This document shows positions 1 through 64,000 of a stretch of DNA of 64,000 nucleotides, in pieces. The notes under the pieces are model-generated. The model saw only the letters and a list, made by a program, of their open reading frames with translations, was not told the origin of the DNA and ran no database searches. Position 1 is the stretch's first letter. Every line of letters begins with the position of its first letter. The DNA is taken from the NCBI RefSeq assembly GCF_000244875.1, contig NC_016791.1, positions 2,299,001 to 2,363,000 of the forward strand, written 5' to 3'. The translations under genes were made by a program, and so were the position numbers. Source of the stretch: Clostridium sp. BNL1100 (lineage in GTDB: Bacteria > Bacillota > Clostridia > Acetivibrionales > DSM-1351).

Positions 1-1
1 T

Positions 2-1258
2 TTTCTATTGTTATGGATTACACAGTCGTTTTCGGCACTTGGTAGTGCGATGACCAACTTTGCACTGGTGATTTGGTCTTATCAGCAACAAGGGTCTGCT
101 CTTACCACCTCGCTATTGGCCATCTGTTCTTATGCACCATATGTCTTACTGAGTATCTTCGCAGGTGCACTTAGCGACCGATGGAACAAGAAGATAACAA
201 TGCTGATTAGTGACAGCTTTGCAGCACTTTGTACCATATCGGTACTAGTTCTGCTGACAACCGGTAAACTCCAGACTTGGCATCTGTACTTGATCAACAC
301 CTTGAATGGATTGATGAATACGGTACAGCAACCGGCATCAGAGGTGACCATCAGCCTGTTGACTCCGAAAAAGCATTATCAGAAGGTAAGTGGGATGCGA
401 TCCTTCTCTAATTCGCTGGTTACAATACTGACGCCTGTACTTGCCACGGCAATGCTTTCTTTTACAAGCATTAAGTTCGTCATCCTATTTGATTTGATTA
501 CATATGTCACAGCGTTTGTGTCACTACTATGCTTTATAAAAATACCTCAAGTTACAGAACAGAGAATTACTGCCAGCGAAACTGTATTGCAGTCTGCAAA
601 AAGTGGCTTTCGGTATCTTAAGGATAATCGGGGAATTCTGGATTTGATCCTATTTTTGGCCGTAATCAATTTTACCGCCTCAATCTTCAATGCCGCACTG
701 CCTGCAATGATGCTCTCACGTATTGGCGGCGGAGAGGTGGCCCTTGGCATGGTCAATACCGTAACAGGAATAGCAACAATGTTTGGAAGCATTTTGGTTT
801 CTATCCTGCCTCCGCCAAAAAGCCGAGTACGAGTTATTTGTAATTCCTTACTTTTTGCAATGAGTACCGAAAATTTTATTCTTGCTTTCGGCAGGTGTAC
901 GTGGGTGTGGTGTTTGGGTGCAATCTTAGGCTGGATTTTTATTCCTGTAATGGGGACCAATATGGATGTGCTTTTTCGGTCAAAAATACCTATTGAGATG
1001 CAGGGACGTGTCTATTCGGTTAGGAATACGCTACAGTTTTTCACCATTCCTTTAGGTTATCTGTGCGGCGGTTTTTTTGTTGACAGAGTGTTTGAACCAT
1101 TTATGGCAGAACAGTCGATGGGTAGCCTGTGGGTTACATTGTTCGGGTCAGGAAAAGGCTCCGGAGCAGCTCTGCTATTTTTTGTAATCGGAATTTTTGG
1201 CGCATTATCTTGTCTGCCATTTCGGGCGGACAGAAATATTTGGAAATTAGAAGAATAG
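2..1258 (+). CDS. MFS drug-efflux-type transporter, 5' end cut by window
   Basis: Proton-coupled export of a small molecule across the cytoplasmic membrane is the likely role. The frame is open from base 2 and the first visible residues already lie in transmembrane helix 1, so the true start is upstream of the window. About 11-12 hydrophobic segments are visible. The loop GALSDRWNKK is the MFS motif A between helices 2 and 3, and EMQGRVYSVRN is the equivalent loop in the second half. Overall it resembles the Mef/MFS_3 type of efflux pump that includes the macrolide exporter at 4623-5837, but it is clearly a different protein. Substrate is unknown. It ends 19 bases before a strong terminator and converges with the regulator at 1352-1939. 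Confidence 0.85.
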   Translation, partial: FLLLWITQSFSALGSAMTNFALVIWSYQQQGSALTTSLLAICSYAPYVLLSIFAGALSDRWNKKITMLISDSFAALCTISVLVLLTTGKLQTWHLYLINTLNGLMNTVQQPASEVTISLLTPKKHYQKVSGMRSFSNSLVTILTPVLATAMLSFTSIKFVILFDLITYVTAFVSLLCFIKIPQVTEQRITASETVLQSAKSGFRYLKDNRGILDLILFLAVINFTASIFNAALPAMMLSRIGGGEVALGMVNTVTGIATMFGSILVSILPPPKSRVRVICNSLLFAMSTENFILAFGRCTWVWCLGAILGWIFIPVMGTNMDVLFRSKIPIEMQGRVYSVRNTLQFFTIPLGYLCGGFFVDRVFEPFMAEQSMGSLWVTLFGSGKGSGAALLFFVIGIFGALSCLPFRADRNIWKLEE

Positions 1259-1277
1259 TGAGCTAAAAACTACAAAT

Positions 1278-1322
1278 AAAACCCATCAACCATTCAGTTA
1301 CCTGAATGGTTGATGGGTTTTT
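1278..1322. terminator. Strong bidirectional intrinsic terminator
   Basis: A perfect 20-bp inverted repeat (1278-1297 with 1302-1321) surrounds a 4-base loop. It has an A-run on its left and a T-run on its right, so it can end transcription from the MFS gene and from the convergent regulator. Confidence 0.92.
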
Positions 1323-1351
1323 CCTATTTCATCGTAAATTTCTCTAGTCAA

Positions 1352-1939
1352 TTATATAGATTGTACCCAGAGTCCATGCTGACTACAATAACCATAAATT
1401 TTTCCGTTTCGTTGCCCAGCAGGAATATGGATATCGGCACTTTGCTCCGGATAAAGTCGTTTTAATAAAACAATATCGGTTCCCACATAAGCGATAAATC
1501 TAATAAAATGTGATTTGTTCATTTCATGGTCTATGGATATATAATTGTAAATATCTATTTCCTCAAAGGTCATCTGATGTTGCTCCAAATTTTCCATGGG
1601 CGTCAGCGGTACCACTTTTCTGCCGCAGCAGGAAATCGAAGCTTTATTTGAACTGGTGAGAACATTTCCGCAAGTCGGACAGACATAGAAGCGTATCTTT
1701 TTGATATTTCCGCTATCCGGTTTGTTGGGATCAAGTTCACCCTCCAGCATCTTTTGAATATCCGCCCCTAAAACTCCGGATAGATCTGCCAAAAGGGAAA
1801 CATCCGGACATCCAAATCCACGTTCCCATTTTGAAACGGTTTTATTGCTTATGTTTAACGCATCAGAAACTTTTTTTTGTGTCAGTCCTTGCTCTTTTCG
1901 CAGCTGTAATATCAACTTTCCTACTTTTGAAGAGTCCAT
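1352..1939 (-). CDS. XRE-family regulator fused to a desulfoferrodoxin-like iron domain
   Basis: Predicted cytoplasmic DNA-binding protein of 195 aa. Residues 6-60 form a Cro/C1-type helix-turn-helix (QKKVSDALNISNKTVSKWERG). Residues 84-110 carry C87-x2-C90 and a C104-C105 pair, the layout of the rubredoxin-like centre I of desulfoferrodoxin. Residues 115-195 align with its superoxide-reductase domain: H121, H138 and H144 (DHEMNKSH) and C185/H188 in YCSQHGLW correspond to the His and Cys ligands of centre II. All expected metal ligands therefore seem present. I infer that it senses iron, superoxide or redox state, or that it reduces superoxide as well as binding DNA. Its targets may be the neighbouring genes. 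SD and ATG at 1939 fit well. The HTH and Cys/His motifs are clear; the sensing role is inference. Confidence 0.8.
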   Translation of the reverse strand: MDSSKVGKLILQLRKEQGLTQKKVSDALNISNKTVSKWERGFGCPDVSLLADLSGVLGADIQKMLEGELDPNKPDSGNIKKIRFYVCPTCGNVLTSSNKASISCCGRKVVPLTPMENLEQHQMTFEEIDIYNYISIDHEMNKSHFIRFIAYVGTDIVLLKRLYPEQSADIHIPAGQRNGKIYGYCSQHGLWVQSI

Positions 1940-1978
1940 CCTTCACTCCCTCCCATCAACTGAACATCAACTACATTA

Positions 1979-2320
1979 TTAAATCCTCCTTGCCCCTTCA
2001 ATATTCCTAATGTAGCGATTACACATCTCTTCCAACTCATTGGTGTAATCTTCTTTTTCATTATCCTTTTCATCATAAGATAAAACTTCCAAAACTCCAA
2101 TTTCAAATGCAGAATTTCCATGTATATTCCATAATTTTTGCAATTCTGAGTTGCGATGCATATTTGAATCAAGCTTAAAACGATTACTATTGATATATGC
2201 TTTTGTATCCTGAGAATATCCTATAAAGCATTCCTTTGTAGGCACACAAAGAAATGAGATAATTCCCATTTCAGTTTTTCTATGCTTATATTCCATTAAG
2301 AGCTGTTTTCTTCGATCCAT
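1979..2320 (-). CDS. GIY-YIG nuclease-fold protein
   Basis: Small protein of 113 aa. The GII...FIG core near residues 19-33 and the following NRFKLDS segment match the small clostridial GIY-YIG proteins that begin MDRRK; the Arg after the core would be the catalytic one. A longer GTG start at 2329 is possible, but the sequence gagaggtgg before ATG 2320 is a good ribosome-binding site for the ATG and would overlap the GTG, so ATG 2320 is chosen. The role is unknown; relatives are stand-alone single-domain proteins. It sits between the XRE/desulfoferrodoxin regulator and a P-loop kinase in the accessory block, in the same direction, and may be co-transcribed with both. Confidence 0.65.
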   Translation of the reverse strand: MDRRKQLLMEYKHRKTEMGIISFLCVPTKECFIGYSQDTKAYINSNRFKLDSNMHRNSELQKLWNIHGNSAFEIGVLEVLSYDEKDNEKEDYTNELEEMCNRYIRNIEGARRI

Positions 2321-2406
2321 TTTTGCCACCTCTCAATTATCATATTCCAATTGTCCCGGATAGACAATCCACGTTCCGTAGACTATTCAATAAGACGTTG
2401 GAAAAT

Positions 2407-2922
2407 TTACTCAAAGTGTAACATAATGTCCTCTACCGATTGTTCGGGGGACTGTTCCGAGGTATCCAGCCAAAAGCCAATTCTGGGAGTCTCCCTCATG
2501 AAATTCTCATACAAAGTCTCCACCGTAAAACCAATATAACCCACCTTTCCCCGTTGCTTTTCACGATTTTTTACAGTTTTCACATTGGGACAAAGAACAA
2601 TTATTTGAACAGGATAACCCTTTAACATATCTAATATGTGGAATAATTGTTCTCCGTAGTAATTATCCTGCAAAATAACGGAAAATCCGTTGTCATAATA
2701 GGTTTTTGCCGCATCTGCTGCCAAGCGATAACGCAGCTGTAATTGCCGTATAGCCTCATCAGAAGGCTGTGCGGACATCTCCGCACGTCCGGATACAATC
2801 ATTCGACGAAACACATCGCCCCGCAAATGCACACCATTTCTCATTTTCGAAGCGAGCAGTTCCGAAACTGTTGATTTTCCGGACGCCATAACTCCAGTGA
2901 TTAAATATATTGCTTTTTCCAT
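2407..2922 (-). CDS. P-loop kinase / phosphotransferase-like ATPase
   Basis: Cytoplasmic protein of 171 aa. A Walker A motif (GVMASGKST, residues 10-18) is followed by a LRGD segment and a VILQDNYYG segment, as in AAA_33-type small-molecule kinases and chloramphenicol/toxin phosphotransferase relatives. The substrate cannot be read from the sequence. The SD GAGGAG seven bases before ATG 2922 supports the start. It lies between the GIY-YIG gene and the macrolide-resistance operon. A resistance-related phosphotransferase is possible from context, but nothing in the protein proves it. Confidence 0.65.
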   Translation of the reverse strand: MEKAIYLITGVMASGKSTVSELLASKMRNGVHLRGDVFRRMIVSGRAEMSAQPSDEAIRQLQLRYRLAADAAKTYYDNGFSVILQDNYYGEQLFHILDMLKGYPVQIIVLCPNVKTVKNREKQRGKVGYIGFTVETLYENFMRETPRIGFWLDTSEQSPEQSVEDIMLHFE

Positions 2923-3027
2923 AGAACAACTCCTCTAATTGATAAAATTTCAAGTTAAGTCCGCTTTCCATTAGAACGCTGGATTAACCCACATATTTCG
3001 AAATTTTATAGACTGAGATAAATTATT

Positions 3028-4491
3028 TTAACGTATTAAGTTTAATTTCTTATCTTTGATTTCATAAATAATATCAGCCACATTATCAAGCAGCCTTTTA
3101 TCATGGGTGATAAACACAATAGTTCCAGCATACCCTTTCATCAGCACCTCCAAAGCTTCTAAACTTGGAAGGTCAAGGAAATTGCTCGGTTCGTCCATTA
3201 ACAAAATATTATACCTTCCCATTAGCATTTTAGCCAGCAGCAATTTACTAATTTCGCCGCCGCTTAAAACAGATAACCTCTTGCCGATATCATTTTGTAC
3301 AAAGCTCATGGAGGCTAAAACTGAACGAATTTCTGACACATTGTAATCACAATCCTCCTGCATAAATTCCATGACAAACTGATTAGGGTTGTACTTGTAG
3401 CCATTCTGAGCAAAGTAACCTATTTCAGCCTTGGATGAAATAGAAATACCCTTTTCATGGTTTAAGATCATTTCAATTAAAGTTGTTTTTCCTGTACCAT
3501 TACCACCTGTCAGAGCTACTTTCGCTCCAAGCGGAATGCTGAAAGATGCATTTTCAAATAATCCCTTATCTCCAAACCTTTTATTGATTTCAGTGCCGAT
3601 AATGGGATACGGATTATGAAGTTCAAGTACTTTACCCTGCCGAAAACGAATGGTGCGTATGCTTTCCGGAGCTTTGATGTCACCCAATGCTGCCTTCCTA
3701 TGTTCCAAAGACTTGGCAGCTTTATATAATGTTTTTTGCTTACTTCCCATTGTTTTCTGATGGGCCAAACGTCCGCCTCTTTCAGAAGTTTTTTTCTTAG
3801 CAACATCTTTTGCTTTTTGTTCTATTTTACGTGCTTGTTTACGCTTATCCTTGGCAGCTTGTTCCAATCGATCCCGTTCTGCAATAAATTGATCATATTT
3901 TGCGACCTGATTTTTACGTTCATTCTCTTTCTGACAAAGATAATAAGAATAGTTACCCCAATACTCAGTGATTTTGCCATCTTCGAGTTCCCATATTTTA
4001 TCCGCAACCTCGTCAAGAAAATAGCGGTCATGGCTGATAACCAGCAATGCACCTGAAAAATATTTTAACTGTCCAATTAAAAAATCGGTTCCTTCACGGT
4101 CTAAATGACTGGTAGGTTCATCTGCCAAAAGACAATGTACCTGCGCTGAAAGAGCCTGTGCTATTTTAAGTCTTGTTTCTTCACCTCCACTCATGGTCTT
4201 TACCTCTAATTGCCCAACACTAAGTTTACCTATAAGGGTAAAATCTTTTTCCTCCTGTAAAGTTACTTCATCCAACTGAGGGATATATGCAAATCCTCCA
4301 CGGCGACTGATTTTGCATCCTAGCGGAGTTAATTCTCCCAAGAGCACCTTGAGTAAGGTGCTTTTTCCTGCACCATTTGCTCCCACCAAACCAATGCGGT
4401 CATAATCATATAATTCTAATTCATCAATGTCCAGAACATCACGTCCTGTATATTCCAAACGAATGTCCTTAGCTTTTATTATCAATTCCAT
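3028..4491 (-). CDS. ABC-F ribosomal protection protein, Msr(D)/Mel-like
   Basis: Soluble ATPase of 487 aa that, by family, binds the ribosomal E site and dislodges macrolide-type antibiotics. It has two ABC domains without membrane segments: Walker [10 protein letters not shown] near residue 37 with signature [10 protein letters not shown], and Walker [10 protein letters not shown] with signature [10 protein letters not shown]. Between them is the long, Lys/Glu-rich linker typical of antibiotic-resistance ABC-F proteins. As I recall it, Msr(D)/Mel is similar throughout. A TTG at 4509 is open, but GGGAGGG six bases before ATG 4491 sets the start there. It follows the mef-like gene in the same direction, the same pair as the streptococcal mef-msr(D) operon. 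Translation is probably controlled by the leader at 4494-4603. The substrate range is inferred from the family. Confidence 0.9.
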
Positions 4492-4493
4492 AT

Positions 4494-4603
4494 TTTTCCC
4501 TCCCGTCAAAATCGCATGTTCTCATTTACCTGTTCGCAGGGAAAATCCTGCGATTTGAGCTGGAAGGTTTATATAAAAATATAAAACATAAATGTTCCTC
4601 CTT
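4494..4603 (-). promoter_or_regulatory. Translational attenuator in front of the Msr-like gene
   Basis: The RNA holds a good SD (AGGAGG, 4597-4602), a six-codon leader ORF (4569-4589) and then two competing folds. CCUUCC (4562-4567), directly after the leader stop, can pair with the SD GGGAGGG (4498-4504) of the ABC-F gene. Next to it UCAAAUCGCA can pair with UGCGAUUUUGA, with one bulged base. A separate local hairpin, CGCAGG/CCUGCG, uses the same left arm. A ribosome stalled on the leader ORF would cover CCUUCC and free the msr SD, as in ermC-type translational attenuation. The pairing is seen; the drug response is inference. Confidence 0.7.
4569..4589 (-). CDS. Leader peptide MFYIFI
   Basis: ATG plus five codons and TAA, seven bases after a consensus SD, ending just before the anti-SD segment of the msr leader. 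Its SD begins about 20 bases after the stop of the mef-like gene. Short aromatic/Ile-rich peptides of this kind act as macrolide-dependent stalling peptides in erm leaders. The function here is inferred from position. Confidence 0.6.
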   Translation of the reverse strand: MFYIFI

Positions 4604-4622
4604 AAAAATTTCCCTTTTCTTT

Positions 4623-5837
4623 TTAGTCCAATTTCCTGACTTCGCCTACTAGCGGACAAATTATAGCTATGCCGATAATTAAAATACCTGATAGCAGAAA
4701 CCAGTTATTTACACCGATTCGATCAGCAAAGAATCCGGAAAGGATTAAACCAACCGGCATAGCTAAAGACATGATGCTCCCTGTCAGAGAAAACACACGT
4801 CCTAAATATTCAGGTTTAATTTTCTCTTGAAAAAGAGCCGTTTGCACGCCGCTGTAAAACGGAACCGATAGACCCATAATTACACAGCAGACTACAAATA
4901 TTACGAATCCGCTTGTGGGAAGTAACCCTGAAATGGTCAAACTGGCGCCCATCATAAAAATAGAAGTTGTTATTAATACAATTCGCTTTTTAAAGCCTCC
5001 AAATAGTCCTAATATCAAACCGCCTGCCAGCATACCACAAGCATAAGCGATTTCGGTAACAGAAACATGTACCGGTGTTCCAGCAAAATATTCCATGCTA
5101 ACTAAAGGGTAAAGTGCATTGATTGGCATATAAACAAACATATATAGTGTACCTATAAGCAGCAATGCAAATAGTCCTTTGTTTTCTTTTAGAACACCAA
5201 GTCCTTCCTTCATCTCTTTCATAAAATTTCGATCCAGGCTTTTCTGCTCTGCACTAAGCTTAGGAATACGTACAAGCGCTACCGTGATACATGCAATCAC
5301 TGCACCCATTACGTCGATGGCTATTATCGTATTTAACTCCCAAACAGAATATAAAAACGCTGCAGCAGCAGGACTGAGAATATAGCTTATGGACTGCAAA
5401 GCCTGACTGTACCCCGCACATTTTGTCAGCTGTTTTTCAGGTACTAAAAGAGGCGTTGCGGCACTTAGTGCAGGTGAATGGAAAGCTGTTCCAATGCTTC
5501 GGACAAACAATACAACCATAACCATCCAGACCTGCAGTTCCATATACAAAGCATTAATAGCCAACAGTGCCCCGGCTGCAGCAACAACCGCATCAGCACC
5601 AATCATTATCTTTTTTCTATCATATCGGTCGACTAATACACCTATCACAGGCCCAAAGACTGCATATGGCAGAAATCCGACCAATGAAGCAATTGACAAC
5701 ACCATAGCTGATCCTGTTTTTTGTGTAAGATAAAAGATTATCGCCATTTGCAGAATGGCACTTGTAATAAGTGAAATCGCCTGACCTACCAATATGGTAA
5801 AAAAATCCTTTTTCCATTTTGAAATTTGTTTTTTCAT
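4623..5837 (-). CDS. Macrolide efflux MFS transporter, Mef(A)-like
   Basis: Membrane exporter of 404 aa with 12 predicted helices. Long stretches match the streptococcal Mef(A)/Mef(E) protein as I remember it (for example AGQ/VGQ-ISLITSAILQMA near the N-terminus and FYSGVQTALFQEKIKPEYLG near residue 340). Motif A is GVLVDRYDRKK. The reading frame is open to 6014, but GGAG eight bases before ATG 5837 marks the start; the region above it is untranslated leader. It is followed by the ABC-F gene, so export and ribosome protection are probably co-expressed. Two intrinsic terminators in the leader (5881-5924 and 6016-6054) imply attenuation. The macrolide substrate is inferred from similarity. Confidence 0.9.
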   Translation of the reverse strand: MKKQISKWKKDFFTILVGQAISLITSAILQMAIIFYLTQKTGSAMVLSIASLVGFLPYAVFGPVIGVLVDRYDRKKIMIGADAVVAAAGALLAINALYMELQVWMVMVVLFVRSIGTAFHSPALSAATPLLVPEKQLTKCAGYSQALQSISYILSPAAAAFLYSVWELNTIIAIDVMGAVIACITVALVRIPKLSAEQKSLDRNFMKEMKEGLGVLKENKGLFALLLIGTLYMFVYMPINALYPLVSMEYFAGTPVHVSVTEIAYACGMLAGGLILGLFGGFKKRIVLITTSIFMMGASLTISGLLPTSGFVIFVVCCVIMGLSVPFYSGVQTALFQEKIKPEYLGRVFSLTGSIMSLAMPVGLILSGFFADRIGVNNWFLLSGILIIGIAIICPLVGEVRKLD

Positions 5838-5880
5838 ACATGATTCTCCAGTCTTTTTATTGTAGTTCTTTTCAGGCAAT

Positions 5881-5924
5881 AAAAAATGCAGGCCAAAATC
5901 CGCAAAGCGAGCTTTAGTCTGCAT
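5881..5924 (-). terminator. Attenuator terminator 2 in the mef leader
   Basis: On the minus strand AUGCAG pairs with CUGCAU around a second, imperfect stem (UCGC-UUU-GCGG flanked by CUAAA/UUUGG), followed directly by six U. It sits about 40 bases before the mef-like start, so it must be read through for expression. Confidence 0.75.
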
Positions 5925-6015
5925 ATTAACGTTAAAAAGACATTGGAAAAACATATAACCTAAGATAGTTACACTTCGCCCATATCTATGTCTCAATTCG
6001 TATAATAAGCACAAT

Positions 6016-6054
6016 AAAAAAGCCCACCATTGCAGATGATGTTACCGCTTCTTT
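6016..6054 (-). terminator. Attenuator terminator 1 in the mef leader
   Basis: AAAGAAGC (6047-6054) pairs with GCUUUUUU (6016-6023), with an inner CAUCAU/AUGGUG stem. It lies 14 bases after the stop of the MFLFV leader peptide, the spacing expected if a ribosome on the leader ORF controls folding. Confidence 0.65.
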
Positions 6055-6068
6055 ATTACCAGCTTATC

Positions 6069-6086
6069 TTAAACGAATAAAAACAT
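6069..6086 (-). CDS. Leader peptide MFLFV
   Basis: Five codons plus TAA, preceded by the consensus SD AAAGGAGG (AGGAGG at 6098-6103; 11-base spacing). It lies between the promoter at 6126-6155 and terminator 1. It is probably a drug-responsive stalling peptide for the macrolide operon, by analogy with mef(E)-mel and erm leaders; the peptide itself is not one I recognise. Confidence 0.6.
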   Translation of the reverse strand: MFLFV

Positions 6087-6125
6087 AGATAGAATGTCCT
6101 CCTTTAATTAACTAAGTTTGAATTA

Positions 6126-6155
6126 TTTTATCATAGATAATATATTGCTGTCAAA
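6126..6155 (-). promoter_or_regulatory. Sigma-A promoter of the mef-msr operon
   Basis: TTGACA (6150-6155), an 18-base spacer and TAAAAT (6126-6131) point toward the leader peptide. The promoter lies between the end of the rifampicin gene and the macrolide operon, so the operon need not depend on upstream transcription. Confidence 0.8.
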
Positions 6156-6212
6156 GGTTTGATTTCGTATTATGTTAACTCAATTAAAAATGTCCAAATG
6201 TACAGAAATCCT

Positions 6213-8846
<2,634 letters not shown>

Positions 8847-8916
8847 TTATTCCTTTTTAAACATCACAAAAACAAAACGGAATATTATATTTTTTACCTC
8901 TTAGAATATTCTATAT

Positions 8917-8960
8917 ACCCTACGACAGGGTGTTTTTAGCGTGTTATAGCATTATAGCAC
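8917..8960 (-). promoter_or_regulatory. Candidate promoter and operator dyads of rph
   Basis: GTG-n-TATA-n4-TATA-n-CAC (8941-8960) is an imperfect 20-bp dyad containing a TATAAT -10 box read toward rph. Thirteen bases further on is an inverted repeat ACCCT-n5-AGGGT (8917-8931). No good -35 is visible, so the promoter may need an activator. Rifamycin-inducible genes are known to carry a dyad called RAE; whether either dyad is that element cannot be told from memory. Confidence 0.45.
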
Positions 8961-9030
8961 TCCGAAATTGGAACAAACAGTCTGCATTTTATTTTTTTTG
9001 TGTGTTATAATTAGAGTGGAGAGAAAGCAA

Positions 9031-9071
9031 TTAAAAAAGAGCAAAGCCACAAAATCATTCGCTTTGCTCTT
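9031..9071 (-). terminator. Terminator after the GH5 cellulase
   Basis: AAGAGCAAAGC (9037-9047) pairs perfectly with GCTTTGCTCTT (9061-9071); on the minus strand the stem is followed by TTTTTTAATT. It lies 32 bases after the cellulase stop. Confidence 0.9.
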
Positions 9072-9102
9072 ATAATTCTTAAATTTTAATTTTCATTAAC
9101 CT

Positions 9103-10434
9103 TTATTTGAGTAATAGTATCTTTAACTTTGCAAAATCCAGTGCATCAATTACTCCATCTCCATTTATGTCAGCATTCTTTACATTTATAGTGTTATCGG
9201 CTCCTAACAGGTACTTTTTCAATTGTGCATAATCAAGAGCATCAACTGTATTATCCGCATTTACATCTCCAAGTACTATTGTGGTAGATTCTTTGTATTG
9301 TAAAAACATTGCTGCGAGCTGTGGGTCCTTGATTTTTCCTTCTGTTCTGGAGTAATGAGTACTGCTATCCCAAAGAAGAGGACAAAATCCCATATCATAT
9401 GCAGTTTTACAAACTGTTGTAATATAAAGTCTTACACTGGTAGGGTCCTTATTTACTGTTGTAGTCCCATATTCTCCTATAATCACAGGAACCCCGTTAT
9501 TTGTAAACTTGTTTTTCATCTTAGTAAAATCAGTTTTAACCTGATTAATTTCTGTATCTGTTCCCCATGTAGTTGCACATTTGCCCCAGTCAGCGTCCTG
9601 TTCAAGAATTGTAAAAGTAGACGGAGTATAATAATGTACCGAAATAATCAGTTTATTATTTATAGTATCAGTAGGCATTTTAAAGCAATCATCACATGTC
9701 AGGTCAATATCGGTTGCATATCCTGCAATCAGAAGACAACGAGATGAGTTGTTTCCTCCTGATGCCCTTACAATATTCACAAATTTCTGATTAATATTAT
9801 TAAGTATATTATATGCTCTTGTTTTATCTTCCCCGGATGAGCCGCCGTATCTGTTCCAAATACTGTTCCAGCAACCCTCCTCGTTAAGAGATTCAAATAT
9901 AAGGTTTTTAGGATAATCCTTGAAATAGTTGCTTATTTGAGTCCAGACTGAAGTGTATTTCTTCATACATTCATCATATTCAGTTGCAAATTTTTCAAAC
10001 CAACCGCCATCCCAGTGAATATTTACAATGGCATAAAGATCGTTAGCTGAACAATAATCCGCTACTTCTTTAACACGCTTCAAGAGCTCACTATTGATGG
10101 TATAATCAGCTGACATAAGATTTGACCAAGCTACCGGGATACGAACAGTTTTAAAGCCTGCTGCACGAATACCGTCAATCATTTCCTTAGTTGTAACCGG
10201 ATTGCCCCATGCAGTTTCGTAGTCTTTTACCGAGCTTCCGTTTATCCAATCGCCACAAGCTTCAAGAGTATTTCCTAAATTCCACCCAATACCCATGTTC
10301 TTAACTGTTTCAGTAGCTGTTTTATAATCTGTTAACGAAGATGCTGCAAATACATTTGATGTAAATAGTAAAGTAGCTATAAGCGATAAAATTAGTAGTA
10401 AAGACACTGTTTTTCTAAAATTCCGTTTTTTCAT
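9103..10434 (-). CDS. Cellulosomal GH5 endoglucanase with dockerin
   Basis: Secreted beta-1,4-glucanase of 443 aa. Residues 1-30 are a signal peptide (cleavage after NVFA likely). Residues 36-380 form a GH5 barrel: GIGWNLGNTLEACG near 48, acid/base E185 in ESLNEEG, HYYTP near 267, nucleophile E321 in VIIGEYG. A short linker leads to a type-I dockerin at 387-443 with two calcium loops, DVNADNTVDALD and DINGDGVIDALD. The Ala-Leu pair at positions 10-11 of both loops is the C. cellulolyticum-type recognition pair, so the enzyme should dock on a scaffoldin. GGAGG six bases before ATG 10434 sets the start inside a longer open frame. It lies downstream of the GH9 gene and has its own 290-base leader and terminator. 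Confidence 0.95.
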   Translation of the reverse strand: MKKRNFRKTVSLLLILSLIATLLFTSNVFAASSLTDYKTATETVKNMGIGWNLGNTLEACGDWINGSSVKDYETAWGNPVTTKEMIDGIRAAGFKTVRIPVAWSNLMSADYTINSELLKRVKEVADYCSANDLYAIVNIHWDGGWFEKFATEYDECMKKYTSVWTQISNYFKDYPKNLIFESLNEEGCWNSIWNRYGGSSGEDKTRAYNILNNINQKFVNIVRASGGNNSSRCLLIAGYATDIDLTCDDCFKMPTDTINNKLIISVHYYTPSTFTILEQDADWGKCATTWGTDTEINQVKTDFTKMKNKFTNNGVPVIIGEYGTTTVNKDPTSVRLYITTVCKTAYDMGFCPLLWDSSTHYSRTEGKIKDPQLAAMFLQYKESTTIVLGDVNADNTVDALDYAQLKKYLLGADNTINVKNADINGDGVIDALDFAKLKILLLK

Positions 10435-10727
10435 GCTAATCCTCCATTTTGCCTGCTGTTTGAGGCAGAAAATATTAATTATAATTAGATAAGCGACTTG
10501 CACCTTATCGGTTATAGTTATTCTTAAGAAAGATATAAGTACTTACGATAAATTTTTAATTATCTCCAAAGGTGTTTCTATTTGTATTGGTAGTAAGGTT
10601 TCTGTGATTTCAAATATAATAAAATGCAATCCACGGAATAAGCTTCATAAAACGAAGGGCTTAAAACCTTGTTATTCAGGATTTTCCGATAACGAGAATT
10701 GTATTTTATTGATATCTTCTTATATTT
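10435..10727 (-). promoter_or_regulatory. GH9-GH5 intergenic leader
   Basis: AT-rich, 293 bases. Apart from the probable GH9 terminator at 10664-10696 I see no ORF and no convincing -35/-10 pair. A GH5 promoter or an mRNA-processing site is expected here from the spacing alone. Confidence 0.35.
10664..10696 (-). terminator. Probable terminator of the GH9 gene
   Basis: CTCGTTAT (10689-10696) pairs with ATAACAAG (10668-10675, one G-U pair), with a weak inner CGG/CCTG stem, then GTTTT. The U-run is short, so termination may be partial and allow read-through into GH5. Confidence 0.45.
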
Positions 10728-13193
10728 TTATTTTAGTAACAACATCTTCAGTTGGGCAAAGTCTATGGCATTGACCTCGTTATCTCCGTTCAGGTCTGCC
10801 ACTTTCAGAGCATTGCCCGTAAGAACCTCCCCGTTAAGTATACTTTTTTTCAGCAAAGCCAGATCGATGGCATTAATATCGCCGTCACCATTTACATCAC
10901 CAATTTTTATTGGGTTCTCACCTTGAAAGTTACTGTTGGCAAATGCGGTGATAAATTCGAGGGTGGAAGTGGAACCAATAGCGTGCTCATTTGTGGTCCA
11001 TTCATCAGCACTGTCCAAATAGCATTTTGCGGGAAAGTTTGAAAGACCAATACCTTGATACCTGTTCGGTCCTAGCGGCATAAATCCCTTGGCTATCCCG
11101 GTTCTTCCATCACTATTAAAAGTAGAGAATATGTTTTTAATGCAATCGTCGCCATAGCCAGATACGAAGCTCTTTCTTAAAGGATTTGCTCCAAGAATCC
11201 AGTTTAATGAAGAAAGTGCCATATTGTTAATTGTATCGGTATTTGTTCCGAGAAGTTTGGAACCAATCAGTGCTTCCATACACATACCTATTATTTGGTT
11301 ATTACTGCCCCAGTAATAGTTACTGTTTGTAATTGCATTACCCCACGCACTGTTTTTATACCGATCGATTTTGTTGTTTACCCAAAACGTAAACTCGGTG
11401 TTGAACCACTTTTCAGCATCACTGTTGCGGTTCCCGGCTTTCATATAAGAGAAAAAGGCAAAATTCCAATTACCTACCCAATCTCCGGACATATTCTCAT
11501 ACGTATCTTTTCCCTTCGAATAGTTTGCCACAAAGTAATTGTCATACTTTGCTTCACCTGTAGCACGATACAAGGATGCTGCTGCTAAAAGCCTGCTACT
11601 TATATCGCTGTCAGTATTATAAGGTCCGTTTGGAGATTTAATATTATTGGGATTTTGTTCAAGGTACGTCCATGCGCTCTTCGCGGCATTCAGACAAGTA
11701 AGGGCAAACGCTGAATCATATTTGGTATATACGATGGAAGCGTGGGCTAAGGCAGCAGCCGCACATGCAGTATCTTCTGTCGGTCTTATATTTGTGGTGT
11801 CTCCTTCTTTATCCTTTATAATCCTTTTTGTTATATTGCCATCATCGTCGGATTGGACTCTTGCATAAAAACCTCCGCTTGCAGCATCTTGCATTTTTAG
11901 AATCCATTCCAGTTCCCATCTTGACTCATCGAGTAAATCCGGTACACCGTTTCCGCTTTCAGGAATATTAAACTGATTATCCTGATATAGCTCTGGGAAC
12001 ATATCATAAGCCCAAAATAAGTTTATTAAAGTCCCAGCTCCCGTACTTACATACTTTCCAAGATCACCTGCATCAAACCATCCTTTAGATACATCTCTCG
12101 TCATCGCCGGATTTGAGTCAAAGATAGCGCTTGTATCCTGCGGTGTTCTGTCTTTTCTTGGGTAATCCGTACAATATTTTTCCGTAAGGTCTGTCCCGGA
12201 ACGTTGATAATAAAAATATCTTGCTACATCTGTCTGTAACTGTTTATAAACGTCATTTCCAATTTTAAACTTAGGTGATTTCTCTATACCGGCCGCATTA
12301 ACCGTGATGTAATAATCACCCTGTTGAGTAAGGTCGGTAAACACAGCTTTAAGCACCCTTTCCCCGGAATCCGGGTCATAATCCTTCACAAGAGTCAATT
12401 GTCCACTATAAGCAACGGAATCGTCAGAAACTCTTTTTACCTGGAATTGAGTACCGGTAGTGGCAGTAAGCTCATCCTCAAATCCTGAAACATAGGCATA
12501 TTTTTCAGCATTTTCACGAAATCCTACCTGATTCAATTTAATGGCCTGATAGGCCTTTTCTTTATCTGGAGAAGTCAACTTCAGTTGATTGATCCAAACA
12601 CAAAACGGATCAAGGGTTACTTTATCCAGAACGATAGCTTTTGCGTTGTATGGGTCCATACCAAGTGACGGATCCAAAATATCTTTTAAGGGTATTTTTA
12701 CGTGTTGCCACTCAGTTGTAACAGTACAGTAATCTGTTATTGGTTTTGTTATTGTGTGCTCAACACCTGCTGAACGCTCACTTACATGATCAACTGCACC
12801 GATTACAAACTGCTCCCCTCCTTTTTTACCTTTTAGATTAAATTCAAGATATCCATTGGGAACATACTGCGATACATCATGACAGTTCCATTCCGCCAAT
12901 GTAAGTATCACTGACATCCAATATGAGCTAAGCTGTGTTTGAAGATTCAATCGTAACGAAGGTAAATTTTCATATGTAACTTGAGAATCAACAGGTAAAT
13001 TGCCGTTTACTGTTTCTAATTCACCTGCTCCGCTTCCGGACCATCCACTGATTTTATCCTTAAATACATAAAAATCCTGAAGATTTCTCCATCCCTGAGG
13101 AGCACTTGCATTGATAACAATCATTGATGTAATCAATGATGTACATATTATTGCAACACTTACAAATAAAGCAAGTATTTTTTTTTGTTTCAT
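10728..13193 (-). CDS. Cellulosomal GH9 cellulase: N-terminal CBM, Ig-like, GH9, dockerin
   Basis: Secreted inverting beta-1,4-glucanase of 821 aa. Residues 1-31 are a signal peptide. Residues 33-208 form a beta-rich module with many aromatic residues, probably a carbohydrate-binding module like the CBM30 of CelJ-type enzymes. Residues 214-311 are the Ig-like module that begins IKLNQVGF, and 315-755 the GH9 (alpha/alpha)6 domain, with catalytic Asp residues in GWFDAGDLGKYV (D374, D377) and the acid E736 in SADEWTTNEHA. A type-I dockerin occupies 762-821 (DVNGDGDINAID, DLNGDNEVNAID) with Ala-Ile recognition pairs. AGGAGG before ATG 13193 is an excellent SD. The GH5 gene follows, and a divergent AraC-type gene upstream may regulate it. 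The exact CBM family is uncertain. Confidence 0.93.
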   Translation of the reverse strand: MKQKKILALFVSVAIICTSLITSMIVINASAPQGWRNLQDFYVFKDKISGWSGSGAGELETVNGNLPVDSQVTYENLPSLRLNLQTQLSSYWMSVILTLAEWNCHDVSQYVPNGYLEFNLKGKKGGEQFVIGAVDHVSERSAGVEHTITKPITDYCTVTTEWQHVKIPLKDILDPSLGMDPYNAKAIVLDKVTLDPFCVWINQLKLTSPDKEKAYQAIKLNQVGFRENAEKYAYVSGFEDELTATTGTQFQVKRVSDDSVAYSGQLTLVKDYDPDSGERVLKAVFTDLTQQGDYYITVNAAGIEKSPKFKIGNDVYKQLQTDVARYFYYQRSGTDLTEKYCTDYPRKDRTPQDTSAIFDSNPAMTRDVSKGWFDAGDLGKYVSTGAGTLINLFWAYDMFPELYQDNQFNIPESGNGVPDLLDESRWELEWILKMQDAASGGFYARVQSDDDGNITKRIIKDKEGDTTNIRPTEDTACAAAALAHASIVYTKYDSAFALTCLNAAKSAWTYLEQNPNNIKSPNGPYNTDSDISSRLLAAASLYRATGEAKYDNYFVANYSKGKDTYENMSGDWVGNWNFAFFSYMKAGNRNSDAEKWFNTEFTFWVNNKIDRYKNSAWGNAITNSNYYWGSNNQIIGMCMEALIGSKLLGTNTDTINNMALSSLNWILGANPLRKSFVSGYGDDCIKNIFSTFNSDGRTGIAKGFMPLGPNRYQGIGLSNFPAKCYLDSADEWTTNEHAIGSTSTLEFITAFANSNFQGENPIKIGDVNGDGDINAIDLALLKKSILNGEVLTGNALKVADLNGDNEVNAIDFAQLKMLLLK

Positions 13194-13449
13194 ACTTTTC
13201 CTCCTATATATTATCTAGTTCTACCAATATGCCGGAAGAATTAGTAAGCCACCCCCTTTTATATTAATAATGAAAAAAGCATATCAGTTGAACTTTAGAA
13301 CCAATTTTAAACATGGGGAGATGTAATGATATGTATATACAATTGATAAGAGTCAGATTAACTTTTATTTAAATATATAACAAATATATACAATATTCCT
13401 TGACTTTTTAGTCTAAAAATAGCATTATTTAGACAAGGAGATGAAATAA
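13194..13449. promoter_or_regulatory. Divergent promoter region between GH9 and the AraC gene
   Basis: Very AT-rich, 256 bases. The AraC side carries a recognisable promoter and dyad (13400-13434). On the GH9 side I find only the SD; the long untranslated leader suggests a promoter near 13300-13390 that I cannot pin down. Confidence 0.5.
13400..13434 (+). promoter_or_regulatory. AraC-gene promoter with overlapping dyad
   Basis: TTGACT (13400-13405), 17 bases, CATTAT (13423-13428). The perfect inverted repeat GTCTAAA-n10-TTTAGAC (13411-13417, 13428-13434) covers the spacer and -10, a natural place for autoregulation. Confidence 0.6.
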
Positions 13450-14334
13450 ATGGAGTATATGTATCTTCATTATTTTACGCAAGACCCCGGTTTCCCTTTT
13501 TTCATTCAGTATGGATTCCATGATGATGCTATGCCGGAGCATTTTCACCACGATTTTTTTGAACTTGTGATAGTGTTAAACGGAACTGCCACCCATATTG
13601 TTAATTCAGAAGAATTCTTTATAAAAAAAGGGGATGTATTCGTTTTTAATATGGATATATCCCATGGGTACAAAGATCCACATAACTTTAAGATAATAAA
13701 TATAATGTACAAACCTGAACGGCTCAACGAAATCTGTAATGATATAAAGAAATCTCCCGGATATCAGGCACTTTTTGTCTTGGAACCTTTTTTCAGAAAA
13801 AAGTACAGCTTTAGTAACACCCTATCTCTCTCTATTTCCAGTCTGGAATATTTAGCAGAACTTGGAGTTCGTATTAACGAAGAATATAAATGCAAAGCTC
13901 AGGGCTATCAAACCATGATTTACTCACGTTTTATGGAGATGGTAGTATACTTATCAAGACAATATGTTATTGAAAATAAACACTTGCACAATACATTTAT
14001 ACACCTTGCAAAAGCTGTATTATTTTTAGAAGATAATTACCTTAACCCGATAAAACTTGAAAAGTTGGCAGATGAAGCACATATGTCCGTAAGGCATTTT
14101 AACAGAATTTTTAAGGAAAATTATGGAACCACCCCTTTTAATTATATTCTGCAACTTAGGGTTAATCATTCCTGCTCCCTGCTTAAAAATAGTAAGTTAT
14201 GTATTGCTGATATAGCGCTGGAAAGCGGCTTCTCTGACAGCAACTATTTTTCAAGGCAATTCAAGAAAATTATTGGCATAACCCCCAAGGAATACCGGGC
14301 AAGGCATAAATTGATTTATTCAAAAATAGGTTAA
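13450..14334 (+). CDS. AraC-family regulator with cupin sensor domain
   Basis: DNA-binding protein of 294 aa. Residues 25-120 form a cupin-type ligand pocket (PEHFHHDFFELVIVLNG, then the KKGDVFVFN strand). Residues 190-290 hold the two AraC helix-turn-helix motifs: LEKLADEAHMSVRHFNRIFK and the family signature IALESGFSDSNYFSRQFKK-IIGITPKEYR. By family the cupin binds a sugar-like inducer, and the divergent position points to the GH9/GH5 cellulase genes as targets; that link is inference. AAGGAG nine bases before ATG supports the start. It overlaps the end of the convergent ATPase gene by 4 bases. Confidence 0.88.
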   Translation: MEYMYLHYFTQDPGFPFFIQYGFHDDAMPEHFHHDFFELVIVLNGTATHIVNSEEFFIKKGDVFVFNMDISHGYKDPHNFKIINIMYKPERLNEICNDIKKSPGYQALFVLEPFFRKKYSFSNTLSLSISSLEYLAELGVRINEEYKCKAQGYQTMIYSRFMEMVVYLSRQYVIENKHLHNTFIHLAKAVLFLEDNYLNPIKLEKLADEAHMSVRHFNRIFKENYGTTPFNYILQLRVNHSCSLLKNSKLCIADIALESGFSDSNYFSRQFKKIIGITPKEYRARHKLIYSKIG

Positions 14335-16835
14335 TTTCTTCGTTTAATTAGTTTTACAATTTCCCACCACATTGTGGCCAAAACTGAAATAGCTATAGCC
14401 AGCAAGAAATTTTCTGCATTAAGGGGCGCAGTTTGTACAATTCCATTTACTGGCGGTACATAGGTTATAATAATCAGTACTGCGATTATTATTAAGTTAA
14501 CAGTTATGACAACCTTATCCTTAAAATTAACTATATTTCTGAAAGCAAACTCTTTATCAGATTGATTTATGTAAACAAATAGTAAATTGGATAAACCCAG
14601 AACCAGCAATGCAAAGGTTCTTGCTTGTGATTCACCTGCACCGCTTTTATAAAAGTAAGTATACGATCCGAAAGCTGCAGCAAAAATCATTATTCCCTGA
14701 AATATAGATTTTAATATAAGTGATCCGGTTATAAGTGGCTCGTTATTCGACCGTGGTTTCCTATGCATGATATCCTTTTCTGCCGGTAATCGTTCAAATA
14801 CAATAGAACATGTAGGATCAATAATTAGTTCCAGCAAAACAACGTTTACAGGTAATAAAACCAAAGGCATATGAAGCAACGGTGCCAAAAGTGCTATTAA
14901 TGCAATTGGTATATGTATTACTAGAATATATCCTATTGCTTTTCTGATGTTATCGTAAATTCTTCTGCCATCCCCTACCGATTCGACAATGGTAGAGAAA
15001 TTATCATCAAGAAGAATCATATCGGATGCTTCCTTTGCAACCCCTGTTCCCCTTTTACCCATGGCTATTCCGATATCCGCATACTTTAAGGCAGGGGCAT
15101 CGTTTACACCGTCACCCGTCATTGCAACGATTTCACCATTATCACGCAGGGCCTTTACAATCCTCATCTTGTGTCTTGGCATAACTCTGGCAAATATATT
15201 TGTATTCTTAACTTTTTCCAGTAATACTTCATCCTGCATTATTTCAAGTTCCTGCCCGGTTATTACGTTGTTGCTGTGGTTGATGCCTATTTCACGTGCT
15301 ATGGATTGTGCCGTAATTCCGTTATCGCCTGTTATCATAATTACTCTTAATCCTGCCGACTTACAAACATCGATTGATTCCATCACCTCATCTCTTGGAG
15401 GGTCCTGTAAACCTATAAGACCAACAAAATCTAACTTACATTCCTTCAATGTATCAGGATATTCTTTCATATCTGTACTTCTTGCAACTGCAATAACTCT
15501 ATAACCCTCGGTTGCCAACATTTTTTGCCGTTTGGCAACATTGTTCATATCTTCTTCGGTAAGGCAACATAGGGGTAGTACGCTTTCAGGACTTCCCTTG
15601 GCTGCTAATGTTGCAGAGTTGTTTATGCTCCATACATGCCCCATCATTTTAGTATCTGAACTAAATGAATATTCATAAAGTAATGGGTTTTTAAATATAT
15701 CCTCTTTATGAGCTCCATGACTCTCAATGTACTTTAGTAATGCCTTTTCCATTGGATCATAAGGCTCGATTTCACATGCTAATGCTGCCCAGTAAGCCAA
15801 TTCATAATCGTCAAAACCATTAAACGGGCATGCCTCCTTTACACTCATTTGATTTTTTGTAAGTGTTCCGGTTTTGTCAACGCATAATACAGAAACTGAC
15901 CCCAAGGTTTCAACAGAAGGCATTTTCCTTACAAGTGAATTCTTCTTTGCAAGTCTCCAGGCTCCCATTGCCAAAAATACAGTAAGAACAACCGGAAATT
16001 CCTCAGGTATCATTGCCATAGCCAGAGTAATACCTGAAAGAATACTGTCAACTATACTCCCTGTATGAATAAGTGTAATTACCGAAACCAAGATAAATAA
16101 GCACAATCCTATTAAAGCACAAATTTTCACAAGGTTTCTGGTTTGCTTTTCAAGAGGTGTTGGCCGTTCTGGTACACCAAGAATGTCTGTTCCAATTTTA
16201 CCGTATTGTGTATCCTTGCCTATTGAAAAAACTTTGGCAATAGCACTGCCTTGTATTACAGTTGTCCCTGCATAACAAACATCTTTTCTCCAGAAATCTT
16301 CACTATTTTTATTGTTTTCATTGCTATCACCGTATGCCTTTTTCCATACGATTTCGGATTCCCCTGTCAGTGAAGATTCGTCCACTCCAAAGTCAAACAT
16401 CTCAATGATTCTGGCATCAGCGGGAATTTTCTCGCCCTCCTCCAATATCATCAAATCGTTAATGGTTATTTCTCTGCTTTCAATACTTGTAATGCGACTG
16501 GCCCTGACTACACGTATTCTTGGAGAGGCTAATTCTTTTAATGCCTCCAGAGTTTTGTCCGTTCTCCATTCCTGAATAAAGCTGATTCCGGTCATAAATG
16601 TAACAAAGCATATCATTATAACACCGTCTCGTGCTTCTCCCAGAAAAAAGTATATAATTGCAGTACAAAATAGAAGTAAAAACATGGGTTCTTTAAAAAC
16701 ACCCAGAATTCTTATAAAAAGGTTCTTCTTTTTCTCAGAATTAAGTTCATTCATACCATATTTTATTTGATTTTCAGTAGCTTGATTATCAGTAAGTCCT
16801 GAATAGTCACCTTTAAAACCAAAAAACTTTGACAT
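14331..16835 (-). CDS. P2-type cation-transporting ATPase under NiCo riboswitch
   Basis: Membrane ATP-driven cation pump of 834 aa. It has an N-terminal cation-ATPase domain, actuator motif LTGES near 156-160, helix 4 IPEEFP at 276-281, phosphorylation site D320 in DKTGTLT, hinge MTGDGVNDAPALK, and helix 6 with NVVLLELIIDP carrying likely ion ligands. The family is the PacL/Ca-ATPase-like group, but IPEEFP differs from the SERCA IPEGLP, and the riboswitch in front points to Ni2+, Co2+ or Fe2+ export rather than Ca2+. AAGGAGG four bases before ATG 16835 sets the start; the longer frame would run into the terminator hairpin. It is transcribed alone and converges on the AraC gene. Confidence 0.9.
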   Translation of the reverse strand: MSKFFGFKGDYSGLTDNQATENQIKYGMNELNSEKKKNLFIRILGVFKEPMFLLLFCTAIIYFFLGEARDGVIMICFVTFMTGISFIQEWRTDKTLEALKELASPRIRVVRASRITSIESREITINDLMILEEGEKIPADARIIEMFDFGVDESSLTGESEIVWKKAYGDSNENNKNSEDFWRKDVCYAGTTVIQGSAIAKVFSIGKDTQYGKIGTDILGVPERPTPLEKQTRNLVKICALIGLCLFILVSVITLIHTGSIVDSILSGITLAMAMIPEEFPVVLTVFLAMGAWRLAKKNSLVRKMPSVETLGSVSVLCVDKTGTLTKNQMSVKEACPFNGFDDYELAYWAALACEIEPYDPMEKALLKYIESHGAHKEDIFKNPLLYEYSFSSDTKMMGHVWSINNSATLAAKGSPESVLPLCCLTEEDMNNVAKRQKMLATEGYRVIAVARSTDMKEYPDTLKECKLDFVGLIGLQDPPRDEVMESIDVCKSAGLRVIMITGDNGITAQSIAREIGINHSNNVITGQELEIMQDEVLLEKVKNTNIFARVMPRHKMRIVKALRDNGEIVAMTGDGVNDAPALKYADIGIAMGKRGTGVAKEASDMILLDDNFSTIVESVGDGRRIYDNIRKAIGYILVIHIPIALIALLAPLLHMPLVLLPVNVVLLELIIDPTCSIVFERLPAEKDIMHRKPRSNNEPLITGSLILKSIFQGIMIFAAAFGSYTYFYKSGAGESQARTFALLVLGLSNLLFVYINQSDKEFAFRNIVNFKDKVVITVNLIIIAVLIIITYVPPVNGIVQTAPLNAENFLLAIAISVLATMWWEIVKLIKRRN

Positions 16836-16877
16836 ACTTCCTCCTTGTATTATAGAAATAAAAAATACATTGGCATT

Positions 16878-16919
16878 AAAAAAACCTGTGAGACTAAAAA
16901 TACTTAGTCCCACAGGTTT
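16878..16919 (-). terminator. Riboswitch-controlled terminator
   Basis: AACCUGUGGGACUAA pairs with UUAGUCUCACAGGUU (one mismatch) and is followed by a U-run. Its left arm is the 3' part of the aptamer, so aptamer and terminator cannot form together. Confidence 0.88.
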
Positions 16920-16996
16920 ATAACCTGTTGCCGTTTTCGGCCCAGCCCCACGCAGCTATCTTGCAATGTCGTTAGCTGCATCGCCTGCTCTAAATT
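16902..16996 (-). promoter_or_regulatory. NiCo (czcD-type) metal riboswitch aptamer
   Basis: On the minus strand the RNA has GAGCAGGC, a P2 stem GCAGCU/AGCUGC, GGGCUGGGCCGAAAACGGC, AACAGGU...ACCUGUGGGAC and a closing P1 of UUUAG/CUAAG. The conserved strings GAGCAGGC, GGGCU, GGCAACAG and CUGUGGGAC match the NiCo aptamer used in crystallography as I recall it. The 3' arm overlaps the terminator at 16878-16919, so ligand binding should prevent termination and turn the ATPase gene on. Known ligands are Co2+ and Ni2+, with Fe2+ proposed later. Confidence 0.85.
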
Positions 16997-17022
16997 AAAG
17001 TTTATTAAATTCAATATAGTAC

Positions 17023-17052
17023 ATTGTATTATATTGATGTTAAAAGTGTCAA
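17023..17052 (-). promoter_or_regulatory. Promoter of the riboswitch-ATPase unit
   Basis: TTGACA (17047-17052), 18 bases, TACAAT (17023-17028), about 27 bases before the aptamer. Confidence 0.75.
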
Positions 17053-17191
17053 CAAAATCATAAAACAAATATTAATATTCTTAAGTCAATACTTAATATT
17101 ATTAATTAATTGAGAATAATTATTAATTATTAATGATAATTAATATCAATTTTCAGGCCTGGATTAAGTAGCGTGAACCAATTAATTAAAA

Positions 17192-17229
17192 ATAAAAAGC
17201 CTATATCGGCTAGTGACCGATATAGGCTT
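17192..17229 (-). terminator. glyA terminator
   Basis: A perfect 13-bp stem, AAGCCTATATCGG (17197-17209) with CCGATATAGGCTT (17217-17229), seven-base loop; on the minus strand it is followed by TTTATTTTT. Confidence 0.92.
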
Positions 17230-17244
17230 AACTAATATCTAATG

Positions 17245-18483
17245 TTATTTATAAAGAGGATATTTATTGCAAAGAATTTCAGCTCTCTTTGAAACATTGG
17301 ATTTTGAATTTTCAAAATCTGTAATTGTGAGATAAATCAAGTCTGCAATTTCTTTCATATCTTCCTCATTCATTCCTCTGCTTGTTACAGCTGGGGTACC
17401 GAGTCTTATACCACTAGTGATAAATGGACTCTGAGTATCAAATGGAATACCGTTTTTGTTACATGTTATACATACTTCATCCAATCTGTGCTGAGCTTCC
17501 TTACCTGTAATATTCATATTAGTCAGGTTAACAAGCATAAGGTGATTGTCGGTACCGTCAGAAACAAGTTTGAAACCTTTTTCCATAAGTCCTGAAGCCA
17601 AAGCTTTGGCATTTTTAACAATGTTCTGCTGATATGTTTTGAATTCATCAGTAAGTGCTTCCTTGAAGCTAACTGCCTTAGCAGCAATAACATGCATCAA
17701 TGGGCCACCCTGATTTCCTGGGAACACAGCACTGTCGATTTTCTTTGCATATTCCTGCTTGCAGAGAATCATACCACCTCTTGGGCCTCTTAATGTCTTG
17801 TGAGTTGTAGTTGTTACAACATCAGCATATGGAACAGGACTTGGATGCAATCCGGCAGCAACAAGACCTGCGATGTGAGCCATATCAACCATAAGAATTG
17901 CACCAACTTCATCTGCAATTTCTCTGAATGCTTTAAAATCAAGTGTTCTTGGATATGCACTTGCTCCTGCTACAATTATTTTTGGTGAGTTTTCCTTAGC
18001 GGTTTTTCTCAACTCATCATAATCTATGTAACAGTTGTCCTCTCTTACGCCAAATGGTACAACATTGTAGTATTTTCCTGATATATTAACAGGACTACCA
18101 TGGCTTAAATGCCCTCCGTGTGCAAGATTCATTCCAAGAATGGTATCTCCGGGATTCAGGAAAGCAAAGTAAACTGCTGTGTTAGCCTGTGCTCCGGAAT
18201 GTGGCTGAACATTTGCATGATCTGCCCCAAAAATTTGTTTTGCTCTGTCAATAGCCAACTGTTCAACTATATCAACGTACTCGCAGCCACCGTAATATCT
18301 TTTGCCGGGATAACCCTCAGCATATTTGTTCGTTAATGGTGTGCCAAGTGCCTCTATAACAGCATCACTTACAAAGTTCTCAGAAGCAATTAATTCTATC
18401 TTATTTCTTTGTCTGTTAACTTCCAGCTCAATAGCTTCTGCTAATTGAGGGTCCATCTTCTTTATTGTATCAATATTGTACAT
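17245..18483 (-). CDS. glyA: Serine hydroxymethyltransferase
   Basis: PLP enzyme of 412 aa in the cytoplasm; it interconverts serine and glycine with transfer of a one-carbon unit to tetrahydrofolate. The N-terminal signature [19 protein letters not shown], substrate loop [13 protein letters not shown], and PLP lysine K229 in [16 protein letters not shown] are all intact. Length is usual for the family. The frame runs to 18579, but GGAGG six bases before ATG 18483 and the family N-terminus set the start. It is monocistronic, with its own promoter (18550-18579) and terminator (17192-17229). A small dyad lies in the leader. Confidence 0.97.
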
Positions 18484-18498
18484 AAAATGCCTCCACTC

Positions 18499-18522
18499 CA
18501 ATGTCACTAAATTATGACATTT
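18499..18522 (-). promoter_or_regulatory. Dyad in the glyA leader
   Basis: AATGTCA-n8-TGACATT lies between promoter and SD. It could be a repressor site or a small RNA hairpin just before the SD; no regulator is identified. Confidence 0.35.
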
Positions 18523-18549
18523 GCTCGTTATTTTATCCACGCAAGTAAA

Positions 18550-18579
18550 ATTATAATAAAATAACCATATATATGTCAA
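18550..18579 (-). promoter_or_regulatory. glyA promoter
   Basis: TTGACA (18574-18579), 18-base spacer, TATAAT (18550-18555): both hexamers match the sigma-A consensus exactly. Confidence 0.85.
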
Positions 18580-18620
18580 TTAAATATGCAAATATCGCAC
18601 TTATATTACATATTTATGCA

Positions 18621-19613
18621 TTATTCAATTACTTTGTACAGTTCATCAGGGCCGGGAGCATCAATGTCCACTACAGTCCCTTCTTGCTTACTCATCAGTA
18701 TTCTTCCAGAATTTTTGTCAGTAATTAATCCGATTATGGATGCCTTAATATTATTTTTTTCAAGAAGTCTTACTAAACCTTCGCCATCCTGACAGGTTAT
18801 AATCATACATCCACTGGAAATTAGTCTTAAAGGATTTATTCCAAAGTAGTCACAAATTCGACAGGTAACAGGCTCAATCGGTATGGAGTCCTTATTTATA
18901 GTTATGCCCGTACAAGATGCCTCTGCGATTTCCCAAGCAGCTCCAAGTACTCCTCCTTCAGTAATATCATGCATTGATGTTGCACCAAACCCTCCTGCAA
19001 GAACCCCTTCGGGGACTACACTTATGGAATTTATAAAACTTTTTGCATATTGAAGCTCGCTTTTATCAAGATAAGTCGATAATTCATTTTCAAAATCACC
19101 TGCAATAATTGCAGTACCCTCAAGTCCGGCACTTTTGGTTAAAATAACACTGTCTCCCGGTTTTGCTCCTGTAGATGATATAACTTTACTTTTAAGCGCT
19201 TTACCTACACAGGTTGTAGACAAAATAATTTTATTAACTGCAGGTGTCACCTCTGTATGGCCTCCGATAATTTCTACATTGAGTTGTCCGGCAGTTTCAC
19301 AAACCTGTTCCATAAGCTGTTCCAGCTCGGTTTCTGTCGTTCCGACTGGACATAATATAGTAACCATTATGCCCAACGGCTCAACACCGGAAGAAGCTAT
19401 ATCATTACAGGATATATGAACAGCAAGCCGTCCTGTATTTTTACCGGCAGCTGTTATTGGGTCCGTAGACATGACACATGCATATTTATCAAATTCTATT
19501 GCGGCACAATCCTCACCAATTCCGGGACGCATAATAACTTCTTTTCTGAAGGTATTAATTTTTCCAATAATTATTTTATTTAATATTTCGTTTGGTATTT
19601 TACCAGCTTCCAT
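18621..19613 (-). CDS. HypE/PurM-like (AIR synthase superfamily) protein
   Basis: ATP-binding protein of 330 aa. The N-terminal MRPGIGEDCAAIE, the STDPITAAG loop and the GGHTEVTP segment are the PurM/HypE nucleotide-binding features; residues 170-310 form the C-terminal domain with HDITEGGVLGAAWEIAEAS. True HypE ends in a conserved Pro-Arg-Ile-Cys that carries the thiocarboxamide; this protein ends DELYKVIE without a terminal Cys, so it is not a hydrogenase CN-ligand synthase of the normal kind. Such stand-alone homologues are common in clostridia and are often annotated AIR synthase-related. Role unknown. AGGAGG lies 14 bases before ATG 19613, an unusually long gap. Confidence 0.75.
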   Translation of the reverse strand: MEAGKIPNEILNKIIIGKINTFRKEVIMRPGIGEDCAAIEFDKYACVMSTDPITAAGKNTGRLAVHISCNDIASSGVEPLGIMVTILCPVGTTETELEQLMEQVCETAGQLNVEIIGGHTEVTPAVNKIILSTTCVGKALKSKVISSTGAKPGDSVILTKSAGLEGTAIIAGDFENELSTYLDKSELQYAKSFINSISVVPEGVLAGGFGATSMHDITEGGVLGAAWEIAEASCTGITINKDSIPIEPVTCRICDYFGINPLRLISSGCMIITCQDGEGLVRLLEKNNIKASIIGLITDKNSGRILMSKQEGTVVDIDAPGPDELYKVIE

Positions 19614-19683
19614 GTATTATCTTTTAGCCTCCTGAGCCTATAACCGGCCTTAATGTTGCAGTTATTTAAATAGTATAGCATAA

Positions 19684-19722
19684 GAAACGGATTAAAACAG
19701 GGGTATCGCCTGATTTAATCCG
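19684..19722 (-). terminator. Terminator after the DUF2225 gene
   Basis: CGGATTAAA (19688-19696) pairs with TTTAATCCG (19714-19722), with an inner CAGG/CCTG stem, followed on the minus strand by TTTCTT. Confidence 0.85.
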
Positions 19723-19747
19723 CTAAGTTTGATTTTTACTGGTTGTT

Positions 19748-20446
19748 TTAAGATTCAGTTTCAACACTGCCTTCAGTAGCTGCCAATTGGTCTTTTGCCA
19801 ACTGATACTGTTCTCTGGCCATGTCGATTAATTTTGGATTACTTCTTGCTCCACTGGAGGAAACAATTCTGCTGAACCAAAGTACTGATTCATTGAGTTT
19901 CCCAATTCGTCTGTATAGCTCTGCTATTATGTACATACAAGTGTATTCGTCAAGTTTGTCCAGCGGAAACCGCTCTTTTTGATACGCTTCATTGTAAGCT
20001 TCTACCGCAAAAGTTAGAAAATCTATTTCCTTTTTATCCTCTTTTGCTCTGTAAAGCCAAGCAATTCTAAGACAAACTTTAGCTATTTCACTGCTTTTGG
20101 CCTTTCTTACCTGAAGATTAAAAAGAGCAAGTTTAAATGCTTCCAAAGCATTATCAACATCTCTTTCACCTAAAAAGCTTCTTCTGGTCCAATGGCTGGA
20201 AATCTTATCTCGTATTACAGGAATGTCCCTTGTAAATATATTATCAAACTTATCCTGCAACGCTGCATAACCGCAATTTTCGCAGACCCAGACATCGTAG
20301 AATAGTACATTAATACCTTCATAATATACACACAAGTCCGTATCTCTGGATTTTACTCTGCACCCTTTTGTCTTGACTTTGGTGACCTCAATTTCCCTGT
20401 TACAAACAGGACATATAACTTTTTTGTTGTAAAGTAAATCATTCAT
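19748..20446 (-). CDS. DUF2225 protein: zinc-ribbon plus TPR-like helices
   Basis: Cytoplasmic protein of 232 aa. Two CxxC pairs (CPVCNREI near residue 12, CENCGYAA near 55) suggest one bound zinc. The rest, 75-225, is alpha-helical and TPR-like, with repeated ALFNLQ/AVEAYNEAY/LYRRIGKLNESVLWFSRIV elements, as in DUF2225 proteins of Firmicutes. No enzyme motif is visible; the function of the family is unknown to me. AGGGG eight bases before the ATG serves as SD. It is monocistronic, with a terminator 25 bases downstream and a 348-base gap to thiI upstream. Confidence 0.8.
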   Translation of the reverse strand: MNDLLYNKKVICPVCNREIEVTKVKTKGCRVKSRDTDLCVYYEGINVLFYDVWVCENCGYAALQDKFDNIFTRDIPVIRDKISSHWTRRSFLGERDVDNALEAFKLALFNLQVRKAKSSEIAKVCLRIAWLYRAKEDKKEIDFLTFAVEAYNEAYQKERFPLDKLDEYTCMYIIAELYRRIGKLNESVLWFSRIVSSSGARSNPKLIDMAREQYQLAKDQLAATEGSVETES

Positions 20447-20794
20447 GGCAATACCCCTAGTCTTTTTAATCAGTCAATTTCCCTAATTCATAAGTTTTTT
20501 TGTACACAGCATTCTCCTATGACAGGCTTATAAATATCTGTACTAATTTTTTAACTATTTATTTTGCCGCCCTTATCATTATATGATTTTTCTATATATT
20601 ATTACTTTTCAATCTTTACTCAATTATAGACAATTTTCAAGCATGCTAAAAAATTGTTATAAAATAGTGATACCCGGATTTATATCTTTGTTAAAGATAT
20701 TTTACCATAATTATAAATGTATGTGGGTCTTTTGCAAAAAAATCACCATATTTTCATTATTTCCTATCAAATGTCTTAATCTATTCATATAAAT
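20447..20794. other. Intergenic stretch without gene
   Basis: 348 bases between thiI and the DUF2225 gene, very AT-rich. The only structure I see is a perfect 8-bp hairpin (20682-20700, ATATCTTT-GTT-AAAGATAT) that could end thiI transcription weakly. No credible ORF or clear promoter was found, though the DUF2225 promoter must lie here. Confidence 0.5.
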
Positions 20795-21970
20795 TTATGG
20801 CTTTATAATAATTACTTCGGTATTTTCAACTGCAGTATTTATAAGCGGCTCAAAATCAACAACTGACTCGGACTTTAGTATTTTCTCAAGCTTTGGCTTG
20901 GTTTGAGGGTGTTTTGCAACAAACACGGTACAGCAATCTTCATACGGAAGTACTGAAGTATCAAAAGTTTCAATTCTCCGTGCTATATCCACCACTTCGA
21001 CCTTGTCCATACCAATCAGTGGCCTGAATACAGGCATATTTACAGCGGCATCCGTACAGTAAAGACTCTGCATGGTCTGACTGGCAACCTGTCCCATACT
21101 TTCCCCGGTAATAAGTGCCATGGCATTTACTTTTTCAGCTATTTGCTCGGCAATCTTCATCATAATCCTTCGCATAATAATGGTAAGTTGCTCTTCAGGA
21201 CAATTGTCGTTGATTTTAAGTTGTATCTCTGTAAATGGAACAACATGAAGCCGGATTTTACCACAGTATTGAGCCATAATCTGAGCCAGATCAATTACTT
21301 TTTGCTTTGCTCTTTCACTAGTATAAGGGTAGCTATAAAAATGTATTGCTTCAATCTCCACACCTCTTTTACCCATCATCCATCCTGCTACAGGACTGTC
21401 AATTCCTCCTGAAAGAAGCAGAAGTGCTTTACCGTTTGACCCAAGAGGCATTCCGCCCTGTGCCTTTAGTGTTTCAGAATAAATATAAGTGCTTTCTCTT
21501 ACTTCAAGATAAAGTATAAAATCAGGATTTTTAACATCAACAGATAATCCTTCAATATTTTCTAATATAAAGCCTCCAACATCCGCACTGATTTCAGGCG
21601 ACTGCATGGGAAACCTTTTGTTACCTCTTTTAGTCTCAACCTTGAAAGTCTTGTATCCCTTTTCTTCTACTAGTTTAGATGCCATTTTAAGAGAAGTAGC
21701 CTTGATTGTCTCATATTCGGTTTCAATCTTCCAGACAGGGCTTACAGAAACAACACCAAATACCTTGGCTACCTTTGCAAGCACCGAATCAAAGTCATAG
21801 TTTTCTTCCTGAGGTTCAATGTAAATTCTGCCCTGAGACTTTATTACCTTGGCTTTTCCAAACTTAAAAATCGCACTCTTTATATTTCCAATAAGTTTAT
21901 CTTCAAAAACGGGCCTGTTTAAACCCTTTAGAATTATCTCGCCATAGCGTACCAATATTATATTATTCAT
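20795..21970 (-). CDS. thiI: tRNA 4-thiouridine synthetase
   Basis: Adenylates U8 of tRNA and inserts sulfur delivered by a cysteine desulfurase; it can also supply sulfur for thiazole in thiamine synthesis. 391 aa. An N-terminal ferredoxin-like/THUMP region (residues 1-165) precedes the PP-loop ATP pyrophosphatase domain, with LLSGGIDSPVAGWMM near 185 and the GESMGQVASQT segment. The C-terminal rhodanese domain of the E. coli protein is absent, as usual in Firmicutes; the Cys pair in YEDCCTVF lies near residue 345. The gene overlaps the cysteine desulfurase stop by four bases (ATGA) with GGAGG upstream, so the pair is translationally coupled and likely works together. Confidence 0.95.
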   Translation of the reverse strand: MNNIILVRYGEIILKGLNRPVFEDKLIGNIKSAIFKFGKAKVIKSQGRIYIEPQEENYDFDSVLAKVAKVFGVVSVSPVWKIETEYETIKATSLKMASKLVEEKGYKTFKVETKRGNKRFPMQSPEISADVGGFILENIEGLSVDVKNPDFILYLEVRESTYIYSETLKAQGGMPLGSNGKALLLLSGGIDSPVAGWMMGKRGVEIEAIHFYSYPYTSERAKQKVIDLAQIMAQYCGKIRLHVVPFTEIQLKINDNCPEEQLTIIMRRIMMKIAEQIAEKVNAMALITGESMGQVASQTMQSLYCTDAAVNMPVFRPLIGMDKVEVVDIARRIETFDTSVLPYEDCCTVFVAKHPQTKPKLEKILKSESVVDFEPLINTAVENTEVIIIKP

Positions 21971-23130
21971 CTCTTACCTCCACGTTTTATACTTATAATC
22001 GGAATAATTTCTTTGAGAGCCTCAATGGTTTCGTCCATTTCACATATATCGTTGGTGTGTGATAAACTGAAACGTATTGCACCGTCTATATACTTAGAAC
22101 TAACACCCATGGCTTTTAATACATGACTGTGATGTGTCTTACGTGAAGAACATGCCGAGCCTGTTGAAACAAATATATTTTTTTGTTCAAGGTGATGCAG
22201 CAGTACTTCCGATTTTAAATTTGGGAATGAAACATTTATAATGTACGGTGATGCACTATCGGGAGAGTTGACAACCGATTCCTCAAATGTTTCATTTACC
22301 CTTTTTACAAAATGGTTTCTAAGTTCATTTGTTTTTTTATAATTATCATCAAGCCTTGAAAATATAATTTCTGCTGCCATTCCAAAGCCGCAAATACCCG
22401 GTACATTTTCAGTACCCGACCTCAATGTAGATTCCTGGCCTCCGCCTATTAAAACAGGTTTCAATCTCACTCCTTTACGGATATACAACCCTCCAACACC
22501 TTTGGGACCGTGTATTTTATGAGAACTAATAGACATTAAGTCGATATTACAGGTTGACGGGTTAATCAGTGTTTTACCAAAAGCTTGAACCGCATCAACA
22601 TGAATTACAGCCTTGGGACACAGTTTATTTCTAAGATTACAAATTTCTTCTATTGGCTGTACAGAGCCCGTTTCATTGTTTGTATGAATCACACTTATTA
22701 TGGATGTTTCATCTGAAACAATATCCTTTAAAACATCCAATCTGATAACTCCGTTGTTATCAACAGGAATAAAATCTACTTTATATCCTTCCTGAGCTAA
22801 TTGCTTGTATACTTCTAAAACAGATGGATGTTCTATTTCACTTGTTATGACATGCTTACCTGCTCTCGGGTTTGCCTTCAGATAACCCAATATTGCCAGA
22901 TTATTTGATTCAGTTCCTCCTGATGTAAAGCAAATATCTTTTGAATCCACTTTTAAAGCCTCAGCAATCTGGCCTCTTGCTTTTTTTACCAGATTTTCTG
23001 ATTCGATACCTTTTGTATGTAAGGAAGAAGGGTTTCCGTAAAACTCCCTGCTTACTTTTGCAACATATTCAATAACTTCATCGTATGGCTTTGTGGTAGC
23101 ACTGTTATCGAGATAAATCTCACTGTTCAT
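21967..23130 (-). CDS. Cysteine desulfurase, NifS/IscS family
   Basis: PLP enzyme of 387 aa that takes sulfur from cysteine as an enzyme persulfide. The N-terminus YLDNSATTKP is typical; H101 stacks on PLP, D179 holds its pyridine nitrogen, K205 in SSHKIHGPKG forms the Schiff base and C327 in STGSACSSRKTHHS accepts sulfur. The short loop around the Cys fits the group II NifS/NifZ-like enzymes that serve ThiI. Operon partner thiI overlaps it by 4 bases, so its main job is probably tRNA thiolation. A promoter was not identified in the roughly 80 bases upstream. Confidence 0.94.
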   Translation of the reverse strand: MNSEIYLDNSATTKPYDEVIEYVAKVSREFYGNPSSLHTKGIESENLVKKARGQIAEALKVDSKDICFTSGGTESNNLAILGYLKANPRAGKHVITSEIEHPSVLEVYKQLAQEGYKVDFIPVDNNGVIRLDVLKDIVSDETSIISVIHTNNETGSVQPIEEICNLRNKLCPKAVIHVDAVQAFGKTLINPSTCNIDLMSISSHKIHGPKGVGGLYIRKGVRLKPVLIGGGQESTLRSGTENVPGICGFGMAAEIIFSRLDDNYKKTNELRNHFVKRVNETFEESVVNSPDSASPYIINVSFPNLKSEVLLHHLEQKNIFVSTGSACSSRKTHHSHVLKAMGVSSKYIDGAIRFSLSHTNDICEMDETIEALKEIIPIISIKRGGKR

Positions 23131-23214
23131 ATATAACCTCTCATAATTATAACTCGAGCAGTTTATCCCGAGTTATATACTGATTCAAATATATTATTAG
23201 TATATATTAATTTT

Positions 23215-23457
23215 TTATTGCTTTTGGTTATTTTCTTTTTGTTCTAGTTTCTTGCTTAGTTTCTTTAGCTGATCCTTTGTTATGTGTTCTTTCATAAAGT
23301 CCTGAATTGTAACACTACGGTATTCATCTACTTCATCAATACACCTTCCACAATCATCACAATGTTTTGTAGAATCAAGATCACATATATCACACTCACC
23401 GCAATCTATACATTCTCTGTCATATAGCTCACATTGGTCTTTCATTCTTACTTGCAC
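23215..23457 (-). CDS. Small Cys-rich metal-binding protein
   Basis: Protein of about 80 aa that I do not recognise. Its N-terminal half carries CIDCGECDICDLD and HCDDCGRC, giving nine Cys in all; this could bind zinc or an iron-sulfur cluster. The C-terminal half is charged, with the coiled-coil-like stretch KLSKKLEQKENNQ. Possible starts are TTG 23463, GTG 23457 and ATG 23445; GGAGG lies seven bases before GTG 23457, which is chosen. It follows the Ehr membrane complex after 46 bases in the same direction, so it could be a late operon member. The SD lies in the loop of a 7-bp hairpin. Confidence 0.65.
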   Translation of the reverse strand: MQVRMKDQCELYDRECIDCGECDICDLDSTKHCDDCGRCIDEVDEYRSVTIQDFMKEHITKDQLKKLSKKLEQKENNQKQ

Positions 23458-23478
23458 GATCAATCCTCCAAATCGTGC
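23454..23478 (-). promoter_or_regulatory. Hairpin presenting the SD of the Cys-rich gene
   Basis: GCACGAT (minus strand 23478-23472) pairs with ATCGTGC (23460-23454); the 11-base loop holds GGAGG, and the GTG start lies in the right arm. A second AAGGAGG lies just upstream of the stem. Translational control is possible. Confidence 0.45.
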
Positions 23479-23508
23479 TACCTCCTTCTAGCATAATATA
23501 TATAGAAC

Positions 23509-24309
23509 TTATAATCGTCCGATTGCTTTTAGTATACCATAAATTAATGCCTGAGGCCTAGGGGGGCAGCCCGGAATATATACATCTACTGGTAAAATCG
23601 TGTCAATCCCATTTCTACCTGCATAACTGTCCTTGAAAAGTCCACCACTGCAAGCACAGGCTCCTACGGCTACTACCAGTTTTGGGGATGGTGTCGCATT
23701 ATAGGTTTTGACCAATGCTTCTTCCATATTTCTTGAAACGCAGCCCGTCACCAGAAGCATATCTGCATGTCTGGGAGAGGCAACGAAGTGTATCCCAAAT
23801 CTTTCAATATCGTTATATGGCCCGTTAAGTGCCTGAATTTCATAATCACAACCATTACAAGAGCCGGCGTCAACCTCTCTGATATTAAGGCTTCTTCCAA
23901 ATTTCTTACCGACTTTTTCATTTAACTTTTTGCCAATCAGTTCATAATCAATACCATTTATTTCTTCATCTCTGACATATAAGGGTGCAGCTCTAAGCAA
24001 ATCTCTGCTTTTCTGAGCAAGCTCAAAATTATTGGATAATCTTACGGCCTGATTTGAACAGGCTTCTTCACAAAACTTACAAAATATACACTCATCAGCA
24101 TTTACTGCTGGAAATTTCTCTTTTTCGCCGTCCTTGTCAACCGAAACCACTGCCCCAGTGGGACAAGCAGAAATACATTTACCGCACCGTGTACATTTTG
24201 AATAATCAAATTCTGGAATACCTGTAATATACGTACTTTTTGTATTCTTTTTTGGATATTCTACAGTAACCGTACCATGCTGTATCATCTTTTTTACTAT
24301 GTTATACAT
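23509..24309 (-). CDS. Ehr/Hyf-type small subunit fused to 2[4Fe-4S] ferredoxin (HyfH-HyfI fusion)
   Basis: Peripheral electron-transfer subunit of 266 aa. Residues 35-90 hold two [4Fe-4S] motifs: C39-x2-C42-x2-C45-x3-C49 and C74-x2-C77-x2-C80-x3-C84, as in HyfH/NuoI. Residues 130-266 are NuoB/HycG-like: SCNGC (C151, C154), TGC190, GAC218-AC220 and PGC248PPRP, ligands for the proximal cluster N2. In E. coli Hyf these are two proteins; here one polypeptide carries the whole iron-sulfur chain. It is the last core gene of the complex, 23 bases after the large subunit, with SD AGGAGG. It probably transfers electrons from a soluble carrier, likely ferredoxin, to an unknown centre. Confidence 0.9.
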   Translation of the reverse strand: MYNIVKKMIQHGTVTVEYPKKNTKSTYITGIPEFDYSKCTRCGKCISACPTGAVVSVDKDGEKEKFPAVNADECIFCKFCEEACSNQAVRLSNNFELAQKSRDLLRAAPLYVRDEEINGIDYELIGKKLNEKVGKKFGRSLNIREVDAGSCNGCDYEIQALNGPYNDIERFGIHFVASPRHADMLLVTGCVSRNMEEALVKTYNATPSPKLVVAVGACACSGGLFKDSYAGRNGIDTILPVDVYIPGCPPRPQALIYGILKAIGRL

Positions 24310-24332
24310 TATTCCTCCTAATACGTGCAGTT

Positions 24333-25925
24333 TTATAAATCGTTTCCTGCATACGAGAGATTAAAGCTTTTATTTATTAACGGAAAGTCCGTCAAAGTAT
24401 TAGTATTCACCGCATGACAAAGAGCCGGCCAGTTACAGAAAGACGGTGTTCGTACTTTATAGCGGAAAATAGTATTATTCTCACCTGTCATTACAAAATG
24501 TATATTTTCGCCTCTGGGAGACTCTGTCATTCCAAAACCATAGGAATATGGCTTCAATTCTCCAATCTCAACAGACACAGGCCCCTCCTCCGGCATTTTT
24601 CCCAATACCTGCTTTATAATATTTATAGACTCCATTACTTCTTCTATTTTTACATTCATTCTGCAACTAACGTCACAATTACCATGTTCCGGAATATTAA
24701 ATTTAAGTTTTGAATATGCATCGTATGGGAATTCTTTTCTCACATCGGTTTTTACACTACTGGCTCTCCCTGCAGGCCCGACCACATTCAAATCTACCGC
24801 AATGGAATTTTCTAATATGCCAGTGTGCTCAACCCTATCTATAAACATTCCGTTATTTTTTATAATAGATACTGTTTCCTTAAATTCTTTATCCAGCTTG
24901 TTAATGCATTCCAGAATAATCTTCTCATTATTACGTATAAAGTCACGTCTTAAACCACCGGGTTTATTAGTATTTCTGAGAAATCTGCTGCCTGTAAGTT
25001 GTTCATTCAGAAGTTGTATCCATCTCCTCATCATTCCCAACTGGCCTGAAGGAAATATATAAGCCGTATCTACACATAGTCCTGATATATCCCCTAAATG
25101 ACCACATATACGTTCAAGTTCCGCAAATATTACTCTCGAATATGCTGCACGTTCCGGAATATATGTGATGCCATTTAGTTTTTCGATTGCATGGCAGAAA
25201 GCCAGTGAATTAGTAAATGTTTCATCCCCTGAAATTCTTTCAGAAAACAAAAGAGCCTTCATATAATGCTGGTTCTCACATAGCTTTTCAAGTCCACGGT
25301 GTACATAATATAGTTTTGCTTCAAGGTTTATTATTGGTTCCCCTGCCACACTGAATCGGAAATGGCCCGGCTCGATAATACCAGCATGAACAGGCCCCAC
25401 CGGCACTTCAAAAACACCCTTACCGGTAATAGTTGAAAATTCTAAATCCATTTGCTGAAACGGAAGATGTTTATTGGCTTTGAAGTCCCTTTTTAAAGGG
25501 TGAACGTTCAGAGGAAAATTTCCGTGGTGAACCAGCTCCCTGCTGTCAGGACATCCTTCAAAATCTATCCCATACATATCATGAATCTCACGTTCATACA
25601 AGCTTGCAGCCGGTACATCTAAAGCTATGGAATCGATCCTTGCTGAACCATCATTCTCAAGTTTCGAATACAGTGTAACTAGCGTATTTGACGATCTTAC
25701 CGCAAATGTATAATAAACAGTAAGCTTATTGTCAATTGGTGTAGTGTCATTTGCAAATAAATCAACAAGCACACATTCAATATTTTTATATACATTAATG
25801 CAGTCCTCCTTCACAGTGGAAGAAGAAATGCAGAAGTATACTTCATTTTCATTGATAAGCCTGCTTTCAAGTACATGAGTGGATAATAGTCTATTTATCG
25901 TATCAAATATAGCTTCCGAAACCAT
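24333..25925 (-). CDS. Ehr-type large subunit (NuoC-NuoD/HyfG-like) without NiFe cysteines
   Basis: Peripheral subunit of 530 aa. Residues 30-150 are NuoC-like (AASLYEREIHDMYGIDFEG) and 165-530 are NuoD/HycE-like (VPVGPVHAGIIEPGHFRF). In true [NiFe] hydrogenases the L1 motif reads ERxCGxCxxxH; here it is ERISGDETFTNS (229-240), without Cys. The C-terminal L2 motif DPCxxCxxR is replaced by FPLINKSFNLSYAGNDL (514-530), also without Cys. The NiFe site therefore cannot form. This fits the Ehr (energy-converting hydrogenase-related) complexes, intermediate between group-4 hydrogenases and complex I. The electron acceptor or substrate is unknown. It begins three bases after the stop of the HyfF-like gene. 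Confidence 0.88.
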   Translation of the reverse strand: MVSEAIFDTINRLLSTHVLESRLINENEVYFCISSSTVKEDCINVYKNIECVLVDLFANDTTPIDNKLTVYYTFAVRSSNTLVTLYSKLENDGSARIDSIALDVPAASLYEREIHDMYGIDFEGCPDSRELVHHGNFPLNVHPLKRDFKANKHLPFQQMDLEFSTITGKGVFEVPVGPVHAGIIEPGHFRFSVAGEPIINLEAKLYYVHRGLEKLCENQHYMKALLFSERISGDETFTNSLAFCHAIEKLNGITYIPERAAYSRVIFAELERICGHLGDISGLCVDTAYIFPSGQLGMMRRWIQLLNEQLTGSRFLRNTNKPGGLRRDFIRNNEKIILECINKLDKEFKETVSIIKNNGMFIDRVEHTGILENSIAVDLNVVGPAGRASSVKTDVRKEFPYDAYSKLKFNIPEHGNCDVSCRMNVKIEEVMESINIIKQVLGKMPEEGPVSVEIGELKPYSYGFGMTESPRGENIHFVMTGENNTIFRYKVRTPSFCNWPALCHAVNTNTLTDFPLINKSFNLSYAGNDL

Positions 25926-25928
25926 CAG

Positions 25929-27416
25929 CTAACCCCCAATTCCCAGTATTATATTGGTTGTATTGTCCATTAACTCTTTGAAAGGCGTCGGAATATATAT
26001 CCCTGCCAAAACCGTAATACATAAAAGAATAATAAGTACCGCCGGCCCGATAATATCCAGTTCCCCCTGTTTTATTTCAGGGTTGCTATTTTTACCATAA
26101 AACATTTTTCCCAACTGTTTTGTAAATCCGGCAAAAACCATTGAAAGAAATATTAAAAGCAAAGCCGTTACCAGGTATTTTTTTGAAAACAGTGTTCCCA
26201 CAACAGTATTAAATTCACTCATAAACACACCAAAAGGAGGCATACCGGTTATTGCAAAAGTACCAAGGACAAAAACAATTCCTGTTACAGGCATTGTTTT
26301 TATAAGACCATGAATACTGGAAATCTTTTTGGTGTGATGCTTTAAATAAACATTTCCCGTTGCCAGAAACAACATCAATTTTGTCATTGCGTGATTAAAG
26401 ATATGGTAAAGTGCCGCAAAAATGCTTACCGGCGTACAAATTCCAAGACCTAAAGCAATGATTCCCATATGTTCTATACTGGAATAAGCCAATATACGTT
26501 TATAGTCCTGCTGAACCAGTATGAATACAGCTGCGGTACCAATTGAAAGTATGCTCAGTAAAATCAGCAGATTTCCGGTGTAATTACTGCTTCCCAGACA
26601 TTTATTCACAATGGACATAACCCTTATTACCCCATACATTGCTGTATTGAGCAATACTCCGGATAAAAGTGCACTTACAGGGGAAGGTGCCTGGCTGTGA
26701 GCATCCGGAAGCCATGTATGCATAGGTGAAAAACCAACCTTTGTACCGAAACCTATTAATATAAAAATAAATGCGATTTTTAAAATACTCGGGTCAAGTG
26801 CAACCGCATATTTGATAAGATAACTCCAATCAAGTCCCGAAATCCTTGCTCCTCCCAATTTAACAGTTGACGAGTAAAACAGGAGTATAATTCCAAGCAG
26901 GGCAAACGCAATACCAACCGAGCAAATAATAAGGTACTTCCAAGCAGCTTCGATTGCACGCTTATTATTGTAAAAACCAACCAAAAACGCAGAAGCCAGA
27001 GTAGTGGCCTCAATTGAAATCCACATGACTCCCATATTACGAGTAGTTAAAGCCAATATCATTGACAGTACAAATGCATTGGATAATGAATAATATAACT
27101 TTAGCTTACCAATTGTAATAACCTTTTTCTTCAATTCCTGTCCAAAATAACTTATTGAGTAGAGAGAAACTAAAAAGAATGCCAGTGTAGTTATAAACAA
27201 TATGTAGCCGCTTAGTGAGTCCATATAGAAAAGATTTTTGAATAAACCAGAGCTTGCGATCACCTTGTTATTATTAATATCAATAAGTGAAAGGATTGAT
27301 ATTATCAGTAATCCTGCTGCCCCAATTAAATTTATAGCATGTATAAATAATTTATTTTTACTAATCCATACCAGCCCACCTGCCAGTACCGGTATAACTA
27401 TAAATGCCGGAATCAT
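25929..27416 (-). CDS. HyfF/NuoN-like antiporter membrane subunit
   Basis: Polytopic membrane protein of 495 aa with about 14 helices, of the Mrp-antiporter/NuoL-M-N family. The helix-7/8 signature KVGFSPMHTWLPDAHSQAPS is intact, including the conserved Lys and His thought to carry protons, and KRILAYSSIEHMG follows. It is one of two antiporter-like subunits in this operon (with 29107-31173), so the complex could couple redox to H+ or Na+ translocation. SD GGGAGG precedes ATG 27416 closely. Confidence 0.9.
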   Translation of the reverse strand: MIPAFIVIPVLAGGLVWISKNKLFIHAINLIGAAGLLIISILSLIDINNNKVIASSGLFKNLFYMDSLSGYILFITTLAFFLVSLYSISYFGQELKKKVITIGKLKLYYSLSNAFVLSMILALTTRNMGVMWISIEATTLASAFLVGFYNNKRAIEAAWKYLIICSVGIAFALLGIILLFYSSTVKLGGARISGLDWSYLIKYAVALDPSILKIAFIFILIGFGTKVGFSPMHTWLPDAHSQAPSPVSALLSGVLLNTAMYGVIRVMSIVNKCLGSSNYTGNLLILLSILSIGTAAVFILVQQDYKRILAYSSIEHMGIIALGLGICTPVSIFAALYHIFNHAMTKLMLFLATGNVYLKHHTKKISSIHGLIKTMPVTGIVFVLGTFAITGMPPFGVFMSEFNTVVGTLFSKKYLVTALLLIFLSMVFAGFTKQLGKMFYGKNSNPEIKQGELDIIGPAVLIILLCITVLAGIYIPTPFKELMDNTTNIILGIGG

Positions 27417-27441
27417 ATGCCCTCCCAGAAACTTAATTAAT

Positions 27442-28104
27442 TTAACCTTTTAAATGCTTTAGTTTGTTTACATCTATTGAATCAAACGTGCTATTAATTT
27501 TAAAAACAAATATGCCCATAATCAAAAACGCAGTTAATAAATCAAAGAAAAGACCAAGTTCAACAATCATCGGCATTCCATCAGTAGTCATCATTGCAGC
27601 CAGAAACAATCCATTTTCGATTACAAGAAATCCAATAATCTGTCCCAATGCCTTTTTTCTGCTTATCATGAAGAATAATCCAATCATCACAACGGATAAA
27701 GAATAAATAAGATAATTTTCTGTTGTGGGATTTGTAATACCTTCTACATTATGAACGACATACCAACAAAGAACAACCAGTCCGCAGCATATAAGCATTG
27801 AAATAGGAATATTTATAAAAAAATCCTTTTCTACCTTGTATTCCACCCTGTCGGAGGTTCTTCTCATAGCCATTGGAATTACTACTACTTTAAATACTAC
27901 AATCAACAAAAAAATAAAAATAACCTCATCGAACTTCTTTGTCTCAACCATACTTTTTACTGATATAATCAGTGAAATCAAAGCAAGTAGGAGTGACTGA
28001 AGTCTGAATGTTGTAATATAGGCATTTTGACGCTTATTTGCCACAAGCGTAAAAGACGAAATCAATATAAGAATTGCTAAAAGGTTTAAAGCATTATTGT
28101 ACAT
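27442..28104 (-). CDS. HyfE/NuoK-like membrane subunit
   Basis: Membrane protein of 220 aa with about seven helices. The C-terminal half (residues 130-205) resembles NuoK/MnhC: a Glu in FLVIENGLFLAAM is the likely proton-path residue. HyfE of hydrogenase-4 has the same extended N-terminus. GGAGG seven bases before ATG. It sits between the HyfC- and HyfF-like genes as in hyf operons. Confidence 0.85.
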   Translation of the reverse strand: MYNNALNLLAILILISSFTLVANKRQNAYITTFRLQSLLLALISLIISVKSMVETKKFDEVIFIFLLIVVFKVVVIPMAMRRTSDRVEYKVEKDFFINIPISMLICCGLVVLCWYVVHNVEGITNPTTENYLIYSLSVVMIGLFFMISRKKALGQIIGFLVIENGLFLAAMMTTDGMPMIVELGLFFDLLTAFLIMGIFVFKINSTFDSIDVNKLKHLKG

Positions 28105-28130
28105 TTATTTACCTCCATACCATATTGTTT

Positions 28131-29069
28131 TTATCTTAAAACAAAGCGGGTTAAAAAACCTAAAATAGCAATAATGAGAGCAATTGCAGCATAGTTGGGA
28201 AGACTGAAAAGCCTGAATTTGACTGTATTAATCTCAATAAAACCAACTAAAAAGGTAATTATTATTAATTTCAATAGATATATACCAAGTCCAACTAATA
28301 TATTTTCCATGTTTAAACCAACAGGAATTAATATGTTAGCCATAAATGTCATAAATACCAATTGCTTTATATATGTACCCATTTCAATAAAAGCCAGATG
28401 CCTACCCGAGTATTCCAAAGTCATTGCTTCGTGGACCATGGTAAGCTCAAGATGTGTTGAAGGGTCATCAACCGGAATCCTAGATGACTCTGCAATCATT
28501 ACCATCAGCATGGCTGCAAACAACAATATATTTATTGTTGAAAAAGTACTAGAGCTGTTATTTACTGCATAATCATATATTGAAAAAACACTTGTTGAAG
28601 CAATCTCTGGGTTTGCGCCTACTGTAATAATAATAAGAAAGAGCGCAGGTTCAACCAAAGCTGAAACCAGCAATTCCCTACTGCTTCCCATACCTCCGAA
28701 GGTACTTCCGGTGTCCAGCCCTGCCAAAGCCATAAAAATACGTCCGGCTACCAAAAGATAAACTATTACCAGAAGATCAGTATAAAAGGAAAACCCTTTA
28801 AACTGGTATACTATAGGCAAGCACATAGCTGCAGCAAGGGAAGTTATAAAATAAACATATGGTGCCACATTGTAAATCCATGAAGAAGTGCTTGATATCA
28901 CCAAATCTTTTTTTAATAGCTTTATCAGATCATAATAGGGTTGAAAAATTGAAGCACCTATTTTATGCTGTATTTTTGATTTGATTTTCCTTATTACTCC
29001 GGTAAATAGCGGAGCTATTAAAAGTATAAAAAACATTTGAAAAATAAACTTTAATATTGACACAAACAT
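28131..29069 (-). CDS. HyfC/NuoH-like membrane subunit
   Basis: Membrane subunit of 312 aa with eight helices, linking the peripheral arm to the antiporter subunits. KSKIQHKIGASIFQPYYDLIKL matches the HycD/EchB/NuoH quinone-chamber region, and SRIPVDDPSTHLELTMVHEAM is the conserved acidic loop facing the large subunit. The open frame extends to 29153 into the upstream gene, but the AAGGA SD before ATG 29069 and the family N-terminus set the start. It follows the HyfB-like gene by 37 bases. Confidence 0.9.
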   Translation of the reverse strand: MFVSILKFIFQMFFILLIAPLFTGVIRKIKSKIQHKIGASIFQPYYDLIKLLKKDLVISSTSSWIYNVAPYVYFITSLAAAMCLPIVYQFKGFSFYTDLLVIVYLLVAGRIFMALAGLDTGSTFGGMGSSRELLVSALVEPALFLIIITVGANPEIASTSVFSIYDYAVNNSSSTFSTINILLFAAMLMVMIAESSRIPVDDPSTHLELTMVHEAMTLEYSGRHLAFIEMGTYIKQLVFMTFMANILIPVGLNMENILVGLGIYLLKLIIITFLVGFIEINTVKFRLFSLPNYAAIALIIAILGFLTRFVLR

Positions 29070-29106
29070 ATTAACAATCCTTTTTATTGTTGATAAATTT
29101 TTATAA

Positions 29107-31173
29107 TCATGCCGTAAATGAATAGTATAAAAGCATAAGCACCATAATCCCAAAGAAATACATTAAATAGGCATGTATACTCCCTGTCTGAACAGTAAAA
29201 CGGATTTTCCTTGAAAAATAAATTATAGTTCTGACAACAGGTTGATATAGGTATTTTTCAAAAAATTTCACTGTAGATGTTGTATATATGCCCGCTTTAA
29301 TATGATAAGGTGCAATTCCTTCTGTTATTTCTAAGTCCCTTGTAGGTTTAAATAATCCTCTGAATATAATTCTCAAAGATTTAGAAAATCCTGTAGCAGA
29401 ATACTGCATTTTAGAATTTAGTTTTGTAAATCCGCAATCCCACGTATTATAACGTTCAACGGAGGTTCTTTTTCTTAGTGCCATTATCACTAATAATAAC
29501 AAAGCTCCCAATACTACCAGCAAAATAGCAATAAGACCCGTAGATATGCTTAAACTGTTGTTATCCACCGGGTAATACCGGGGTGACAATAGCGACCAGT
29601 CTGTTGCTAACATCTCTATATCAATCAATTGGCTGCCAACACTGTCTAGAAGTCTTATGGCATAATTGGGGAAAATACCAAGCAACAGACAGAGCACTGC
29701 TGCTGATGCAAGTGCCACAAGCATAGGCTTTCCCGGTTCCCTGGCATTTTCAGCCTCTTTACTTCTTGGCATTCCCAAAAAGCTAATACCGAAAAATTTA
29801 ACAAAACAGAATGCAACCAAAGCCCCGGTTAAAGCAAGTGCAGCTGCAGCAACCATTAGGACTACAACCAGCAGGAAGCTTTGGGATGGTGCAAAATGGC
29901 TGATACTGCTAATAATCGTCCTAAAAATCATATATTCGCTTATGAAGCCGTTAAAGGGCGGTACTGCAGAAATAGAAAGGCAACCTATGAAAATAAACAC
30001 TGAGGCTATAGGCATTTTTTTTATTAACCCGCCCAGTTTCTCCATATTTTTGGTATGCGCTGAATATTGAACTGCACCTGCACCCATGAAAAGCAGTGAT
30101 TTGAAAACTGCGTGATTCAATGTATGCAGAAGTGTTGCCATTAAGGACAGCGAGAGCAGAAAATAATTACCCGAAGCTCTTGCAATAAGCATTATTCCAA
30201 GACCTGCCAAAATAATCCCCATATTTTCTATGCTGGAATATGCCAATAACCTTTTAATATTTGTGGTAGAAGCGATAGAATATGTAATTCCGATTAATGC
30301 TGAAGCAATACCTGTGCAAAGGACTACTACTCCCCACCACAAATCTCCAACAGGAAGAATGTTAAAAATAAATCTTATAAGGCCATAAACAGCCATCTTT
30401 ATCATGACTCCCGACATCAAAGCTGATATATTGCTTGGAGCCACCGGGTGGGCATATGGCAACCAGATATGAACAGGAATAATACCTGCTTTGGTTCCAA
30501 ACCCAATTAATAATAGAAGAAAAATGATATTAGCAGCACCTTGAGGTATGGATTGTAAATTAATTGATGTAAAATTAAAACTGCCTGTATACGCTGCAAT
30601 CAAAACAAAGGCTGCCGTAATACAAGCTGTTCCGGTATAAGTCATTATAATGTATATCCTGCCGGCTTTCTGAACATCCTCTTTTTCATGCTCAAATATA
30701 ACGAGAAAAAAAGAAACAAGAGACATCAACTCCCAAAAAACCAAGAAAAGCAGCAGGTTACTGCTTGAGACCAAAAGAACCATTGAAACAATAAACAGGT
30801 TGTACAAACAACCGAAAATAAATATATTTTTTTTGGAAAAGTAGTGGGACATATATGTATATGAGAATAACGAAACAATAAGTGCTATTATTGAAATAAT
30901 CATTATAAAAAATGCAGATAGATTATCAATATTAAATTTTATAGTTAAAAAAGGAATATTTGTATTAAAATTTATATTTATTGATACGTCTCTGGAATAT
31001 ATCAACTTGTAAATCATTAAGAATGTAATTAAGCTACTTGCTAAAAGTGCAAAGGTATTTGACAATCTGTTGGACCACTTTGAACTTGAGAATGATGCTA
31101 GAGATGTCAATGCTCCGGTTATATACAAAATTACACTTACTATGAAGAACACTGCTATTTGATTTGACGACAT
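29107..31173 (-). CDS. HyfB/NuoL-like antiporter membrane subunit
   Basis: Large polytopic protein of 688 aa, first gene of the complex. Residues 60-460 form the Mrp/NuoL-type antiporter core: LVFWELMSLVSFFLVIFEHE holds the essential Glu, and KAGIIPVHIWLPYAHPVAPS the Lys/His pair. The C-terminal extension (560-688) includes NTWDCGF, typical of HyfB/HycC. Length agrees with E. coli HyfB (about 670). ATG 31173 is used, with GGAGG ten bases upstream; upstream in-frame starts lack an SD. Function: ion translocation coupled to the peripheral redox arm, by family. Confidence 0.9.
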   Translation of the reverse strand: MSSNQIAVFFIVSVILYITGALTSLASFSSSKWSNRLSNTFALLASSLITFLMIYKLIYSRDVSININFNTNIPFLTIKFNIDNLSAFFIMIISIIALIVSLFSYTYMSHYFSKKNIFIFGCLYNLFIVSMVLLVSSSNLLLFLVFWELMSLVSFFLVIFEHEKEDVQKAGRIYIIMTYTGTACITAAFVLIAAYTGSFNFTSINLQSIPQGAANIIFLLLLIGFGTKAGIIPVHIWLPYAHPVAPSNISALMSGVMIKMAVYGLIRFIFNILPVGDLWWGVVVLCTGIASALIGITYSIASTTNIKRLLAYSSIENMGIILAGLGIMLIARASGNYFLLSLSLMATLLHTLNHAVFKSLLFMGAGAVQYSAHTKNMEKLGGLIKKMPIASVFIFIGCLSISAVPPFNGFISEYMIFRTIISSISHFAPSQSFLLVVVLMVAAAALALTGALVAFCFVKFFGISFLGMPRSKEAENAREPGKPMLVALASAAVLCLLLGIFPNYAIRLLDSVGSQLIDIEMLATDWSLLSPRYYPVDNNSLSISTGLIAILLVVLGALLLLVIMALRKRTSVERYNTWDCGFTKLNSKMQYSATGFSKSLRIIFRGLFKPTRDLEITEGIAPYHIKAGIYTTSTVKFFEKYLYQPVVRTIIYFSRKIRFTVQTGSIHAYLMYFFGIMVLMLLYYSFTA

Positions 31174-31328
31174 GAACCACAAACCTCCAAAGAACCCCTT
31201 ATTATAAAGACTTAATAAACACAGGTTATATAATACTACCATGAATTTTAAATGTCAAATAAGCACGATTCTTTGTTTGAAAATGATATTTTTTTATTTA
31301 TCAAATCAAAAATTATTTCATTATATAT

Positions 31329-31619
31329 TTATTTGTCGACCGGTACCAGTAGAGATACGTTCTCACTTAAATCACTTGAATTCATATGATTTATCTTTTT
31401 TATTAAATATATCTTCTTTCTGATATCAGTATTACCACCGTACTTCGAGGCTATAGACCATAAGGAATCACCCTTTCCTACCGTAACCGTAATGTATTGT
31501 TTATCAGTAAAACCTGCCACTGTGACTGTATAAATCAAAGTAAATGTAATAAATAGAGTAAAGAACAAAAAACTTAAAAATCTCTTCTTATTTTTTAAAA
31601 CATATTTTTTTCTTGCCAT
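31329..31619 (-). CDS. YneA-like LysM protein, SOS cell-division inhibitor candidate
   Basis: Small membrane-anchored protein of 96 aa: basic N-terminus, one transmembrane helix (about 14-37), and a LysM domain (about 44-95, VTVGKGDSLWSIASKYG). This is the layout of Bacillus YneA, which delays division during the SOS response. As in Bacillus it is divergent from lexA, and three LexA-box-like sites lie in between. GGAGGG seven bases before ATG 31619 fixes the start; a longer frame to 31640 lacks an SD. Sequence identity to YneA is low by eye, so the call rests on architecture and position. Confidence 0.8.
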   Translation of the reverse strand: MARKKYVLKNKKRFLSFLFFTLFITFTLIYTVTVAGFTDKQYITVTVGKGDSLWSIASKYGGNTDIRKKIYLIKKINHMNSSDLSENVSLLVPVDK

Positions 31620-31638
31620 ATTAACCCTCCTCAATAGC

Positions 31639-31650
31639 AAACATACGTTC
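31639..31650. promoter_or_regulatory. LexA box 1 (near yneA-like gene)
   Basis: AAAC-ATAC-GTTC: one base off the GAAC-n4-GTTC core of the Gram-positive SOS box; close to the SD of the LysM gene. Confidence 0.6.
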
Positions 31651-31669
31651 TTTATACTTATATTCTAAG

Positions 31670-31681
31670 GAACGTGTGTTC
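31670..31681. promoter_or_regulatory. LexA box 2
   Basis: GAAC-GTGT-GTTC, a perfect match to the Firmicute LexA core, between the two divergent genes. Confidence 0.82.
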
Positions 31682-31709
31682 TTTTGTCAATAGTTTTTGG
31701 AAAAACATC

Positions 31710-31723
31710 CGAACATTAGTTTG
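31710..31723. promoter_or_regulatory. LexA box 3 over the lexA -35
   Basis: CGAAC-ATTA-GTTTG fits CGAAC-n4-GTTYG and overlaps the TTGATT -35 of lexA, so LexA bound here would block its own promoter. Confidence 0.8.
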
Positions 31724-31749
31724 ATTTCCTGGTTTGTATGTGTTATACT
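31721..31749 (+). promoter_or_regulatory. lexA promoter
   Basis: TTGATT (31721-31726), 17 bases, TATACT (31744-31749); about 90-base leader before lexA. Confidence 0.78.
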
Positions 31750-31837
31750 ATAGCAGTAATAACTGCACTTTTTGGATAATACGACTATTAAGACTTTTAT
31801 TACATAAAAATATGAGCATAAGCTCAGGGAGGTCTTT

Positions 31838-32485
31838 ATGGCAAAAAAGAATTCTAACAAACAACAGGAAATTCTTGATTATGTTTATAAATGTGTTCAT
31901 GAAAATGGTTATCCGCCTTCTGTAAGGGAAATATGTTCAGCGGTAGGTTTTAAGTCAACTTCTACGGTACATTCCTATCTGCAAAAGCTTATTGATAGCG
32001 GACTTCTTCAAAAGGATCCTACTAAACCAAGAGCAATCAAAATTTTAAATAAAACAAACCAGGTTAAAGAAAGCCGTACCAGTAAAGATGGGTATTATAC
32101 GTCCCGTGAAATGGTGGATGTTCCGGTTGTGGGAAGAGTTACTGCAGGCCAGCCTATTCTTGCCGTTGAAAACATTACGGATACTTTTCCCCTCCCTGTA
32201 GATTTCGTACAAAACAGCGATGCATTTATGCTCAGAATTCAAGGTGAGAGTATGGTAGAAGCAGGAATACTTGACAAGGACTTTGTACTTGTAAGACAGC
32301 AGTCTTCTGCCAATAATGGAGACATTGTTGTAGCCTTGATTGGCGATGAGGCCACTTGTAAAACCTTTTATCGTGAAAAAGACTACATAAGGCTTCAACC
32401 GCAGAACAGCAGTATGGAACCAATTATTGTAAAAGATGATTTGTCAATTCTAGGAAAAGTAATTGGTGTATTCAGACGAATGTAG
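31838..32485 (+). CDS. lexA: LexA SOS repressor
   Basis: Repressor/autoprotease of 215 aa. Residues 1-65 are the winged helix-turn-helix ([26 protein letters not shown]). Residues 95-215 are the S24 self-cleavage domain: scissile Ala103-Gly104 in RVTAGQP, nucleophile S138 in [10 protein letters not shown] and general base K175 in ATCKTF. RecA-stimulated cleavage would derepress SOS genes, here lexA and the divergent YneA-like gene through the boxes at 31639-31723. GGGAGGT five bases before the ATG is a strong SD. It converges on hfq with a shared terminator. Confidence 0.97.
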
Positions 32486-32508
32486 CTATAATTCTTTACA
32501 TAACAAAT

Positions 32509-32552
32509 AAAAAACGCAAAAGGACAAATTTTTGTGATCCTCTTGCGTTTTA
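32509..32552. terminator. Bidirectional terminator between lexA and hfq
   Basis: AAAACGCAAAAGGA pairs with TCCTCTTGCGTTTT with one mismatch; T-rich on the right and A-rich on the left. Confidence 0.85.
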
Positions 32553-32579
32553 TTATTTACATATTTTTAATATGTAGTA

Positions 32580-32822
32580 TTATTCTTTTCCCTGCTCATT
32601 AAAAATAAGATTCACCGATTTCATTGGACTTATAGTGGAAATTGCATGCTTGTATACTAACTGCTGCTTTCCGTCACTGTCAAGAACCACAGTGAAATTA
32701 TCAAACCCCTTAACCATACCCTTTAATTGAAACCCATTTGTAAGATAGATAGTAACAGCAATGTGTTCCTTTCTTACCTGATTCAAAAAAATGTCCTGCA
32801 AATTAATAGTATTCTTTACCAA
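32580..32822 (-). CDS. hfq: RNA chaperone Hfq
   Basis: Sm-like hexameric RNA-binding protein of 80 aa that promotes sRNA-mRNA pairing. [29 protein letters not shown] covers the proximal-face residues, and the Sm2 motif is YKHAISTI, with the conserved Y-K-H. The start is TTG 32822 with AGGAG upstream; there is no nearer ATG. It is the last gene of the miaB-ylbF-mutS-mutL-miaA-hfq series, about 150 bases after miaA. Confidence 0.96.
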
Positions 32823-32974
32823 AGTAATTCACTCCTTTGTTATATATATATTTATCCATAAGCTATCCCCACAAAAATCGGGCTTAACTTAAATTTGATA
32901 TACTAAAACCACTCTTTTTTATTTTACTAGATAATGCCATTTCATGCAACAAGAATATAGTTCTACCAAGGTTT

Positions 32975-33901
32975 TTAGCCTTTTACGTATTCAAAAATCT
33001 CATTTATTACATTTATATTATTTCCAGAATTATCTATATTAAACCATTTAATTCCGTTAATTCTCTTAAACCATGTAATCTGTCTTTTTGCATATCTTCT
33101 GGTTCCCTGTTTTATGTTTTCGATTGCCTGCTCAAGTGTTATATTATTTCTCAAAAATTCCAGTATTTCTTTATATCCAATGCCCTGCATGGAAATTATG
33201 CTATCGGCATAACCAAGGTCTACAAGCCTTTTTACTTCATCTACAAGACCATTTTGTATCATAATGTCCACTCTTTTATTTATTCGTTCATATAAAACCT
33301 GCCTGTCCATATTCAAACCTACAAGAACAAATTGGTATCTGGGAGGTATACTCCTTGATATCTCATTATGATAAGAAATAGGCTTTTGTGTCTGATAGTA
33401 CACTTCCAAAGCTCTTATTACTCTTTTTATGTTATTGGGGTGAATATTCATAGCTGAATCCGGGTCAACTTCCTGTAACTTTTTATGGAGATGCTCAGGA
33501 CCTAATTCTTCTGTCTCTTTTTTTAAAGTTTCTCTAAGTTCCCAGTCGCTTTCACTTTCACTAAAGTTAATATTGTTTATCAAAGAACTGGTATAAAGTC
33601 CTGTGCCCCCTGCTACAATTGGCTGCTTACCCTTTTCAAGAATGATGTCTATATATTTTTCGGCCAGTTCCTTAAACCTTACAACATTAAAGTCCCCATT
33701 GGGAAGTACTTCATCAATAAGATAATGTTTTATACCCTGCATTTCTTCCTTGGTTGGTTTTGCAGTTCCAATATCCATATATTTGTAAATCTGCATGGAA
33801 TCAGCAGAAATAATTTCTCCATTCATTCTTTTTGCAAGCTCAATTGATAAATTTGTTTTTCCTGATGCAGTAGGGCCAACTATTACTATAACTCGGTTCA
33901 T
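32975..33901 (-). CDS. miaA: tRNA dimethylallyltransferase
   Basis: Transfers dimethylallyl from DMAPP to N6 of A37 in tRNAs reading U-starting codons. 308 aa. P-loop GPTASGKTNLSIELA at residue 8, DSMQIYKYMDIGTAKPT near 37, GGTGLYTSSL near 100, and KRQITWFK near 280 are the family motifs. The downstream enzyme of the pathway, MiaB, is encoded in the same run of genes. AAGGGA before ATG 33901 is the SD; it starts 12 bases after mutL. Confidence 0.97.
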   Translation of the reverse strand: MNRVIVIVGPTASGKTNLSIELAKRMNGEIISADSMQIYKYMDIGTAKPTKEEMQGIKHYLIDEVLPNGDFNVVRFKELAEKYIDIILEKGKQPIVAGGTGLYTSSLINNINFSESESDWELRETLKKETEELGPEHLHKKLQEVDPDSAMNIHPNNIKRVIRALEVYYQTQKPISYHNEISRSIPPRYQFVLVGLNMDRQVLYERINKRVDIMIQNGLVDEVKRLVDLGYADSIISMQGIGYKEILEFLRNNITLEQAIENIKQGTRRYAKRQITWFKRINGIKWFNIDNSGNNINVINEIFEYVKG

Positions 33902-33912
33902 AAGTTCCCTTT

Positions 33913-35910
33913 CTAAACAATTCTTTTAAACATTTTTTCTATTTCATACTTTGTCAGACGTATTACGGTAGGACGTCCGTGAGGACAGGTATACCGTCGC
34001 CCTGTATTGGAGAGTTCAGTCAACAGCTGATGTACTTCTTTTTCATCAAGTTTTTTATTTGCCTTTATAGCAGCCTTGCACGCAATAGTATGAATTATCT
34101 CATCAGCTAAAGGTGTGCTGACAGGTTTTATTGATTCCTGAAGCTTTTGTGTCAACTCTATAAATATATCTCTTGGCGAGCAGTCACCTACCATATACGG
34201 AATTCCTCTAATAATAATGGAATTGTTTCCAAAATCCTCAAAAACGAATCCTATACCATTCAAAAGTTCATGCTTTGTTTTTATTGCATCCAGTTCAAAT
34301 GGCTGAAGTTGAATGACTACGGGCTCCAGCAATAACTGAGTTGTGTTTTCCTGAGAATCATACTTTGTTCTGAGCTTTTCGTATATTATTCGCTCATGTG
34401 CTGCATGTTGATCTACCATTACAAGCTCATCATTACTCTGTAAAAGAATATATGTAGAAAAGGCCTGACCTATGTATTTCATATCGGCAAGCTCAGGATG
34501 TACCTTTTCTGTTCTTACTGACCTGTCATCTTCAATTAAAACATCTTCAACATCCTCAGAGAAATCAGCCTCTTTGATTACATCAGAATTATTGTTAAGC
34601 TCATCAGAATTTTCCTGTTTCTTCTCAACTGTCACAGACTGTGGTTGCCTTACGTTATATTCTTCAGGCTTTGTAAAGGTAAGAGAGGACGTATCTGTCT
34701 GCGGCTTTTCCGTGAATGTACTTATTTTATGTACATCAGTCTTTGCTAATGGTTCCAGAGCTTTTGTAAATAACCGTATTTCATCCGCTTTTTTATTGTC
34801 ATCCTGCTTTTTGTTTAATTCAATTTCCTTTTGAACATATTCCATTTTAGGTTCAGAATTACCTGAAAACTTAAACAGCTCTCTATCTTTATTCGGGACC
34901 GATACAGGATTAAATAGGCTTCCACCTGTAGTAAGTGCATTTGAAACAGCTATATATATGGTTCTGGACAAATAGCTTTCGTCAGCGAACCGTACCTCGG
35001 TTTTTGCAGGATGTACGTTAGCATCTACCAATACAGGGTTTATATCAATATTCAATACAAAAAAAGGAAACCTGTTTTTCATAAGTATGCTTGAAAAAGC
35101 TTGTTCAACAGAATATGATACCAGTTTACTTTTTACGTATCTTTTATTTATATAAAGGGACTGATAGTTTCTGTTGGATCTGGCAGCTTCAGGTTTCCCT
35201 ACATACCCGCTTATCTTTATCTTTTCATCTGCGTATTCTACCGCAACAAGATCTTTTATAATTTCTTTTCCGTATATACTGTAAATTACACTTTTTAGGT
35301 CATTATTTCCCGGGGTATGAATTAATGTTGTTTTTCCGTTTGTCAGTTTAAAAGAAATATCCGGATTACCCAAAGCTATTCTCGATATTGTATCAGAAAT
35401 ATAACCCGCTTCTGTAGAATCCTTCTTCAAAAACTTGTAACGTGCCGGAGTGTTGAAAAACAAATCTTTAATAATAAAGGTTGTCCCGACAGGACATCCT
35501 GTCTGCCTTACATCTTGGAAAACTCCACCTTTTATGTGTACGTACATTCCGTATGTACTTGCAGCTGTCTTTGTCATAAGTTCAACAGACGCAACTGAGG
35601 CTATACTTGCCAGAGCTTCCCCCCTGAAACCCATTGTTATAACGGAATCAAGATCCTCTGCCCTTTTAATTTTACTTGTGGCATGACGCTCGAAAGCAAT
35701 TTCTACATCGTCCTCATCCATGCCACTTCCGTTATCAGTAATCTTTATATAGGATATGCCACCATTCTTTATATCTACTGAGATGCTGGTTGCACCGGCA
35801 TCAATAGAGTTCTCCACTAATTCCTTTACAACTGAAGCAGGCTTTTCGACAACTTCCCCGGCCGCTATTTTATTTGAAGTATTTTCATCCAGTACAATTA
35901 TGCGTCCCAT
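33913..35910 (-). CDS. mutL: DNA mismatch repair protein MutL
   Basis: GHKL ATPase and endonuclease of 665 aa. The N-terminal ATPase domain (1-330) has IAAGEVVEKPASVVKELVENS, DNGSGMD and GFRGEALASIASV. A poorly conserved acidic linker (340-470) joins the C-terminal dimerisation/endonuclease domain, which keeps the metal site DQHAAHERIIYEKL, ACKAAIKANKKL and CPHGRPT. Intact nicking motifs fit organisms without MutH. It starts 25 bases after mutS. Confidence 0.97.
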   Translation of the reverse strand: MGRIIVLDENTSNKIAAGEVVEKPASVVKELVENSIDAGATSISVDIKNGGISYIKITDNGSGMDEDDVEIAFERHATSKIKRAEDLDSVITMGFRGEALASIASVASVELMTKTAASTYGMYVHIKGGVFQDVRQTGCPVGTTFIIKDLFFNTPARYKFLKKDSTEAGYISDTISRIALGNPDISFKLTNGKTTLIHTPGNNDLKSVIYSIYGKEIIKDLVAVEYADEKIKISGYVGKPEAARSNRNYQSLYINKRYVKSKLVSYSVEQAFSSILMKNRFPFFVLNIDINPVLVDANVHPAKTEVRFADESYLSRTIYIAVSNALTTGGSLFNPVSVPNKDRELFKFSGNSEPKMEYVQKEIELNKKQDDNKKADEIRLFTKALEPLAKTDVHKISTFTEKPQTDTSSLTFTKPEEYNVRQPQSVTVEKKQENSDELNNNSDVIKEADFSEDVEDVLIEDDRSVRTEKVHPELADMKYIGQAFSTYILLQSNDELVMVDQHAAHERIIYEKLRTKYDSQENTTQLLLEPVVIQLQPFELDAIKTKHELLNGIGFVFEDFGNNSIIIRGIPYMVGDCSPRDIFIELTQKLQESIKPVSTPLADEIIHTIACKAAIKANKKLDEKEVHQLLTELSNTGRRYTCPHGRPTVIRLTKYEIEKMFKRIV

Positions 35911-35935
35911 AATTCACCCCATATCATATCAATAA

Positions 35936-38557
35936 CTATTCCCGGTTGTTCATTTTCCTTTGAAGCTCATATAATATGTTCATTGCATCAATGGGAGTTA
36001 GTCTTGATATATCAATTTTTCTTATCTCCTCAAGTATTTCGGCATCAGCAGATGCTTTTGCAGCTTGTGCAAACAAATCCAACTGTCCGTCAACCTGTTT
36101 CTTTAATCTTCGTACTTTTCCGTTCCTGTTTATATCAGCATCATCCAAGTTTGCCAATATTTCTTTTGCCCTGTCAATAACGGCATGCGGTACTCCGGCA
36201 AGCTTTGCCACCTGTATACCATAGCTTCCGTCAGCACCGCCTCGGATTATTTTTCTGAGGAATATTACATCGTCTCCCTTTTCCTTGACTGTTATACAGT
36301 AGTTCTTAATGCCGGGCAGCTTTCCTTCAAGCTCGGTTAATTCATGGTAATGAGTTGCAAACAGTGTTCTGCAGCCTAGCTGCTCCTTGCTTACAATGTA
36401 CTCAATTACAGCCCATGCAATACTTAATCCGTCAAAGGTGCTTGTTCCCCTGCCTATCTCATCAAGAACAAGAAGACTTCTTTTTGTTGCATTAATTAAT
36501 ATATTTGCTACCTCTGACATCTCAACCATAAAAGTACTTTGTCCCGATGCCAGGTCATCAGAAGCCCCTACTCTTGTAAAAATCCTGTCCACCAAACCGA
36601 TTTTTGCAGAAGCAGCCGGGACAAAGCTTCCTATTTGAGCCATCAAAACAATAAGTGCAGTTTGCCTCATGTACGTTGATTTACCTGCCATGTTAGGGCC
36701 TGTTATTATAGCAAGTCTGTCCTCTTCCATGTCAAGGACAGTATCATTTGGAACAAATCCGCTTTTGTCAGTCATTTTTTCTACCACAGGGTGTCTTCCG
36801 TCTACTATTTCTATCTTGTCAGAAACAGAAACATCAGGTTTACAGTATCCTTCCCTGTCGGCTACTTCCGCAAGCGAAGCCAGTACGTCAATTTCTGCAA
36901 GAGCTCTTGCAGTTGACTTTATTCTTGATAATTGCTCTGCAATCTTGTCCTTTATTTGAACAAATAGGCTGTACTCCAACTGTACTATCTTTTCTTCCGC
37001 TCCAAGAATATTGTCCTCAATTTCTTTGAGCTCCGGGGTTATATACCTTTCACAATTGGCAAGTGTCTGCTTTCTGATATATTCCTCAGGTACAAGGGAA
37101 AAATATGATTTAGTTACTTCGATATAATAGCCGAATACCCTGTTAAAACCTACCTTGAGGTTTTTTATACCTGTTTTTTCACGTTCCGAAGCCTCGAGAG
37201 CCGCTATCCAGTCCTTACCCTGTATTGAAGCCATCCTGAGCTTATCTACTTCAGAATTGTATCCGTCTTTGATTATTCCCCCTTCTTTTATTGTTACAGG
37301 AGGGTCGTCAATTATTGATATATCTATAAGATTACAAACATCTTCAAGGGAATCCAGCTGGTGATAGCAATTTTTTATATACTCTGTTTCAAACCCGTCA
37401 AGCAGGTTTTTTATGTAAGGTATCTGACACATGGAATTTTTAAGTGCTATCAAGTCTCTGCAATTCACACTGCCCAGTATTACCTTTCCCATCAGTCTTT
37501 CAATGTCATATACCCTTTTAAGTAACTCTCTTGCTTCTACTCTTGCCATAAACTTGTTTTTAAGCTCTTCTACAGCATTGAGACGAAGAGAGATATCACC
37601 GTGATTTATTAATGGCTGTTCAATCCATTTTCTAAGCAACCTTCCCCCCATAGAGGTCATGGTTTTATCCAGTACCCACAGAAGGGAACCCTTCTTTGAC
37701 TTTTCACGCATGGTTTCCGTAAGCTCAAGGTTTCTACGGGATGAAGCATCCAGAATCATGTATTCTTCAAGTGCGTATGAATTAAAATTCTGTATGTGAC
37801 TCAAATTTACTTTTTGAGTACTTTCCAGATATTTTAGAAGGGCTCCTGATGCATTAACCGCAATGTCATATTCCTGAATATTCAACGCCTTGTTTTCAAA
37901 TTGATTTTTCAGGGTATCAATTGCATTTCCATACTCAAAAGAAGTTTCTTCAAAGGTTGACACATATGTATTAAATTTTTGCTTTATTTCAGATGTAAGC
38001 TCATTGTCACCATTTAACTCGGTATTAACAATAATTTCAGACGGAAGGTACTTTGCAATCTCATCAAAAAGTTTCCCCCTTGTGTTGCCCCAGGTTATTC
38101 TCGTTGCATAGAAATCACCTGTTGTTATGTCTACTGCCCCCAAGCCGTAAAAATTACCGTTTTTATAAATAGACATAAGATAATTATTTTTTCTTTCGTC
38201 AAGCATAGTAATATCGGTAACAGTACCGGGTGTAACGACCTTTATTACATCCCTTTTAACGATTCCCTTTGCCAGTGCAGGGTCTTCAACCTGCTCGCAA
38301 ATTGCAACCTTGTACCCCTTTGAAACCAAACGGGCCACATAATTATCGGCAGCGTGAAAAGGAACGCCGCACATAGGTGCACGCTCCTCAAGACCGCAAT
38401 CCCTTCCGGTTAGTGTAATCTCCAGTTCCCTGGACGCCAGCTCCGCATCTGAGAAAAACATCTCATAGAAGTCTCCCAGCCGAAAAAATAAAATACAATC
38501 CTTATATTGTTCCTTTATATCCAGGTACTGCTGCATCATTGGCGTAACAGTTCCCAT
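35936..38557 (-). CDS. mutS: DNA mismatch repair protein MutS
   Basis: Mismatch-recognition ATPase of 873 aa. The mismatch-wedge motif LGDFYEMFF is near residue 28; connector, lever and clamp domains follow. The ABC ATPase has Walker A GPNMAGKSTYMRQ near 615 and LVLDEIGRGTSTFDG; the C-terminal helix-turn-helix region ends the protein. ATG 38557 is preferred to ATG 38569: GGAGG lies five bases before it, and the upstream ATG overlaps that SD. Operon partner of mutL. Confidence 0.97.
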   Translation of the reverse strand: MGTVTPMMQQYLDIKEQYKDCILFFRLGDFYEMFFSDAELASRELEITLTGRDCGLEERAPMCGVPFHAADNYVARLVSKGYKVAICEQVEDPALAKGIVKRDVIKVVTPGTVTDITMLDERKNNYLMSIYKNGNFYGLGAVDITTGDFYATRITWGNTRGKLFDEIAKYLPSEIIVNTELNGDNELTSEIKQKFNTYVSTFEETSFEYGNAIDTLKNQFENKALNIQEYDIAVNASGALLKYLESTQKVNLSHIQNFNSYALEEYMILDASSRRNLELTETMREKSKKGSLLWVLDKTMTSMGGRLLRKWIEQPLINHGDISLRLNAVEELKNKFMARVEARELLKRVYDIERLMGKVILGSVNCRDLIALKNSMCQIPYIKNLLDGFETEYIKNCYHQLDSLEDVCNLIDISIIDDPPVTIKEGGIIKDGYNSEVDKLRMASIQGKDWIAALEASEREKTGIKNLKVGFNRVFGYYIEVTKSYFSLVPEEYIRKQTLANCERYITPELKEIEDNILGAEEKIVQLEYSLFVQIKDKIAEQLSRIKSTARALAEIDVLASLAEVADREGYCKPDVSVSDKIEIVDGRHPVVEKMTDKSGFVPNDTVLDMEEDRLAIITGPNMAGKSTYMRQTALIVLMAQIGSFVPAASAKIGLVDRIFTRVGASDDLASGQSTFMVEMSEVANILINATKRSLLVLDEIGRGTSTFDGLSIAWAVIEYIVSKEQLGCRTLFATHYHELTELEGKLPGIKNYCITVKEKGDDVIFLRKIIRGGADGSYGIQVAKLAGVPHAVIDRAKEILANLDDADINRNGKVRRLKKQVDGQLDLFAQAAKASADAEILEEIRKIDISRLTPIDAMNILYELQRKMNNRE

Positions 38558-38642
38558 TTTATCCTCCATGTATTAATGTACCTGATGTAAACAACCATCA
38601 GGCACATTGGTAAATTTAATATAATTGTTTTTATAAAGAGTG

Positions 38643-39029
38643 TTAGCCCCTGCAACCCCCGCCGCAGCTCTTGCATTTATCATCTGAGCATTCTGACTCT
38701 CCGGTTATTGAGTATATTAAAATATCATTTACCTTCTTCATCAAAGCTTCAAGATTTGCCTTGGCTGTCAGATAATCAAAAGTAACGGAGTATGAATTGA
38801 TTTCAAGCTGTTTTGCAAGCAATTTTTCCTTTGTTTCTTCTATTGCCTGTGTTTCAGCTCCACCTTTTGTAAGCTTAACCATTTCTATCTGGAGCTGTTT
38901 GTATTCACTCATGAGTGTTGCTGATTTATCATCAGATTTCATAGCAGCTTCTGTAGTGTTATATTGTTGCATCTCCGGGGAATTTGCCAGCAGTTTCCCT
39001 AATTCTCTTGCTTTTTCTATAATGTCCAT
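38643..39029 (-). CDS. YlbF/YmcA (RicA/RicF) family protein with C-terminal Cys cluster
   Basis: Small helical protein of 128 aa. Residues 1-105 are the four-helix YlbF-type fold (NSPEMQQYNTTEAAMKSD). The tail, residues 112-128, has CSDDKCKSCGGGCRG with four Cys. In Bacillus the RicA-RicF-RicT complex, which controls RNase Y-dependent mRNA maturation, holds [4Fe-4S] clusters through such cysteines. Its position between miaB and mutS is conserved in clostridia; Bacillus ymcA is also beside miaB. Whether it is the YlbF or YmcA counterpart I cannot say. Confidence 0.8.
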   Translation of the reverse strand: MDIIEKARELGKLLANSPEMQQYNTTEAAMKSDDKSATLMSEYKQLQIEMVKLTKGGAETQAIEETKEKLLAKQLEINSYSVTFDYLTAKANLEALMKKVNDILIYSITGESECSDDKCKSCGGGCRG

Positions 39030-39074
39030 TTTAATTACCTCACCATTTATATATTTATTATTTATTTAAATTAA

Positions 39075-40520
39075 TCAAACCTGATCTTCAGCAATTCTTC
39101 CTAATAGAGACCAAGTTTGTATTTCATCTATTTCAACTTTTACAAGCTTTCCTACCATATCAGGTTTTCCTTTGAAATTTACTATCTTATTTTCTCTGGT
39201 CCTTCCTGTGTAGGTGGTTTTGCTGCTTTTGCTTAGTCCCTCTACCAATACTTCCATTTCCTTGCCAAGAAGCTCATCATTTATTTCTTTACTGATTTTA
39301 TTTTGAAGCTCTAAAAGCTTGTCGAACCTTTGCTTTTTAACACTTTCAGGTACCTGCTCCGGATTTTTTGCAGCAGGCGTACCTGTTCTCTTTGAATAAA
39401 GAAAGGTATAAGCCATATCAAACCTTGCTTTGGCAACAACATCAAGCGTTTCATTGAAGTCTTCTTCCGTTTCGCCGGGAAAACCAACAATTATATCAGT
39501 AGATAATGCAATACCCGGAATGTTGCTTTTAACCTTTTCAATAAGTTCAAGATACTGCTCCTTATTGTACTTCCTGTTCATTTCATCCAGTACTTTAGAA
39601 CTTCCTGCCTGTACCGGCAAATGCAAATGCTCACATACTTTCTCACAATCCCTCATTGCATATATTAATTCATCCGACAAGTCCTTGGGATGAGAAGTCA
39701 TAAACCTGATTCTCTCAATACCCTTTATCTTGTTCAATTCTCTTAGCAGTCCTGCAAATGTTAAGTCTCCTTCAAGGTCTTTACCATATGAATTTACATT
39801 CTGGCCTAACAGGGTTATTTCTTTACAGCCGTCTACAGCCAGTTTTTCAACCTCATTTTTTATTTCTTCCAAGCTTCTGCTGCGTTCCCTGCCCCTGACA
39901 TACGGAACAATACAATAGGAACAGAAATTGTTGCAGCCATACATTACGGTGACCCATGCCTTTATATTATCTTTTCTTGATATGGGCATGTTTTCTGCTA
40001 TTGACCCCGTGGAATCCCACACATCAATAACCGTACTTTTTGTCGTAATTGCCGTATTAAGCAATTCCGGAAATTTATACAGGTTATGAGTTCCAAATAT
40101 TATGTCTACGTGTTTGTATGTCTTTTTAATATGCTCAACAACTTCCTTCTGCTGCATCATACATCCGCATATGGCGATCACAAGGTTTGGGTTTGTCTCC
40201 TTTAGCTTCTTTAAAGCACCAAGATGGCCAAATACCTTTTGTTCTGCGTTTTCACGAACACAGCAGGTGTTGAATATTATAAGATCGCTATCCTTTCTTT
40301 CTGAACATTCGGAATAGCCCATTTCAGAAAGCATCCCGGAGAGTCGCTCGGAATCGTTTTCATTCATCTGGCAACCAAAGGTTTCAATATTGTACCTTAC
40401 AGGCTTTCCCAAACTGGATATAATACCCTGATTATATTGCTTCATTATTTCTATATATTTGTACTGCTGATTGATTTCTTCAGCAGATACTTTTGTGGTA
40501 ATTCTTTTGCCCTCGCTCAA
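39075..40520 (-). CDS. miaB: tRNA methylthiotransferase MiaB
   Basis: Radical-SAM enzyme of 481 aa that adds methylthio to i6A37 of tRNA. The N-terminal UPF0004 domain has [22 protein letters not shown] and ICGCMMQ, whose Cys bind the auxiliary [4Fe-4S] cluster. The radical-SAM motif is [15 protein letters not shown], and a TRAM domain follows from about 415. The ORF opens with ATG 40547, which lacks an SD; TTG 40520 has GGAGG seven bases upstream and is preferred. It leads the mismatch-repair operon and acts after MiaA on the same base. Confidence 0.95.
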
Positions 40521-40585
40521 ATAAATTCCTCCATTGATATAAGCCATGTATATTTTTATACAAAAGTTATTATAACATAATTTTA

Positions 40586-41149
40586 TTAAATAAATATATA
40601 ATTGTATTTTTCCTCTATAATATCTCTGCCGCCGAGGTTAACAGATGTAAACATATTTGTACTTTTGAAACCGAATTTCCTGTAGAATCCTTTTGCACGT
40701 TCGTTATCCTTTATAACCCACAAATAGCAATCTTCAAAGCCTTGCTGTTTAAGTCTTTCAACTGCATACTTTGTCAGCTCATAACCTTGTTTTGATTGCC
40801 AGTATTCAGGTAGGACATAAAGTGAAATTATCTCACCTGAATTACAGTTATAACAGTTACCTGTATAGGTACTGTCAGAAGTATCTGAATTTGGCATGGT
40901 ACAGGTTTGACCAACTCGCCCTTTGCCAAAGGTTATACAGCCGGTAATTCTGTTATCCAGTTCAAATACGGCAGCTTCGTGTATATTTTCAAGTAATTCT
41001 CTCTTAAAAATTGGTATCCAACCCTCAACTGTTAAATTATCAAGATACTCCTTTGTGATAAAATCCCTATATGCAGTTTTCCAGGTTATTGAATGAATAT
41101 AGCTCATCGCCGTTACATCATCTACCGTTGCAAGCCTGATTGTTCTCAT
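40586..41149 (-). CDS. GNAT-family N-acetyltransferase
   Basis: Cytoplasmic enzyme of 187 aa with the GNAT fold: [27 protein letters not shown] at the N-terminus, and the acetyl-CoA-binding stretch [28 protein letters not shown] near residue 105, then [16 protein letters not shown]. Substrate unknown; the family includes protein and small-molecule acetylases. ATG 41149 has GGAG five bases upstream, and a near-consensus promoter lies at 41181-41209, so the longer open frame, which would start upstream of that promoter, is rejected. Divergent from a thioesterase. Confidence 0.85.
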
Positions 41150-41180
41150 ATGTTCTCCGTAGAAAAATAAATTCCACCCT

Positions 41181-41209
41181 ATTGTATCAAAGTAGTTTGG
41201 TTGTATCAA
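41181..41209 (-). promoter_or_regulatory. Promoter of the GNAT gene
   Basis: TTGATA (41204-41209), 17 bases, TACAAT (41181-41186). Confidence 0.78.
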
Positions 41210-41233
41210 CTAACCTTGGTTTAAAAAGCAATA

Positions 41234-41261
41234 TTTACTTTTGTAGTTATTGTTGTATAAT
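41234..41261 (+). promoter_or_regulatory. Promoter of the thioesterase gene
   Basis: TTTACT (41234-41239), 16 bases, TATAAT (41256-41261), 37 bases before the start codon. Confidence 0.7.
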
Positions 41262-41298
41262 TAATTGTAATAAATTTCCTAATGCGAGGAGTACAAGT

Positions 41299-41727
41299 AT
41301 GGAAAAAGACATAATCAAATTTTTCGAAAAAGACAGATTTGCTCATTTTGTTGGAATTGAATTAACTAAAGTAGGAATGGGCTATGCCGAAACGAGTCTT
41401 GATTTATCTGAAAAACATTTAAACGGATTGGATGTTGTTCAAGGTGGAGTTATATTTACTCTTGCGGACTTTGCCTTTGCAGCGGCAACGAACTCTAACG
41501 GATCAGCCACTGTAGGAATTAATTCTAATATTACATATTTTAAAGCCCCTAAGGGTAATAGAATTACTGCTGTGGCCAGAGAAACATCCGCAGGGAAAAA
41601 AATCTGCGGATGCGATGTAGATGTATTTGACGAAGACGGCACCCTTATAGCTAAATTCAGCGGAACAGGCTACAGAAAAGGCTTGAAAATAGATTTTGCC
41701 ACAGGAATACTTACGAAAATTAAGTAA
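41299..41727 (+). CDS. PaaI-type hotdog thioesterase
   Basis: Acyl-CoA thioesterase-like protein of 142 aa with the hotdog fold. NGLDVVQGGVIFTLADFAFAAATNS is the family's HGGxxxxxxD segment, here with Gln in place of His and Asp kept as likely catalytic residue. The substrate is unknown (aryl- or acyl-CoA). ATG 41299, with GAGGAG eight bases upstream, is chosen over the earlier in-frame start at 41140. Its stop abuts the stop of the convergent ylzJ. Confidence 0.85.
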   Translation: MEKDIIKFFEKDRFAHFVGIELTKVGMGYAETSLDLSEKHLNGLDVVQGGVIFTLADFAFAAATNSNGSATVGINSNITYFKAPKGNRITAVARETSAGKKICGCDVDVFDEDGTLIAKFSGTGYRKGLKIDFATGILTKIK

Positions 41728-41949
41728 TTATTTGGGTATTATTGTACCGGGTTGAATTCTTGGGTTTAAATAGTCGTAGGGGTTGGTGCTTATTATTCTT
41801 TGAACCTGATAATCGGAATTGCCATAACGGGATACTTGCACTTGTACCCCGTCAATATTCATTTCACTATAGTCAAGACTATTTTCCGCATTATCCTTGG
41901 GGCTGCTTCCCATTACCACATTGTGGTCATAAATAGTATAAAGAATCAT
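41728..41949 (-). CDS. YlzJ-like protein
   Basis: Small protein of 73 aa, [12 protein letters not shown] at the N-terminus and a [14 protein letters not shown] tail, as in the YlzJ-like family. Function unknown. It overlaps the end of the TepA-like gene by 4 bases (ATGA), with GGGAGG upstream; the ylzJ-tepA pairing is conserved across spore formers. Confidence 0.8.
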
Positions 41950-42701
41950 TGAAGCCTCCCTCCCTGCTGCTGCAAAGAATTTTCCTTTCGTCTGATTTCA
42001 ATAAGCTCATTGAGTTTCTTTATTGCGTCAGATAACCCACCTACCTGATCAATTAAGCCCGATTGTGTCGCTTCTTCTCCAAACAGTACTGTACCGACAT
42101 CATTTGCCAGTTCACCGGTTTTCAGCATAAGTTCTCGAAATTTCTCTCTTTTTATCCTCGAATGGGAACACACGAAATTTACTACTCTTTCCTGCATTTT
42201 ATCAAAGTATTCATAGGTCTGCGGTACACCTATCACCAGCCCGTTCATCCTGATAGGATGTATTGTCATCGTTGCAGAACTGGCAATAAAAGAGTGGTTT
42301 GCAGATACTGCCATTGGGACACCAATACTATGCCCACCTCCCAGAACCAGTGAAACCGTCGGTTTTGATAAACTCGATACCATCTCTGATATGGCAAGTC
42401 CTGCTTCCACATCACCTCCCACAGTATTAAGAACCAAGAGAAGACCTTCTATCTGTTTGCTTTCTTCAATGGCTACCAACTGGGGAATTATATGCTCATA
42501 TTTTGTAGTTTTATTATGTGGTGGCAATAATATATGTCCTTCTATCTGCCCTATAATTGTGAGACAGTGAATATTACTCTCTTCTTTAGGAATTTCAGGT
42601 GTTCCCAGCTCTTTTATCTGCTGAAGTTCAGCAGCTTGTTTACTCTGTTCTGCCGGTTGTGTTTCTGTCCCTTCATTATTTTGATAGTTTTTATTATTCA
42701 C
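41946..42701 (-). CDS. tepA: TepA/ClpP-family serine protease
   Basis: ClpP-fold peptidase of 251 aa, called translocation-enhancing protein in Bacillus, where it is linked to protein export and spore formation. The N-terminal 45 residues are Gln/Glu-rich and probably disordered. The core has [20 protein letters not shown] and [15 protein letters not shown], with the nucleophilic Ser of the latter, and the His in ATMTIHPIR. The start is GTG 42701 with GAGGT seven bases upstream. It is coupled to ylzJ downstream. Confidence 0.88.
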
Positions 42702-42788
42702 GGTTTATACCTCAGTTTTTATAAATTTTGTCCTTCTTATTATCTATTTATTTTTAGAAAAAATACGTAATTCGGAGGAAGATAAGAA

Positions 42789-42833
42789 TTGCCAACTTTA
42801 ATCAGGTTATATTATCCCGACGAAAATTGGCAA
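42789..42833 (-). terminator. Possible weak terminator of dpaB
   Basis: TTGCCAA (42827-42833 on the minus strand) pairs with TTGGCAA (42789-42795) across a 31-base loop, followed by TTCTTATC. The stem is short and the U-run poor. Confidence 0.3.
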
Positions 42834-42842
42834 AATTGTATT

Positions 42843-43430
42843 TTAGTTCTTATGTATTAATATTGGCTGAATCTGATTGTTTTTTAAAGCTTCAACAACA
42901 GTAGGTACAATTTTATCGAAATCAGCAACCAATGAAGTACATTTCTTTATGGGATCATCCTGACCGAACGGAACCATGTATACGTTTTTGGTATTTAGCA
43001 GTATACCGAGATTTTTTGCATTTGCACTCAACCCATCGTTGGTTGAAATTGCAATTACAACGGGCCTTGCATTTCTCAGATGTGCTTTGCAAGCCATTGT
43101 AACCGAGCTGTCGGTAACAGCATTGGCAATTTTGGCAATTGTATTTCCCGTGCATGGGGCTATTACAAGTATATCCAATATCGCTTTAGGTCCGATTGGC
43201 TCAGCTTCTATAATTGTGCTTATCGGAGTTTTTCCTGTAATTTGTTTTAATTTGGCTTTCAAGTCTTCAGCAGTTCCAAAACGAGTATCAAAATCATTAA
43301 CAGCTTGTGAAATTATCGGAATAACTTCGGCACCCTCATTTATCAAATTTTCTATTTGCGGGACTGTTTTATTAAAGGTACAAAAGGAACCTGTTAATGC
43401 ATACCCGATTTTAATTCCTTCCAGTAACAT
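42843..43430 (-). CDS. dpaB: Dipicolinate synthase subunit B
   Basis: Flavoprotein-like subunit of 195 aa (SpoVFB). With DpaA it makes dipicolinic acid, the calcium chelator of the spore core, in the mother cell. The Rossmann-like N-terminus GIKIGYALTGSFCTF and the VIAPCTGNTIAKIANAVTDSSV segment, as in HFCD flavoproteins, are diagnostic. It starts two bases after the dpaA stop, so the two are co-translated. Presence of spoVF rather than reliance on EtfA marks this clostridial lineage. Confidence 0.94.
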   Translation of the reverse strand: MLLEGIKIGYALTGSFCTFNKTVPQIENLINEGAEVIPIISQAVNDFDTRFGTAEDLKAKLKQITGKTPISTIIEAEPIGPKAILDILVIAPCTGNTIAKIANAVTDSSVTMACKAHLRNARPVVIAISTNDGLSANAKNLGILLNTKNVYMVPFGQDDPIKKCTSLVADFDKIVPTVVEALKNNQIQPILIHKN

Positions 43431-43432
43431 GT

Positions 43433-44308
43433 TTATACCCCCAACTCTTCAATAATGTTATATGTAGTATCTTTAATAAATCCTGCTGCTGTTACAGGGG
43501 CAACTTTTCCCGGAAGTGATAGAGCCCAGATAGCTTTTAGTCCAAGTTCTTTAGCCCTGCTGAAATCAACTCCTCCAGGCTTTGATGCAAGGTCTATTAT
43601 AAGACATTCGGGATTCAATAATTTTAAAAGCTCATAATTAAGCACCATGGATGGAATAGTATTGAAGATAACATCTGCATTTTTCACAACCTGAGATAAA
43701 TTACTCAGTATAACAGGACTGTACCCTAAACTCTTTATCCAAGCCAAATCAGCATACTTACGTGCTTCTACATAAACATTGGAACCTATACCATGCAGCA
43801 TCTTTGCAAGAATTTTGCCTATTCTTCCGTATCCCAAAATCAGCGAATTGCAGTTATGTAAAGTTATCGGCATTTCTTCCATTGCAATTTGAATAGCACC
43901 CTCAGCGGTGGGTATTGCGTTTAAAACCGCCATTTCCTCTCTCTCTAGCAAGTCGACCGTATAAACATTACATACTTGCGCCAAGTGGGCTATTTTATCA
44001 CCTATTCTTCCCGCGAGGAAAAGTTGATTTTTATTCATTGCTTTAAATAACTCATTCATATGAATACTCTCATTATGAAAAGGAGCATTTATAAATTCGT
44101 TATCATTTGAACAAGGTATGGGTCCGATTATTACATCTGAGTCTACTACAGCCTCGGCTAATGTTTTGCTTTGCTCCAGTTTTATTTCAAAACCTGCCGT
44201 TGTAAAACCATATATATTAACGGAATTACCATCTTGTGCAATTAATTCTGCCAACTTTACACTTCTTAAATCTCCCCCTATTATGCTATACCTTTTACCG
44301 CTCACCAT
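43433..44308 (-). CDS. dpaA: Dipicolinate synthase subunit A
   Basis: Dehydrogenase-like subunit of 291 aa (SpoVFA). The N-terminal RYSIIGGDLRSVKLAELIAQDG is the usual DpaA start, and the NAD(P)-binding motif LILGYGRIGKILAKML lies near residue 155. The end PGKVAPVTAAGFIKDTTYNIIEELGV also fits. GGGGGAGGG before the ATG is the SD. A sigma-K-like promoter lies about 50 bases upstream, matching mother-cell expression in Bacillus. Confidence 0.94.
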   Translation of the reverse strand: MVSGKRYSIIGGDLRSVKLAELIAQDGNSVNIYGFTTAGFEIKLEQSKTLAEAVVDSDVIIGPIPCSNDNEFINAPFHNESIHMNELFKAMNKNQLFLAGRIGDKIAHLAQVCNVYTVDLLEREEMAVLNAIPTAEGAIQIAMEEMPITLHNCNSLILGYGRIGKILAKMLHGIGSNVYVEARKYADLAWIKSLGYSPVILSNLSQVVKNADVIFNTIPSMVLNYELLKLLNPECLIIDLASKPGGVDFSRAKELGLKAIWALSLPGKVAPVTAAGFIKDTTYNIIEELGV

Positions 44309-44356
44309 AAGCCCTCCCCCACAGCCGAAGAATAAACTAATTATGACGACTAGTAT

Positions 44357-44387
44357 ATCTTATGAAACAAACATATACCGAGTGCCT
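44357..44387 (-). promoter_or_regulatory. Candidate sigma-K promoter of dpaAB
   Basis: GGCAC (44383-44387), 17 bases, CATAAGATA (44357-44365), which fits the sigma-K -10 CATAnnnTA. No sigma-A promoter is visible. Confidence 0.5.
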
Positions 44388-44420
44388 GTACCAAATACAC
44401 TAATTCTGATATTTAAGCAT

Positions 44421-44463
44421 AACAAAACAGACCGATGGTTTGAGGCCATCGGTCCGTTTTGTT
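44421..44463. terminator. Terminator of the M16 peptidase gene
   Basis: AACAAAACAGACCGATGG pairs with CCATCGGTCCGTTTTGTT (one mismatch) around a 7-base loop; nine bases after the peptidase stop. The A/T-rich stem base serves either direction. Confidence 0.85.
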
Positions 44464-44471
44464 ATTGAATT

Positions 44472-45707
44472 TTATATCTTGTTTTTAATATTCCCAACTG
44501 CTGAAATACTCATTTTTTGAAAATCAAAGACCCTTTTAATCATTTCATCAACACTGTCCATATTGACTCTGTCAATTTTTTGCAGTATTTCTTCTGGAGT
44601 GTTTATTTTACCAAGCATAAGTTCAGATTTTCCTATACTGTTCATCCTGCTGCTGGTACTTTCCAACCCCAAAATGTAATTGCCCTTTAGCTGTTCTTTT
44701 GTCTTAGCCAATTCATCCTTTGTTATGCCATCTTTTATTATGAGATTCAATTCTGTTTTTGTTAAATCAATTACTGTCTGGAGGTGCTCCGGATTCATTC
44801 CTGCATATATTACAAAAAGACCTGATCCCTGATAAGTAGATGGGTATGAATAAATGGAATAAACAAGTCCTCTTTTTTCTCTTATGTTTTGAAACAGGCG
44901 AGAACTCATTCCGCCTCCCAGTATGTTATTTAGAGATAATAAGGAATATAGCTTTTCGTTCCCGTGTTCAATACCTTCAAAGCCCATACATAAGTGAACC
45001 TGTTCTGTGTCCTTTTCACGTACAATTTTATTAACCTTGTACTGTGCAGAAGAAAATTTATTACTGAAGGTTTTTCCGAATTTCCAATCCTGAAAATACT
45101 TATTAACAAGTTCAATAAGCTTTGCTTCCTCAAAATTACCTGCAACAGATATTACTGTGTTATAAGGTGTATAAAATTCATTCATGTACTTTAATATCAT
45201 ATCTTTGTCAAACTTGTTGATACACATTTCAGTACCGAGGATTGGATACCCTAATGGATTTCCGTCCCAAACCATTTCTGAAAAAATATCATGCACCAAT
45301 TCCTCAGGAGTATCCTCGTACATACCTATTTCTTCAATTACAACACGCTTTTCTACGTTAATATCATCACTGGCAAATGAGGAGTTAAAAAACATGTCAG
45401 ACAACACATCCACGGCAATATCAAGATGAGTATCCAGTGTTTTTGTATAATAACATGTACATTCTTTACCGGTAAATGCGTTTATCTGTCCACCAATGGC
45501 ATCTATACATTCAGCAATATCCTTTGCCGACCTTTTAGAAGTACCTTTAAAAAGCATATGCTCAATAAAATGGGATATACCGTTATTTTCTGAAGTTTCA
45601 TTTCTGGAACCAGTGCCAACCCAGATACCTACTGAAACTGACCTAACATATGGAATTTTTTCATATACAAGTCTCAACCCGTTACTTAATTGTACTTTTT
45701 TGAACAT
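44472..45707 (-). CDS. M16 (pitrilysin) family zinc peptidase
   Basis: Metallopeptidase of 411 aa, like Bacillus YmxG/MlpA. The inverted zinc motif HFIEHMLFKGT (HxxEH) is at residue 46, with the downstream Glu in RVVIEEIGMYEDTPEE completing the site. The C-terminal half keeps the inactive M16_C domain with REKRGLVYSIYSYPS. Length corresponds to a half-pitrilysin that dimerises. The pnp-M16 order is conserved in Firmicutes. GGAGG precedes ATG 45707. Substrate unknown. Confidence 0.92.
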   Translation of the reverse strand: MFKKVQLSNGLRLVYEKIPYVRSVSVGIWVGTGSRNETSENNGISHFIEHMLFKGTSKRSAKDIAECIDAIGGQINAFTGKECTCYYTKTLDTHLDIAVDVLSDMFFNSSFASDDINVEKRVVIEEIGMYEDTPEELVHDIFSEMVWDGNPLGYPILGTEMCINKFDKDMILKYMNEFYTPYNTVISVAGNFEEAKLIELVNKYFQDWKFGKTFSNKFSSAQYKVNKIVREKDTEQVHLCMGFEGIEHGNEKLYSLLSLNNILGGGMSSRLFQNIREKRGLVYSIYSYPSTYQGSGLFVIYAGMNPEHLQTVIDLTKTELNLIIKDGITKDELAKTKEQLKGNYILGLESTSSRMNSIGKSELMLGKINTPEEILQKIDRVNMDSVDEMIKRVFDFQKMSISAVGNIKNKI

Positions 45708-45758
45708 CTAGTCCTCCGATGCATAATCTTTAAAGCCATAAAATTTTTAAATACATAA

Positions 45759-45787
45759 TTGGGCGTAAACCAAAAGTCTACGCCCAA
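45759..45787 (-). terminator. Hairpin between pnp and the M16 gene
   Basis: TTGGGCGTA (45759-45767) pairs with TACGCCCAA (45779-45787). On the minus strand only AATTATG follows, so this is either a weak terminator or an mRNA-stabilising hairpin between co-transcribed genes. Confidence 0.5.
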
Positions 45788-45804
45788 AAAAAACCAAGGA
45801 TTTA

Positions 45805-47913
45805 TTATTCTTCAGTAGTATTTTCCTCAGCCATAGCATCTTTTCTTGACAAATTGATTCTTCCTTGCTTGTCAATCTCAGTAACTTTTACAAGAATTTC
45901 ATCACCGATATTAACAACATCTTCAACTTTTTCAACTCTCTTTTTATCAAGCTTTGAAATGTGAACCAAACCGTCTTTACCCGGTAATATTTCAACAAAA
46001 GCACCGAAAGTTGTTATTCTTACAACTTTACCGAGGTATACCTCACCCGGTTCGATATCCTTTGCTATTCCCTGTATTATTCTAAGAGCCTTTTGTGCTG
46101 CTGCACTGTCAGGTGTTAAAATATATACTCTGCCGTCTTCTTCAATGTCAATCTTTACACCTGTTTCAGCGATTATCTTGTTAATCATCTTTCCGCCTGG
46201 TCCAATGACATCACGAATTTTTTCAGGATCTATATTGGTAGTTATTATTTTCGGTGCATATTCTGAAAGCTCTTTTCTTGGTTGTGGTATAGCCTTCAAC
46301 ATTACATCGTTAATAATCTGCAAACGACCTTTTCTTGTTAATTCAAATGCCTGACGAATGATCTCATAATTAAGACCGTCAACCTTTATATCCATCTGGA
46401 TAGCAGTAATACCTTCTGTAGTTCCTGCAACCTTAAAGTCCATATCTCCAAAGAAGTCTTCTATACCCTGAATATCCATAAAGGTTATAAAATTGTCAGG
46501 GTTCTCTTCATCTATAACCAAACCTGCTGAAATACCGGCTACAGGCGCCTTGATAGGAACTCCGGCATCCATGAGTGCCAAAGTACTACCGCATACGCTA
46601 CCCTGTGAGGTTGAACCGTTTGACATCAATACTTCTGATACAAGCCTGAATGCATATGGGAATTCAGTTTCTGATGGAATTACAGGAACAAGTGACCTTT
46701 CAGCCAAAGCACCGTGTCCAATTTCTCTTCTTCCTGGACCTCTTGAAGTCTTTGCTTCACCTACACTATATCCGGGGAAGTTGTAGTGATGCATATATCT
46801 CTTGGTTTCTTCGGTATCAATTCCATCCAGCATCTGGACATCACCCATTGCACCTAATGTTACAGTAGTAAGAACCTGAGTCTGTCCTCTTTGGAAAAGA
46901 CCGGAGCCATGTGTTCTCGGCAGTATACCAACTTCTGCGGAAAGAGCTCTTATCTCGTCCAGACGTCTACCGTCAACACGCTTACCTTCCTTTAATATAT
47001 ATTCACGTACTACTTTCTTTTCAAGCTTATATATAGCATCATTTATCTTGCTTTCCATTTCAGGAAATTGTTCAGCCAAGGCTGCCTGAGTTTCTTCTGT
47101 TAATTCTGAAACCTTGGCATCTCTATCCTGCTTGTCCGTTGCCAGAACTGCAATACGCATTTTATCGTATGCAAATGCTTTAACAGCTGCAAATAGGTCC
47201 GCAGGAACATCTGCTGATTCATAAGTAAATTTGGGTTTACCAATCTCTTTTACTATTCCATTAATAAAGTCGCAAATCTTCTTTATCTCTTCGTGACCCT
47301 TTTTAATGGCATCCAACATAACATCGTCAGGAACTATGTCTGCCCCTGCTTCAATCATTGTTATCTTTTCCTTTGTTCCGGCAAGTGTAACGTACATCTT
47401 ACTTTTTGCACGCTGTTCTTCATTTGGGTTTATAATTACTTCGCCATCTATCAAACCGAGAACAACTCCGCCGATAGGCCCGTTAAACGGAATATCCGAA
47501 ATACTTATTGCAACGGAAGCGCCTATCATTGCAGCTATCTCAGGTGAATTATCCTGTTCCACCGACATTACTGTATTTACAACAGCTACATCATTTCTCA
47601 AATCCTTAGGGAAAAGAGGTCTGATAGGTCTGTCTATAACTCTTGAAGTCAATATTGCTTTTTCAGAAGGCTTTCCTTCTCTCTTGATAAATCCGCCGGG
47701 AATCTTTCCTACTGCATATAATCTTTCTTCATAATCAACACTAAGTGGGAAGAAATCAATTCCATCTCTTGGTGCGGCTGAGGCGGTTGCAGAAGACATT
47801 ATTACAGTATCTCCATATCTTATTAACGCTGACCCATTGGCCAATTGAGCAAGTTTTCCTGTTTCAACTGTTAGTGTTCTGCCTGCAAGTTCCATGCTAA
47901 ATGTTTTAAACAT
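45805..47913 (-). CDS. pnp: Polynucleotide phosphorylase
   Basis: Phosphorolytic 3'-5' exoribonuclease of 702 aa. Two RNase PH domains (about 10-230 and 310-550, the second with [19 protein letters not shown] and [13 protein letters not shown]), then KH ([16 protein letters not shown] near 565) and S1 ([23 protein letters not shown] near 625). Full family length. AGGAGG before ATG 47913. A large hairpin just upstream (47944-48039) may be an RNase III site for autoregulation, as in E. coli rpsO-pnp. Confidence 0.97.
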
Positions 47914-47943
47914 ATAAGTCCTCCTAAGTTTTTAATAGTTTTA

Positions 47944-48039
47944 CATATGCTATTTTAAAACTATAGACTGTAGCATGTAGATTCTACGTCAAAGTGATTT
48001 TTGACGCACAATCTACCTTCTACCGTCTATAGCCATATG
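47944..48039. repeat. Long nested inverted repeat between rpsO and pnp
   Basis: Arms pair in register over most of about 95 bases: CATATG/CATATG, CTATAGAC/GTCTATAG, GTAG/CTAC, GTAGATT/AATCTAC, TCAAA/TTTGA, with small internal loops. In RNA it forms one long hairpin about 30 bases before pnp. It may be an RNase III processing site or a small MITE-like palindrome. Confidence 0.75.
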
Positions 48040-48131
48040 TGCTTTATTAGTATTATTTCATATTTCGCACAACTTATTTCCTATATATTATGCTTAAATA
48101 TTTCCACAATAAATATGTACTCTGAATGCAT

Positions 48132-48168
48132 ATAAAAGCAGGCAGGCGGTTAGCCTGCCTGCTTTTAT
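48132..48168 (-). terminator. rpsO terminator
   Basis: A perfect 16-bp stem, ATAAAAGCAGGCAGGC with GCCTGCCTGCTTTTAT, loop of five, four bases after the rpsO stop. T-run on the minus strand is short (TTTTAT). Confidence 0.88.
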
Positions 48169-48172
48169 ATGA

Positions 48173-48436
48173 TTATTTTCTTAGACCAAGTTTTTCAATA
48201 ATTGCACGGTATCTTTCGATATCATTCTTTTTAAGATAATTTAACAAGCTTCTTCTTGCACCAACCATTTTAAGAAGTCCTCTTCCTGAATGGTAATCCT
48301 TTTTATGAACCTTTAAGTGATCATTAAGGTGGTTGATTCTCTCTGTAAGAATAGCAACCTGAACTTCCGGTGAACCAGTATCACCTTCATGCAACTGATA
48401 CTTAGCAATTATTTCTTGCTTTACATCTTTAACCAT
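48173..48436 (-). CDS. rpsO: 30S ribosomal protein S15
   Basis: Primary 16S rRNA binding protein of 87 aa. [40 protein letters not shown] is the S15 signature, and the end [13 protein letters not shown] is typical. ATG 48436 has GGAGG about ten bases upstream; the open frame to 48502 is leader. It precedes pnp as in many bacteria. Confidence 0.97.
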
Positions 48437-48699
48437 GTTTTTAATACCTCCAAAAATTTTGTTGAATCGCCATAAACCAGGTAATTGGATGGAGTAACCC
48501 AAAAACGTAGTTAATGGTTAGAAATTTCATACCTATGTATTTTAGCACAATTCATAAATATTTACAATGATTAATTTATGTATATCATAAAGGTGGATAC
48601 CTTATATCACTTTATTTTAACTTGTTCTATTTTCTTAATTATGGTAATATATGTGATAATTTAGAAAAGTAAACTAACAATTATTACCAAGGGGTTTCT

Positions 48700-48744
48700 A
48701 TGAAGGTTTTCTTAGAGGTAATAAAGCATATTTACCTTAGCTAA
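48700..48744 (+). CDS. Short ORF of 14 codons in the leader RNA
   Basis: Encodes MKVFLEVIKHIYLS, starting five bases after AAGGGG and ending 20 bases before the terminator stem. Hydrophobic small peptide or regulatory leader ORF; it may also be chance. Confidence 0.35.
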   Translation: MKVFLEVIKHIYLS

Positions 48745-48764
48745 CTTCTGAACCTTTGAAATAT

Positions 48765-48820
48765 AAATCAGGCATAAAGAATTTCTGGCTTACTCCGATT
48801 ATCTTTGTGCCTGATTTTTT
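48765..48820 (+). terminator. Terminator of the leader RNA
   Basis: AAATCAGGCATAAAG (48765-48779) pairs with CTTTGTGCCTGATTT (48803-48817), one mismatch, followed by TTT. Confidence 0.85.
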
Positions 48821-48938
48821 ACTGAGACATATCTAAATTAAACATGTATTTCCTATAAATAAATAATTTTCTAGAAATTATGGATTATATTTACTTATTC
48901 TTATATACTTAATATGTTCTATATTTTATCGCAAGGAG

Positions 48939-49904
48939 ATGGTTTATATTAATAATAATTCTGCTCTATTAAAAAAAATTGCCGATAATGTTGAAAATGT
49001 AATTGTAGGAAAAAGAAATGCTATTGAATTAGCAATAATCGCACTTATTAGTAATGGACACGTTCTTTTAGAGGATGTCCCCGGCGTAGGTAAAACGAGC
49101 CTAGTTTCAGCCTTGGCCAAATCCATTTCGGCATCTTTTAAGAGAATCCAGTTTACCCCTGATGTTCTTCCCTCCGATATAACAGGTTTTTCAATATTTA
49201 ATCAGAAAACAGGAGAATTCGAATTCAGGCCCGGAACTGCTATGTGCCAGATTCTTCTTGCCGATGAAATTAACAGAACCTCACCCAAAACTCAGTCCAG
49301 CTTGCTGGAAATAATGGAAGAGAACCAAGTCACTGTTGACGGCACTACATATAAGCTTCCAAAGCCATTTATGGTTCTGGCAACTCAAAATCCCATTGAA
49401 TATATTGGTACATACCCTCTTCCTGAGGCACAGATGGACAGGTTCTTTATAAAAATATCTCTTGGATACCCTCAGCAAGGTGAAGAAGTTTACATTGTAT
49501 CTAGATTTTTAGAAGATAATCCATTGGAAACTCTTGAAGCAGTTGCAACCAGTGACGATATTCTACAAATTCAAAAAGATGTAAAACAGGTTTACATAGA
49601 TAAAACCTTGAAAAATTATGTCATTGATATTGTAAGTATGACAAGAAAGAACCAGTATATTGCCCTTGGTGCAAGTCCGAGAGGTTCAATTGCAGTATGT
49701 CGTGCGGCACAGGCATGGGCATATTTCAACGGCAGAGATTATGTGATCCCGGAAGATATAAAAAAGATGCTTTTGCCTACACTTTCACACAGACTTGTTT
49801 TAAAGCAGGAAGCTAAACTCAAAAAAATGTCTTCCTCTGACATATTAACTTCAATAATTGACAAGGTATACATACCTATGGTAGATAACTATGAGAAAAA
49901 GTAG
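48939..49904 (+). CDS. MoxR-family AAA+ ATPase
   Basis: Chaperone-like ATPase of 321 aa. Walker A GVPGVGKTSL near residue 45, Walker B LLADEINR, and ATQNPIEYIGTYPLPEAQMDRF are MoxR hallmarks. It forms the usual operon with a DUF58 protein and a transglutaminase. ATG 48939 directly abuts the SD AAGGAG, which leaves no spacing; a rare ATT start nine bases later cannot be excluded. It overlaps the next gene by 14 bases. By family it may help assemble or activate a protein complex at the membrane. Confidence 0.93.
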   Translation: MVYINNNSALLKKIADNVENVIVGKRNAIELAIIALISNGHVLLEDVPGVGKTSLVSALAKSISASFKRIQFTPDVLPSDITGFSIFNQKTGEFEFRPGTAMCQILLADEINRTSPKTQSSLLEIMEENQVTVDGTTYKLPKPFMVLATQNPIEYIGTYPLPEAQMDRFFIKISLGYPQQGEEVYIVSRFLEDNPLETLEAVATSDDILQIQKDVKQVYIDKTLKNYVIDIVSMTRKNQYIALGASPRGSIAVCRAAQAWAYFNGRDYVIPEDIKKMLLPTLSHRLVLKQEAKLKKMSSSDILTSIIDKVYIPMVDNYEKK

Positions 49905-51096
49905 AATTACCTTTATATTTTTATTTATATTGTCAATAATATTTTTATATAATTTCGGTGGTTTTGTATCCTTCTTCTTTTTCAACACCTTTGTTGCCTT
50001 ATTGATCTTATCTCTTGCATATACCATATTTGTCTTTGTAAGAATCAAATTTATACAGGAAATAGATAAAAGGGTTATTGTTAAAGGAGAGAACGTAAGG
50101 CTTGTTGTAAAGATTTCAAACGAGGATATTTTAGTGTACCCTTATGTTTTTGCAACCTTTTTTAGTTCGCATTCCTCGTTTAAAGGCAAAAATTCTTCAC
50201 AAAGTTTGTCCATTAGCCCCAAGTCCGGTAAGGAATTTATCTTTGATATGGAATGTAAATTCAGAGGTGAGTATGACGTGGGTCTAAGTGAAATCTATAT
50301 TGAAGATTTTCTAGGTTTAATAAAGTTAAAGTATAAAATACCTGAACCGAAAAAAATTATTGTTTACCCTAAAATTGAGCATCTTGCAAATTTCAATATC
50401 CTGTCTTCGGGAAGTTCCGATTCTCAAAGCACTGAAAACGGCATACAGGATAATATAAATAATATTAAAGATATACGTGAATACATTGCCGGAGACAGTT
50501 TCAGAAAGATACACTGGAAGCTTACAGCAAGAAATGAGAAACTTATGGTTAAAAACTATGAGGGTACTACAGATGCAAACGTTAATATACTTCTTGACCT
50601 AAGGAAAAATGTCTATAATGACGAAGAAAATATTATAATTGAAGATAAGCTGATTGAAGCGGCTATTGCCGTACTGTATTTTTATTTGTCCAAAGGAGTT
50701 TCTGTCAATTATGTATACTTCAATAAAAAACTTGAGGTGTTTAAGGCCTCTAATATGATGGAGTTCGAACAAATCTACAAATTATTATCATGTATTAACT
50801 TTGATCAGCAGGTACCGATGCCCGATATTCTGAGGCTCCATTCGGAATCCTGTTCAAATTCATCGGATATGATTATTTTTACCAGTATATTGGATATCGA
50901 TTTGTATAATGAAATGTACAAATCACAGATGGCGAACCATACTGTCACTCTTATTTATGTATCACCGGACAATTCCGGAAATGTTAAATCCGGCATCATC
51001 GAAGATATAATGGAAAATCTCCCCGAAATCGGTATTAAGGCATATTCCATACATCCTGACGATGATATTAAAATCTTACTTGGAGGTTCGGACTGA
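49891..51096 (+). CDS. DUF58 protein with two N-terminal membrane helices
   Basis: Protein of 401 aa. Residues 5-50 form two transmembrane helices. The DUF58 core, with DIREYIAGDSFRKIHWKLTARNEKLMVKNYEG near residue 195, is followed by a von Willebrand A-like region (NVNILLDLRKNVYN). It is found next to moxR in most genomes and has no proven activity. Its stop shares one base with the ATG of the transglutaminase gene. Confidence 0.9.
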   Translation: MRKSRITFIFLFILSIIFLYNFGGFVSFFFFNTFVALLILSLAYTIFVFVRIKFIQEIDKRVIVKGENVRLVVKISNEDILVYPYVFATFFSSHSSFKGKNSSQSLSISPKSGKEFIFDMECKFRGEYDVGLSEIYIEDFLGLIKLKYKIPEPKKIIVYPKIEHLANFNILSSGSSDSQSTENGIQDNINNIKDIREYIAGDSFRKIHWKLTARNEKLMVKNYEGTTDANVNILLDLRKNVYNDEENIIIEDKLIEAAIAVLYFYLSKGVSVNYVYFNKKLEVFKASNMMEFEQIYKLLSCINFDQQVPMPDILRLHSESCSNSSDMIIFTSILDIDLYNEMYKSQMANHTVTLIYVSPDNSGNVKSGIIEDIMENLPEIGIKAYSIHPDDDIKILLGGSD

Positions 51097-53516
51097 TGGT
51101 ACGTGAGAATAAATACGGTGTATTTGTTAACTTAATATTAGTAATCCTTTTATCCTTGTCTGTTTGTCAGACCCTGTACACATCTCTTTTTATGACATAT
51201 AGATGGAACATAAACATATTTCTTTACGTAATACCACTAACTTTTGTTTTTTATCTAGCACTTAAAAATAAAGTTACCTGTATAGTATCCGGTGTTTTAT
51301 TGTTTCTATTTGCAGGTTTTGTTTTTGTTATTATTTATCTTTCAAACAGCTTTAGTTCCTACTCCATTTGGCTGATTGATACAATGCAGGGATACATTAA
51401 CGAACCTAACTCGCGCTATCAAGCAATAACCTTGTTTTTTATAGCCTTTATTGTTACTCTTATGGTATATATCTTTGCCGTAAAACTATATAATATCTAC
51501 TTAGTCAGCTTTGTAACCTTCAGCTTGTTCTTCGGTCAGGCCTATGCCAATATTTTTGTAAGTAAACCGGCTTTTGTACTTTTCTTATTTTCATTTCTGC
51601 TATATTACTTTTTTTACATATTGAAAGGAAGGACCGAGGAAAAATCTTACGACCCGGGTAACAGACTAAAATATCTGCTGTATATAATTCCTGTCTGCAT
51701 TGCCGTTTTAGTTATTAGTTTTAGCTTTCCAATAGGGACTAAAAGAATTTCTTGGTCATGGCTTGACCATAAGTTGGATAATGCCATTGAGAGCTTTTCA
51801 CAAAAAAATACCTCCTCTTTTGATTTCTTTTCTTTAAACGCTACAGGATTTGGAAGCAATGATATTCTGGGGGGTAATATCAGTCCTGACAAAACTCATG
51901 TTATGGATGTAAAATCAGAGTATTATAATCTATATCTAAAAGCATCTTCAAAAGCATATTATAATGGTCACGGATGGTATGACACTGATCCTGTTTTTAA
52001 CCCTGTCTATGGAAACGCAGTGGTTGCTTTAAATAATATAAACATGGATGCTAATCAGCTTGAAGTAGGAGCTCTGATAAACAACTCAAGTTCTAAAGAC
52101 GAATTGTATAAAAGTTCAAAAATAGAGGTCAAATTTAAAAATTTGAAAACCAAATCACTATTCATTCCTCCAAAAACCTTTCAGATAACACCAAAAAAAG
52201 AACTGGGATTATTTACAGACAGAGCCGGAATGATTTCTGCCGAGAAACCTCAAAACAGCAATTTTGAATATATTGTCAATTTTGATTATATGTTTTTGAA
52301 TAGTGACAAATTCAAAGACAGATTAAGAAAAAGCTACAAAGGATATTGGATGGATAACATAAACGAATATGAAAAAAATCAATACAAACTTATATTTAAT
52401 ATCGACATAGACAACCTGTCGGTTGAAAACAAACAAATCATCGACAGTGTAAACATATTCAGTGTCCTTCAGGAGCAATTACGTGATATTTATTCAAAAT
52501 ACGTTTCATTGCCAAGTACAGTAACTCAAAGAGTTCGGGATCTGGCCGAGAATATAACTATAAATCAAGGCAATAACTATGATAAGGCAAAGGCTATAGA
52601 AACTTATCTGGCTACAAACTATCCTTATACGTTAAAGCCGGGTAAACCGCCTTTGAAAAAGGACTTTGTTGACTATTTCCTTTTTGAAGGCAAGAAAGGA
52701 TATTGTACATATTATGCAACCGCAATGACTGTGATGCTAAGGTGCTTAGGGATACCAGCCCGTTATGTTGAAGGTTATATTTTGCCTCCGGACAATAGAA
52801 ACGGTGTTTTTAAGGTTACAAACCAGCAGGCTCACGCATGGGTTGAAGCATATTTTGAGGGATTCGGATGGATTCCCTTTGAACCTACCTCCCCATTTGT
52901 TGCAGCAATGTATCAGGATAACCACATAAGACCTGTTATTGCCAGTAATATGACCGGTCAGTATTATGATGAGTATCGGAGAATGATGGAGAAATATCAA
53001 AGAGAAGGTCAAAATCATTCTATCGATCTTTCCGGTAATTTCCCCATCGGCAGTAAGGATACCAATACAACCCGTGTAGCTTTTATTATAGCTATTTCAT
53101 TGATTTCATTAATTCTGCTGTCTTTATTGTTCGTCGTTTTATTTAACAGAATAAGATTTTACTATCTGTTAGGTAAAATAAGAAAGCAAAATTCTAATGA
53201 TGCAGTTCTGACCGGCTACAAATATATTATTAAGCTGTTTAAAATGCAAAATGTTACTATTTCAGCAGGAGAAACACCTTTTCAGTTTGGAATCAGAGTT
53301 GAGAAACTAATGGATTTTAAAGGGTACAGTTTTAATAAATACGATTTTAATATAATAACAGAATATTATGTCAAGGCTAGATACAGCAGGGACACCCTTC
53401 CTGACGAAGCAAAACAGGATATGATTAACTTTATTGAAACTGTATTAAAGCTAACTTCTGACAAAGTAAGCAAAGTCAAATTTAATTTTTATAAATATTT
53501 TCTTGGTAAAGTATAA
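51096..53516 (+). CDS. Membrane transglutaminase-like protein (TgpA type)
   Basis: Membrane protein of 806 aa. Residues 1-215 hold about seven helices, then an extracellular domain with the transglutaminase core: Cys537 in KGYCTYYATAMTVMLR and His580 in QQAHAWVEAYF, and an FEPTSP motif where the usual Asp is Glu, as often in this subfamily. One helix near 655-680 and a cytoplasmic DUF4129-like tail follow. The moxR-DUF58-transglutaminase operon is widespread; the substrate is unknown, possibly a cell-envelope protein. Confidence 0.92.
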   Translation: MVRENKYGVFVNLILVILLSLSVCQTLYTSLFMTYRWNINIFLYVIPLTFVFYLALKNKVTCIVSGVLLFLFAGFVFVIIYLSNSFSSYSIWLIDTMQGYINEPNSRYQAITLFFIAFIVTLMVYIFAVKLYNIYLVSFVTFSLFFGQAYANIFVSKPAFVLFLFSFLLYYFFYILKGRTEEKSYDPGNRLKYLLYIIPVCIAVLVISFSFPIGTKRISWSWLDHKLDNAIESFSQKNTSSFDFFSLNATGFGSNDILGGNISPDKTHVMDVKSEYYNLYLKASSKAYYNGHGWYDTDPVFNPVYGNAVVALNNINMDANQLEVGALINNSSSKDELYKSSKIEVKFKNLKTKSLFIPPKTFQITPKKELGLFTDRAGMISAEKPQNSNFEYIVNFDYMFLNSDKFKDRLRKSYKGYWMDNINEYEKNQYKLIFNIDIDNLSVENKQIIDSVNIFSVLQEQLRDIYSKYVSLPSTVTQRVRDLAENITINQGNNYDKAKAIETYLATNYPYTLKPGKPPLKKDFVDYFLFEGKKGYCTYYATAMTVMLRCLGIPARYVEGYILPPDNRNGVFKVTNQQAHAWVEAYFEGFGWIPFEPTSPFVAAMYQDNHIRPVIASNMTGQYYDEYRRMMEKYQREGQNHSIDLSGNFPIGSKDTNTTRVAFIIAISLISLILLSLLFVVLFNRIRFYYLLGKIRKQNSNDAVLTGYKYIIKLFKMQNVTISAGETPFQFGIRVEKLMDFKGYSFNKYDFNIITEYYVKARYSRDTLPDEAKQDMINFIETVLKLTSDKVSKVKFNFYKYFLGKV

Positions 53517-53524
53517 TAGTTTTC

Positions 53525-53559
53525 AAAAAGGCTGAAATCATTGATTCTCAGCCTTTTTT
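53525..53559. terminator. Bidirectional terminator overlapping the EamA stop
   Basis: AAAAAGGCTGA (53525-53535) pairs with TCAGCCTTTTT (53548-53558). The right arm encodes the last residues of the convergent EamA gene. Confidence 0.85.
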
Positions 53560-54419
53560 GACTTCTTTATAAAAGACAGCTTTGTTTCAGAAATGACAAC
53601 TGCAATAAATATAAGCAGAAAACCCCAGGCCAGTCTGACTGTCAACTGCTCACCATAAAAAATAATTGAAAACATTATACCGAATACTGATTCAAGGCTC
53701 AATATGATTGCAGCAGCAGAAGGATGGGTGTACTTTTGTCCAATATTCTGGAACAGCAGAGCTACTGCAGTAGCAAAAACAGCCAAATACAGAATACCCG
53801 CAACATTTTGTATACTTACTTCTGTCGGAATATGTTCTGTGGTAAGACCTGTTACCCAAGAAAAAACAGCAGCAAATCCGAACTGGATTATGGTAAGTAC
53901 TATAGGGTCCTTCCCTTTACCCAGTTTTGCAACAGCCACAAGGTGAGCAGCATATATAAAACCGCCAAGCAAAGTAAAAGCGTCGCCAATTCCTATAGTA
54001 AAGCTTCCTGTAAGAGAAACCAGTCCAATACCTGTAAGGCAGATAACTGCGGCTGAGTAATTGTATATGTCCGGCTTTGACTTATCAACAAGCCAGAATA
54101 AGAACGGTACGATTACACAATAAATTGCAGTCAGAAACGCATTTTTACCGGGTGTAGTATTTGTTATACCAATAGTTTGAGTACTATACCCCAAAAACAA
54201 AAAAAGGCCAATGACTCCACCTTTCCAAAGGTATTCAAAAGTTATATTCTTAAGCCTTCTGTAAAATATCACACCAAGCAGAATACAAGCTATAGTAAAT
54301 CGGAACCCCAAAAGAATATGCGGTGGAAATACGTCAACGGTATCCTTCATTATAAAAAATGAACTCCCCCATATAAATGCAGCACAAAAAAGCGCCAGCT
54401 TTGGCATAAATGATTTCAT
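53538..54419 (-). CDS. EamA-family (DMT) transporter
   Basis: Ten-helix membrane permease of 293 aa with two EamA repeats: LFCAAFIWGSSFFIMK at the start and the second half from about 150 (GDAFTLLGGFIYAAHLVAVAKLG). The conserved end of the repeat, PSAAAIILSLESVFGIMFSI, is present. Substrate unknown; relatives export amino acids or metabolites. No SD is seen before ATG 54419 or the second ATG at 54407. Monocistronic. Confidence 0.9.
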   Translation of the reverse strand: MKSFMPKLALFCAAFIWGSSFFIMKDTVDVFPPHILLGFRFTIACILLGVIFYRRLKNITFEYLWKGGVIGLFLFLGYSTQTIGITNTTPGKNAFLTAIYCVIVPFLFWLVDKSKPDIYNYSAAVICLTGIGLVSLTGSFTIGIGDAFTLLGGFIYAAHLVAVAKLGKGKDPIVLTIIQFGFAAVFSWVTGLTTEHIPTEVSIQNVAGILYLAVFATAVALLFQNIGQKYTHPSAAAIILSLESVFGIMFSIIFYGEQLTVRLAWGFLLIFIAVVISETKLSFIKKSKKAENQ

Positions 54420-54563
54420 ATGTAAGCTGCTAATTTTAAATCAATCCTTTCAGATAACTGTTATGTAAAGTTTTTTAATTCAAAGATTTATGTATACTAA
54501 AGATACCTTCCTATTCTAACATTAAAATATTTAAAATAGAAGATATTTATATAGAGATTAGTT

Positions 54564-54782
54564 TTAATCTTCATTGTTATCAGGATTAGTATCATATCCC
54601 TTGCTGTCAAGATACCTTAATCCTAAAATGTATGTTATAAGTGCTATGTATCCCCCTATCATACCTAACAATATAATGGCCGGAGCAGAATCAGTATTTA
54701 TAACCAAGCAAAGTAATAAACTCAAAAATCCGCCCAGAAAAGGCCATGTCCACATATAGAGTTTAAAGTCTCTGAAGTTCAT
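54564..54782 (-). CDS. Small membrane protein, unknown
   Basis: 72 aa, two predicted helices (about 9-32 and 34-58) and an acidic tail. GAGGA seven bases before the ATG supports translation. I do not recognise the family. Isolated gene between EamA and a four-helix protein. Confidence 0.6.
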   Translation of the reverse strand: MNFRDFKLYMWTWPFLGGFLSLLLCLVINTDSAPAIILLGMIGGYIALITYILGLRYLDSKGYDTNPDNNED

Positions 54783-54875
54783 ATATTTATCCTCTTTCTT
54801 TTAATCGTGTAATATTTTACATTATATTACATAATTATGATAAAGACAAATATAAAACAGGTTTCAAAAGAACAT

Positions 54876-54912
54876 AAAAATAGAGTTGCTGCACATTTGC
54901 AACAAACTCTAT
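54876..54912 (-). terminator. Terminator of the four-helix membrane gene
   Basis: ATAGAGTTTGTTGC pairs with GCAGCAACTCTAT (one bulge), followed by TTTTTA on the minus strand. Confidence 0.8.
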
Positions 54913-54928
54913 CTAGTAATTTGTATAA

Positions 54929-55408
54929 TTACATTTTCATCATAAATAATGATGGGTCAAGCATACCAAATATCATTGCAATATGGGCTACTACAAGGAA
55001 TATTCCGACGAAAATTGAGTGTAGCTTGAGTTTTCCCACTTCGTTTCTTTTTCTGCCTATAATGTTCATATCCAACAAAGCCATTCCCAGCAGAGGAACT
55101 ATTCCCAAAAGATAAAAGCCTACTGCTACCACATCTCCAAAGCCTCTCCACTCTCCGTTTGCGGTTAACGGAATTACTGCATTGAAAAGCAGGTATAAAA
55201 ATACACCTGTAAAATAAAGGCCTGCAAAAATACTTGTTATCTTATTCAGCTTTCTCAGACCGCCTGATAAATTTCTAGTAAAGAGTATTGCTAGCTCTGT
55301 TACAGCTATGGTTTCAGCACATATAACCGGTATTGCCATAAAGAGTATAAGGTTCCATGGCTGGTTTGATGCCAAAAGTTCCATATAATGAGTCATCATG
55401 TTCTCCAT
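54929..55408 (-). CDS. Four-helix membrane protein, unknown
   Basis: 159 aa with four hydrophobic segments (about 18-44, 55-80, 95-113, 130-152). The motif PVICAETIAVTELAILFTRN in helix 1 is distinctive and hints at a conserved permease-like family, possibly one of the recently named DUFs, but I cannot name it with confidence. GGAGG seven bases before ATG 55408. Own terminator; no operon partner. Confidence 0.65.
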   Translation of the reverse strand: MENMMTHYMELLASNQPWNLILFMAIPVICAETIAVTELAILFTRNLSGGLRKLNKITSIFAGLYFTGVFLYLLFNAVIPLTANGEWRGFGDVVAVGFYLLGIVPLLGMALLDMNIIGRKRNEVGKLKLHSIFVGIFLVVAHIAMIFGMLDPSLFMMKM

Positions 55409-55498
55409 TGTTTTACCTCCGTAAAAATTTGATTAATTACTTCCCCCATATAATAATAAATTTATATGAAGGTTTTATGGAGAACGAAAAATTTTTTA

Positions 55499-57658
55499 TC
55501 AGGCAACTTTTTTATATAGTCTTTCAATTCTGCTACCCAGACGACTAAGTAATTCATTTGTAATGGTCCCTGCCATCGAAGCCACCTGTTCAGCAGTTAT
55601 AGCCTCATTTCCGTCATCTCCGATAAGTGTGGCTATATCACCCTGCTGTACATCCGGTATTTCCGAAATGTCTACGGTCAGCTGATCCATACATATATTA
55701 CCTATTATAGGAGCTTTTTTACTCTTAATAAGCACATATCCTTTTCCGCATGAAAGGCTCCTTGGTATCCCGTCTGCATAACCTATACAAAGGACTGCTA
55801 TTTTAGTTTTTTTTACGGCGATGAAATTTCTGCCGTAGCCCACAGATTCACCCTCCTCTATTTCTTTTGTAAGAACAATTCTGGCTTTAAGGGACAGAAC
55901 AGGCATCAGGTCAGCACGAACCTTTGTTTTCTCATTTTCTTTGCTCATTACTCCGTATAAAGCTATACCTACTCTGGCATAATCACAATCCAACTCCGGG
56001 TAATTGAGTATTCCATAACTGCTCTGAATGTGTATTTTACTGGGGTTACGGTTATGACTTTTCAAGTAGTTAAGAGTATTATAGAATTTCTTTATTTGCT
56101 CTTTTGTAAATAAAATATTTGAAGGCTCTATACTATCGGCAGTTGATAAGTGGGTATATGTCCCCCCCACTATCAGGTTTTTACAGTTATAGGTTCTGTC
56201 TAAATTTGATAAAGCATCGTTGGTTTCGCCTAGTCTATGCATTCCGGTATCAATTTTTATATGAACCTTTATTTTAAGACCTGTGCTGTCTAACAGTTCT
56301 GCGTATTGGTAATCCACAACTGTCTGTGTAAGATTGTATTTTACAAGCAAAGGTGCTTCATGGGGATGAGTATATCCGAGTATCAATACCTCTCCTTTTA
56401 TTTTATTAGAACGTAGTTCTATTCCTTCAGCTAGGGTTGCAACTGCGAAAGCAGAAATGCCTGCTTTATTCAGAAATCTGGATATTTCAATATCTCCATG
56501 TCCATAAGCATTTGATTTTACAACAGCCATAAGTTGACATTCATGGGGTAGGAGGCATTTAAGCTGATTTACGTTGTGTTTAAGCCTTTCCAGGTCAATT
56601 TCCGCCCATGCTCTGGACCTTTTTGGCTGAGTTTGTCTTTTATAGGACGCTAACCTTTTCCAAATATATACAATAGCAACAGAAACGGCAATTGTCACAA
56701 CAGTTACAACAATAAAATGTATTAAACTATTCCCGATGAGATATGCCTCCAAGTTCAAAACCTTTGCAAAGCCCCTAACGAAAATAATGCAAAGTGGATG
56801 AAGTATATAAACAAGCATTGAAATATCTCTGAGAGTCTTTTGGCTCTCTCCCTTTATACGTAGCAATATCCTGAACAGAAAAATCATTGTGGGAACCAGC
56901 ATAATATACATGCTGTCATGCCTCTGTAAAGAGTAATGCTTCAATATTAAGGCTTCTGCTATAAGAGCTGTAAAAGATAAAGCAAATCCAACTATATTTT
57001 TAGTTATTGAATATTCCCTTTTGGATTCTGCGATTATGGCTCCCAGAACAATGAATACGGGAGCGAAAAACAAACCATTTCTTGTATAATCAAAATATGA
57101 GAATAAAACCCCATAGAAACTATTTGCTACGTCAAATTTTTCCGATATCCCGTAGTAGCTGTCACCAAACAAGCCAATCAGGTATAAAATAAAGCTGAAT
57201 GTAAACACCATTTTTAAACTTATCCTTGTACTCACGGTGTATACAATCATAAAACCTATAATGCTTGCAGGAATATACCAAAGGTGGTATATAGTACCAT
57301 CAAATATAAGGTCTTTTACAAGAGTCGGAATAATTGGTTTCTCTTTGAAATATTCTGAATAAATATTTACCGGTAGATATATTAATATCGCAGCTCCATA
57401 TAAAAACCCGGTTTTAGCAAGGAATTTCAATGATATCCTTTTTCTGTTTTCTGGGGATTCAATACATCTGGGTATAAGAAAATAGCCTGTACACATAAAA
57501 AAGAAAGGTACTGCGACTCTTGCAAGAATCCTGGTCAATACAAAGTCAGCTTCATGACTGACTGAAACCAGTGGTGATGTATGAATAGCGATAATCATTA
57601 TGGCAGCAGCTATGCGAAATTTATCTATACCGGCATATTCTTCCCTTTTGTTAGTCAT
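55499..57658 (-). CDS. vanT: Membrane serine racemase VanT (acyltransferase-3 + alanine-racemase fusion)
   Basis: Bifunctional-looking protein of 719 aa. Residues 1-335 form about ten helices of the acyltransferase-3 type, thought to take up L-Ser in VanT. Residues 345-719 form a PLP racemase: K381 in VVKSNAYGHG binds PLP, VGYGRNF carries the second catalytic Tyr and CIGYADGIPRSLS follows. It makes D-Ser for the VanG ligase. A plain alanine racemase would lack the membrane half. Its ATG lies eight bases inside the vanXY end, so it is translated coupled to vanXY. Last gene of the van cluster. Confidence 0.93.
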   Translation of the reverse strand: MTNKREEYAGIDKFRIAAAIMIIAIHTSPLVSVSHEADFVLTRILARVAVPFFFMCTGYFLIPRCIESPENRKRISLKFLAKTGFLYGAAILIYLPVNIYSEYFKEKPIIPTLVKDLIFDGTIYHLWYIPASIIGFMIVYTVSTRISLKMVFTFSFILYLIGLFGDSYYGISEKFDVANSFYGVLFSYFDYTRNGLFFAPVFIVLGAIIAESKREYSITKNIVGFALSFTALIAEALILKHYSLQRHDSMYIMLVPTMIFLFRILLRIKGESQKTLRDISMLVYILHPLCIIFVRGFAKVLNLEAYLIGNSLIHFIVVTVVTIAVSVAIVYIWKRLASYKRQTQPKRSRAWAEIDLERLKHNVNQLKCLLPHECQLMAVVKSNAYGHGDIEISRFLNKAGISAFAVATLAEGIELRSNKIKGEVLILGYTHPHEAPLLVKYNLTQTVVDYQYAELLDSTGLKIKVHIKIDTGMHRLGETNDALSNLDRTYNCKNLIVGGTYTHLSTADSIEPSNILFTKEQIKKFYNTLNYLKSHNRNPSKIHIQSSYGILNYPELDCDYARVGIALYGVMSKENEKTKVRADLMPVLSLKARIVLTKEIEEGESVGYGRNFIAVKKTKIAVLCIGYADGIPRSLSCGKGYVLIKSKKAPIIGNICMDQLTVDISEIPDVQQGDIATLIGDDGNEAITAEQVASMAGTITNELLSRLGSRIERLYKKVA

Positions 57659-58445
57659 TGCACTGCCTCCAGACCGTAACTATAAAACCGTCAATGTTAT
57701 TTCCCGAAACCTCATAATATAAATTTTCAGACAAATAAACTGATTTTACCTCTTCTCTTGCGTTTACATAAAATATTTTTGCTGTCCATCCTCGATTTTT
57801 TATTTGTAAATGCATACCGTCATATGGAAACTGCTTCAGATATTCTATATATTCTTCTAAAGTAAAGTTATTATCTGAAATAATTTGAGAATGAGGATTT
57901 CCAACATAGCGAAAATGCCATGGTTCATGGGATATTCCGGTAATTGCTTCCTTTCCTTTTGGATAACGTTCAATAAAACCGTATTGTGCTGCTTTTTCAC
58001 GGAAATCCTGACAAATACCCTCATTTGGAAACGAAGGACAAATAAAATCAATATCAGGCTCGTTTTTTGCAACATCTATAGCAAGTCCCGTCTGGTGCTC
58101 ACTGTGGTTTGGAAGAGCAACATATTTACTGGTAAATTCCTCACCATTTTCTTTCATGGAATCATTGTAAATTGCTATCTGCTCACTTAACGGTCTGAAA
58201 CCGCTAACCAGTACGATTTCATTTTCTCCGTTGCAGGCTATAATCAGTTTTCTAAGCATTATTGTCGCTGTTTTATCAAGCAATATTTTTTTAGAAGCAG
58301 TGCTTACATTTTCTAGATTTTTAATTGTTAATGGCTCTGGCTTATTTATCGGGTTCTTTCTGTTTACAAGAACAAGATTACCTATATGAATATATGAATT
58401 GGCCAGGTTCAACCTGACTATATTTGAAATAAGATTTGTACTCAT
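57651..58445 (-). CDS. vanXY: D,D-peptidase VanXY type
   Basis: Zinc peptidase of 264 aa in the VanY/VanX (M15) family. The ligand motif SEHQTGLAIDV gives H117 and D124, and EPWHFRY gives catalytic E174 and ligand H177; SGFRPLSEQ holds the conserved Arg. No signal peptide or membrane helix is seen, as in cytoplasmic VanXY, which removes D-Ala from D-Ala-D-Ala dipeptide and pentapeptide. The C-terminal 65 residues are an extra beta-rich extension. It overlaps vanG by 4 bases and vanT by 8. Position between ligase and racemase is that of vanXY in vanC and vanG clusters. Confidence 0.92.
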   Translation of the reverse strand: MSTNLISNIVRLNLANSYIHIGNLVLVNRKNPINKPEPLTIKNLENVSTASKKILLDKTATIMLRKLIIACNGENEIVLVSGFRPLSEQIAIYNDSMKENGEEFTSKYVALPNHSEHQTGLAIDVAKNEPDIDFICPSFPNEGICQDFREKAAQYGFIERYPKGKEAITGISHEPWHFRYVGNPHSQIISDNNFTLEEYIEYLKQFPYDGMHLQIKNRGWTAKIFYVNAREEVKSVYLSENLYYEVSGNNIDGFIVTVWRQCND

Positions 58446-59491
58446 TTTTCCATCGCCATCCTTATCAGCCTGTCAACTATGGAAGCAAAGGATAAGCCCG
58501 CTCCCCGGAGCATATTGGGATAACGGCTGTGAGCTGTAAAGCCGGGTATGGTATTGACTTCGTTAAATACGATTTCTCCCTTTGGGGTCAGAAACATGTC
58601 AACCCTTGCGAATCCGGTGCAGTACAGAGCATTGTATAAAATCCTTGCAGTATTTTTAACCCTTTCTGAGGTCACTTTGTCAATTCTGGCAGGCATGTGG
58701 ATTTTGGAAGTCTTTAATGTATATTTTTCGTTATAATCAAAAAAACCGGTCTGAAGTTCAATCTCATCAACTTCACCTATTATAAGATCATCGTTTCCAA
58801 GGATGGCACAACCTACCTCAAAACCATCTATATTCTCTTCAACAACTATTTTACTGTCGTATTCAAAAGCATTTATAATTGCCTTTTCAAGCTCAGATCT
58901 GCTATTAGCACGTGTTATACCGAAAGAAGAACCAGCTCTTGCAGGTTTGACAAAAACAGGGTATCTGAGAGTTTCAGCCATAATTAAAATATCTTTAAGA
59001 ATCATGTTTTTATCTGCTGATATCGATATTGGAACACGTATTCCTGACGATTGTGCAATACGATGAGCAATATCCTTGTCCATGCACATGGCTGAACTTA
59101 GAATACCACAGCCTACAAAAGGTATTCCTGCAAGTTTCAGCATCCCCTGAACAGTACCGTCTTCACCGTTTCTGCCATGAAGTATGGGAAAGGCAGCATC
59201 AACAAAAGTAATGGAGCTTGAACCCTCTGAAAATTCATAGAAACCGTGTATGCTGCGGCTTTGGGAAAAAGCAACAGGATTACATCCTTTTTCCTGGAAC
59301 CACGTATTATTCCTGATTTTGTCAACATCTCCGAAGTACCTGAGCCATTCGCCCTCTTTTGTAATACCTATTAAAATTGTATTATACAAGTCATTGTTGA
59401 CATGTTCTATTACAGATGAAACAGAATTAAGTGAGACTTCGTATTCCGGCGAGCAACCTCCGAAAATAATTGCAATGTTTTTTCTATCCAT
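58442..59491 (-). CDS. vanG: D-alanine-D-serine ligase, VanG type
   Basis: ATP-grasp ligase of 349 aa. Start IAIIFGGCSPEYEVSLNS, HGRNGEDGTVQG near 105 and VKPARAGSSFGI near 181 are D-Ala ligase family motifs. The omega-loop sequence FFDYNEKYTL has E255-K256-Y257, the EKY found in VanC/E/G-type D-Ser ligases, not the VanA-type loop of D-Lac ligases. The gene order with vanXY and vanT supports D-Ser. The product replaces the terminal D-Ala of peptidoglycan precursors and lowers vancomycin affinity. SD AAGGAG before ATG 59491. Probably VanR-controlled through repeats at 59590-59615. Confidence 0.92.
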   Translation of the reverse strand: MDRKNIAIIFGGCSPEYEVSLNSVSSVIEHVNNDLYNTILIGITKEGEWLRYFGDVDKIRNNTWFQEKGCNPVAFSQSRSIHGFYEFSEGSSSITFVDAAFPILHGRNGEDGTVQGMLKLAGIPFVGCGILSSAMCMDKDIAHRIAQSSGIRVPISISADKNMILKDILIMAETLRYPVFVKPARAGSSFGITRANSRSELEKAIINAFEYDSKIVVEENIDGFEVGCAILGNDDLIIGEVDEIELQTGFFDYNEKYTLKTSKIHMPARIDKVTSERVKNTARILYNALYCTGFARVDMFLTPKGEIVFNEVNTIPGFTAHSRYPNMLRGAGLSFASIVDRLIRMAMEK

Positions 59492-59589
59492 TTTTATTCT
59501 CCTTGAGTTATTATTAAAATCATTTAAGAAGTAACAATTTACTACGATATAATTTTAATAATTTCCCGGCTGCTCTTTATTAATTTAGT

Positions 59590-59615
59590 CTTATTGAATT
59601 CTTAAGATTTCCTTA
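59590..59615 (-). promoter_or_regulatory. VanR-box candidate upstream of vanG
   Basis: Three TAAG half-sites (minus strand) lie exactly 11 bases apart, ending at 59615, 59604 and 59593. TAAGGAAATCT (59605-59615) matches a site before vanR (61519-61529) in 9 of 11 bases. An 11-bp period is typical of OmpR/PhoB-type response regulators. Confidence 0.55.
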
Positions 59616-59637
59616 CGAAATTATTTAGAATTTTATA

Positions 59638-60774
59638 TTATGTTTTAGGAAGTGTTACTTTAAACTGTGTAAATTCTTCGTTGCTGGTTGCAGTAATATC
59701 TCCTCCATGCAAGTTAACTATTTCTTTAGCAATGGCAAGACCAAGGCCTGTCCCCCCCGTATGTGACGACCTGGCAGAATCAAGCCTGTAAAACTTTTCA
59801 AAGATGGATTCAAGTTTATCCGCAGGTATCATCTTACCTCTGTTTTTGAATGTAACTATGGTGACATTATCAGACTGTATAGCAGAAATCTCTATTTTAG
59901 TATTTTCATAGCTGTATGCAGCCGCATTTTTAAGTATATTATTAAATACTCGGGCCATCTTATCAGAGTCGGCAAATATATGGATATTTTCGTCTGCAAC
60001 CACAACAGCCTCTTTATTTGAAGGTGCAAGAATAGGGTAGAACTCATCAGCCATCTGTTCCAGCATAAGGGTTAAATTTATATCTCCTTTTTCCAGAACA
60101 ATACTCTGGAGGTTAAATCGTGTTATCTCGAAAAATTCGTTTATCAGCTGTTCCAGGCGATACGCCTTTTCTAAGGTAATATCAGTATATTTTAATCTTT
60201 GCTCCAACGGCATGTCAGGAGCCTCGTGCAGAAGGCTGAGATAGCCTATAACAGAAGTAAGGGGAGTTTTAATATCATGGGCCAGATATACTACCAGATC
60301 GTTTTTTCTTCTCTCGCTTTCCAGTGCTGCATTCTTCCTTTTTTCAAGAGTGTTTTTAACAGTATTGAGCTTGTTCTCCATAAATGAAAGCTCAGAAGGA
60401 AGAACTATCGGCGTTTCAGATTCCTCTACAAGTAAATCGATTCCCTCGCTTATTTTATTAAAATAACGGGTGTATCTGGACATTGCAATAAAAACAAAGG
60501 TTATCAGCAGTAAAACAAATCCTATTATAATAAAAATAGTCTTGTTTTCCGTAAATATCTTGTGATAAATAGCTGCAGCAGAATAATAGCTTACATGGAA
60601 AAGTCTTTCTGCTATGCGGACAAAACCTTCTGCAAAAGGTGCCTGCAAAGCATCATCTATAATAAAGACAAGGACAAAACCTCCGATTATTAACGCAAGT
60701 AACGAACCAAGCAAAATTTGCAGCAATATCTTTAATTTTAACTGAGTAAAATCATTTTTCAATTTTATATCCAA
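59638..60774 (-). CDS. vanS: VanS-type sensor histidine kinase
   Basis: Membrane kinase of 378 aa. Two helices (about 16-40 and 78-97) enclose a short extracellular loop of roughly 37 residues. HisKA has H166 in VVYLAHDIKTPLTSVIGYL, nearly identical to the VanS H-box; ATP-binding motifs NILKNAAAYS and GGTGLGLAIAKEIV follow. It senses glycopeptides or wall damage and phosphorylates VanR. It overlaps vanR by 23 bases. The vanR-vanS-vanG-vanXY-vanT order is the same as the C. difficile vanG-like cluster as I recall it. Confidence 0.92.
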   Translation of the reverse strand: MDIKLKNDFTQLKLKILLQILLGSLLALIIGGFVLVFIIDDALQAPFAEGFVRIAERLFHVSYYSAAAIYHKIFTENKTIFIIIGFVLLLITFVFIAMSRYTRYFNKISEGIDLLVEESETPIVLPSELSFMENKLNTVKNTLEKRKNAALESERRKNDLVVYLAHDIKTPLTSVIGYLSLLHEAPDMPLEQRLKYTDITLEKAYRLEQLINEFFEITRFNLQSIVLEKGDINLTLMLEQMADEFYPILAPSNKEAVVVADENIHIFADSDKMARVFNNILKNAAAYSYENTKIEISAIQSDNVTIVTFKNRGKMIPADKLESIFEKFYRLDSARSSHTGGTGLGLAIAKEIVNLHGGDITATSNEEFTQFKVTLPKT

Positions 60775-61447
60775 CTCCCCATACAGTTTTAATGAACTTG
60801 GGATTACCTTCCGGCTCCTTCATCTTTTCACGGAGATGCCTTATATGAACCATTACGGTATTATTACTGCCTGAGAAATATTTCTCTCCCCATACCTCCT
60901 GAAAAAGCTTTTCGGAGCTGATAACCTGTCCCCTGTTTTCACAAAGTATCCATAGTATGGAAAATTCAGTGGGTGTCAGAACAAGAGGTTGTTCATTGAG
61001 AGAACATTCATGTGTAGTTTTATTCATTACAAGACCGGAGACTTCCAGTATATCATTTGACTGCTGTATTCCCTCGTTATACCTTGTAAATCTCCTAAGC
61101 TGGGCTTTAACTCTTGCAACCATTTCAAGGGGACTAAAAGGTTTTGTAATATAATCATCTGCACCCAAAGTCAGTCCGGTGATTTTATCCATTTCTTCAA
61201 CCTTGGCTGTCAGCATTATAACCGGAAAATTGTATTTCTCCCGTATCTTCTGGCATAATTTAAACCCATCCATCACAGGCATCATAACGTCCAGTACGGC
61301 AAGGTCGTATTTTATCTCATCAATTGATTTAAGTGCTTCTATAGGAGAGTAAAACTTGTATATATTATAATTCTCATTTCTCAGGTACAACTCAACCAAA
61401 TCCGCTATCTCTTTTTCATCATCAACCACTAGAATATTTGTGCTCAT
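60752..61447 (-). CDS. vanR: VanR-type response regulator
   Basis: OmpR/PhoB-family regulator of 231 aa. Receiver with D53 in LAVLDVMMP and K in MLTAKVEEMD; the C-terminal winged helix (130-231) ends TVWGVGYKIEK. Phosphorylated by VanS, it should activate vanG and probably itself. GAGGA before ATG 61447. An extended -10 promoter (61489-61497) and one 11-bp box lie upstream. Confidence 0.93.
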   Translation of the reverse strand: MSTNILVVDDEKEIADLVELYLRNENYNIYKFYSPIEALKSIDEIKYDLAVLDVMMPVMDGFKLCQKIREKYNFPVIMLTAKVEEMDKITGLTLGADDYITKPFSPLEMVARVKAQLRRFTRYNEGIQQSNDILEVSGLVMNKTTHECSLNEQPLVLTPTEFSILWILCENRGQVISSEKLFQEVWGEKYFSGSNNTVMVHIRHLREKMKEPEGNPKFIKTVWGVGYKIEK

Positions 61448-61488
61448 AAATCGTCCTCATAAATTCCCATAATAAAATAGATAAGAAA

Positions 61489-61529
61489 ATTATAGCATTC
61501 TAAATTAAAACTTTATTAAGAATTACTTA
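61489..61529 (-). promoter_or_regulatory. vanR promoter with VanR-box candidate
   Basis: TGCTATAAT (61489-61497) is an extended -10 without a good -35. Upstream TAAGTAATTCT (61519-61529) is followed at 11-base steps by TAAT half-sites. This fits an activator-dependent promoter. Confidence 0.5.
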
Positions 61530-61535
61530 ATTTTT

Positions 61536-62924
61536 TTAAATTTTGGGAATGTTAAAGGTAAATTTTGTGCCTTTACTCGTATTACTCTGTACGTAAATAC
61601 TCCCACCGTGAGCTGAAACAATGGATTTACAAATGGTAAGTCCTATTCCGGAACCACCTGTCAGCTTATTTCGTGACTTATCCGCCCTGTAAAACCTCTC
61701 AAAAATGTAAGGCAAATCTTCCTGAGGTATACCCGGTCCGTTATCCATCACAGAAATTTCAGTATTTGTATCATTATCCTGTATATTCATTTCTACCGTT
61801 CCACCTTCAGGAGTGTATTTTAAAGCATTTGAAAGTAAATTAACAAATACCTGGCTTATTTTATCCTTATCAGCATACACCCGGCAATTTGCACCAGTGA
61901 GTTTTAATTCCAGCCCTTTACTTAAAAACTCAGTTTCAAAATTCTGCACCTGCCTTTTTGCCAATTCAGTAATATCAAAGGTTTCCATGTTCAGTGTAAG
62001 ATTTTCACTTTCATACTTTGCAAGTCTTTCAAGGTCACCTACCATCTTGCTAATCCTTACAATCTCTTCATGACAGCTTTTAAGTCTTTCCGAATCAGCA
62101 GGCCATATTCCATCTATCATGGCTTCTAAATGGCTCTGTAGAGTTGCGAGCGGAGTTCTGAGTTCATGTGCAACATCTCCGGTAAGCCTTTTTCTTAATA
62201 TTTCCTGCTTTTGCATGTTTTCTGCAAGATCATTTATGGTAACAGTAAGCTGATTTATTTCTCGTGTATTTGACTTCTCTGTAATTCTATCTGAATAAAA
62301 CCCTTTTGATATAGCTTTTGCCGTATTTATTACCCTTCCTATGGGCGAAACCAGTCTTTTTGACATAACAGTTCCGAACAACAGAGAAAGAATTAAGGAG
62401 AAAATCCCCACAGCCCAAAGTAAATTGTATAAATCATTTATAAATGCAATGTCGTGTTCATTAAGATAATTGTCTCCATAGGTTCCGATTTCTACAGTTC
62501 CTACCTTGTTAAGGTCATGGTTTATAGAATAGGGAACCTCTGTGTAGCTTGACTTACCGCTGCCGGGTATCCTGCTTGCATTTTTTGACATATGCTCTAT
62601 TATTCTTTGACACATACCATTGTTGTGAGCTTTTGCGTCCCAAATAATATTACCGTTAATATCTTTGACTTTTAAGATAATTCCATTCTCCATTGAACTT
62701 ATCCCGATGGTTTCAATTACTTTTGTATTCCATTTGCCATTTCCCATGTATTGGCCTGATAGGGTAGTAACAATTTCACGGTTTTTTTGTTCCGTATTTT
62801 GTTTTACATATTCTTCAAAATGCTTGTATATAAAAAGTGTTGTAAAAATACTTATAAGCATAATGCAAATAAGTGCAACCGCAACATATGAAATTGAAAG
62901 CTTGGTTCTTAAACTGGAATTCAT
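61536..62924 (-). CDS. Sensor histidine kinase (BaeS-like)
   Basis: Membrane kinase of 462 aa. A helix near 10-33, an extracellular domain of about 130 residues, a second helix near 165-187, then HAMP, HisKA (GDVAHELRTPLATLQSHLEAM) and HATPase (NLLSNALKYTPEGG, GGSGIGLTICKSIV). ATG 62924 has GAGG eight bases upstream; the open GTG at 62933 overlaps that SD. Partner of the regulator at 62956-63657, 31 bases upstream. Signal unknown. It ends 7 bases before the vanR box. Confidence 0.9.
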   Translation of the reverse strand: MNSSLRTKLSISYVAVALICIMLISIFTTLFIYKHFEEYVKQNTEQKNREIVTTLSGQYMGNGKWNTKVIETIGISSMENGIILKVKDINGNIIWDAKAHNNGMCQRIIEHMSKNASRIPGSGKSSYTEVPYSINHDLNKVGTVEIGTYGDNYLNEHDIAFINDLYNLLWAVGIFSLILSLLFGTVMSKRLVSPIGRVINTAKAISKGFYSDRITEKSNTREINQLTVTINDLAENMQKQEILRKRLTGDVAHELRTPLATLQSHLEAMIDGIWPADSERLKSCHEEIVRISKMVGDLERLAKYESENLTLNMETFDITELAKRQVQNFETEFLSKGLELKLTGANCRVYADKDKISQVFVNLLSNALKYTPEGGTVEMNIQDNDTNTEISVMDNGPGIPQEDLPYIFERFYRADKSRNKLTGGSGIGLTICKSIVSAHGGSIYVQSNTSKGTKFTFNIPKI

Positions 62925-62955
62925 GTCCGGCACCTCAGTTTATTTATAATAATAA

Positions 62956-63657
62956 CTATTCTCCCGCAAATCTGTATCCTACTCCGTGAACAGTCACCAG
63001 ATACCTTGGGGCTTTGGGGTCATCCTCTATTTTTTGCCTGAGATTTTTTATGTGAGTATCAACCGTTCTGTCAAAACCCTCAAAATCATCACCAAGGGCC
63101 ATACTTATAAGTTCTTCTCGAGTAAAGGTTTTTTTAGGGAATCCAGCCATAGTAACCAATATCCTGTATTCATTAGGAGTAACATTTATTGTATTGCCTG
63201 CTTTTCTTATTTCATGTACAAAGGTGTCTATTGCAAGATCTCCATTGTCAAAAATAACTTTACTGTTATCTTCAACAGGTTCTTTCACAGTTCTTCTGAG
63301 CACTGCTGTAACTCTTGCAAGAAGCTGTCTTGGGCTAAATGGTTTTAAGACATAGTCATCGGCACCAATATCCAGTCCTGTTATTACATCGTCATCAGAG
63401 ACTTTAGCTGTTAACATTATTATTGGAACGGAAGAATTTTTTCTAATTTTTTTACATATTTCCTCCCCTGAAATATCAGGCAGCATCAAGTCAAGTATAA
63501 TCAAATCAGGATTGGTTTCATTGAAGACCTCCATAGCTTCTTTACCGTTTAATGCTGTAAACACTTTATAACCGTTATATTCAAGATATGATTTTATAAC
63601 CTCTGATATTTTTGTTTCATCATCAACAACCAGTATTTTTTTTGCAGAATCAGTCAA
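62956..63657 (-). CDS. OmpR-family response regulator
   Basis: DNA-binding regulator of 233 aa. Receiver with D56 in LIILDLMLP and the K in MLTAKVSDDD; winged helix from about 135, ending VHGVGYRFAGE. The start is TTG 63657, eight bases after GGAGG, with no nearer ATG. It pairs with the following kinase. Its targets could include the CopZ-like gene just upstream or the van cluster just downstream; neither is shown. Confidence 0.9.
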   Translation of the reverse strand: MTDSAKKILVVDDETKISEVIKSYLEYNGYKVFTALNGKEAMEVFNETNPDLIILDLMLPDISGEEICKKIRKNSSVPIIMLTAKVSDDDVITGLDIGADDYVLKPFSPRQLLARVTAVLRRTVKEPVEDNSKVIFDNGDLAIDTFVHEIRKAGNTINVTPNEYRILVTMAGFPKKTFTREELISMALGDDFEGFDRTVDTHIKNLRQKIEDDPKAPRYLVTVHGVGYRFAGE

Positions 63658-63696
63658 TCCAAAATCCTCCGTCCATAGTTTTTATATATAAATATA

Positions 63697-63729
63697 CCCC
63701 GTTCCACACATATAATCAGTGAAACGAGG
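63697..63729 (-). terminator. Hairpin between the metallochaperone and the regulator
   Basis: CCTCGTTTCAC-like left arm (63719-63729) pairs with GTGTGGAACGGGG (63697-63709) with bulges. It is followed by an AT-rich stretch but no clean T-run; likely a partial terminator. Confidence 0.5.
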
Positions 63730-63762
63730 TTTACTTTTTCCTTCCGGACCTGTTGATAAAGC

Positions 63763-63996
63763 TTATACGAAATTATTATGTTCCATGGTAACATCATAAC
63801 CCTGATCTTCAATTGCATCTTTAATTTGTTTTCCTTTAACAATCTCAGGGTCAAACTCAACTGTTACCTTTTTAGTAGCGAGGTCAACGTCAACCTTTTC
63901 TACTCCTTGTAAAGAGCCGACAGCATTTTTAATGCTGTTTACACAGTGATTACAGGTCATTCCTTCAACAACAATATCTGTTATTTCCTTAGCCAT
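63763..63996 (-). CDS. Heavy-metal-associated (CopZ-like) metallochaperone
   Basis: Small soluble protein of 77 aa, one HMA ferredoxin-like domain. The metal site is GMTCNHCVNS (CxxC near residues 14-17). Probably carries Cu(I) to a copper ATPase that may lie beyond the window edge. ATG 63996 is four bases from the end of the window, so its SD is not visible. Confidence 0.88.
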   Translation of the reverse strand: MAKEITDIVVEGMTCNHCVNSIKNAVGSLQGVEKVDVDLATKKVTVEFDPEIVKGKQIKDAIEDQGYDVTMEHNNFV

Positions 63997-64000
63997 AAAA

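Follow-up and report, generated by a model that had tools for sequence, protein, structure and literature searches.

A putative msrDL-type attenuator with a predicted Shine-Dalgarno lock in a chromosomal mef(A)-msr(D) operon of Clostridium sp. BNL1100

The mef/msr(D) pair is a macrolide resistance operon of clinical importance, and the chromosomal copy in Clostridium sp. BNL1100 raises the question of whether its msr(D)-type gene is controlled by termination of transcription, by concealment of its Shine-Dalgarno (SD) sequence or by both. For the window, that is the whole stretch of 64,000 nucleotides analysed here, an earlier note had proposed a translational attenuator of the ermC kind in front of msr(D). 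Our analyses indicated that the element is probably an msrDL attenuator, in which a ribosome stalled on the leader would free the msr(D) SD and would also relieve a weak terminator. It belongs, as nothing out of the ordinary, to an attenuator family already in the literature; the added translational layer that comparison supports is apparently undescribed.

Fostier et al. 2023 (PMC10314930) describe msrDL (MYLIFM), which lies between mefA and msrD and acts there as a second attenuator, at the level of transcription; the view of the earlier note, that attenuation is usually described only upstream of mef and that a second switch is unusual, is out of date. In that system ribosomes stall under erythromycin or azithromycin when M6 occupies the P site and the UAA codon the A site, F5 occludes release factors, an intrinsic terminator of -7.9 kcal/mol has its first half beneath the stalled ribosome, and the msrD transcript rises; the assignment to transcription was made by northern blot and terminator deletion. 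The term Shine-Dalgarno is absent from the main text of that paper and SD sequestration is not mentioned in the sections covered, and a literature search on msrD, Shine-Dalgarno and sequestration returned the vmlR paper (PMC9226507) only.

Anatomy of the element and its operon

Matches to family models agreed with the gene identities given in the earlier note, the msr gene product reaching 732 bits with the Msr family model NF000168 (curated NCBIfam cut-off 680) and the mef product 762 bits with the Mef(A) model NF000245 (cut-off 675). The window Msr shares about 82% identity with streptococcal Msr(D), and the element lies between mef and the msr(D)-family gene, as an msrDL attenuator requires. 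The features are as follows.

3028-4491, minus strand: msr(D)-type ABC-F ribosomal protection gene (487 aa; ATG at 4491)
4498-4504, minus strand: msr(D) Shine-Dalgarno GGGAGGG, predicted to be sequestered by CCUUCC
4509-4516, minus strand: right arm of the extending stem, UGCGAUUU (from fold and comparison)
4535-4552, minus strand: local competing hairpin CGCAGG-AUUUUC-CCUGCG, candidate anti-attenuator (-9.4 kcal/mol, z -4.6)
4542-4564, minus strand: terminator equivalent UCCaGC-UCAAAUC-GCaGGA then UUUU, counterpart of the published msrDL intrinsic terminator
4549-4556, minus strand: left arm of the extending stem, AAAUCGCA (from fold and comparison)
4562-4567, minus strand: CCUUCC, left arm common to the SD-sequestering stem and the terminator-like hairpin
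4569-4589, minus strand: leader ORF MFYIFI with UAA stop, homologue of MsrDL (MYLIFM)
4597-4603, minus strand: leader Shine-Dalgarno AAGGAGG (predicted 0.74 unpaired)
4623-5837, minus strand: mef(A)-type macrolide efflux gene (NF000245; start placed from homology)
5879-6087, minus strand: first attenuator of the operon, upstream of mef (Rfam RF02862 sRNA_1300, 92 bits)

Beside the operon, the gene at 6213-8843 (minus strand) matches the rifamycin-inactivating phosphotransferase model NF041857 with 1453 bits (cut-off 999), broader PEP-synthase models scoring similarly or higher, and a second MFS transporter, distantly related to Mef, lies at 8-1258 (plus strand).

The minus strand from 4603 to 4489 begins AAGGAGG-aacattt-leader ORF-a-CCTTCC-agctc-AAATCGCA-ggattttccctgcg and ends TGCGATTT-tgac-GGGAGGG-aaaaat-ATG. 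The six-codon leader reported in the earlier note is present, with a strong SD and the codons ATG TTT TAT ATT TTT ATA TAA, and so is the CCUUCC that can pair with GGGAGGG, separated from the leader stop by the single A at 4568. The extending stem had been put at 10 bp, which is roughly right since AAAUCGCA and UGCGAUUU form 8 perfect pairs with about two more beyond a bulge; the competing local hairpin was likewise found, overlapping the left arm of that stem. CCUUCC would be covered by a ribosome that stalled at the stop codon of the leader.

As in streptococcal msrDL (Mega, Tn1207.3), the element is located between mef and msr(D), the leader SD lies just past the mef stop, a hexapeptide with F5 and UAA is followed directly by the left arm, and a local hairpin and an msr SD stem are present. 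The window differs from msrDL in its leader, MFYIFI versus MYLIFM (F2, Y3 and I6 in place of Y2, L3 and M6), in a terminator equivalent of -3.9 versus -7.9 kcal/mol, and in that the mechanism published for msrDL is transcriptional. The six-codon hydrophobic leader retains I4, F5 and the UAA stop of MsrDL, I4 being critical in the published alanine scan and L3 being required for drug sensing in streptococcal MsrDL (PMC10314930). Y3, which stands in the window where MsrDL has L3, is read as a leader sub-type and not as family-defining because it is also common in relatives (MYYIFM/I).

The following course of events is proposed. Without drug, MFYIFI would be translated and the ribosome released, after which the RNA past the stop would fold, CCUUCC pairing with the msr(D) SD in a stem lengthened by AAAUCGCA and UGCGAUUU, and msr(D) would be translated poorly; the weak terminator-like hairpin, built on the same left arm, may end some transcripts. 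A ribosome stalled on the leader would place its footprint over CCUUCC, so that neither hairpin could form, RNA polymerase would pass and the SD would be freed, with the local hairpin possibly helping its release. Stalling on MFYIFI is expected from homology, residue 3 being different from that of MsrDL. Which drugs are sensed, and how much each of the two layers contributes, we infer; mainly translational control, with a transcriptional share possible, is favoured because in the window the SD stem is predicted more strongly than the terminator, which is weak.

The first attenuator, RF02862, is also found upstream of mef in relatives. In the window and in L001, L002, L003, L025, L028, L029, L045, L048, L091, L105 and L132, matches to this family, whose annotation is 'Enterococcus sRNA 1300', fall on the upstream transcription attenuator of mef/msr rather than on a free-standing sRNA. 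Its window leader reads MFLFV* (6086-6069, minus strand) compared with M...R-x-R* in relatives (MYSVRLR, MLHSIRIR, MFANRLR, MTASMRLR); in the alignment it is one base shorter than that of L001 and the +x+ arrest motif is out of frame, which suggests that in the window this switch may work less well or differently. In L025, L028, L029, L045, L105 and L132, mef was not found within the sequence stretch examined, and RF02862 lies there in tandem, directly upstream of the msrDL-type element. In these copies the second switch cannot separate msr from mef, as would be expected of an additional lock on msr itself.

Predicted folding of the window copy

Folding of the minus-strand RNA, which the earlier note had suggested as a check, placed the msr SD inside a long stem (4625-4470, -32.7 kcal/mol, z -2.5), 4 of 200 shuffled sequences folding as well. 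A stalled ribosome was represented by deletion of the bases it would cover at the stop codon. The window SD was predicted to be unpaired at 0.00 in the free RNA and 0.35 with the footprint, the weakest release of 25 leaders, since re-pairing of UUUUCCC with GGGAAAAA is possible. The release was 0.95 when the 3' tail was short, and the addition of 30 bases of coding context lowered it to 0.35; the figure from the longer context was adopted, and the 'complete switch' of the earlier note is accordingly an overstatement. A footprint-dependent release as large as that of the window was obtained in 51 of 500 shuffles. A helix of at least 6 bp with the polypurine SD arose in 64% of shuffled spacers, and in 8% such a helix lay within 12 nt of the stop. 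Complementarity in the window alone was therefore rejected as evidence, shuffles matching it readily; the CCUUCC match by itself is not beyond chance, and it is homology and the relatives that make the case.

The streptococcal sequence CUUCCUGCUAAAAUCGCAGGGUUUUCC folds to exactly the published -7.9 kcal/mol and is thus very probably the published terminator. The window equivalent reaches only -3.9 kcal/mol because of an A.A mismatch, is followed by only four U and then CCC, and was not called by a consensus terminator scan. The left arm of the window carries an uncompensated U-to-A change, with loss of a pair in both stems.

Relatives and the competing explanations

Species genomes were scanned with the Msr protein, giving 46 relatives (at least 56% identity, gene start present), and streptococcal and other copies were added from phage and plasmid records; a search of viral contigs gave two copies. 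A sequence-only model built on 18 training rows, the window among them (97 bits as a training row), found further copies upstream of msr genes. Matches at 17-23 bits were left out; among the few of these inspected, only L127 (G785) resembled an msr gene start, without a leader. Plasmid-borne msr(E) was rejected as a carrier of the same leader, its matches spanning the gene start only.

Leaders in relatives include MYLIFM, MYYIFM, MYYIFI, MYYIFL, MHYIFM, MYIVFM, MFYIFS and MFYIYI. The pattern M-[YFH]-[YLI]-[IV]-F-x is kept in intact relatives with synonymous variation of the codons, the exceptions being L106, with Y in place of F, and L045, one residue longer. Intact relatives also have a CUUCCUG-like arm directly after the stop, a GCAGG...CCUGC hairpin and a GGAGG-containing partner before the msr start. 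Three copies appear to be decaying, with msr cut off shortly after its start (L137), a shorter, out-of-frame leader (L139) or an RNA that ends after the local hairpin (L140); having a broken gene or leader, they were excluded from the main counts, L137 being kept in the sensitivity set only. A distant Msr clade (L039-L044, about 56% identical, from uncultured Clostridium and relatives) has a different leader, MIPRIW, and a layout of alternating hairpins (AUCACGAGUUA, UAACUCGU, GUAAUAAAGGAG) that resembles ermC more than msrDL.

Across 25 distinct leaders the SD was predicted to be unpaired at a mean of 0.07 in free RNA and 0.77 after removal of the footprint bases; it was hidden in nearly all and exposed under the stalled-ribosome footprint in most. 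RNAalifold on the full MAFFT alignment (A2) recovered the local hairpin only and not the SD stem. Since this alignment misplaces arms (the 3' arm in four sequences), pairs were counted on arms placed by anchors, namely the 10 nt before the AAAUCGCA motif (16 of 17 rows, not L106) and the GGAGG end. The SD stem, whose common form is CUUCCUGY/ACAGGAGG, was paired in 88% of cells, the streptococcal sequence L003 included among its carriers, and double changes at pairs 6, 7 or 8 were found in L045 (CUUCCAUC/GAUGGAGG), L132 (CUUGCUUC/GAAGGAGG), L034 (UUCUCUAU/AUGGGAGG) and L030. The earlier note had named a lack of covariation in homologues as what would refute its proposal; that outcome was not observed, compensatory changes being present. 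The covariation score was 0.20 versus 0.106 in shuffles, with 0 of 500 reaching it in controls that ignore relatedness, and whole-arm permutation, again with relatedness ignored, gave P = 0.0002-0.0004, rising to 0.014 without the four rows hardest to place. The second helix showed one double change, C-G to U-A in L028, and the local hairpin some excess of covariation. The terminator stem showed none, 321 of 500 shuffles being as high. Many mef-linked relatives retain a hairpin of -6 to -8 kcal/mol before UUUU; a usable hairpin with U-tract was not found in L026, L030, L034, L035 and L132, the hairpin is very weak in L045 and L027, and several such relatives still keep the SD stem. The covariation support rests on few independent events; with this limit, the comparative data suggest an added translational layer.

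The earlier note had taken the element for a translational switch; its leader-dependent control and SD-sequestering stem are supported here, and the terminator had been left out of account. If control were by transcription attenuation only, as in streptococcal msrDL, the stalled ribosome would block the terminator UCC.GC/GC.GGA-UUUU and the SD pairing would be incidental. We consider this rather unlikely, even though northern blot, terminator deletion and the lack of effect of bicyclomycin argue for it in the homologue (PMC10314930), the fold reproduces the streptococcal terminator, every terminator arm has its counterpart at the corresponding place in the window, and L138 has an uncompensated mismatch in its SD stem and keeps a CCUU/AAGG terminator-like pairing. 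Against it stand the weakness of the window hairpin, its loss in relatives that keep the SD stem, and an excess of covariation that lies in the SD arm and not in the terminator arm. The published deletion, if the CUUCCUGC arm was removed, would presumably free the SD too, and stalled ribosomes can stabilise transcripts, protection of mef(E)/mel RNA having been reported for mef(E)L (PMC4335068). Since stalled ribosomes protect RNA and the deletion may remove the anti-SD arm, increases in transcript do not exclude translational control.

It is less probable still, and in our view improbable, that the operon was acquired and that the switch is a decayed remnant no longer working here. The frameshifted mef leader, the uncompensated change in the left arm, the lowest predicted SD release of the 25 leaders and the patchy occurrence of the gene in the genus (2 of 11 genomes) point in that direction; mef and msr are nevertheless intact, full-length ORFs, the leader ORF, leader SD, stop codon and main stems are all present, and the degenerate relatives L137, L139 and L140 look very different from the window. 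That the SD, being polypurine, matches a pyrimidine-rich spacer by chance and without any regulatory role draws some support from the frequency of such helices in shuffled spacers, and yet it is hardly credible given the conservation of position and sequence across genera, the compensatory changes and the leader-dependent control shown experimentally for the streptococcal homologue (PMC10314930). The shared-arm reading, with control of both transcription and translation, is plausible on the strength of a small number of independent events.

Known systems and the msrDL family

In ermC several segments alternate in their pairing, and the leader is 19 codons long, with the stall site in its interior. 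The window element is predicted to resemble ermC, whose leader ErmCL stalls with cladinose macrolides, in that an anti-SD pairing would be undone by a stalled ribosome; it differs in its six-codon leader, its one shared arm and the stop-codon stall of the msrDL homologue, which does not stall only during elongation. The label 'ermC-like' thus holds as an analogy: the element partly works like ermC, yet it is not a member of the ermC type.

The vmlR leader of Bacillus subtilis (PMC9226507) likewise serves an ABC-F gene in two layers, with a leader peptide, a terminator and an SD-sequestering hairpin (vmlR SL-4); although a different element, it sets an example of an ABC-F leader that combines a terminator with an SD-hiding hairpin. 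Unlike the msrDL-type element, it has a tripeptide uORF, separate terminator and SD hairpins with an antiterminator, and responds to PLSA drugs. The mef(E)/mef(A) upstream attenuator (Mef(E)L MTASMRLR; RF02862; PMC4335068) shares the operon and a macrolide-stalled leader with the msrDL-type element; it is a separate element that differs in its location upstream of mef, its true U-rich terminator and its +x+ arrest motif.

For the msrDL family as a whole we see an even chance that it forms a dual switch, in which one arm of 6-8 bases would serve mutually exclusive terminator and SD-lock hairpins and one stalled ribosome would undo both. Beyond streptococci the SD lock would be conserved and the terminator often weak or gone, and where mef is lacking the lock, in tandem behind the upstream attenuator, would act as a further gate, for msr only.

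In the chromosomal copies of clostridia the switch is seen beyond mobile streptococcal elements, and these copies offer natural variants for weighing both layers. If msr(D) is also under translational control, the published transcript-level data would have missed that layer, and the 'double lock' that the operon places on a costly resistance factor would combine a transcriptional lock with a largely translational one.
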